Assembly (NCBI GenBank): GCA_029261855.1
Contig: JAJDAN010000034.1
Location: 117,953-150,329, forward strand
DNA from: Deltaproteobacteria bacterium
GTDB lineage: Bacteria; Myxococcota_A; UBA9160; UBA4427
DNA: 32,377 nucleotides
Direction of reading: 5' to 3'
The notes below the pieces were generated by a model that saw only the letters and a program-made list of their open reading frames with translations, made no database searches and was not told where the DNA came from. Shown in pieces: positions 1 to 32,377 of the stretch; positions within the stretch are counted from its first letter, which is position 1, and every line of letters begins with the position of its first letter. The translations under genes were made by a program, and so were the position numbers.

Positions 1-462
1 ATCAACCGCATCATGGACATCAACTACGGCGGCACGGTGAACGTCACCATGGCGACCCTGCCTGGCATGCTGGCGCGCGGGAAGGGCGACCTCGTGAACT
101 TCGCGTCCATCGCCGGCTGGGTTCCCAGCATGCACTTCGGCGCCTACAACGCCTCGAAGTTCGCGGTCGTGGCCTTCACCGAGGTGCTCTATCACGAGAA
201 CCGGAACCGCGGGGTACGCTTCGCTTGCGTCTGCCCACCGCCGGTTGCGACCCCGCTGCTCGATCAGGCGAAGTCGAACCCCAAGATCCTGGAAGGGCTG
301 CCGCCCATCGCCCCCGAGCAGGTTCTCGACACCATCGAGCGCAATCTGGACGCCGGCAAGCTGATGGTCTTCCCGGACCGCACGTCACGGCTCACCTATT
401 CCCTGCGCCGCTTCGTGCCGGGCCTGACGTGGTGGGGATCGCACAAGGCGGAAGGCATCTGA
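1..462 (+). CDS. Short-chain dehydrogenase/reductase, 5' truncated by the window edge
   Basis: This is the C-terminal part of a classical NAD(P)-dependent SDR oxidoreductase. Frame 1 is open from the first base, so the start and the N-terminal glycine-rich cofactor loop lie outside the window. Visible are the INYGG segment of helix 4, the catalytic Ser in NFASIAG (about residue 36 of the fragment) and the YNASK motif, with Tyr at about 49 and Lys at about 53. That is the S-13-Y-3-K geometry of the family. The region after the active site reads CPPPVATPLL, with the usual substrate-loop proline. The stop codon shares one base with the ATG of the enoyl-CoA hydratase gene (TGATG), so the two are probably translationally coupled. 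The substrate cannot be told; the partner suggests an acyl-CoA or ring-degradation step. Confidence 0.9.
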   Translation: MNRIMDINYGGTVNVTMATLPGMLARGKGDLVNFASIAGWVPSMHFGAYNASKFAVVAFTEVLYHENRNRGVRFACVCPPPVATPLLDQAKSNPKILEGLPPIAPEQVLDTIERNLDAGKLMVFPDRTSRLTYSLRRFVPGLTWWGSHKAEGI

Positions 463-1262
463 TGGCCTACGAGACCCTCGAGCTGAAGCTGGACGGCCCC
501 GTCGCCTGGCTGACCCTGAACCGCCCCGAATCGCTCAACGCCCTCAACCCGCAGCTCGTCGACGAGCTGCGGGACTTCCTCGGGTCGCTGCCCCAGCGCA
601 AGGACGTGCGGGTGGTGGTCTTGCGGAGCGCCGGACGCGCCTTCTGTGCCGGCCTCGACCTGAAGGACCACGGCGGCTCCGGTGATCGGACGGTGGAAGG
701 CGGGCTCGAGGGACAGCGTCACATCAGCGAGCTCGCGATCCTGATGCGCCGCTGCCCGCAGCCGATCATCGCCTGCGTGCAGGGTGCCGCCGCCGGGGGC
801 GGCTTCGCCCTGGCCCTGGCTTCGGACGTCCGCCTCGCAGGGGAGAGCGCGCGCATGAACGCGGCCTTCATCAAGCTCGGCCTGTCGGCCTGCGACGTGG
901 GCGTCAGCTACTTCCTGCCGCGCATCGTGGGCGCATCCATCGCCTACGAGCTGATGTTGACGGGCCGCTTCATCGACGCGGAGCGCGCCCTCGCCACCGG
1001 GCTCGTGTCGGTGGTGGTCCCCGACGACCAGCTCGAAGCCGAAGCGCGCAAGCTGGCGGACGAGATGATCCGGACCTCACCGCTCGGCCTGAAGCTCACC
1101 AAGGAATGCCTCAACGCCAGCCTCGACGCCGGCAGTCTCGAGCAGGTCATCGCCATGGAAGACCGCAACCAGATCCTGTGCGCCCAGAGCACGGACCTGC
1201 GCGAGGGGATCCGCGCCTTCCTCGAGAAGCGCGCGCCGAAGTGGGCGCAGCGCGGGCTCTGA
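462..1262 (+). CDS. Enoyl-CoA hydratase/isomerase (crotonase) family protein
   Basis: A 266-residue crotonase-fold protein acting on acyl-CoA thioesters, of normal length for the family. The oxyanion-hole segments are FCAGLD (61-66) and GAAAGGG (108-114). LPRIVG (152-157) and the following LMLTGRF..A..ALATGLV stretch are typical of the fold. The two glutamates that catalyse hydration in mitochondrial enoyl-CoA hydratase (E144/E164) are not visible: the equivalent positions appear to be Phe115 and about Phe136. An aspartate in SACDVG (about 145) lies near the catalytic Asp of dienoyl-CoA isomerases. An isomerase or another crotonase reaction is therefore as likely as hydration. The start is the ATG overlapping the SDR stop. 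The gene is followed by a strong hairpin, so it is the last gene of its operon. Confidence 0.92.
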   Translation: MAYETLELKLDGPVAWLTLNRPESLNALNPQLVDELRDFLGSLPQRKDVRVVVLRSAGRAFCAGLDLKDHGGSGDRTVEGGLEGQRHISELAILMRRCPQPIIACVQGAAAGGGFALALASDVRLAGESARMNAAFIKLGLSACDVGVSYFLPRIVGASIAYELMLTGRFIDAERALATGLVSVVVPDDQLEAEARKLADEMIRTSPLGLKLTKECLNASLDAGSLEQVIAMEDRNQILCAQSTDLREGIRAFLEKRAPKWAQRGL

Positions 1263-1315
1263 GTGAGATCGAGTGGGCAGCTGAGTAAGGGGCAATCGCC
1301 GCCCGAGGGCCCGAA

Positions 1316-1357
1316 CGAGGAAGGCCGCTCTCTCCTCAGAGAGAACGGCCTTCCTCG
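1316..1357. terminator. Long stem-loop between convergent genes
   Basis: A perfect 12-bp outer stem pairs 1316-1327 with 1346-1357. Continuing inward, CTCTCT (1328-1333) pairs with AGAGAG (1338-1343) around a CCTC loop, leaving AA unpaired. It lies between the ends of the crotonase gene (plus) and pspA (minus), where a shared bidirectional terminator would be expected. There is no long T tract on either side, so intrinsic termination is likely but not certain. It could instead act as an mRNA 3'-end stabiliser. Confidence 0.7.
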
Positions 1358-1375
1358 AAACAGCACCCCACGTCG

Positions 1376-2131
1376 CTAGGCGGTAGCTGCCGCCGGCTCG
1401 TGCTCGTAGGCGCCGGCGCTCGTCTCCGTGAGCGTGTGGGCGTTCATTTCCTTCTTCAGCTGCTCGAGCTCACTGTGGGCAGACTGCATGCGAGCCTCGT
1501 CGCGGAACTCGCGCAAGCGACCTCGCAGGCCAGAGTCGTTGCCCAGCTCCTTGTCGATTTCGCCTTCCATCGTGAGGCGCGTGACGTACTCGCGCACCCC
1601 TTCGAGGGCGTCCAGCTCGGCGTCCGTCGAAAGGCCTTCGATGGCCACCTGCAGCCGCCGCCTGGCCTTGGCGTTCGCAAGCGTCGCGAGCATGCGACCC
1701 TTCTCGCGCACCAGCGAGCGGATCTCTTCGCGGTACTTGACGAGGTTGCCCTTCGCCTCCTCCGCTTCGGACCGCACCACCGAGAGCTCTTCTTCGGCCC
1801 GTTCGAGTTCTCCGAAGAGCTGCTGCTTCTGGGCGATCAAGGTGAGCGAGATCTCGTCCTGGTTCCGACGAACGGCGCGACGCGCGTCGTCGTGTAGCCG
1901 AGCGATCTCCGCCCTGCGGTCGCTGATCTCACCCTCGAGCTTCGCCCGCAGGTACAAGATGCCGGCGACGGCCGTCTTGAGCTCGCGGTACTGGCGCACG
2001 CGCTCGGCGATGGCCTGCTCGTAGACGACTTCGGGACTCTCGTGTTCACGCTCTCGCACCCAGCGCTGGAAGACGCCGGTCACGAGACTCCGCAATCTGG
2101 CGATGAAACCTTCCGGTCGATCCATGCTCAT
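1376..2131 (-). CDS. pspA: PspA/IM30 (Vipp1-like) family membrane-stress protein
   Basis: A 251-residue, highly charged, almost wholly alpha-helical protein of the PspA/IM30/Vipp1 family. These peripheral inner-membrane proteins oligomerise on damaged or stressed membranes; PspA in enterobacteria also binds and inhibits the sigma-54 activator PspF. The N-terminal stretch (about residues 7-24, FIARLRSLVTGVFQRWV) resembles the amphipathic membrane-binding helix. Residues about 35-230 form the long coiled coil, and the last 20 residues are a disordered Ala/Glu tail. The start is the first ATG, behind AGGAG at a good distance; a second in-frame ATG follows two codons later. It lies 26 bp downstream of the sigma-54 response regulator on the same strand, with no room for a separate promoter in the gap. 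It is therefore probably co-transcribed and a target or feedback partner of that system. The family call is from overall sequence character. Confidence 0.82.
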   Translation of the reverse strand: MSMDRPEGFIARLRSLVTGVFQRWVREREHESPEVVYEQAIAERVRQYRELKTAVAGILYLRAKLEGEISDRRAEIARLHDDARRAVRRNQDEISLTLIAQKQQLFGELERAEEELSVVRSEAEEAKGNLVKYREEIRSLVREKGRMLATLANAKARRRLQVAIEGLSTDAELDALEGVREYVTRLTMEGEIDKELGNDSGLRGRLREFRDEARMQSAHSELEQLKKEMNAHTLTETSAGAYEHEPAAATA

Positions 2132-2157
2132 GATTCTCTCCTCGTTCTCTCTCGGTC

Positions 2158-3573
2158 TCAGTGACCGTTTCCAGTCTTGCCGTTTCCCCAGTCCTCGGAC
2201 CGCAGGTCCAGCTCGCGAATCTTCTGCTGCAGGCTCTGACGGACCATTCCGATGGACTGAGCGGTGCGCGAGACGTTCCCGTCGTTCTCGCGCAACGCGC
2301 GCAGCAGGAAGTCCCGCTCGAAGCTCTCGATGGTGTGCCGCTTGGCGTCCCCGAACGTCATGCCGTCGGCTGTCGACACGCCCACCTCTTCCGAATGCGT
2401 CCCGCGGTCCTGCAGGTGCAGATCGCCGACTTCGATCGCCTCACCGGCGGCCAGCACAGCGGCCTGCTCGAGGACGTTGCGAAGCTCTCGGACGTTGCCC
2501 GGCCAGGCGTGCCGCGTCAGGGTCGCGAGCGCCTCGGGGCTGAGCGGCTTCGGCTCGCGCCCGAGCCGTTCCGCGACCTGGTCGAGGAAGCGATGGGCCA
2601 GGGCGGGGATGTCCTCGGTGCGATCGCGCAGGGGCGGCAACTCGACCTCGACGACCTTGAGTCGATAGTAGAGGTCTTCCCGGAACTCTTCGGACGCGAC
2701 TTCCTTCTCGAGATCGCGGTGGGTCGCCGAGATCACGCGCACGTCCACGTCGATGCTCTGGGTGCTGCCCACCCGCTCGAGCTTCTTTTCCTGCAGGACG
2801 CGAAGCACCTTCGCCTGGGTCTCGAGGGGCATGTCGCCGATCTCGTCCAAGAAGATGGTTCCGCCGTCCGCCGCCTCGAAGCGGCCCAGGCGACGACTGT
2901 CGGCCCCGGTGAACGAACCCTTCTCGTGTCCGAACAGCTCGCTCTCCACCAGCTCGCGACTGATGGCCGCACAGTTCACCGTGATGAAGGGCCGGTTCTT
3001 GCGTGAGCTTCGGTTGTGGAGCGCCTGGGCGACGAGCTCCTTGCCCGTCCCGCTCTCGCCGCGGATCAGCACCGACAGGTCGGTCTCCGCCACCTTCTGG
3101 ACCGTCTCGAACACCTTGCGCATGGCGGGCCCGGACCCGATCAACTTCTCGAAGCCCGTGTCGCGCTGGATCTGGTCGAGCAGCAGTCGGTGCTCGCGCT
3201 CGAGGCGATAGCGGTCGATCGAGCGCCGCACGATCACGCGGATCTCGTCGTTGTCGAAGGGCTTCGGGACGTAGTCCTCGGCACCGGCCTTCATCGCCTC
3301 GACGGCGATCTTTTCGTTGCCGTGGGCGGTGATCATGACCACGGCGGTCTCCGGTCGGATCTCCTTGACGCGCTTGAGCACGTCCATTCCGGTGGCCCCG
3401 TGCCCGAGCGCCAGGTCCGTCAGGACCAGGTCGTAGCTCTGCACGCCGAGCTGCTCGATGGCCGACTCGCCTTCCACCGCGAGATCCACCTCGTAGCCTT
3501 CGCGTGTCAGCAGACCCTTGAGGGCGATGCGAATTGCGTTCTCGTCTTCGACGACCAGGATCCGGGGCTTCAT
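2158..3573 (-). CDS. NtrC-family sigma-54-dependent response regulator
   Basis: A 471-residue transcription activator with three classical domains. The receiver (about 1-120) has acidic-pocket Glu9/Asp10, phospho-acceptor Asp53 (LVLTDLAL), Thr82 and Lys104 (PKP). The AAA+ sigma-54 interaction domain (about 142-375) has Walker A GESGTGKE (172-179), a GSFTGA loop (219-224) and Walker B TIFLDEIG (239-246). A Fis-type helix-turn-helix ends the protein (GNVSRTAQSIG...QQKIREL). The loop that touches sigma-54 is normally GAFTGA; here the second residue is Ser, while the essential Phe and Thr remain. The start ATG (3573) has GGAGG upstream and overlaps the kinase stop by four bases (ATGA), which discounts the longer upstream reading frame. 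It should be phosphorylated by the two kinases encoded just before it and probably controls its own operon through the -24/-12 promoter at 6227-6242. Confidence 0.95.
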   Translation of the reverse strand: MKPRILVVEDENAIRIALKGLLTREGYEVDLAVEGESAIEQLGVQSYDLVLTDLALGHGATGMDVLKRVKEIRPETAVVMITAHGNEKIAVEAMKAGAEDYVPKPFDNDEIRVIVRRSIDRYRLEREHRLLLDQIQRDTGFEKLIGSGPAMRKVFETVQKVAETDLSVLIRGESGTGKELVAQALHNRSSRKNRPFITVNCAAISRELVESELFGHEKGSFTGADSRRLGRFEAADGGTIFLDEIGDMPLETQAKVLRVLQEKKLERVGSTQSIDVDVRVISATHRDLEKEVASEEFREDLYYRLKVVEVELPPLRDRTEDIPALAHRFLDQVAERLGREPKPLSPEALATLTRHAWPGNVRELRNVLEQAAVLAAGEAIEVGDLHLQDRGTHSEEVGVSTADGMTFGDAKRHTIESFERDFLLRALRENDGNVSRTAQSIGMVRQSLQQKIRELDLRSEDWGNGKTGNGH

Positions 3574-4838
3574 GCTCCACCTCCGTGGCTTCCGCGCTTC
3601 GGGATCGTGAGCACGAACTCCGTGCCCCGTCCGGGCTCGGACGTCAGCTCGATGGTTCCGCGGTGGGCCTCCACCAGCTTCTTGGTGATCGGGAGACCCA
3701 GTCCCGTGCCGCCGCTCTTCGACGTCACGAAGGGCGAGAAGATCCGCTCGCGCAGCTCTTCCGGGATGCCGACGCCGTTGTCCTGGATGCGGACCCAGAC
3801 CTCGGTGCCAGCCAGGTTCTCGCCCATGGAAACCTCCAGCCGCGGCGAGTCGACGCGGGCCTCGGCGAGGGCATCCATGCCGTTGCCGAGCAGGTTGATG
3901 ACGATCCGGCGCAACTTGTCGGCATCCCCGTCCACGAGCCCGTCGGTGTCGAACTGCTTGGCGATCTCGACCCGTTCGCGAGAGGCGCGGTCCCGGAAGG
4001 TCTCGATCGCGGACTCGAGCACATCGATCATCGAGACCTGCTCCAGCCGCATTTCTTCTTCCCGCGCGAAGCGCAGCAGGTGCGTGATGGAACGCTCGAC
4101 GCGCTCGAGCTCTTCGACGGCGACCCGCGCGTACTCCGCGTTGTCTTCGGAGCTGGGCTCTTCGCTCATCTGCTGCACCAGACTCTTGGCCGCCGTGATG
4201 GGATTGCGGATCTCGTGCGCGATCGAAGCGGACAGCTGCTCGAGATCCCGCGAGTGCTCGCCCTCGAGCGAGCGGCGTTCTTGAGAGACGTTCCGGTGCA
4301 CCTGCTTCTGCACCTCGTCCTCGACGATGCGCTCCTTCCAGGACGGACCGACCAGCTGGTCGAAGTAGCGCCGGGAAAGCTGGATGCCCCAAACGATCAG
4401 GAGGATGAAGCCCAGCCAGGTCAGGGGCGGGATCAGCATCAGGACGAGCACGATTCCGCCCTTCTTCGCGGCAGCGATGTAGAGCTCGGCCTTCCGGTCG
4501 GCGCGCTCGCGGGCCGATTCGACGCGGGCCTCGTAGCCGGGCTCTTCTTCCGCCGGTTCTTCGTGCTCCTCGGGAGGCAGGGTCTGCAGAGAAGACGGCG
4601 CGCGGCTCTCCTCGATCTCCTCGAGGAAGCTGCGATCGTCGAGCGCCGGGTCGTAGGGCATCTCGAGCCGACCGCTCGCACCGCGACGATGGCGACGCCG
4701 CCTGCGAGACGATCCGGGCGCGGGCGGCGCAGGCGGTCGGTCCGAACTTCCGGCCATCGGCTCAGCCTCCCAAGGGTTCGCGGCGAGGGTACCAAGCGCC
4801 GGTCTGGCGGCGTGGGCGGTCTGGATCGTGCGGCTCAT
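3570..4838 (-). CDS. Membrane histidine kinase with a two-helix hairpin (second of a tandem pair)
   Basis: A sensor kinase of 422 residues. An N-terminal cytosolic arm is proline/arginine rich, then acidic (about 30-110). A short membrane hairpin follows (about 127-152), related to the 2TM domain (note WGI...RYF). Then come a linker with RIVEDEV, a HisKA dimerisation domain with phospho-acceptor His208 (HEIRNP) and an ATPase domain with N box (INLLGNGMDAL), DNGVGI, SPFVTSK and GTGLGLP. There is no periplasmic loop of useful size, so it fits an intramembrane-sensing kinase. The chosen start overlaps the upstream kinase stop by four bases (ATGA) with GGAAGG in front. An internal ATG at 4757 (Met28) has a stronger GGGAGG at 8 nt spacing and is a real alternative. 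It is paralogous to the neighbouring kinase and presumably phosphorylates the regulator that follows. Confidence 0.92.
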   Translation of the reverse strand: MSRTIQTAHAARPALGTLAANPWEAEPMAGSSDRPPAPPAPGSSRRRRRHRRGASGRLEMPYDPALDDRSFLEEIEESRAPSSLQTLPPEEHEEPAEEEPGYEARVESARERADRKAELYIAAAKKGGIVLVLMLIPPLTWLGFILLIVWGIQLSRRYFDQLVGPSWKERIVEDEVQKQVHRNVSQERRSLEGEHSRDLEQLSASIAHEIRNPITAAKSLVQQMSEEPSSEDNAEYARVAVEELERVERSITHLLRFAREEEMRLEQVSMIDVLESAIETFRDRASRERVEIAKQFDTDGLVDGDADKLRRIVINLLGNGMDALAEARVDSPRLEVSMGENLAGTEVWVRIQDNGVGIPEELRERIFSPFVTSKSGGTGLGLPITKKLVEAHRGTIELTSEPGRGTEFVLTIPKRGSHGGGA

Positions 4839-6166
4839 ACCGAGCCTTCCGCGTCTTTCGGAAAGCCCAGGACCATCTCGGTGCCGCTCTCGACGTTCGA
4901 GGCGACCTCGAGGGTACCGCCGTGGGCGTCGACGACCTTCTTCGACAATGCGAGCCCCAGGCCCGTCCCCTTGTCCTTCGTTGTGAAGAAGGGACTGAAG
5001 ATCTTGTCGATCACGTCGGGATGGATGCCGGGCCCGTTGTCCGCAACGCGCACCCAGACCTGCGTGCCAGCGAGGTTCTCTCCGACCATGATCGTGAGGC
5101 GCGGCGCCCGGGTGTTCCCGGCCTCGAGCGCGTCGAGGGCATTGCCGACCAGGTTGACCAGGACCCGCCGCATGCGCTCTGCGTCGCCTCGCATGCGTCC
5201 GGGCGTGTCGAGCTGCAGGTCGAGCTCGACCTGTAGCAGTTCGATCCGATCGCTGAACTCGTCGAGGGTCGACTGGACCACATCGGCCATCGCGAAGCTC
5301 TCGAAGTGGATCTCCTCGTCGCGCGCGTAGCGCAGCAGATGGGAGATCGATCGCTCGACGCGGTCGAGCTCTTCGAGGGCGACGTTGGCGTACTGGATGT
5401 TGTCGGGGGCCACCGGGTCCTCGCCCATCTGCTGGACCAGGTTCTTGGCGGCGGTGACCGGGTTGCGGATCTCGTGGGCGATGGACGCGGACAGGTCTTC
5501 GAGGGATCGCTCGTGGCGGGTCGAGGCGTCGCGTCGCTCCTGGGTGACGCCCTGGGCGACGCTGCGCCCGACCTCGTCCTCGATCAGCCGTTGGCGCAGG
5601 CCCGGTGCGATCACCGCGGAGAAGTAGTGGATGGCGATGCCGATGCCCCAGGACGCCGCGACGATCAGCGTCGCGCGCAGGTTGTGTGACGACACCAGGA
5701 TCAAGGCCAGCACCGACACGTACGCGATGAAGTGCGTCATGAACCCGATGCGGGCGTTCGCCCGGCGTCGGGCGTCCCGGTAGGCGCGTTCCTCGGGCGA
5801 CAGCTGACGTCGGTTGCGACCGCGTGCTGCCGACCGGCGCGAAGCGGGCGGGACCGGCGGAACGGGAGCGGCCGGCTGAGCGGGCGGGGCCGGACGACGA
5901 CGGCGACGGCGGCCCTCCCGGTCCTGGCGGCGGGCGCGATCGCGGTCGCGGCGCTGCTGCCGACGCGCTTCGCGCTCCCGATCCCGCTCTTGTCGGGTCT
6001 CCCGCTTCAAGGCCGCCTCCTCGCGCTCGAGTTGTCGCTTCTCCAGCGCCTCGCGCTGACGTGTGGCCTTGAGCAGCGCCTGCTCGGCCTTCAGAAGACC
6101 CTTGGCGGTCTTCTGACGGATCTTCCGTTCGGCCTTGGAAAGCTCTTCGTCCCAGCGATCCGCCAT
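4835..6166 (-). CDS. Membrane histidine kinase with 2TM domain and basic coiled-coil arm (first of a tandem pair)
   Basis: A sensor kinase of 443 residues. Residues 1-90 are an extremely charged Arg/Glu coiled coil ending in a poly-Arg run. A Pro/Ala linker follows (91-112). A 2TM-type membrane hairpin (about 137-185) has ANARIGFMTHFIAY and WGIGIAIHYF, with only a few residues between its helices. The linker RLIEDEV precedes HisKA with His231 (HEIRNP), and the ATPase domain has N342, DNGPGI (376-381), SPFFTTK (391-397) and GTGLGLA (400-406). The start at 6166 is supported by GGAGG seven bases upstream. A longer in-frame extension to 6265 exists, but it runs across the sigma-54 promoter at 6227-6242, so it is rejected. 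It is the first gene of the four-gene operon. Lack of an extracytoplasmic domain means the signal is probably read in or at the membrane, or through the coiled-coil arm. Confidence 0.93.
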   Translation of the reverse strand: MADRWDEELSKAERKIRQKTAKGLLKAEQALLKATRQREALEKRQLEREEAALKRETRQERDREREARRQQRRDRDRARRQDREGRRRRRRPAPPAQPAAPVPPVPPASRRSAARGRNRRQLSPEERAYRDARRRANARIGFMTHFIAYVSVLALILVSSHNLRATLIVAASWGIGIAIHYFSAVIAPGLRQRLIEDEVGRSVAQGVTQERRDASTRHERSLEDLSASIAHEIRNPVTAAKNLVQQMGEDPVAPDNIQYANVALEELDRVERSISHLLRYARDEEIHFESFAMADVVQSTLDEFSDRIELLQVELDLQLDTPGRMRGDAERMRRVLVNLVGNALDALEAGNTRAPRLTIMVGENLAGTQVWVRVADNGPGIHPDVIDKIFSPFFTTKDKGTGLGLALSKKVVDAHGGTLEVASNVESGTEMVLGFPKDAEGSV

Positions 6167-6226
6167 GAAGTGGCCTCCAGAGACCCGTGCTGTGCGACCC
6201 GTGCTGGCTTGCATGCCCCGGTGAAG

Positions 6227-6242
6227 AGCAAGCGGCGTGCCG
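6227..6242 (-). promoter_or_regulatory. Sigma-54 (-24/-12) promoter of the kinase-regulator-pspA operon
   Basis: Read on the minus strand the element is CGGCACGCCGCTTGCT. It matches the consensus TGGCACG-N4-TTGCW at every defined position except the first T, and the GG and GC are exactly 10 bases apart. The predicted start is about 6216, giving a leader of about 50 nt before the kinase ATG at 6166. The operon encodes a sigma-54 activator, so autoregulation is the natural inference. Confidence 0.8.
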
Positions 6243-6251
6243 ATTCCGAGT

Positions 6252-6268
6252 TCCTTGATTTTCAAGGA
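6252..6268. promoter_or_regulatory. Palindrome just upstream of the -24 element
   Basis: TCCTTGA-TTT-TCAAGGA is a perfect 7-bp inverted repeat with a 3-base centre. It is centred near -44 relative to the predicted sigma-54 start. This position suits IHF-like bending or a proximal activator or repressor site; the role is inferred. Confidence 0.4.
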
Positions 6269-6315
6269 CTTACGAGACCCGTGCCGCTTCCGGACTGCAG
6301 GGGCAGCACTTCAGA

Positions 6316-6333
6316 TGCAGTGAATTTACTGCA
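6316..6333. promoter_or_regulatory. Palindromic candidate upstream activating site
   Basis: TGCAGTGAATTTACTGCA is an 18-nt near-perfect palindrome with TGCAGT/ACTGCA arms and one mismatched pair. It is centred about 108 bp upstream of the predicted sigma-54 start, where NtrC-type activators usually bind. A further ACTGCA half lies at 6294-6299. It could equally serve the divergent glutathione-transferase gene at 6435. Confidence 0.5.
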
Positions 6334-6434
6334 CATCCACGCGCTGCACCCCCCACTCGTCCGGGCGCGGTAGACTCGCCGCCCAGCACTGGCCTGCACC
6401 GCGGGCCGACACTCACGCGCCCCTGGAGCCACCC

Positions 6435-7103
6435 ATGTCCCTCACCATCCTGGGCGGGAACGTCTCGCCCTTCGTCCGCAAGGTCCGGGTCTTCTGCGCC
6501 GAGAAGGGCATCGCCTACGAGCTCGAGCCCATCAACCCCTTCGGAGCCCCCGAAGGCTTCCGGGACGTCAGCCCCCTGGGCAAGATCCCCGTGCTGCGCG
6601 ACGGCGACCGGCACCTGCCGGACTCGTCGATCATCTGCGCCTACCTCGAGAAGCTGCACCCGAAGACCCCGTTGTATCCGGCGGACCCCTGGGAGCATGC
6701 GCGCGCGACCTGGCTCGAGGAATACGTCGACGGCGGGGTCGTCCCCAAGGCCGGACCGAACGTCTTCTTTCCGCTGGTGCTCGCACCGCTCATGCAGGGC
6801 AAGGAAGTCGACGACGCCGAGCCCATGCGCTTCGCGCGGGAAGAGATGCCGCCCTTCTACGAGTATCTCGAGGGCGAGCTCGGGGACGAGGAGTTCTTCG
6901 TAGGCGGCAAGCTGTCGATCGCGGACATCGCCGTGGCCAGCCCCTTCGTGAACCTCCGGCACGCCGGCGTCGCGCCGGAACGCGCGCGCTTCCCCAGGCT
7001 CCGGGCCTTCCTCGACCACATGCACGGACGTCCTTCGTTCAAGGCATGCATCGAAGAAGAGGCCCCCGTGTACGGCAAGCGCGCGGCACTCATCCAGGAC
7101 TAG
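6435..7103 (+). CDS. Glutathione S-transferase family protein
   Basis: A soluble 222-residue protein with the two-domain GST layout. The N-terminal thioredoxin-like domain (about 1-78) has SPFVRKVR with Ser11 at the usual catalytic position, the cis-proline segment KIPVL (Pro52) and the glutathione-contacting pair DSS (63-65). An all-helical C-terminal domain carries the conserved LSIADIAVASPF stretch. It would conjugate glutathione to electrophiles or act as an isomerase or dehalogenating GST; the substrate is unknown. The start ATG has a GGAG a few bases upstream. It is divergent from the kinase operon across a 268-bp region. On the same strand it is followed after 27 bp by the ABM-domain gene. 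Confidence 0.92.
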   Translation: MSLTILGGNVSPFVRKVRVFCAEKGIAYELEPINPFGAPEGFRDVSPLGKIPVLRDGDRHLPDSSIICAYLEKLHPKTPLYPADPWEHARATWLEEYVDGGVVPKAGPNVFFPLVLAPLMQGKEVDDAEPMRFAREEMPPFYEYLEGELGDEEFFVGGKLSIADIAVASPFVNLRHAGVAPERARFPRLRAFLDHMHGRPSFKACIEEEAPVYGKRAALIQD

Positions 7104-7130
7104 CCCCAGGACCAGAACAAGGGAGATTCG

Positions 7131-7421
7131 GTGGTAACCATCGGCATGAACTACGCGGTGCTCCCGGGCAAGGAGCAGATCTTCGAGGACGCATGCGCCA
7201 AGGTGGTCAAGACGATGGAAGGCATCGACGGCCACGATCAATCGCAGCTCTACAAGAGTCTCAGCTCGGAAGCCGCGGAGTACCTGATCGTGTCGCGTTG
7301 GCAGGACGAGACGGCCTTCCAGGCCTTCATCGGCTCGGACGCCTTCAAGAAGGTTACGAACTGGGGCAAGGAGAACATCCTCGCGGGTCGCCCGAGTCAC
7401 ACCACCTACAAGGAAGACTAG
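7131..7421 (+). CDS. Antibiotic biosynthesis monooxygenase (ABM) domain protein
   Basis: A 96-residue single-domain protein with the dimeric ferredoxin-like ABM/EthD fold pattern: a beta strand (VTIGMNYAVLPGKEQIFEDAC), a central YKSLSSEAAEYLIVSRWQDETAFQAFIGSDAF segment and a short C-terminal strand. Members range from heme- or quinol-modifying monooxygenases to proteins without known chemistry, so no reaction is assigned. The start is GTG with GGGAG five bases ahead. The gene ends four bases before the DUF1499 lipoprotein gene, so the two are co-transcribed. Confidence 0.75.
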   Translation: MVTIGMNYAVLPGKEQIFEDACAKVVKTMEGIDGHDQSQLYKSLSSEAAEYLIVSRWQDETAFQAFIGSDAFKKVTNWGKENILAGRPSHTTYKED

Positions 7422-7425
7422 TCGC

Positions 7426-7893
7426 GTGAAGCGGACCGGCGCGGGCGCCCTGTCGTGGACCCTCTGCACGGCCCTCTGTCTGGGGGTCTCCTGCGCCTCG
7501 GCACCCCCGGAATCCCTGGGCGTGCGCGATGGACGACTGGCGCCGTGCCCGTCGTCGCCGAACTGCGTCTTCACCGATTCCGCGGACGAGTCCCACCGCA
7601 CGCCGGCGTTTCGCCTGCGCATGCCCGCCGCCGAGGCCTGGCCGCTGGTGCAAGCGGCCGTGGCGGCTCTGCCGGGCACCGTCATCGTCTCTGCCAGCGA
7701 CGACTACATCCACGCCGAATCGACCACTCCGCTGATGCGCTACGTCGACGATCTCGAAGTGCAGCTTCAGCCGGAACAGGAACGGATCGCCGTGCGGTCC
7801 GCTTCCCGGGTTGGCTGGTCGGACATGGGCACGAACCGCGAACGCGTCTGGGAACTTCGGCACGAGCTCGCCGCGAAGGGCGTCATCCGATAG
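7426..7893 (+). CDS. DUF1499 family lipoprotein
   Basis: A 155-residue secreted protein. The first 20 or so residues form a signal peptide ending in LGVSC|AS, a weak lipobox with Cys23. The mature part matches the DUF1499 pattern: CPSSPNCVFT near the start, then FRLRMPAAEAWPLVQAAVAALPG, DDYIHAEST and a final RSASRVGWSDMGTNRERVWELRHEL. The function of the family is unknown; members are usually short periplasmic or membrane-anchored proteins. The start is GTG four bases after the ABM stop, with an AAGGA-like site inside that gene. Confidence 0.82.
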   Translation: MKRTGAGALSWTLCTALCLGVSCASAPPESLGVRDGRLAPCPSSPNCVFTDSADESHRTPAFRLRMPAAEAWPLVQAAVAALPGTVIVSASDDYIHAESTTPLMRYVDDLEVQLQPEQERIAVRSASRVGWSDMGTNRERVWELRHELAAKGVIR

Positions 7894-7935
7894 CCAGCGA
7901 CGCCCCACCTGACCCACCTGAAAGGATGACTTCGA

Positions 7936-8817
7936 ATGGACGTCGGCGTATGCCTCCCGTACATGGAGACGGAACTCGACCGCGATCGCCTGCGCGCGTG
8001 GTGCCGGGTGCTCGACGACGGCCCCTTCGCCAGCCTGTCCTGCGGCGAGCGCATCACGGGACCCACGGTCGAGATGGCGACCGCCCTGGCCGCAGCCGCC
8101 GCCTGGACCGAGCGGGTGCGCATCGTGCCTTCCCTCTACGTGCTGCCGATGCATTCCGCCGTGAAGGCCGCCAAGGAGATCGCCACCCTCGACGTGATCT
8201 CGGGTGGGCGCGTCACCGTGACCGTCGGCGTGGGTGGACGTCCCGGTGACTACCAGGCCGTCGGCGCGCCCTTCGCCAAGCGGCATCAGCGCATGGACGA
8301 CCAGGTGGCGGAGATGCGCCGGATCTGGAGCGGCGAGCCTCCCGCACCCGGGCTCGACCCGGTGGGACCGAAGCCCGTCCAGGCCGGTGGACCGAAGATC
8401 CACGCCGGCGTGATGGGCCCGAAGGCCACGCGTCGCGCCGCCGCGTGGGCCGACGGCGTGTATCTCTGGTCGGGAAACGGTGTCCGCGCGGAGATCGAGC
8501 ACTTCATCCGGGGAGTGGACGAAGCCTGGGAGGACGCGGGACGCAGCGCGCCGCCGCGACGAGTGGCCGGCTTCTGGTGCTCGCTCGCGGACGACGGCCA
8601 GCAGCGACTGTCGTCCTACGTCTACGACTACATCAAGGTGCTCGGCGAGGATGCGGCGCGCGGAATGTCGAAGGGCGTGGACCGCAGCAGCCCCGACGCG
8701 GTGCGCGCGTCCCTCGACGCCATGGAAGCGCTGGGTTGCGACGAGTGCTTCCTCGTTCCCGCCACCGCCGACCTGGCCGAGGTGGAGCGCGCCGCGGAGC
8801 TACTCACCCGGCGCTGA
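7936..8817 (+). CDS. LLM-class (luciferase-like) flavin/F420-dependent oxidoreductase
   Basis: A 293-residue TIM-barrel protein of the bacterial luciferase-like superfamily. Typical segments are VRIVPSLYVLPMHSAVKAAKEIATLDVISGGRVTVTVGVGGRPGDYQAVG (about 60-115) and KRHQRMDDQVAEMRRIWSG. Such enzymes use FMN or coenzyme F420 in hydride-transfer or monooxygenase reactions. The cofactor cannot be decided here, and no F420 biosynthesis gene is in the window. The start ATG has AAAGGA nine bases upstream. It is followed after about 105 bp by an SDR on the same strand, a frequent pairing in degradation clusters. Confidence 0.9.
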   Translation: MDVGVCLPYMETELDRDRLRAWCRVLDDGPFASLSCGERITGPTVEMATALAAAAAWTERVRIVPSLYVLPMHSAVKAAKEIATLDVISGGRVTVTVGVGGRPGDYQAVGAPFAKRHQRMDDQVAEMRRIWSGEPPAPGLDPVGPKPVQAGGPKIHAGVMGPKATRRAAAWADGVYLWSGNGVRAEIEHFIRGVDEAWEDAGRSAPPRRVAGFWCSLADDGQQRLSSYVYDYIKVLGEDAARGMSKGVDRSSPDAVRASLDAMEALGCDECFLVPATADLAEVERAAELLTRR

Positions 8818-8923
8818 GTCGCGGGCGCCGAAGCGGCTGGCGCTGGCTCGTGCGCCCTGCGATCCTCCCGCGCCCCGAAGCAGGACCCAGGGCTTCGATC
8901 CCGAACGAGGACAGGAGACGAAC

Positions 8924-9733
8924 ATGGCGCGCGTGTTGCGTGAAGGCGCATTCGAAGGCGAGACCCACATCGTGACGGGTGCCGGGCAGGGCATCGGCAA
9001 TGCCGTAGCGACGGCGCTCGCCGAACACGGCGCACAGGTGGTTCTGGTGGATCTCGACCTGGGTCGCCTGGAAGAGGCGCAGGCCGAAATCGCCAAGGTC
9101 GCCAGCGTAAAGCCCCTGGTCGTCGCGGCCAATGTCACGAGCGAGGACGACGTCAAGAAGGCCGTCGCCAGCGCGCTCGAGGCCACCGGCGCCGTCAACG
9201 GGGTCGTGAACGTCGCCGGTATCACGAAGGATGCGCGCATCGCCAAGAAGTCGTTCGACGACTTCAAGGCCGTGATGGCCGTCCACGTCCACGGCACCTT
9301 CCTGTTCACCCGCGAGGTGGCAGCGCAGCACTGGCACCCGCTCTTCAAGGCCAACGGCAACGAGCCGCTCTCGGACGGCGCCAACCGCTTCATCATCAAC
9401 TTCTCTTCGGTGAGCGCACGCAACGGCAACGTCGGGCAGATCGACTACACGGCCGCAAAGGGCGCCATCGAATCCATGACGAAGACGACGGCACGGGAAT
9501 TCGCGGGCTACCGCGCGAGGGTGAACGCCATCGCGCCCGGCCCCGTCAACACGCCCATGCTCGCCGCGGTGCCCGAGGCGGGCATCCAGGCCATGGCGCG
9601 CTCGACCCTGACGGGCTTCGTCGCCGAACCGTCGCACATGGCCTCGATGATCTGCGTGCTCGCCGACCCGAAGATCAGCGGCTACGTGACCGGCGAGGTG
9701 ATGCAGGTGAACGGCGGCCTGTACCTGGACTGA
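8924..9733 (+). CDS. Short-chain dehydrogenase/reductase
   Basis: A 269-residue classical SDR. The cofactor loop is TGAGQGIG (18-25), and the acidic residue after the second strand (LVDLD, about 42-45) favours NAD(H). NVAG follows at about 96-99. The catalytic group is Ser162 (NFSSVSA), Tyr175 and Lys179 (YTAAK), and the closing segment is GYVTGEVMQVNGGLYLD. The start ATG is set by AGGAG six bases upstream; the longer in-frame extension runs back into the preceding oxidoreductase gene and is discarded. It probably oxidises or reduces a hydroxy/keto group, perhaps on an acyl-CoA. It converges with the haloalkane dehalogenase gene across 25 bp. Confidence 0.93.
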   Translation: MARVLREGAFEGETHIVTGAGQGIGNAVATALAEHGAQVVLVDLDLGRLEEAQAEIAKVASVKPLVVAANVTSEDDVKKAVASALEATGAVNGVVNVAGITKDARIAKKSFDDFKAVMAVHVHGTFLFTREVAAQHWHPLFKANGNEPLSDGANRFIINFSSVSARNGNVGQIDYTAAKGAIESMTKTTAREFAGYRARVNAIAPGPVNTPMLAAVPEAGIQAMARSTLTGFVAEPSHMASMICVLADPKISGYVTGEVMQVNGGLYLD

Positions 9734-9758
9734 CCGGCTCGCTCCCCGGGCCCCGGCT

Positions 9759-10664
9759 TCAGGCGAGACCGAAGTGCTCGAGAGCGCGCCGCGCCACCGG
9801 CTCTCCGTATTCCTGGACGAAGTGCCCGGCCTCGGGTAGCTCCATCGGCTCGGGACAGCCGCGGATGGTTTCGCGCAGCTGCTGCATGACCGGTCCGCCG
9901 AGGACGCCGTCTCGCAGGCCCACGGCCATGAAGCTCTGGCCCGTCCAGTCGTTGGACCAGAACTTCCGCGCGCGCAGGCCGTGCTCGATGCCCTCCATCC
10001 CCGGCTCGACGGGAACCCGCTGCGGAAAGCTCCGCACGCCGGCCTTGTAGCGGTTGTCGGGGAAAGGCGCGTCATAGGCCACCGCGTCGAGGGCGTTCGT
10101 CGCGCCCAACGCGTCGCTGCAGATCAACCCCGCCACGGGGATCTCCGGGACCATCGCCGCGAACGCCTTCCAGCCCGCGAAGCCGTCGGACAGGGGCTCG
10201 CCGACGGGAATCGCCGTGTTCATGACGAGCAGCCGGGTGAAGCGGCCCTGCATGTCCATGGGAAGCGTCAGACCGAGCAGCCCGCCCCAGTCCTGGCAGA
10301 CGAGCGTGACGCCTCGCAGGTCGAGGCGCTCGACGAGACGCATCAGGCTGCCCCGGTGGAAGTCGAAGCCGTAGACCGAATCGTCTACGGGCTTGTCCGA
10401 TCGCCCGAACCCGTAGAGATCCGGCGCCACCACACGGTGACCCGCGGCGGTGAACACCGGCAGCATCTTCCGATAGAGATAGCTCCAGGTGGGCTCGCCG
10501 TGGAGGCACAGGAAGACCGTCTCGGCCTTCGCCGGGCCCTCGTCGATGTACGCCATGCGCAGGGATTCGTAGCCGGCGAGGTCGTCGACGTAGTTCGGCT
10601 CGTACGGGAACGCCGGCAGCACCGAGAAGCGCTCGTCCGGGGTGCGCAGGGCTTCGATGGTCAT
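9759..10664 (-). CDS. dhmA: Haloalkane dehalogenase, DhlA/DhmA-type (HLD-I)
   Basis: A 301-residue alpha/beta hydrolase that should cleave carbon-halogen bonds hydrolytically, releasing an alcohol and halide. The oxyanion segment is HGEPTW (55-60). The nucleophile elbow is CQDWGG with Asp125 followed by halide-binding Trp126. A second halide-binding Trp165 lies in the cap (DGFAGWKAF), the catalytic acid is Asp252 (GLRDGVLG) and the base is His281 (AGHFVQE). The acid after strand 7 and the two tryptophans are hallmarks of subfamily I, as in Xanthobacter DhlA and mycobacterial DhmA. The N-terminal LRTPDERF...YPYEPNYV-like start is also typical. The start ATG follows AAAGGAG. It is the last gene of a minus-strand run, 36 bp after the flavodoxin gene. 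Substrate range cannot be told from sequence. Confidence 0.93.
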   Translation of the reverse strand: MTIEALRTPDERFSVLPAFPYEPNYVDDLAGYESLRMAYIDEGPAKAETVFLCLHGEPTWSYLYRKMLPVFTAAGHRVVAPDLYGFGRSDKPVDDSVYGFDFHRGSLMRLVERLDLRGVTLVCQDWGGLLGLTLPMDMQGRFTRLLVMNTAIPVGEPLSDGFAGWKAFAAMVPEIPVAGLICSDALGATNALDAVAYDAPFPDNRYKAGVRSFPQRVPVEPGMEGIEHGLRARKFWSNDWTGQSFMAVGLRDGVLGGPVMQQLRETIRGCPEPMELPEAGHFVQEYGEPVARRALEHFGLA

Positions 10665-10700
10665 GCGGTCTCCTTTGGCGGTTTCGCCGGGTTCATTCGC

Positions 10701-11303
10701 TCATCCAGCCGCTGGGTTCGTGGCGAGTGCGTGAGCGATCCGTGCAACCCGGGCGCCATGGACGACGCCGGTCTCGCGGTCACCGGGCATCAGGGGCGGG
10801 GGCTCCCCTGCTGCCGCCCCAGCTGAGTAGTCTGGCTGGGCCGCGGCGCCGACATAGAAGCCCAGCCGATTCAGGTGGTCCGCGTTGAGAGGGCTCTGGT
10901 CGAGGCCGACCCAGACCATGCCGTGCTGCATGGCGTTCATCATCAGGCCATTCAGCGCCGACAGCTTGTCACCGCTCGGCGTGCTCGAAACCGTGAAGCC
11001 CGCCGCGACCTTGCCGCTCCAGACCCTTCCGTACCAGCGCTGCAAGGTGGCATCGAGGAGCGCCTTCATCGGGCCCGACATGCTTCCCATGAAGGTGGGG
11101 CAGCCGAAGACGATGGCGTCCACGGCGTCGAGAGCTTCGAGCAGGGCCTCGTCCTCGAAGCGGCCTTCGACGATGCGCTTGCGGTCGACCTCGTGCAGCG
11201 TCGCCTCGATTCCCTCGACGGACGCGGCACCCTCACGAACGGCCTCCGCCAGGGTGCGGGTGGTTCCCGAGTCCGAATGAACCACCACGGCAAGCCGGGT
11301 CAT
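10701..11303 (-). CDS. Flavodoxin-fold NAD(P)H:quinone oxidoreductase, WrbA-like
   Basis: A 200-residue flavodoxin-like protein. The FMN phosphate loop is HSDSGTTRTLA (9-19). The second FMN-contacting loop is GCPTFMGSMSGPMKALLDAT (67-86), very close to the WrbA pattern, followed by SGKVAAGFTVSSTPSGDK (96-113). WrbA-type enzymes carry out two-electron quinone reduction with NAD(P)H. It may act as a reductase partner in the cluster, but this is inference. The start ATG has GAGG-type purines upstream. It lies 27 bp after the DUF924 gene and 36 bp before the dehalogenase on the same strand. Confidence 0.88.
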   Translation of the reverse strand: MTRLAVVVHSDSGTTRTLAEAVREGAASVEGIEATLHEVDRKRIVEGRFEDEALLEALDAVDAIVFGCPTFMGSMSGPMKALLDATLQRWYGRVWSGKVAAGFTVSSTPSGDKLSALNGLMMNAMQHGMVWVGLDQSPLNADHLNRLGFYVGAAAQPDYSAGAAAGEPPPLMPGDRETGVVHGARVARIAHALATNPAAG

Positions 11304-11330
11304 CTCGAGCCTCCTCCTCGATCCGGCAGG

Positions 11331-11942
11331 TCAGCCACCGAAGCGGTCCCCGCCGTCTTCGAACCAGACGCGTTCCTCTTGAGTCCATTCCCGTCCGAGC
11401 GCGTCGTTGCGGTGCGGGAAGCGGCCGAAGCGCGCGATCACCGCGAGATGTCGGTCGGCAAACGAAGCGAAGCCGTCGAAGTGCCCCCGTACCGCCGCCG
11501 GCACACGGGTGGCGAGATCCCGGAAGAGCCGCAGGCAATGCTGCTGGACAGAGAGATCTTCGGCGTGCTCGAGCGGCAGGTAGCCGAAGACGGCGAGCGC
11601 CGGCTCGACGGCGCGATCCCCGCCGGCTTCGATCCAGGAAAGGGAGACCTCGAGCGCACGCGCGTCGTACGCGAAAGCCGACGGCTTGCCGCGATGCAGG
11701 TTTCTCGGAAACTGATCGAGGACCAGGATCAGCGCGACGCAGTGGCGGGGATCCGTTCGCCAGGAGTCGAGCTCACCCGCGAGGGCCTGGTCCGGCAGCG
11801 CCGAGAAGCGCCCGCAGATCCCCGCCGTCAGGACGTCGTCGGCACCGAACCAGCGCGGTACCCGCGCGGCGAGCTCGGCCGCGTCCTCGAGGGCGTCCCC
11901 GAACCAGAAGTCGAGGATCTCGTCGGGCGTCGGGACCCGGAT
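11331..11942 (-). CDS. DUF924 family protein, apparently starting at ATC
   Basis: Reading the minus strand gives about 203 residues with the full set of DUF924 marks: LDFWFG near the start, LVLDQFPRNLHRG, AFAYDARA, PLEHAEDLSVQQ and the C-terminal RFGRFPHRNDALGRE. The family is predicted all-helical (TPR-like) and has no assigned function. The frame is open back to a TGA at 11982-11984, but no ATG, GTG or TTG occurs until residues near the C-terminal third. The only sensible position, 11 codons before DFWFG, is an ATC at 11942-11940. It lies four bases after the cupin stop, which would allow coupled re-initiation. A sequencing error near the start is the main alternative. Because all conserved motifs are in frame, the gene body is intact and not a pseudogene. 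Confidence 0.85.
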   Translation of the reverse strand: MRVPTPDEILDFWFGDALEDAAELAARVPRWFGADDVLTAGICGRFSALPDQALAGELDSWRTDPRHCVALILVLDQFPRNLHRGKPSAFAYDARALEVSLSWIEAGGDRAVEPALAVFGYLPLEHAEDLSVQQHCLRLFRDLATRVPAAVRGHFDGFASFADRHLAVIARFGRFPHRNDALGREWTQEERVWFEDGGDRFGG

Positions 11943-11946
11943 CTCG

Positions 11947-12336
11947 TCAGGCCGGGCGATGCTCGGTCCCCTCGCCGTCGGTCACGAAGAGCATCCGCGT
12001 CGGAACTGCGGTGCGCGCCGTATGCCAGGTGCCGCGCTCGATCAACACGAAGGACCCCGGGGTCGCGAGCCGGACGGTTTCGGTCTCGCCGTCGGCACCT
12101 TCGAGGGTCATCTCGGCTGCACCCTCGAGCAGCAGCACGATCTCGTCACCGTTCGGGTGAACTTCCCACTGGTCCCAGGGTTCGTCGAAGGCGAACAAGG
12201 AAAGCAGCCGCCCCGCGCCAGCACCGATCTTGCCCGAGACCAGGTCGGGCCAGAAGCTGTCGGTGACCTCCATCGGCAGGGTGCGACCGTCTGTCCCCAG
12301 GCTGACGAAGGTCCTGGCGAGATCGAATGAACCCAT
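11947..12336 (-). CDS. Small cupin-domain protein
   Basis: A 129-residue single-domain cupin. The first cupin motif is visible as QWEVHPNGDEIVLLLEGAAEMTLEG (about 57-81), with the metal-type His and Glu. The second appears as PGSFVLIERGTWHTARTA (about 93-110), where the histidine of GTWH would complete a metal site. It could be a dioxygenase, isomerase or sugar- or small-molecule-binding protein; nothing allows a choice. The start is the ATG at 12336; an in-frame TTG nine bases earlier is less likely and neither has a clear Shine-Dalgarno. Its stop is four bases from the presumed start of the DUF924 gene, so the two are tightly linked. Confidence 0.82.
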   Translation of the reverse strand: MGSFDLARTFVSLGTDGRTLPMEVTDSFWPDLVSGKIGAGAGRLLSLFAFDEPWDQWEVHPNGDEIVLLLEGAAEMTLEGADGETETVRLATPGSFVLIERGTWHTARTAVPTRMLFVTDGEGTEHRPA

Positions 12337-12459
12337 GACCGGCAAGCATACGCCCGACCCCGCGATCGGGCACTCGCCACTTTCCCGTGTCGATTCAAGA
12401 ACTTGCCCTGGCGGCCCCCACGGCGGGCAGCCGGCGCGTCGACCTTCCCGCCTGGCCGC

Positions 12460-13470
12460 TCAGCCCTTCAGGTCGGCGACCACGTCCGCCCACTGGCTCG
12501 GGTCCGGGGCGCGGTTGTGGGTGAGGCTGACGCCATCGGCGATCCCCGCGAGCCGCTCTTCGAGTCGGGCGGCAATGTCCCTTCTTTCCCCGACCACCGC
12601 GATGGTTTCGAGGACCTCGTCGGAGACGAGCGCGGTCATGTCGTCCCAACGTCCCTGCTTCGACAGGCGATTGAGCTCGAGGTGCAGATCGCCCCAGCCG
12701 TGACAGTCGAGGGTCGGTCGGTAGGCCGGTGTCGAACCGTAGAACGCCAGCTGCTTGCGGGCGGCGAGCTTCACCCTTTCGAACTCCTCCTCGCCTTCCG
12801 CGGTGACCGTGAGGGTCGCGCAGATGACGTCGAGATCGCCTCGCGAACGCCCGCTCTTCGCCAGCCCGGCTTCGAGGGCCGGGACCGTGTTCGCCAGCAG
12901 CGACGCCCTGCTGTTGAACGGATGCGCGAAGAATCCATCGGCCACCTCTCCCGCGACGGCCGTCATGCGCGGCCCGAAGCCGGCGGTATAGATGGGAGGC
13001 GGGCCAAACGGATTCGGTCCCGGATCGAAGGCGGGGATCATCAGGGTGTGGCGATAGAACTCGCCGCGGAAGTCGAGGGTCGATTCGCCTTCCCAGGCCG
13101 AGAAGATGGCCTGGATGGCGAGCACCATCTCGCGCATGCGCGCCGCGGGGTGCGACCACGGCATGCTGAAGCGCTTCTCGATGTGCGGCTTCACCTGGGA
13201 CCCCAGCCCCAACAGGAAGCGACCGCCGCTGATGGCCTGCAACCCGTACGCGAGGTTCGCCAGGTTCATGGGGTTGCGGCCGAAGGCGATGGCGATGGCC
13301 GTCCCCAGACACATGCGGCTCGTATGCTCGGCCGCCAGCACCAGGGGCAGGAAGGGATCGTGCTTCGCCTCGAAGCTGAAGGCGCCGTCGTAGCCGATCT
13401 CTTCGAGACGCCGGAAGCCGTCTCGTGCGTCGCGCGGGTCTTCCAGGGGCGCGGTCGTGTAGACCTTCAT
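12460..13470 (-). CDS. LLM-class F420-dependent oxidoreductase, TIGR03617-like
   Basis: A 336-residue luciferase-like TIM-barrel protein. The stretch AISGGRFLLGLGSQVKPHIEKRFSMPWSHPAARMREMVLAIQAIF (about 79-123) is characteristic of the subfamily typified by mycobacterial MSMEG_2256 and often annotated as F420-dependent. PPPIYTAGFGPRMTAVAGEVADGFFAHPF follows in the middle. The substrate is unknown. There is no convincing Shine-Dalgarno before the ATG, which lies 60 bp after an SDR gene in a gap holding short tandem repeats. It is separated from the downstream cupin gene by 123 bp in which I see nothing specific. Confidence 0.92.
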   Translation of the reverse strand: MKVYTTAPLEDPRDARDGFRRLEEIGYDGAFSFEAKHDPFLPLVLAAEHTSRMCLGTAIAIAFGRNPMNLANLAYGLQAISGGRFLLGLGSQVKPHIEKRFSMPWSHPAARMREMVLAIQAIFSAWEGESTLDFRGEFYRHTLMIPAFDPGPNPFGPPPIYTAGFGPRMTAVAGEVADGFFAHPFNSRASLLANTVPALEAGLAKSGRSRGDLDVICATLTVTAEGEEEFERVKLAARKQLAFYGSTPAYRPTLDCHGWGDLHLELNRLSKQGRWDDMTALVSDEVLETIAVVGERRDIAARLEERLAGIADGVSLTHNRAPDPSQWADVVADLKG

Positions 13471-13486
13471 GCGAGCCGCGAGGCAC

Positions 13487-13540
13487 TCACGCCCAGATCC
13501 GTCACGCCCAGAACTCTCAAGCCAGACCTCTCAAGCCAGG
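13487..13540. repeat. Imperfect tandem repeat, about 15-nt period
   Basis: Four successive units begin TCACGCCCAGA, TCACGCCCAGA, TCAAGCCAGA and TCAAGCCAGG at 13487, 13502, 13517 and 13531 (spacing 15, 15, 14). The last unit contains the stop codon of the SDR gene, so the array spans its 3' end and the gap to the next gene. It looks like slipped-strand duplication; no function is evident. Confidence 0.6.
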
Positions 13541-14322
13541 TGCGCCCCGGCAGTCACCGGCAGCGCGACGCCGGTCAGCGTGTCTGCCCGGCACAGGTAG
13601 ACGACCGCTTCACCGATGTGCGAGGGCTCGACGGAGAGCCCGAGCGGCGCGCGCTCGGCGGACACCTGGGTCCACAAGGCGTCCGCCTTCGCGTCGTCCT
13701 CGATGCCCGTGTGGTGCTTCAGCAGCCCCAGGGTCATGTCCGATCGAACGCCGTCGGGGCAGATGCAGTTGACCCGGACCCCGCTCTTCGCGACCTCGGC
13801 CGCCAGAGATTCCGTGAACCCCACGACTGCGAACTTGCTCGCCGAGTAGTGGGCCATGTTGGCGGCGCCCCGCAGACCGGTGATCGACGCCATGTTGACG
13901 ATCGACCCCTGCTTCTGGGCGAGCAGGTGGGGAAGGGCGGCCTTGCAGGTCAGGAAGGTACCCGTCGCATTGACGCGTAGGACGCGCTCCCATTCCGCCA
14001 GGTCGAGGTCCACTACCGGGATGGTGCTCTGCACCCCCGCATTCGCGCACACGATGTGGAGTCCGCCGAGCTGAGAGACGGCCTTCTGCATCAGGGCTTC
14101 GCAGTCCGCCGCGCTCGTGACATCACAGCGGACGGCGACCGCGCGCCGGCCCGCCGCCTCGACGGCCTTGATGGTCTCCGTCGCCGCGCTGGCGACGCCG
14201 GGATCGTCGAGACGGTCGCCGATCACGACATCTGCCCCGGCCTCGGCGAGCGCCGCCGCGATACCGCGTCCGATGCCGCGGGCGCCACCGGTGACGACGG
14301 CGATCTTTCCCCGAATGTCCAT
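13531..14322 (-). CDS. Short-chain dehydrogenase/reductase
   Basis: A 263-residue classical SDR. The nucleotide loop is TGGARGIG (11-18), CANAG stands at 92-96 in place of NNAG, and the catalytic group is Ser146 (NMASITG), Tyr159 and Lys163 (YSASK). The C-terminal part has YLCRADTLTGVALPVTAGAHLA. Asp36 after the second strand suggests NAD(H) rather than NADP(H). The start ATG at 14322 follows an AGGA and a GGGAG; a much longer upstream frame on this strand is only the shadow of the divergent gene. It is the first gene of the minus-strand run that continues with the TIGR03617-like oxidoreductase and ends with the dehalogenase, so it could oxidise the alcohol that dehalogenation yields. This last point is inference. 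Confidence 0.93.
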   Translation of the reverse strand: MDIRGKIAVVTGGARGIGRGIAAALAEAGADVVIGDRLDDPGVASAATETIKAVEAAGRRAVAVRCDVTSAADCEALMQKAVSQLGGLHIVCANAGVQSTIPVVDLDLAEWERVLRVNATGTFLTCKAALPHLLAQKQGSIVNMASITGLRGAANMAHYSASKFAVVGFTESLAAEVAKSGVRVNCICPDGVRSDMTLGLLKHHTGIEDDAKADALWTQVSAERAPLGLSVEPSHIGEAVVYLCRADTLTGVALPVTAGAHLA

Positions 14323-14421
14323 TTCCTGTCCGCTCCCTTTCTCTCGCTCTCGCTCCCGGTATGCTCGTGCTCCGAGTCGCGGCACCGGATTCTCGCGAAG
14401 AGGGGCCAGGATGCAAAGCCA

Positions 14422-15516
14422 GTGCGGGTGAACATCGTTCCGTCTTCGAGACCGTCGGAAGCCGACCCGCGCCGGGTGGCTGCCGAGTTCAGCGCGCTGC
14501 TGGACCGCGGCTTCAAGCTGCGGCCGGCGGGCACCGCAAAACAGGACCCCGAACGCGCGCTGCGCCGCTACAAGCCGCGCTACGCCATCGACCTGTTCGA
14601 TACCCGCTACTACCTCACGGACATCCGACAGAACCCGGACATCCGTTTCTTCGTCGCGTACGTGCGACTCGGCGAACGCAAGTCGCTCTACCCCCGCATC
14701 TTCTACAAGGACGTGTCCCTCGTCTGGCGGTCGGCGTCGCACTTCGTCCGTTCGGAAAACGAGAACTGGATCGGCAAGGGTGAGCTGCGGACGGAAGTCA
14801 TAGACGGCGAGGAGTACGGGGTCTCCGCGGAGGAGACCACGGACCTGCCGCTCGAGATCCAGACCGCCCTCGAGATGCTCCTGCGCAACGCCCAGCGGAT
14901 CCCGACGGATCACAAGGCGGTCGAGCTCATCCTGCGGCGGGGGGGCGACAACCGCATCGCCGCCTTTGCCGACTTCACGCGGCCCCGCGAGAACGCACGC
15001 TCGGACCCGGCCAACCTCGTCAACGGCGGTCGTACGATCGCGCGCTTCACCCGCCCGGGAGACCCGCGCTCGCTGGTCATCGAGCGGGGCTACGAGCCGG
15101 ACTTCGAAGACGGCATCCTCGAGCACACGGTGTCCAAGAGCCGGCTCTACGGCGGCAAGCTCGAGCGCTTCCGGATCGTGTCCACGAACCGCGAGGTCCA
15201 GTACCTGTTCATGGCCGGGCCGAAGCAAGTCTGGATCATTCCGCCACAGGCGACGTCCCGTCTCATCACCTCCTACGGCGTGCGAGCCATCGACGTCATC
15301 ACCGACGAGGACCTGTGCCTGCCGGGGTTCGAATACCACTTCCTCGACGAGACCGAGGACCCCCCGGAATGGGTGAGCCAGATTCCGCCCGGCTTCGTCG
15401 GCGAGCCGAGCCCCCTCGACCCGGACCGCTGCAACGCCTCGGCCTGGATCGACCGCATGCCGGTCGTGAAGCAGTTCCGGAAAGAGGTCTTGGGCCGTCC
15501 CCGGCCGAGGCGGTAG
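14422..15516 (+). CDS. Soluble protein of unknown function
   Basis: I do not recognise this 364-residue protein. It has no signal peptide and no membrane segment and is rich in Arg, Asp and aromatic residues. Notable segments are YKPRYAIDLFDTRYYLTDIRQNPDIRFFVAYVRLG, FYKDVSLVWRSASHFVRSENENWIGKG (about 96-120), MAGPKQVWIIPPQATSRLI and LPGFEYHFLDE. The frame is open well upstream, but those codons are antisense to the divergent SDR. The first usable starts are GTG at 14422 and GTG at 14428, both with poor Shine-Dalgarno sequences. Codon and GC use match the neighbours and the motif-like density argues for a genuine protein. It is divergent from the SDR and is followed 9 bp later by a secreted-protein gene. 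Confidence 0.75.
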   Translation: MRVNIVPSSRPSEADPRRVAAEFSALLDRGFKLRPAGTAKQDPERALRRYKPRYAIDLFDTRYYLTDIRQNPDIRFFVAYVRLGERKSLYPRIFYKDVSLVWRSASHFVRSENENWIGKGELRTEVIDGEEYGVSAEETTDLPLEIQTALEMLLRNAQRIPTDHKAVELILRRGGDNRIAAFADFTRPRENARSDPANLVNGGRTIARFTRPGDPRSLVIERGYEPDFEDGILEHTVSKSRLYGGKLERFRIVSTNREVQYLFMAGPKQVWIIPPQATSRLITSYGVRAIDVITDEDLCLPGFEYHFLDETEDPPEWVSQIPPGFVGEPSPLDPDRCNASAWIDRMPVVKQFRKEVLGRPRPRR

Positions 15517-15519
15517 AAT
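15490..15519 (+). promoter_or_regulatory. Possible promoter giving a leaderless transcript
   Basis: TTGGGC (15490-15495) and TAGAAT (15514-15519) are separated by 18 bases. A start about seven bases after the -10 box would fall on or next to the ATG at 15526, and that gene has no Shine-Dalgarno. The -10 box coincides with the stop codon of the upstream gene. Confidence 0.35.
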
Positions 15520-15525
15520 CCGCGC

Positions 15526-16317
15526 ATGATGAAGTCACGACTCCTATCCACCAGCCTCTACCTCTCGATCACGGCGCTGATCCTCGCGTCGGCTGCCTCC
15601 GCGGCGGATGGCCCGGTCATCCCGCTGCCGGCCAAGGACGCCAAGGCCCTCGAGCTGCTCGGAAAGGGCGTCGTCGGCAAGGCGATCCCGGCCCCTCCCC
15701 TCGACGACCTCGTCTCCTGGTACATGGGGACGCCCGGGGGCGGCGACTGGACCTACAACGTCACCAAGGGCGACGTGGCGAACGCGCACGTCGAGTCGAT
15801 CCGCCCGGCGCCCGACCGGGCCGGGAACAAGGCCTGGAGCCAGAAGATCGGCGACCTCTACTTGCAACACATGCTCGAGCTCAAGGACGGGAGCATCGGC
15901 AAGTCCGGAGAGGACGACCTCTCCATGTCCTACGGCTGCCACTTCCATCCCGGCATCGTGCTGCCTCCGGGACTCGCGGCCGGCAAGTCACTCCACGTGA
16001 CGCAGAAGGCGCTGGCCTACAAGATCGGTCATCCCGACCACACGGCCTATACCGGCGACATGGACATCAAGTTCACCTACATCGGCGCCTACGAGGTCAA
16101 CACTCCGGCCGGCACCTTCCCGGCCGCGCTCGTGCGCGCCGAGTTCGACATCAAGATCGGCCCCGCGAAGGTCAAGGACGTGCAGTACGCGTTCTACTCC
16201 AAGGGCGTTGGCAAGGTCGCCGAGATCGAAGCGCTGCGTGTTTCCGCGCTGCTGATCTACCACTCGGACGACAAGACCGCGAAGGTGCTCGCGAAGAAGC
16301 CCGTTCGCGCCAAGTAG
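15526..16317 (+). CDS. Secreted protein, DUF3108-like
   Basis: A 263-residue protein. Residues 1-27 form a Sec signal peptide (LLSTSLYLSITALILASAASA|A). The mature part is beta-rich, with Gly-Asp turns. The C-terminal segment YIGAYEVNTPAGTFPAALVRAEFDIKI....YAFYSKGVGKVAEIEALRV resembles the 'thresholded' repeats seen in DUF3108-type periplasmic proteins, where an assayed product is unknown. A single YGCHFHPG motif (about 136-143), with Cys and two His, could bind metal but is unsupported otherwise. No Shine-Dalgarno precedes the ATG pair at the start. The gene converges with pqiB across 42 bp of short tandem repeats. Confidence 0.7.
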   Translation: MMKSRLLSTSLYLSITALILASAASAADGPVIPLPAKDAKALELLGKGVVGKAIPAPPLDDLVSWYMGTPGGGDWTYNVTKGDVANAHVESIRPAPDRAGNKAWSQKIGDLYLQHMLELKDGSIGKSGEDDLSMSYGCHFHPGIVLPPGLAAGKSLHVTQKALAYKIGHPDHTAYTGDMDIKFTYIGAYEVNTPAGTFPAALVRAEFDIKIGPAKVKDVQYAFYSKGVGKVAEIEALRVSALLIYHSDDKTAKVLAKKPVRAK

Positions 16318-16321
16318 GCCC

Positions 16322-16360
16322 CAGCCGAAGCCCCCCAGTCGAAGCCCCAGTCGGAGCCCT
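16322..16360. repeat. Imperfect 12-14-nt tandem repeat in a convergent gap
   Basis: Three units starting CAGCCGAAGCCC (16322), CAGTCGAAGCCC (16336) and CAGTCGGAGCCC (16348) fill the space between the ends of the secreted-protein gene and pqiB. No terminator hairpin is apparent in the same gap. Confidence 0.6.
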
Positions 16361-17859
16361 CAGCGGCGGCGCTTCAGGTGTCCGTGGCGCCGTTCGTGCT
16401 TCGGGGCATCGACGCTCACAGTCGCCTCCTGCTTGTCCGCCTTGGCTTCCTCCTCGCTCTTGCCGTCGTGGTGGAAGAACTCCGACACGGCTGATTCCAC
16501 CTTCTTGACTTCTCCGGTCACCGCCGCCTTGACCTCGCCGGCCGTCGAAGCCTCGGCGGGAGCCTTCGCGGCATCGCCCGTCGCACTCGTCTCTGGGCGG
16601 CTGCCCCGCCAGAGACCCGGATCCCAGTCGAGCCACTTGTCCTTGACCTCCGAGTGGAGCTCGAAGACCGATCCCGCCTTCACGCGACCTCCCGGCGGGT
16701 CCGGGGTCGCGAAGGCCACGCCCCCCGACAGCAGGGCTTCGAGAGATTCGGCGTGGATGTGCAACCCAGTGAGACCGAGATTCGCGCTGATCCCACTCGC
16801 GTTCCAGAAGACGGAATTGGTCCGCACCAGGTGCGCGTAGCGGCTCTCGATGTTCAGCTCGACGCGCAGCCGACGCGAGTCGCGGGCAAGCACGCTCGAG
16901 ACCACCTCGCCGACCGGAAGCTCTCGATAGCTGACCCGGTCCCCCACCTTGACGCCTCCCAGGTGCGGCGCCTCGACCACGACACGCAGCCCTCCGTACT
17001 TGTAGCGGTAGCTCTCGAGGGCGGCGCGGGAGGGATGCAGGAAGAACGAGTCCCCTCCCTTGACCTCCGGCGACGCGTCGCCCCTGGGTGAATCGAACGC
17101 GACACCTCCGGCGATGATGGCGGCGAGCGACGGGCTCTTCAACGAGATCTCGCCGAGGCTCGCCGAGACCTGCAGCCCGCCCGCGTTCCAGAAGCGGCTG
17201 TCCTGGCGCACGAGATGCTCGTTGTCCTTTTCGAAGTAGAGGTGGATCAAGAAGCCCCGACCGTCCTTTTCGCGTTCGAAGGCCTCGACCTTCCCGACCT
17301 CCTCCTCGAGGTAGTAGACCCGGGTGCCGACACTGATCGAGTAGAGCTCCTCCGCATGCAGGACGACACGCAGGCCACCTTGGGACAGGGGCGCGATGGG
17401 CGGGTTCACCATTCCCTTGAACTGCCTCTGCTCCTTGTCCTTGATGTCGCCCAGGCGCATGGCGAGATAGGCGCCGGAGAGCAGGGTCCCGAGCCCCGAG
17501 ATCTGCCCCCCGCCGACGCGGGGATGCTCGATCCAGAAGAGGGCGCTCTCGGTGAGGTACGGCTTCGCATCCGGATCGATGGAGCAGTGGAGCTCGACAC
17601 CGTTGCCCCCCTCGGCAACCTTGATCTTCTCGACCATCCCGACGTCGACCGAGCGGAACTTGATCTTGGTCTTGCCTTCTTCGAGCCACTCGGCGTCCGG
17701 ATAGGTGATCACGATGTCGATGCCGCGATTCTCCCACGCGTTCCAGCCCATGTAGCCACCGACGAGAACGGCGATCACCGGGATCAGCCACACCAGGGAT
17801 ACGCCGCGGCCCTTCGCGACGACCACCTCGGGCAGCTCTTCCGGGTTTCCTGTACTCAT
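16360..17859 (-). CDS. pqiB: PqiB-like protein with three MCE domains
   Basis: A 499-residue membrane-anchored MCE protein. It has a short cytosolic tail, one membrane helix (about 20-40) and three MCE/MlaD domains: roughly 44-140 (FRSVDVGMVEKIKV), 160-265 and 290-400 (the last with GVKVGDRVSYRELPVGEVVSSV). A low-complexity charged C-terminus follows (about 425-499, ending HERRHGHLKRRR). E. coli PqiB has the same three-MCE plan and forms a tube across the periplasm for lipid transport between membranes. The start ATG overlaps the stop of the upstream PqiA half by four bases (ATGA). I see no PqiC-type lipoprotein gene next to it. Confidence 0.92.
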   Translation of the reverse strand: MSTGNPEELPEVVVAKGRGVSLVWLIPVIAVLVGGYMGWNAWENRGIDIVITYPDAEWLEEGKTKIKFRSVDVGMVEKIKVAEGGNGVELHCSIDPDAKPYLTESALFWIEHPRVGGGQISGLGTLLSGAYLAMRLGDIKDKEQRQFKGMVNPPIAPLSQGGLRVVLHAEELYSISVGTRVYYLEEEVGKVEAFEREKDGRGFLIHLYFEKDNEHLVRQDSRFWNAGGLQVSASLGEISLKSPSLAAIIAGGVAFDSPRGDASPEVKGGDSFFLHPSRAALESYRYKYGGLRVVVEAPHLGGVKVGDRVSYRELPVGEVVSSVLARDSRRLRVELNIESRYAHLVRTNSVFWNASGISANLGLTGLHIHAESLEALLSGGVAFATPDPPGGRVKAGSVFELHSEVKDKWLDWDPGLWRGSRPETSATGDAAKAPAEASTAGEVKAAVTGEVKKVESAVSEFFHHDGKSEEEAKADKQEATVSVDAPKHERRHGHLKRRR

Positions 17860-18542
17860 GACTTCTCCTTGGGTCTTTCGAGCTGGGGTGCGTCGGGCTC
17901 AGGTTCGGGGTGCGGTGCTTCGGGCTGACCGGCCCCGTCCCAGATGAGACGGGGGTCGAAGCTCATGGCGGCCAACATCGTCAAGACGACGACGGCCGCG
18001 AACCAGGTCGCTCCTTCGCCGGCGCGGACGTTCGCGAGCGCGCCGAGCTGGATCAGCGCCACCGTGATCGACACGACGAAAACGTCCAACATCGACCAGT
18101 GCCCGACGATCTCGACGATACGGTACAGCCGCGTGCGGTCCGCCGGGCGCTGCCGACGGCGCAAATGGACCGACAACAGCAACAGCGTGAGCACCAACAG
18201 CTTGGTCCCGGGCACCATGATGCTGGCCACGAAGATGAGCCCGCCGACCGCCCACCAACCCGCCTGGAACATCGTGATGACGCCCGTGAAGATGGTGTCG
18301 GTCTGCGACTGGCCGAGATGGCTGACGACCATCACCGGGTACAGATTCGCCGGGATGTAGAACACGTAGGCGGCGATCAGGAAGCACCACGAACGGCGTA
18401 GGGAGTCGGCCTTGCGCAAACCCATCCGAGCGCCACAGCGGCTGCAGGACATCCCGGTCCCGGCCGGGAGGCTCGGCACCCGGTGCAGCTTCTCGCAGAT
18501 CGCGCAGCGCGCGATCCCCTGGCTGGCCGCCCATGTCGTCAC
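17856..18542 (-). CDS. pqiA: PqiA-family membrane protein, second half
   Basis: A 228-residue protein equivalent to the C-terminal PqiA domain of E. coli PqiA. A zinc-ribbon-like CxxC pair opens it (Cys13/Cys16 and Cys33/Cys36: CAIC...CSRC). About four membrane helices follow, with the family segments IPANLYPVM, FTGVITMFQAGWWAVGGLIFVASIMVPGTKLL and HWSMLDVFVVSI. An acidic Pro/Glu tail ends the protein. It starts at GTG 18542, which overlaps the stop of the first half by four bases (GTGA); its own stop overlaps the pqiB start. In E. coli both halves are one polypeptide; here they are two coupled genes. Together with PqiB they should make an envelope lipid-transport complex. Confidence 0.9.
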   Translation of the reverse strand: MTTWAASQGIARCAICEKLHRVPSLPAGTGMSCSRCGARMGLRKADSLRRSWCFLIAAYVFYIPANLYPVMVVSHLGQSQTDTIFTGVITMFQAGWWAVGGLIFVASIMVPGTKLLVLTLLLLSVHLRRRQRPADRTRLYRIVEIVGHWSMLDVFVVSITVALIQLGALANVRAGEGATWFAAVVVLTMLAAMSFDPRLIWDGAGQPEAPHPEPEPDAPQLERPKEKS

Positions 18543-19135
18543 TGGAGCGCCTCGATGCGCGTCCACAGTGCCTCCGTTTCGAGTGCCCCACGTGCCGCCG
18601 TGAGCAGGCCGATCAAGCCGAAGAACGCATACGCGCCGGGGTCGAGGCTGACCTGCGCCATCATGGCGAGCTTGACGGCGGCCACGATCACCGCGAGCAG
18701 GTAGACCTCGAGCATGCTCCAGGTCGCCAGACGGCTCGAGGCCCTGGCCGCGAACACCATCCCCGGGACCTTCAGCCCCAGCAGCGTCGGCACGAGCGCC
18801 CAGATGTGGAGCATGATCTCGAAGAAGGGGGCGATGACCGTCGTCAGCAGGATGAGACCGGCGAGCGGGACGAAGCCTGCCTGCGCCAGATCGATCACAC
18901 CGCTCAGGATGCGGTTGTGCTGTACCTGGCCTTCCAGCGACACGGTCATGAACGAGAGGGTGTTCGACAGGATCAGCAGCACGAGCGCGCCGATGGTGAA
19001 CGCCAGCGTTCGTTCGAGCGAGTCCGCGTCGCTTCCGTAGAGCCGTTCCCCGCAACGCGAGCAGGCCGCTCGTTCGCCCCGCCCGAGCGGGAGGCCCCGG
19101 TGGAGCAGGTCGCAAGACTCGCATGCGATGAGCAC
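18539..19135 (-). CDS. pqiA: PqiA-family membrane protein, first half
   Basis: A 198-residue protein equivalent to the N-terminal PqiA domain. The zinc-ribbon cysteines are Cys5/Cys8 and Cys25/Cys28 (CESC...CSRC). They are followed by about four membrane helices with SNTLSFMTVSL, LIDLAQAGF-like and HIWALVPTLLGLKVPGMVF segments and the WSMLEVYLLAVIVAAVKL signature. The start is taken as GTG 19135 because GGAGG stands five bases ahead; a GTG at 19147 is the alternative. It is the first gene of the pqiA-pqiA-pqiB operon and is divergent from the DUF4410 lipoprotein gene across 135 bp. Confidence 0.9.
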   Translation of the reverse strand: MLIACESCDLLHRGLPLGRGERAACSRCGERLYGSDADSLERTLAFTIGALVLLILSNTLSFMTVSLEGQVQHNRILSGVIDLAQAGFVPLAGLILLTTVIAPFFEIMLHIWALVPTLLGLKVPGMVFAARASSRLATWSMLEVYLLAVIVAAVKLAMMAQVSLDPGAYAFFGLIGLLTAARGALETEALWTRIEALQ

Positions 19136-19206
19136 GTCGACCTCCACGGCGAGGGGTGAAATCCCGGTTGCGACTCCGCCCGCAGAGATTAACCCAGCGA
19201 CCGCTG

Positions 19207-19236
19207 TTGTAGGCGCCGATGGCCGTGATCTAGAGT
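19207..19236 (+). promoter_or_regulatory. Possible sigma-70-type promoter for the DUF4410 gene
   Basis: TTGTAG (19207-19212) and TAGAGT (19231-19236) are 18 bases apart, 34 bases before the ATG at 19271. The -10 box resembles the TAGAAT proposed at 15514. Weak matches only. Confidence 0.3.
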
Positions 19237-19270
19237 CACTGCCCACACCGACCACCCGGAGAACCGACCC

Positions 19271-19996
19271 ATGTCCCGATCGTTCCGCATCGTGCCCGTC
19301 TCGCTCCTCTCTCTCCTCTCTCTCGTCTTGGCTGCCGGCTGCACCAGCGTTCAGCAGCAGGAGATGTACGCCGGGTCGCTGCCTCGCCCCGAACAGATCA
19401 TCGTGTTCGATTTTGCGGCAACGCCCCAGGACGTGGAGCTCGACTCGGGCCTGACCTCCAAGGCTCTCCGCGCCATGAAAAAGGAGACCGTCCCCGAAGA
19501 GCAGGCCAAGGCCGCCCGCAAGGTCTCGCACGAGGTCGCGAAGAAGCTGGTGAAGGAGATCTCGGACATGGGGCTTCCTGCGGTTCTGGCGAACGAGCCG
19601 GGGATCGAGGGCACCTCCGTCAACATGCTGGTTCGGGGGACCTTCGTCTCCATCGACGAGGGAGACCAGGACGAGCGCGTCGCCATCGGCCTGGGTGTGG
19701 GCCGGAGCAGCGTCATCATCGAGGTCGAGCTGGTGGACTGGTCGCCCGCCGGCGAGACGGTCGTCGATCGCTTCAAGGTCACGGCCAAGAGCGCTCGCAA
19801 TCCCGGCGCGGCGGAGACCATGGGCGTCGGTGCCGTCGCCGGGCACCTGCTGCTCTCGACTGCCATAACGGCCGGGTCCCAGACCGCTTCCGAGACGTTC
19901 GGCGCCAGCATCGAAGCCGACAGCAGCCGCGCCGCTTCGAACTCCGCCAAGATGATGAAGAAGTTCTTCGTCCGACAGGGCTGGATCCAGGACTGA
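19271..19996 (+). CDS. DUF4410-like lipoprotein
   Basis: A 241-residue lipoprotein precursor. The signal peptide has a Leu/Ser-rich core (encoded by a CT-rich microsatellite) and a good lipobox LAAGC with Cys24. The mature region starts IIVFDFAATPQDVELDSG, as in DUF4410 proteins. It then has the ALRAMKKETVPEEQAKAARKVSHEVAKKLVKEI helix and a beta-rich core (NMLVRGTFVSIDEGDQDERVAIGLGVGRSSV). The glycine-rich end of that core is the usual family feature. The function is unknown; localisation is probably the outer membrane. GGAG lies nine bases before the ATG. Confidence 0.78.
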   Translation: MSRSFRIVPVSLLSLLSLVLAAGCTSVQQQEMYAGSLPRPEQIIVFDFAATPQDVELDSGLTSKALRAMKKETVPEEQAKAARKVSHEVAKKLVKEISDMGLPAVLANEPGIEGTSVNMLVRGTFVSIDEGDQDERVAIGLGVGRSSVIIEVELVDWSPAGETVVDRFKVTAKSARNPGAAETMGVGAVAGHLLLSTAITAGSQTASETFGASIEADSSRAASNSAKMMKKFFVRQGWIQD

Positions 19997-20023
19997 TCCG
20001 AAGTCCGGACGGCCCACAGGCAC

Positions 20024-20029
20024 GGAGGG
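20024..20029 (+). promoter_or_regulatory. Shine-Dalgarno that points to an ATC start
   Basis: GGAGGG, followed by five bases and then ATC at 20035-20037. No ATG, GTG or TTG stands at a usable distance. The next in-frame TTG (20125) and ATG would remove the conserved GGKARGL motif of the encoded enzyme. Confidence 0.65.
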
Positions 20030-20034
20030 CAGCC

Positions 20035-22533
20035 ATCTCGAGTTCCACCGACACGCCGCGCGAGCCGCGGATCGTCCCGCTGAGTGACGCCGACGATCCG
20101 GCCTTCGGGGGCAAGGCCAGGGGCTTGGCGCGACTGCTCGCCATGGGTCTGCCCGTGCCGCCCGGGTTCGTGGTCGTCGACGCCAGCCCCGGGCGACTTC
20201 CGAAGGACCTGGCGGATCGCTACCGCAAGCTCGGCGCCGGACCCGTCGCCGTGCGCTCTTCCGCCCTGGGCGAGGACTCGGCCGAGGCGAGCTTCGCCGG
20301 CCAGTACGAGACCGTCCTCGACGTGGAAGGCGAGCCCGCCCTCGAGGCCGCCGTCGAGCGTTGCCTGGCCTCGCTCCACAGCGAACGGGCGTCGGCCTAC
20401 GGCGCGGTCCGTGTCGACGCCGACTCGGACGCTCGGAACGCCGAAGGCCCTCGTATGTGCGTCGTGGTGCAGCGCATGGTCGACGCCCGTTCCGCCGGCG
20501 TCCTGTTCACCGTCGATCCCGCCACCGGACGACGCGCCCATGCCGTGGTCGACGCAGTCGAAGGACTCGGGGAGGCGCTCGTCAGCGGTCACGCGTCGCC
20601 GGACCACTACGTGCTCGACCGGGCGGGTCGCTGCGTCAGCGAGACTCTCGCGGGCGGCTCGCGCGTCCTCACCCGCGAAGACCAGATCGCGCTCGTCGAG
20701 GCGGCCCGAGCCGCCGCCGCTCGCGAGGGCCACCCGCTCGACCTCGAGTGGGCCATCGACCGCAACGAACGGATCTACTGGCTGCAAGCGCGTCCCATCA
20801 CGAACCTGTGCGTCGACCCCACCGAGCTCGACACTCCGGTCGTGGCACCGAGCCACGTCTTCACGCGCTGCAACATCGGCGAGATGTTCCCCGGCGCCTG
20901 TACACCTCTTTCGTTCTCGTTCACGGCGCGCGGCATCGATGTCGGCATGCAGCGCATGCACCAGCGCATCGGCATTCGGCGGGACATCACCGACGAGTCC
21001 ATCTTCGTCGCCATGTTCCACCGGAACCTCTTCTTGAACCTCACCACGATGGCCGCCACCGCGACCCAGGCATTCGGCTCGAGCGCCGACCAGATGGCGC
21101 TCTCGATCTGCGGCCGTCCCATCACCGAATTCGACATTCAGGCGCCCGCCCCGCCGTCGATCCCGCGCAGGCTCGTGAACGGGACTCGATACCTCGGATA
21201 CCTGCTGGGGCAACGCCGGGCACGGCGCGACATGTCGAAGCTTCGGAGAGAGCTGAATGCTCTCTCCGAGGAAACGGCGGCCGCCGAGGAAGGCGATCCC
21301 GCGCTCCGCTGCCGCAGCTGCTGGGATGTGATCGACGCGCGCTTCGACGCCATCTACCACGCCATGGATCTCCATCTCATCTCGTCGGCCGGGTCCGGCG
21401 TGCTGTCCACAGTGCTGCTCTCGGTGGTCGCGAAGGGCGAGACACCCCGGGACGAGCACCACGCCGCCGTGGCGGCACTGTTGGCCGGCGCCGAGGGAGT
21501 GGAGAGTGCCGACATCGCCGCGGGAGCCGACCGGGTGCGAGACGCCATCGGCGCCCATCCACAAGGGCGCGACCGCTTCGGCAACGCCGAGGCCCACGCC
21601 GCCCACGCGTGGCTCGGGTCCGATGAGAGCGGCCCCGCCGGCGCGGCCTACGCCGAGTACCTCGAGCGACACGGGCACCGCACCGTCAAGGAGCTCGAGC
21701 TTCGCCAGCCCGAATGGCGCGAAGACCCGCGGCCCCTGATCCGGTCGCTTCAGGCGTCGGTCCGGGGACTGCAGGCGCGACGCGCCGCGCGGGCGCCCGT
21801 CACCGAGGTGCCGGCACCCGCCAGCCGTAGTGTTCGGATCCTGACGCGGATGGCTCGTCAGGCGGTGCGGTCCCGCGAAGAGACCAAGAGCGGCCTGGTC
21901 GACGTGACGACCCGCTTCAAGCGCGCCTACCGACTCCTGGGATCCCTCGCGGCAGCCGACGGGCTCTTGCCCGACGCCGACGCTGTCTTCTTCCTCACCC
22001 ACACGGAGCTCGGGCACCTGGTGCGCGGCGACCGGCCCGACCTCGGCGAGCACGCCGCCGCGCGACGTGCCCTGCACGACCACCTCGACACCCTGAGCTT
22101 CCCGGACGTCTTCATGGGCGCCGCCGAGCCGGAAGCACCCGCGCCCGCCGACCCGAACGCCACCCGGGTGACGGGCGCGCCGGTGAGCCGTGGGCGGGTC
22201 GAGGGCAACGCGCGGATCGTGATGCGACTCGAGGACGCCGAAGCCCTGCAGGAAGGCGAGATCCTGATCGCCCGGGTCACCGACGTGGGCTGGACGCCGT
22301 ACTTCAGTCTGGTCGCGGGCCTCGTGACCGACGTCGGAAGCGCCGTCTCGCACGGCGCGGTGGTCGCCCGCGAATACGGCCTGCCCGCGGTCGTCAACAC
22401 CCGCAACGCCACGAGCGTGTTCCGGACCGGAGACCGCATACGCCTCGACGGCGACCACGGGATCGTTGAGAAAGTGGAGCGAGTGGAGCGAGTGGAGAGG
22501 GTGGAGAGGGTGGAGAACGAAGACGAGGTCTAG
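20035..22533 (+). CDS. PEP synthase/rifampicin phosphotransferase-like enzyme
   Basis: An 832-residue enzyme with an N-terminal ATP-grasp domain of the PEP/pyruvate-binding type (about 15-265). This has GGKARGL (25-31), VPPGFVV, AVRSSALGEDSAEASFAGQYET (72-93), VQRMV, AGVLFTVDP and WAIDR...IYWLQARPIT. A middle domain of about 480 residues follows, then a C-terminal swivelling domain (about 695-800) with the phospho-His in GSAVSHGAVVAREYGLPAV (His773). This layout, without the PEP-binding TIM barrel, is that of rifampicin phosphotransferase and related enzymes, which use ATP to phosphorylate a substrate through the His domain. The middle domain decides the substrate and I cannot name it. The protein ends in VER repeats. 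Start: ATC, as argued for the upstream Shine-Dalgarno. Antibiotic inactivation is possible but not shown. Confidence 0.88.
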   Translation: MSSSTDTPREPRIVPLSDADDPAFGGKARGLARLLAMGLPVPPGFVVVDASPGRLPKDLADRYRKLGAGPVAVRSSALGEDSAEASFAGQYETVLDVEGEPALEAAVERCLASLHSERASAYGAVRVDADSDARNAEGPRMCVVVQRMVDARSAGVLFTVDPATGRRAHAVVDAVEGLGEALVSGHASPDHYVLDRAGRCVSETLAGGSRVLTREDQIALVEAARAAAAREGHPLDLEWAIDRNERIYWLQARPITNLCVDPTELDTPVVAPSHVFTRCNIGEMFPGACTPLSFSFTARGIDVGMQRMHQRIGIRRDITDESIFVAMFHRNLFLNLTTMAATATQAFGSSADQMALSICGRPITEFDIQAPAPPSIPRRLVNGTRYLGYLLGQRRARRDMSKLRRELNALSEETAAAEEGDPALRCRSCWDVIDARFDAIYHAMDLHLISSAGSGVLSTVLLSVVAKGETPRDEHHAAVAALLAGAEGVESADIAAGADRVRDAIGAHPQGRDRFGNAEAHAAHAWLGSDESGPAGAAYAEYLERHGHRTVKELELRQPEWREDPRPLIRSLQASVRGLQARRAARAPVTEVPAPASRSVRILTRMARQAVRSREETKSGLVDVTTRFKRAYRLLGSLAAADGLLPDADAVFFLTHTELGHLVRGDRPDLGEHAAARRALHDHLDTLSFPDVFMGAAEPEAPAPADPNATRVTGAPVSRGRVEGNARIVMRLEDAEALQEGEILIARVTDVGWTPYFSLVAGLVTDVGSAVSHGAVVAREYGLPAVVNTRNATSVFRTGDRIRLDGDHGIVEKVERVERVERVERVENEDEV
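22474..22518 (+). repeat. Five 9-nt units encoding a Val-Glu-Arg tail
   Basis: GTGGAGCGA (twice), GTGGAGAGG (twice) and GTGGAGAAC follow one another in frame at the 3' end of the PEP-utilising enzyme gene. They code VER-VER-VER-VER-VEN. The array has slippage-prone near-identity and should vary in copy number between strains. Confidence 0.85.
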
Positions 22534-22539
22534 ACCTCG
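22524..22539. other. Perfect palindrome holding two convergent stop codons
   Basis: CGAGGTCTAGACCTCG is a 16-nt perfect palindrome. The central TAG serves as the stop of the plus-strand gene (22531-22533) and, read on the other strand, as the stop of the minus-strand flavoprotein (22530-22532). The two coding regions overlap by four bases tail to tail. Confidence 0.8.
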
Positions 22540-24620
22540 CAGCCCGCCCGGTGCCCGTCGAGCACCGCCTTCTGGATGAGCCCGAGACCCGTGCAGTCGC
22601 CCACCGCGTACAGCTCGGGCACCCGACCGACGAGCGCGTCGTGGAGCTCGCGCGCCGGCTCGACTTCCCCGGCTAGGATCACGTGGTCGGCTTCCACCAG
22701 ATACTCGCTGCCGGACGTCCTCCGCAAGACGACACCCTCCCGGCTGATCCGGTCCACGACGACACCCACGTTCAACGGGACGCCCAGCGCGTCGAGACGG
22801 TCCAGGTGCTCCGTCCGGCGTTTTCCGCCAACTTCCGGCGCCACCCGATCGCGGCTCTCGATCACGGATACCCGGCGCCCGCGACCGGCCAGGAACTCCG
22901 CCAGCTCGAGGGCGGCGAGGTCCGCGCCGACGATCGCCACGCGCCGGCCGAGCGGCATCCACACGGCACTTGCACGCCGCAGCAACCCGGGCGAGACGCG
23001 TCCCGCCCCCACGCGAGTGAGCAGGCCCGCGCCCAGGCGTTGCCAGGCCGGAAGCCTGGCCGCGCCTGCGTGCGGCTGCCCGGCGAGCAAGGCGCGCAGC
23101 ATCGGGCCCGTCAGGACATGGGGAAGCTCGCTGCCGGGGAGCGACGGGACCACGACGCGCCCGCCCGTCGCGACGATCACGGCATCCGGAGCGCGGGCCA
23201 CGATGTCGTCTGCGCTCAGCGCCCGGCCCGTATGGACCTCGAGCGTCGAACGGGCGGCGGCCCGTTCGACCTCGGCCAGCAGCCAGTCGAGGAAGGGCTC
23301 GTTTTCCGGATGTACGGTTGCCGCCATCACCAGCGCCCCGCCCAGCCGTGCGTCGCGTTCGAACAGCGACACCCGGTGGCCTCGCGCCGCAGCGACCCGC
23401 GCCGCCTCGAGACCGCCCGGTCCGCTGCCCACGACGAGGACCCGCTTCACCCGGTCTACCGTCGACGTCTCGCGCAGCTCTGCCTCGCGACCGGTCCGCG
23501 GGTTCACCGCACAGTCCATCGCGCCGCGCAGCTCCATGGCGTCGATGCAGTTCTGACACGAGATACACGCGCGCAGCTCGTGAGAGCGGCCGGTTCGCGC
23601 CTTCTCGGCGAGCTCCGCATCGGCGAGCAGGGGACGCGCCATGGCGACGAGATCTGCGCTGCCCTCGGCCAGCAGCTGTTCAGCCAGCGCCGGATCGTGG
23701 ATGCGTCCGACGACGATGACCGGCACATCCACCGCGCGCTTCACCGCCGCCGCCGCCGCCGCGTTGAGGGCCGGCGGCGAGTCGGACCCGTTCACCATCT
23801 GACTCACGTAGCGATCGATCACACCGCCGCTCACGTGGAAGGCATCGACGCCCGCCTCCACGAGCGCCGGCGCGATCTGCGCCGTGTCGAAGCTCTCGCG
23901 CCCACCTGGCACGCGCTCGTAGCCCGAGATCCGCAAGGTCAGTGGGAAGTCGTCACCGGTCTCGCGCTTGATGGCGCGCACGACCTCGACGACGGCGCGA
24001 ATGCGGCTCTCGGCCGTGCGCGGGCCGTACCCGTCCCGGCGCGCGTTGCGCCACGGCGTCAGGAACGAGCCCAGCAGCATGTAGCCATGGGCGGCGTGCA
24101 GCTCGATGCCGTCGTACCCGGCCCGACGCACGCGCCCGGCGGCCGCTCGGTAGAGATCGACGACCGCCCCGAAGTCTTCGACCGTCATGGCCCGGGAAGT
24201 GGTCCGGGTCAGGTACGCCTGGATGGCCGAAGGGCCGAGCGCCTCGACCCCGTTCAGCTCCGGCCCGAGTCCGTCGGGTCCGGGGTGCACGAGCTGGGGC
24301 TGCACGCAGGCGCCGTGTTCGTGGATGGCGTCCGTCAACGCGCGATGCGCGTCGATCACCGAATCGTCGTGGAAACGCAGGGAGTTCAGCACCTCCGGGT
24401 GCCGCGCGTCGATCGTCGACGCGCCCAGGGTCACGAGCCCGACACCGCCCTTCGCTCGCGCTTCGAAGTAGGCCCGAGTGCGTGGCGAAGGCAGGCCGTC
24501 CGGCGTCGCGTACAGGTTTTCCATGGGCGCCATGACGAGGCGATTTCGCAGCTGCATCGCACCGATTCGCACGGGCGAGAAGAGCCGCGGGAACGCTCCA
24601 GGGCCTCGCGACGCGCTCAA
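22530..24620 (-). CDS. OYE/2,4-dienoyl-CoA reductase (FadH)-type iron-sulfur flavoprotein
   Basis: A 696-residue NADH:flavin oxidoreductase. An N-terminal FMN TIM barrel (about 10-345) has RNRLVMAPM, QPQLVHPG and ELHAAHGYMLLGSFLTPWRNARRDGYG. A 4Fe-4S cluster motif CISCQNC...DC follows (Cys352, 355, 358, 370). The C-terminal FAD/NAD(P)H domain has GSGPGGLEAA (about 398-407) and YAVGDCTGLGLIQKAVLDGHRAG. The layout and length are those of 2,4-dienoyl-CoA reductase and trimethylamine dehydrogenase relatives, so it may reduce an unsaturated acyl-CoA or ring enone. The start is TTG at 24620, overlapping the SDR stop by four bases (TTGA). The first ATG is Met22, inside the conserved barrel start. 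Confidence 0.92.
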   Translation of the reverse strand: MSASRGPGAFPRLFSPVRIGAMQLRNRLVMAPMENLYATPDGLPSPRTRAYFEARAKGGVGLVTLGASTIDARHPEVLNSLRFHDDSVIDAHRALTDAIHEHGACVQPQLVHPGPDGLGPELNGVEALGPSAIQAYLTRTTSRAMTVEDFGAVVDLYRAAAGRVRRAGYDGIELHAAHGYMLLGSFLTPWRNARRDGYGPRTAESRIRAVVEVVRAIKRETGDDFPLTLRISGYERVPGGRESFDTAQIAPALVEAGVDAFHVSGGVIDRYVSQMVNGSDSPPALNAAAAAAVKRAVDVPVIVVGRIHDPALAEQLLAEGSADLVAMARPLLADAELAEKARTGRSHELRACISCQNCIDAMELRGAMDCAVNPRTGREAELRETSTVDRVKRVLVVGSGPGGLEAARVAAARGHRVSLFERDARLGGALVMAATVHPENEPFLDWLLAEVERAAARSTLEVHTGRALSADDIVARAPDAVIVATGGRVVVPSLPGSELPHVLTGPMLRALLAGQPHAGAARLPAWQRLGAGLLTRVGAGRVSPGLLRRASAVWMPLGRRVAIVGADLAALELAEFLAGRGRRVSVIESRDRVAPEVGGKRRTEHLDRLDALGVPLNVGVVVDRISREGVVLRRTSGSEYLVEADHVILAGEVEPARELHDALVGRVPELYAVGDCTGLGLIQKAVLDGHRAGCEV

Positions 24621-25387
24621 CGCGGGATCAGCCCGCCGTCGATGTTGACCGTGGCCCCGGTCATGAAGCTCGACGCGTCGCTCGCGAGATAGAGCGCCAG
24701 GCCGACGAGCTCGTCGGGATGCGCTGCGCGCCCCAGCAACGCCGCGCGCGCCATGGCTGCCTGTGCCTCAGGAGAGTTGTTGCGGACCATGTCGGTATCG
24801 ACGGTGCCGGGCGCGATGGCGTTGACCCGGATCTTCTTCGGCGCCAGCTCCGCAGCGAGAGAACGCGTATAGGCGAGCAAGCCCGCCTTGCCCGCAGCGT
24901 ACATGTGCGTGAAGGCCGAGAACATGAACGCACCCACGCTCGAGACGTTGATGACGCTCGCGCGCCCGCTGGCTTCGAGGTGCGGCAGGGCGTACTGCGT
25001 CAGAAAGACCGGGCCGCGCAAGTTCACGTTCATGGACTTCTCCCAGGCTTCGGGCGTGACCTGGCCGAAGGGGAGCGCGAGAGCATTCGCCGCGTTGTTG
25101 ACGAGAACGTCGATCTGACCGAAACGATCGACCGTGCCCGCGACCAGCGCCTCGAGCTCGGCCAGCTCGCTCATCTGCGTCGGGATGGCGACGGCCTCCC
25201 CGCCCTGTTTCTCGATGGCAGCGACGGTCTCGTCGCAAGCCTCACGCTTGCGGGACGCGATCACGACCCGGGCGCCGGCGAGCGCATAGCCCTCGGCGAT
25301 GGCACGACCGATGCCGCGGCTACCGCCGGTGACGATGGCGACGCGACCGTCCAGGCGGAAGAGATCGTTCAGCTGCTGCGAGTCCAA
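24617..25387 (-). CDS. Short-chain dehydrogenase/reductase
   Basis: A 256-residue classical SDR: TGGSRGIG (20-27), SRK after the second strand (45-47, Arg46 favouring NADP(H)), NNAAN (97-101), Ser150 in NVSSVG, Tyr163 and Lys167 (YAAGK), and FMTGATVNIDGGLIPR at the end. The start is TTG with GGAGG eight bases upstream; no ATG is better placed. Its stop overlaps the start of the dienoyl-CoA-reductase-like gene, so the two enzymes are co-translated and may work on one substrate. This is inference. Confidence 0.93.
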   Translation of the reverse strand: MDSQQLNDLFRLDGRVAIVTGGSRGIGRAIAEGYALAGARVVIASRKREACDETVAAIEKQGGEAVAIPTQMSELAELEALVAGTVDRFGQIDVLVNNAANALALPFGQVTPEAWEKSMNVNLRGPVFLTQYALPHLEASGRASVINVSSVGAFMFSAFTHMYAAGKAGLLAYTRSLAAELAPKKIRVNAIAPGTVDTDMVRNNSPEAQAAMARAALLGRAAHPDELVGLALYLASDASSFMTGATVNIDGGLIPR

Positions 25388-25426
25388 GAAAGGTGCCTCC
25401 GTCCGTCCAGGGTCTGCGCCGCCCCG

Positions 25427-27673
25427 TCAGTCGGACGGCAGCGCTGCGAAATCGACGAAGATCGGCGAGCTCCAGGCCCGCGGCTCGTGCTCGGCGAGAC
25501 AATCCCCGTCCCCCTCGCACAACCGCGCCCGGATGCAGCGCCCCTCCGAGTCGTATTCGCAGTTCGCGCCGGCCGCGTTGATCGCGGGCGCCGGCGCCTC
25601 GAAGGCCCGGGCGTAGTAGACCGCGTCCCGGCCCGCCGTGCGGAACTCACTGTCGACGAAGGTGCCGACGCAACCTTCACGGCTGCCGTCGCACTCGATG
25701 ACCTGCCAGGGGTCGTCGATCAGGCTAGCCACGTCCTCGTCCGGAGAGGTCTGCGGCCGCACGCGGACCACCTCGATGCGAGTGATCTCTCGGCGCTCGT
25801 CCGACGGGTTGTAACAGACGCCCCGGCAAAGGTGCTCGATGGCCTCGGGGCCCAACGCATCGGTCGCGTAGTCGGGGCAGCCCGGGTCCTGCTCGAATGA
25901 GCCCACGGCGCGCACCTGGAAGATCGGCGCGTCCTGCATCTCGACCTCGCTTCCCATGGCAAGCGTGTTGCCGCGCGACCCCGGCGGGTTGATGAGGTCG
26001 AACCAGAGCAGGATGCGCGGGCCCGAAGTGCCGTAGACCTCTCGGCGCTGGACGGCTTCCCAGACCGAGTCGCGGTCGCGCCCCTCGGCGTGGGCGGCGA
26101 CGAGTCCGCCTGTCAGGAAGAACGAACCCTGGCGCTCGAGCTCGATGAGCTGGAAGGCCCGCAGGTCCGTGTCCGAGGGGTCGAAGGGCACCGGGAATGC
26201 CGTCGCTGGTAGCGCGGGTGCCCGGGTCATCCGCTGCAGCACGCCGGGCGCATCGCGACGGCGGGTGTTCGATTCGGTCATCGACGAGCGGAACTGCTCC
26301 TTGTAGCCCGTCCCCGGGCGCGCCGTGTGGTTGTCACTCGACGCCATGAAGCCCATGCGGAAACGACGCGGATCGTTCGGATCGTCTTCGAAGTTGCCCA
26401 GGGCCAGGATGTACTGGGCGGATCCACCCGGTCGGTAGTTGAAGGAGGGCTCGGGACAATCGCGGCACTGGCCGGCATCGAGCCAGTCCGCCGGGCGCTC
26501 ACCCTGCACCACGAGGTGGGCCTGACCGCCGGCTTCTGCCGCCAGCTGGCGCGTCTCGGCGGCGCGCTCATCGCAAGTGTCGGGGCCGTCGCCTTCCGCC
26601 AGGCAGCGCTCCCGGATGATCTCTCCGGCGCGGAAGCAGATGGGCTCGTAGTCGGCGGTCGGCTCGGGACAGCGCACGCTGCCGTCCGACTCGTGAACGA
26701 CGGCACGCCAGGACCGGTACGGTTCCGAGTCGCCGTGACCCGAGTACACCTCCAGCAGGGTCTGGCGGTCGGGGTCGTGCATGTCCCCGGAAAGCTGCTT
26801 GTCCCAGGTCGAGCCCGTCGGCGTATAGAAGCCCCAGGTCGTACCGTGAGGGATCACGATCGAATCGAAGCTCCACTCGTCGAGCTTTCGGAACAGCTCG
26901 ACCGGCGTCGGAGCGACCTCGATGCAGTCGCGGGGAAGATCCGGAGAGCTCACGCCTTCGGGACAGAAATCGAGTCCGCCCAACGAGTCGATGTAGGCCG
27001 CGAAGTCGCGCGCCCGGGGGCCGCCGAACAAAGCAAACAGACCGCGCCCGATCACCGGCGGCGGATTCAGCCGGATGCCCAGGGTGCGACCTCCCGCCGC
27101 GATCGGCCGCGTGGGGATCTCATCGTCCGCGAGGCCGCGGATCACGACGTTCTTGTGGCCGTAGTGGGTGTCGGGGGTTCCGCCGACCTGGGTCCATTCC
27201 CAGCCCAGGTACGCGACCGTGTCCGGGTTCGACGCGTCTCCCGCGCGCTCGTTGCAGGCACGGATCGATTCGATGGTCTCGTCCCAGGCGGCCGGCGAGA
27301 TCGCTTCGGCATGATCGTTGATGGACCAGAAGTCGAGGGCCGAGCAGTAGCGTGCGAAGTCGCAGGCATCGGCGGGAGGATGCGCGCCCTCGCCACCGGC
27401 TGCGGGCAGGCTGGCCATGAAGGCGTCGAACGAGAAGGTGGTGTGGACGTGGAAGTCGCCGAACAGGACCTGCTTGGGTGAGGACACACCGACTTCGTCC
27501 GCCGCCTCGCGCACCGCCGCCTCGTTGTCGCGCTGGACCGACGCGGGGCGCGCGGCACCGCGGATCTCGCCAGGCCCGTCCGGCGATCCGAAGAAGCCGC
27601 GGCCGGCCATCCACACGACGGCGAGCGCGGCGAACACGATCACGAAGAGAACGATGAGTACGCGGCGCAGCAT
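25427..27673 (-). CDS. DUF3604 protein with PHP-like motifs, membrane-anchored
   Basis: A 748-residue protein. Residues 4-26 form an uncleaved signal anchor or signal peptide (VLIVLFVIVFAALAVVWMA). The body is DUF3604: LFGDFHVHTTFSFDAF (His75 and His77), DFWSINDHAEAISPAAW, NPDTVAYLGWEWTQVG, SIVIPHGTTWGFY, GFMASSDNHTARPGTGYK and REVYGTSGPRILLWF. The HxH and SxNDH pattern is that of PHP-type metal-dependent hydrolases, so it probably binds metal. The reaction is unknown. Many cysteines in the C-terminal third suggest disulfides and an extracytoplasmic location. The start is ATG 27673, with GAGG eight bases upstream; an in-frame TTG at 27700 is the alternative. It lies 39 bp upstream of the SDR and 79 bp downstream of the M48 gene. 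Confidence 0.9.
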   Translation of the reverse strand: MLRRVLIVLFVIVFAALAVVWMAGRGFFGSPDGPGEIRGAARPASVQRDNEAAVREAADEVGVSSPKQVLFGDFHVHTTFSFDAFMASLPAAGGEGAHPPADACDFARYCSALDFWSINDHAEAISPAAWDETIESIRACNERAGDASNPDTVAYLGWEWTQVGGTPDTHYGHKNVVIRGLADDEIPTRPIAAGGRTLGIRLNPPPVIGRGLFALFGGPRARDFAAYIDSLGGLDFCPEGVSSPDLPRDCIEVAPTPVELFRKLDEWSFDSIVIPHGTTWGFYTPTGSTWDKQLSGDMHDPDRQTLLEVYSGHGDSEPYRSWRAVVHESDGSVRCPEPTADYEPICFRAGEIIRERCLAEGDGPDTCDERAAETRQLAAEAGGQAHLVVQGERPADWLDAGQCRDCPEPSFNYRPGGSAQYILALGNFEDDPNDPRRFRMGFMASSDNHTARPGTGYKEQFRSSMTESNTRRRDAPGVLQRMTRAPALPATAFPVPFDPSDTDLRAFQLIELERQGSFFLTGGLVAAHAEGRDRDSVWEAVQRREVYGTSGPRILLWFDLINPPGSRGNTLAMGSEVEMQDAPIFQVRAVGSFEQDPGCPDYATDALGPEAIEHLCRGVCYNPSDERREITRIEVVRVRPQTSPDEDVASLIDDPWQVIECDGSREGCVGTFVDSEFRTAGRDAVYYARAFEAPAPAINAAGANCEYDSEGRCIRARLCEGDGDCLAEHEPRAWSSPIFVDFAALPSD

Positions 27674-27752
27674 GGGGGATGCCTCGGGTGGGATGTGCAA
27701 CGAACCTGGAACGGAGGATGCGCGTCGGCCGGACGGAACGGTAACAGAGGTC

Positions 27753-28571
27753 TCAGGGGCCGCAGATCGGACGCCGACCCGCGGCGCGCGCCTCGGCGGA
27801 CATGCCCTTGGCGGCTTCCATGTGGGCCTCCAGGTTCGCGATGCGCGTCTCGTTCGAAGGGTGGGTCGAAGACCACTCGGGCGGCGCCGGCCCGCCCGAA
27901 GCAGCCGCCATGTTCCGCCACAACACGACGCTGGCTTCCGGGTCGAAGCCCGCGCGGGCCATCAGATCGAGACCGATGGTGTCGGCTTCGCTCTCGTGGG
28001 AACGGCTGAAGGGCAGGATCACGCCGTACTGCGCACCCATTCCGAAGCCGGCCATCACCATCTGCCCGGTCTCCGACCCCATGTCTGCAGAAGCGACCGC
28101 CACCGCGACCGCCGCCTGGGACATCTGGGCCAGCTGACCTTGAGACACGCGCTCGTTGCCGTGCCGCGCGAGCACGTGCCCCACCTCGTGACCGAGGACC
28201 GCCGCGAGTTGGTCCTGGGTCTTCGCGACCTGCAGGAGACCGGCGTAGACGCCGATCTTGCGACCGGGCAGCGCGAACGCGTTGACCTGGGGGCTCTGGA
28301 ACACCCGCACCTCCCAGCCGCTCTGCTGCCCCGGCTCGAGTTGCGCGACGATTGCCGCTGCGACGCACTCGACATAGCGGTTGGCCACCGAGTCTCCGCT
28401 GATCGGCACCTCCTTCTTCTGTTGCTCGAAGCTGGCGGCGCCCATCTGATCGAGGTCGGCGTCGGAGTACAAGAGCAGCTGATTGCGCCCGGTGGGCGAT
28501 GTCGCGCAAGCAACGAGCGACAGGAGCGGAAACAGGGCCACCAGGACGGTCAGGCAGCGGAAAAGACTCAT
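27753..28571 (-). CDS. M48-family zinc metallopeptidase, lipoprotein
   Basis: A 272-residue lipoprotein precursor. A signal peptide ends in the lipobox LVAC (Cys22). The M48 protease domain has the zinc motif HEVGH (128-132) and the downstream ligand in SHESEAD (Glu193). The segments VFQSPQVNAFALPGRKIGVYAGLL and WSSTHPSNETRIANL are typical of the Oma1/LoiP/BepA-like group of envelope quality-control proteases. No TPR tail follows. It should degrade or help assemble envelope proteins. The start ATG has AAGGAG eight bases ahead. It is divergent from the TM-TPR gene across 73 bp. Confidence 0.94.
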   Translation of the reverse strand: MSLFRCLTVLVALFPLLSLVACATSPTGRNQLLLYSDADLDQMGAASFEQQKKEVPISGDSVANRYVECVAAAIVAQLEPGQQSGWEVRVFQSPQVNAFALPGRKIGVYAGLLQVAKTQDQLAAVLGHEVGHVLARHGNERVSQGQLAQMSQAAVAVAVASADMGSETGQMVMAGFGMGAQYGVILPFSRSHESEADTIGLDLMARAGFDPEASVVLWRNMAAASGGPAPPEWSSTHPSNETRIANLEAHMEAAKGMSAEARAAGRRPICGP

Positions 28572-28644
28572 AGGATTCTCCTTGGGGCGGGGGCTACAAT
28601 CTAGCCTTCGGAGCGAGCTTGCGGTCGATGCGGATGGGTTCCCG

Positions 28645-30921
28645 ATGAGCGTCATGGCAGGAGAAGGCCCGGTCACTTCTCGTCCGTCGGGCTGGATGGT
28701 GTCTCCAGCCTGGGACCTGGGGTTCATTGTCGCATCGCCGGTGGCGATCGTGCCGGCCCTGTGGCTGTTGGTGAATTCGACCATCACCCCCGAGCAGCTC
28801 GCGATTCCCGTCTTCGCCTTCGCAACCCTGGGCCACCACCTGCCCGGCTACATGCGCGCCTACGGGGACCGCGATCTCTTCCGGCGTTTCCGGCTGCGCT
28901 TCGTCGTGGTGCCGCCGCTGCTCTTCGGTGCCGTGCTCTTCCTCGTCCAGCCCTCGTTCTTCGGCGTGGCACTCGCACCCCCGTCGAGCCTGCAGCTGCT
29001 GCTCGTCGTGTGGGGCGCCTGGCACGGCTTGATGCAGATCTATGGCTTCATGCGGATCTACGACGCCAAGGAGGGGGGCGTCCAGCACGGGCGTTCCCAA
29101 CGGCTCGACCTGGCGGTGTGCTTCGCGATCTTCGTGGCGGGCTTCCTCTACAGCGACGCACGCATGTTCGCGCTGATGGACCTGGTGATGTCCGCGGGAC
29201 TGCCCGGCTTCGGGAGGGACCTGCTCGAGGGCACGCGCATGGCGGCCGGGGTCGCGATCGGCGGGCTCACCGTCGCGTACCTGTGGAACTGCGCCGCGCA
29301 GCAGCGGATCGGTCGCGTCGCCTGGCGCCTCAAGCTGGCACTCGCCGTCTCGACTGCCGGCATCTACACCTTCAGCGGCCTCGTGACGACCAACATCCTG
29401 CTGGGCGGAGCGGTTTTCGAGGTCTTCCACGCCGTCCAGTACGTGGCGATCGTGTGGTACTTCAACCGCCGCCTCGAGGCCCGCGCTGGTGCTGGCTTCG
29501 GGCCCCTGCGCTTCCTGTTCCAGGACCGCTGGACCTCCCTTGCCCTCTACCTCTTCTCGGTGGTGGCATTCGGTGCGCTCTTCCTGCTGATGGGCACGCC
29601 CCAGTACGGTCCGATCCGGGCCGGGACGGGTGCCACGAACACCGCTTATCTGGTCTTCTCCGCGTTCTTCGTGACTTCGAGCCTGCTCCACTATTACTAC
29701 GACGGTTTCATCTGGAAGCTCCACGATCGCAACACCGGCGGCACGCTCGGCTTCTCCGGCGGCTTGTCGGACGTCTCGGTTCCGGCATTGCTGCATTTCG
29801 GCAAGTGGGGACTGCTCGCACTCGCGGTCGCCGCCGTCATCGGTCTCGAGACCACCACCCCCACGACGCGCGATCGACAGGAGCTGCACCTGGTGACCCT
29901 GGCGAGTCTCACGCCCGAGGTGCCCGAACTTCGACGCCAGCTCGTCTACCGGTCGCTCGCCGAGCAACACGTGGACGACGCCTTGGCGATGGCAGAGGAG
30001 AACATCGTCCTGCGGCCGCGCAGCCACGACATGCACGCCGATCTGGGTCGGGTGCATCTCGCGCGACAGGACCTGCCGGCAGCAGAGGCGGCGTATCGCG
30101 ACGCCCTCGCGCTGCGCCCGGCCGAGAGCATCTACCGGGTGGATCTCGCGCGCGTCATCGCGCGTCAGGGCGCCGAACGCTTCGAGGAGGCGAGCGCGCT
30201 CTTCCGCGAGGCCATCGCCGCCAGGCCCGATGACACCGGGCTGGCCGTCGAGCTGGCGCTCGTCGAGCTTCGTCTCGGTCACCCGGCAGAAGCCGTGGCG
30301 TTGCTCGAGCCGAGCCTCGAGCGAGACCCGAGGGCGAGCGAGACCCGGGCGCTGCTGATCGAAGGGCTGATCGCCGAGGGCGCGACCCAACGCGCGCTCG
30401 AGATCGCCCGCGAGGGTGTCTCCCACGACTCTACCTCGGCGCTCGCCCAGCGGAGCCTGGCTGACGTACTGGCTGCCAGCAATCGCTGGTCTGCGGCGGC
30501 CGAAGCGTATTCCCGCGCCTTCGATCTCGATCCGTCCCTTGCCGGTATCGAGCACGACCTCGGCCAGGCCTGGTTCCGCGCAGGCCGCTACCACCCCGCC
30601 GCGAAGCACCTGCTGGCGGCGAGCCAGGCGGAGCGGGCGTCGGCAGACACCCACTTCATGCTCGGCGTCGCGCTCCTCGAAACGGACCGCGCGCCGTTTG
30701 CGAGGCTGGCCTTCCAGCACTTCGTCGCGCGCGCGCCAGACCCGGCAACGGGCTACCGAACCCTCGGCAACCGGCTCGCGAAGCGCGGGTACGCCGATGC
30801 GGCGGCCGAAGCCTGGCGCGAAGCCGTCCGCCTGGACCCCGACGACGCTGCGACGCGTGCCAAGCTGCTCCAGTCGGAGGCCGCGCCACACCCGCTCGCC
30901 GGACTGCTCTCGGAGGAGTAG
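28645..30921 (+). CDS. Polytopic membrane protein with intramembrane histidines and a TPR tail
   Basis: I do not recognise the membrane half of this 758-residue protein. Residues about 1-405 hold roughly ten hydrophobic helices, in or beside which lie conserved-looking polar motifs: TLGHH (His64, His65), WHGLMQIYGF (His127), FEVFHAVQYVAIVWYFNRR (Glu259, His262) and LLHYYYDGFIWKLHD (His349, Asp353). Residues about 415-758 are tetratricopeptide repeats with DALAMAEENIVLRPRSHDMHADLGRVHLARQDLPAAEAAYRDALALRP-type helices. The His/Asp/Glu set could bind metal as in membrane di-iron oxygenases such as Brp/Blh, but no family match is claimed. The start is ATG 28645, since earlier in-frame codons overlap the M48 gene on the other strand; a second ATG at 28654 is possible. 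Confidence 0.85.
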   Translation: MSVMAGEGPVTSRPSGWMVSPAWDLGFIVASPVAIVPALWLLVNSTITPEQLAIPVFAFATLGHHLPGYMRAYGDRDLFRRFRLRFVVVPPLLFGAVLFLVQPSFFGVALAPPSSLQLLLVVWGAWHGLMQIYGFMRIYDAKEGGVQHGRSQRLDLAVCFAIFVAGFLYSDARMFALMDLVMSAGLPGFGRDLLEGTRMAAGVAIGGLTVAYLWNCAAQQRIGRVAWRLKLALAVSTAGIYTFSGLVTTNILLGGAVFEVFHAVQYVAIVWYFNRRLEARAGAGFGPLRFLFQDRWTSLALYLFSVVAFGALFLLMGTPQYGPIRAGTGATNTAYLVFSAFFVTSSLLHYYYDGFIWKLHDRNTGGTLGFSGGLSDVSVPALLHFGKWGLLALAVAAVIGLETTTPTTRDRQELHLVTLASLTPEVPELRRQLVYRSLAEQHVDDALAMAEENIVLRPRSHDMHADLGRVHLARQDLPAAEAAYRDALALRPAESIYRVDLARVIARQGAERFEEASALFREAIAARPDDTGLAVELALVELRLGHPAEAVALLEPSLERDPRASETRALLIEGLIAEGATQRALEIAREGVSHDSTSALAQRSLADVLAASNRWSAAAEAYSRAFDLDPSLAGIEHDLGQAWFRAGRYHPAAKHLLAASQAERASADTHFMLGVALLETDRAPFARLAFQHFVARAPDPATGYRTLGNRLAKRGYADAAAEAWREAVRLDPDDAATRAKLLQSEAAPHPLAGLLSEE

Positions 30922-30968
30922 ATCCGATTCCATCGACACCATCAACCACGCAGCAAAGGGGACGAGCC

Positions 30969-31412
30969 ATGAGAACCGATCATGTCACGACCGTTTGGAT
31001 GGCGGTGGGCCTGCTCGTCTGGCTCGGCACGGGACCCGTCGAAGGCGGAATCTGTGGGGACAGCGACAATGACGGAGTCAGCATCTGTTCGGGAGCGGGG
31101 GACAACTGCGCGCTCCATCCGAACGGCCCGTTGCTGTCGACTGCTGGCTGCGACTCCCAGGAAGATGGCGACGCCGATGGCTACGGGAACCCCTGCGACA
31201 CGGACGTCAACAACGACGGCGCGTCCGGGCTCGACGATGTGGGTCTCGTCTTCGACCAAGCGGTAATCGGCGGGACTGATCCGAACTACGACTTCAACTG
31301 CGACGGCGCGACCGGGCTCGACGACATGGGAATCGTGTTCGACGACGCGGTGGTCTCGGCCAGCCCCGGTCCTTCGGAACTCCTGTGCGCAGGCATCATC
31401 CCGTGCCCCTAG
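30969..31412 (+). CDS. Secreted protein with dockerin-like calcium-binding repeats
   Basis: A 147-residue protein with a signal peptide (1-26), followed by a short thrombospondin-3-like DSDNDGV segment. Two consecutive EF-hand-like loops then follow, DVNNDGASGLDD (79-90) and DFNCDGATGLDD (108-119). Each is followed by a similar helix (VGLVFDQAV, MGIVFDDAV), as in type I dockerins. Seven or more cysteines suggest disulfides. The AAGGGG site before the ATG is good. Dockerins usually sit on larger enzymes, while here the module is nearly the whole mature protein. No cohesin partner is visible in the window. It lies 47 bp after the TM-TPR gene and 9 bp before the YjdF-type gene. Confidence 0.82.
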   Translation: MRTDHVTTVWMAVGLLVWLGTGPVEGGICGDSDNDGVSICSGAGDNCALHPNGPLLSTAGCDSQEDGDADGYGNPCDTDVNNDGASGLDDVGLVFDQAVIGGTDPNYDFNCDGATGLDDMGIVFDDAVVSASPGPSELLCAGIIPCP

Positions 31413-31421
31413 ACTCCGGGG

Positions 31422-32102
31422 GTGCCGCACATCCACCAGCCAGGCGGAGAGGACCGACTCGTCGGGGACCGGTACGGGGAGAGCCGCTTCCTGCGCCGGC
31501 TGGTGTGGGCCTACGTCGCGATCTGGGGCCTCGCAGCGATCCGGCCCTTGGACCGCGAAACCTGGCTGCTCGAGAATGGGCTCGTGTTCGGGCTGGTCGG
31601 CGTGCTGGCCGCGACCCATCGGCGCTTCGCGTTCTCGAATCTGTCCCACGTGCTGTTCTTCGTCTTCCTGGTGCTGCACGCCGTTGGCTCTCACTACACC
31701 TACTCACTCGTGCCGATCGGCTTCAGCGTTCAGGAGATCTTCGATCTCGACCGCAATCACTACGACCGGCTCGTCCACTTCTGCTTCGGGCTGCTGCTCG
31801 CGTACCCGCTGCGCGAGTGGATGATCCGGGTCGTGCACCTGCACCGGGTCTTTGGCTACGTCGGCCCGTTGCTGGCCGTGCTCGCCTTGAGCTCGGTGTA
31901 CGAGATCATCGAATCATGGGCAGCGCGCCTCGGGGATCCCGAGGTCGGCATCGCATATGTCGGCGCCCAGGGAGACGTCTGGGACGGCCAGAAGGACATG
32001 ACCCTCGCGTTCGTCGGCTCTTCGCTCGCCATGGGGATCACCGCGCTGTGGCGTTGGCGCAGCGGTCGCGAGCCATACCTCGCGACGAGACCCCCGGGCT
32101 AG
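31422..32102 (+). CDS. DUF2238/YjdF-family inner-membrane protein
   Basis: A 226-residue polytopic membrane protein with about six hydrophobic helices. The DUF2238 (YjdF) marks are present: HAVGSHYTY, the NHYDRLVHFCFGLLLAYP segment, VYEIIESWAARL and GDVWDGQKDMTLA, each with conserved His/Asp/Glu residues facing the membrane. The role of the family is not known. The start is GTG 31422, nine bases after the previous stop; no ATG exists before the first helix, and a run of G precedes the GTG. It is the last gene of the plus-strand group and is followed by two hairpins. Confidence 0.85.
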   Translation: MPHIHQPGGEDRLVGDRYGESRFLRRLVWAYVAIWGLAAIRPLDRETWLLENGLVFGLVGVLAATHRRFAFSNLSHVLFFVFLVLHAVGSHYTYSLVPIGFSVQEIFDLDRNHYDRLVHFCFGLLLAYPLREWMIRVVHLHRVFGYVGPLLAVLALSSVYEIIESWAARLGDPEVGIAYVGAQGDVWDGQKDMTLAFVGSSLAMGITALWRWRSGREPYLATRPPG

Positions 32103-32106
32103 GAGC

Positions 32107-32129
32107 GTGCGCGGCAGAAGGCCGCGCAC
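32107..32129 (+). terminator. GC-rich hairpin after the YjdF-type gene
   Basis: GTGCGCGGC (32107-32115) and GCCGCGCAC (32121-32129) form a perfect 9-bp stem with an AGAAG loop, four bases after the stop codon. There is no T tract. Confidence 0.6.
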
Positions 32130-32138
32130 CCGCAGCAA

Positions 32139-32158
32139 GCCGAAACCCCGGTTTCGGC
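32139..32158 (+). terminator. Second hairpin in tandem
   Basis: GCCGAAACC (32139-32147) and GGTTTCGGC (32150-32158) form a 9-bp inverted repeat around CC, directly before the first copy of the 28-nt repeat. No T tract follows, so termination would be of a weak or unusual type. Confidence 0.5.
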
Positions 32159-32159
32159 C

Positions 32160-32187
32160 GGCTAGCCCCAATGCGTCATTGGCTTGG
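32160..32187. repeat. 28-nt repeat, copy 1
   Basis: Identical over 28 bases to 32350-32377. It contains CCAATG-CGT-CATTGG, a 6-bp inverted repeat with a 3-base loop, and follows directly on a hairpin. The 160 bases between the copies show no gene, only short inverted repeats (for example CCAGCT near 32202 with AGCTGG near 32224). Confidence 0.85.
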
Positions 32188-32326
32188 GTAGAACCCTTCG
32201 GAACCAGCTTCGCGAGTGGATGCAGCTGGAACGCGGGAACCTCACTAGTGTGAGATCCTGTCGGCAGTCTCCGGATGCCGCGCGGGCCGCCCTGTCGCGG
32301 GCTCCCGGCCGCGCATTGGAATCGCG

Positions 32327-32351
32327 CCCTGACCCGCATCACGGATCAGGG
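32327..32351. other. Hairpin before repeat copy 2
   Basis: CCCTGA (32327-32332) pairs with TCAGGG (32346-32351). After one mismatch CCG pairs with CGG around CATCA. Like copy 1, copy 2 of the 28-nt repeat starts at the foot of a stem-loop. Confidence 0.5.
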
Positions 32352-32377
32352 CTAGCCCCAATGCGTCATTGGCTTGG
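32350..32377. repeat. 28-nt repeat, copy 2 (runs into the window end)
   Basis: Same 28 bases as 32160-32187 with no mismatch. The match continues to the last base given, so the true repeat may be longer. A contig end inside a repeat is what a short-read assembler produces when the element has many copies. Confidence 0.8.

Follow-up and report, generated by a model that had tools for sequence, protein, structure and literature searches.

The pspA promoter of E. coli is sigma-54 dependent and carries two sites for the activator PspF, with assistance from IHF (PMC3709507). PspF combines an AAA+ domain with a Fis-type HTH and has no receiver domain. Its gene is divergent, with its own sigma-70 promoter and negative autoregulation, and the protein is inhibited by PspA (PMC3709507). 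In Bacillus subtilis the PspA-family protein of the lia operon is controlled by the two-component system LiaRS and has Toastrack partners; the regulator LiaR joins a receiver to an HTH without an AAA+ domain and is not sigma-54 dependent (PMC9239133, PMC11237479). Sigma-54 systems of the ZraSR and AtoSC types pair a histidine kinase with an NtrC-family regulator, and ZraR can autoregulate its own operon (PMC12316311). Searches within two large psp surveys (PMC11237479, PMC9239133) yielded LiaRS-like systems and NtrC-like regulators that carry ACT/PAS domains, but no REC-NtrC operon of the type presented here.

The operon studied here lies in a window of 32,377 nucleotides, part of a 6.96-Mb assembly of 91 contigs whose closest named relatives are Myxococcota MAGs. 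Its genes run on the minus strand in the order HK1-HK2-regulator-PspA, and the junctions are overlaps of 1–4 bp or a 26-bp gap. HK1 (4835–6166, starting at the ATG at 6166) is a 2TM-HisKA-HATPase histidine kinase, and overlaps by 4 bp the second HisKA-HATPase kinase, HK2 (3570–4838). The response regulator (2158–3570) contains a receiver (PF00072), a sigma-54 AAA+ domain (PF00158, Sigma54_activat) and a Fis-type HTH (PF02954), and is thus a member of the NtrC family. Its GSFTGA loop is of the GAFTGA type, and RpoN is encoded on contig C33. The final gene (1376–2131) encodes a protein of the PspA/IM30 family, scoring 69.9 bits against Pfam PF04012 (gathering score 33.9) and far under the cut-off of the NCBIfam PspA equivalog TIGR02977. 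The regulator scores 284 bits against the PspF equivalog TIGR02974, where the cut-off is 443.6, and is therefore not a PspF equivalog; the best model matches of kinases and regulator include AtoS/ZraS and NtrC/AtoC, all under their cut-offs. PspB/C are absent from the operon, and a search of a plasmid collection gave no match. Upstream, a glutathione transferase gene begins at 6435 and is directed away from the operon, leaving an intergenic gap of 268 bp.

With a probability of about 0.83, we read this region as the combined enhancer and promoter of an envelope-stress operon of the psp type, in which the phage-shock system takes a two-component form that depends on sigma-54 and regulates itself. 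The -24/-12 element GGCACGCCGCTTGC (GGCACG-N4-TTGC; 6228–6241, minus strand) has the exact GG-N10-GC spacing and a single mismatch to TGGCACG-N4-TTGC, and the predicted transcription start is close to 6216. The preliminary description of this DNA had located the element, including at 6227 the T that follows it, and had placed it 60 bp before a first gene encoding a kinase; the first gene is indeed a kinase, the 2TM protein HK1, and the distance to its ATG is 61 bp. Upstream are two dyads. UAS site 1, TGCAGTAAATTCACTGCA (TGCAGT-GAATTT-ACTGCA; 6316–6333, minus strand), is centred at -108.5, and the degenerate site 2 (TGAAG-N8-CTGCA; 6296–6313, minus strand) lies 20 bp away, with its centre at -88.5. 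The ACTGCA letters at 6294–6299 are present as described earlier, but rather than an isolated extra half-site they overlap the right arm of site 2. Between enhancer and promoter there is an IHF-like site, TAAGTCCTTGAAA (6260–6272, minus strand, centred at about -50), with one mismatch to YAANNNNTTGATW, the IHF consensus in reverse. Both IHF alpha and beta are encoded in the genome, above the NF001401 and NF001222 cut-offs.

Since E. coli pspA combines two activator sites, IHF and sigma-54 (PMC3709507), the layout in the window is of the same kind. A PspA-family operon is preceded by a sigma-54 promoter, two upstream sites and an IHF-like site, of which site 2 and the IHF-like site occur in about half of the orthologous promoters. 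The likeness described here is one of layout. The best reading of the sequence is a promoter arranged like that of E. coli pspA, with a REC-AAA-Fis regulator in the place of PspF. Both activators have AAA+ and Fis-type HTH domains. In contrast to PspF, the regulator of the window has a receiver, would share its transcript with two kinases and pspA, and probably autoregulates positively. As in lia, a PspA-family protein would answer to a two-component system, but the kinases and promoter type of this operon differ, and its AAA+ domain sets the regulator apart from the LiaR type. Compared with the ZraSR and AtoSC types, it has pspA and two kinases.

How general is this arrangement? Relatives of the genome and GTDB contigs were the sources of orthologous operons, in which we located the genes and scanned the region upstream of the first kinase; the resulting 49 distinct HK-(HK)-NtrC-type RR-PspA promoters are all those with a readable upstream region. 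A -24/-12 candidate is present at every one, the GG-N10-GC being kept in its TGGCAC/TTGC context, and the sigma-54 element and dyad recur in 49/49. The hosts are Myxococcota MAGs and Candidatus Binatota, the kinases of the latter being only ~40% identical to those of the window. Among 191 sampled genomes of the phylum, the regulator orthologues number 22, all of them within the class of the window. The preliminary description had made its proposal depend on conservation upstream of orthologous operons; this check did not refute it, both element and dyad being kept across Myxococcota and Binatota.

The best match to TGCAG-N8-CTGCA within 200 bp upstream has no mismatch in 35 of the 49 promoters, one in 13 and two in the remaining one. 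Thus the dyad reported earlier near -108 is conserved with 0–1 mismatch in 48/49, whereas control windows from the same loci contain 0-mismatch dyads at 0% and 1-mismatch dyads at 0.57%. T or C is favoured after the left arm and G or A before the right, so the TGCAGT-N6-ACTGCA put forward as an 18-bp recognition sequence is correct in outline, being one version of site 1, but the conserved core is the narrower TGCAG-N8-CTGCA. Site 1 is mostly centred between -104 and -110. Of 36 Myxococcota promoters, 21 have a second right arm (CTGCA/G) at a distance of 32–33 bp from where site 1 starts; site 2 occurs in about half of all promoters and is weak in Binatota. The predicted IHF site is similarly distributed, occurring in about half and weak in Binatota: the consensus WATCAANNNNTTR is matched between enhancer and promoter with no more than two mismatches in 25/49, against 10.5% of shuffles, and the promoter matches to YAANNNNTTGATW cluster at -50/-51.

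Counted alone across the genome, neither motif stands out strongly from its reversed-pattern control, as would be expected of chance matches in a GC-rich genome: the -24/-12 pattern has 38 matches against 15, a modest excess only, and the dyad occurs at 10 places against 9, no excess, with seven other genomic TGCAG-N8-CTGCA places having no downstream sigma-54 site. Yet the motifs are conserved at one position upstream of orthologous operons, down to ~40% kinase identity and with control rates below 1%, and we therefore give chance virtually no credence. Moreover, when orthologous loci totalling 1.14 Mb were scanned on both strands, 46 sigma-54 sites scored 14 or more, and 41 of them fall at this promoter, in a tally where a few loci fetched from both collections are counted twice. 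A palindrome near -44 was also reported, and the window does carry one (TCCTTGA-TTT-TCAAGGA, 6252–6268; 17 nt, a perfect 7-3-7), which overlaps the IHF-like site and might be taken as a further place where the activator, or else a repressor, binds. However, the window is the only one of the 49 promoters where it is perfect, mismatches elsewhere are spread much as in shuffled sequence, the congener L028 lacks it and its sequence is unlike the dyad. We rejected it as a conserved element and consider such a binding site very unlikely. What is conserved in this stretch is YAANNNNTTGATW-like, and looks like an IHF site.

Which protein binds the dyads? Scanning 61 related genomes for the combined pattern of dyad, 58–88 bp and -24/-12 element, we find it in 28 of the 35 genomes that have the orthologous regulator and in 5 of the 26 that lack it (Fisher p=2.6e-6, uncorrected for phylogeny). 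Within genus g10 it is present in 4/4 genomes with the regulator and 1/5 without, that one being an operon relic. Among the five exceptions, the promoter in G010 lies 12 bp ahead of a PspA fragment, this being the operon relic, and the match in G049 belongs to a psp promoter (L038) where the regulator gene is either broken or wrongly assembled. The regulator HTH is near-invariant (GMVRQSLQQKIREL in Myxococcota and GMYRQSFQQKMREL in Binatota), and the operator is the same in both. The co-occurrence speaks for the operon's own regulator as the binding protein, short of proof, and together with the HTH lends indirect support to the autoregulation proposed in the preliminary description. Promoter and operator could be genuine and the dyad nevertheless be bound by a different NtrC-family activator, leaving the operon without autoregulation. 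Other NtrC-family proteins exist in these genomes, with dozens of first-look activator candidates in each; the operator is also found at unlinked genes; and in G055, where the regulator was not found, the operator accompanies a Toastrack target. But operator and promoter track the operon's own regulator, in g10 as in the whole set, and its HTH is conserved as strongly as the operator. We regard a different activator as improbable, and the operon's regulator as the likely binder of the UAS.

From the promoter, both dyads, the operon order, their conservation and their co-occurrence with the regulator, all read directly from sequence, we infer how the switch may work, with a presumed stress signal and direction of control. 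One or both membrane kinases would phosphorylate the receiver domain of the regulator, whose Fis-type HTH would bind the two tandem dyads, TGCAG-N8-CTGCA at -108 and TGnnG-N8-CTGCA at -88. IHF would introduce a bend near -50, and the AAA+ ring would remodel sigma-54 polymerase at -24/-12, starting transcription near 6216. The transcript would supply both kinases and the regulator, giving positive autoregulation, together with PspA for protection of the membrane. Control from the same operator would extend to a few unlinked envelope genes. The region is a real and deeply conserved switch, and the membrane-stress operon very probably uses its recognisable 18-bp address to activate both itself and a small number of further envelope genes.

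The genome itself contains two further operator plus sigma-54 arrangements. On contig 16 (L133, G000, 4398–4781) the arrangement precedes a DUF5683-like membrane protein (84 aa, PGLGQVYxGRL type; the Pfam match is weak and sub-threshold), and on contig 48 (L134, G000, 4018–5449) it precedes a cytochrome P450. The DUF5683-like small membrane protein is preceded by the arrangement in seven genomes (G000, G001, G004, G005, G012, G024 and G043), and the cytochrome P450 follows it in both genus members sampled. In relatives it also stands before Toastrack (DUF4097) proteins in four genomes, HlyD-type proteins in two, and DUF4389 and haemolysin-III once each; Toastrack proteins are known psp partners (PMC11237479). 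A second arm at an offset of 31–34 accompanies 18 of 28 matches before these or psp genes and 1 of 14 others, the downstream genes being labelled by eye. The occurrence of the operator before Toastrack, DUF5683-like and other genes suggests that it drives a small envelope regulon beyond the psp operon. A separate match at 25877–25971 of the window is without the full dyad; we took it as chance and rejected it as a target.

Does this constitute a new type of phage-shock system? On balance we lean, by a small margin, towards an undescribed branch confined to one Myxococcota class and Binatota. In it two membrane kinases and a REC-NtrC regulator would replace PspF, controlling through TGCAG-N8-CTGCA a sigma-54 envelope regulon of pspA, Toastrack, the small DUF5683-like membrane protein and HlyD-type genes. 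In the open-licence literature we found no published TGCAG-N8-CTGCA activator site and no account of this operon. Such a branch would join the psp promoter layout of tandem enhancers, IHF and sigma-54 to two-component sensing, a combination not found in the searches of the two surveys (PMC11237479, PMC9239133), and the kinases, not the activator, may then be where PspA exerts its feedback. Through the common operator, Toastrack and PspA would be connected at the level of regulation, whether or not their genes are neighbours. For bacterial groups represented here almost entirely by metagenome assemblies, this would also supply an envelope-stress response with a DNA address and with a regulon open to testing.

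Some further features of individual loci may be described. In Binatota pspA can lie ~0.5 kb past the regulator, and no separate sigma-54/operator promoter was found before it there. In six Binatota loci (L050, L052, L053, L055, L058 and L063) a small extra membrane gene, methyltransferase-like by eye, apparently lies between the two. At the relic in G010 (L195, C62:86200–90500) the operator and sigma-54 site are intact and are directly followed by a fragment of the C-terminal half of PspA; the kinases and regulator are gone.

The start of HK1 offers a last observation. An in-frame ATG is present at 6214 on the minus strand, +3 of the predicted transcript. Across the 49 promoters an ATG occurs at +3/+4 in 28, all but one of which (27) share the reading frame of the first kinase, and the codon composition of the resulting N-terminal extension is not clearly coding. 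The distance from this ATG to the next start led by a Shine-Dalgarno sequence varies from 11 to 36 codons, and the maintenance of frame despite this variation suggests a nearly leaderless alternative start for the first kinase.
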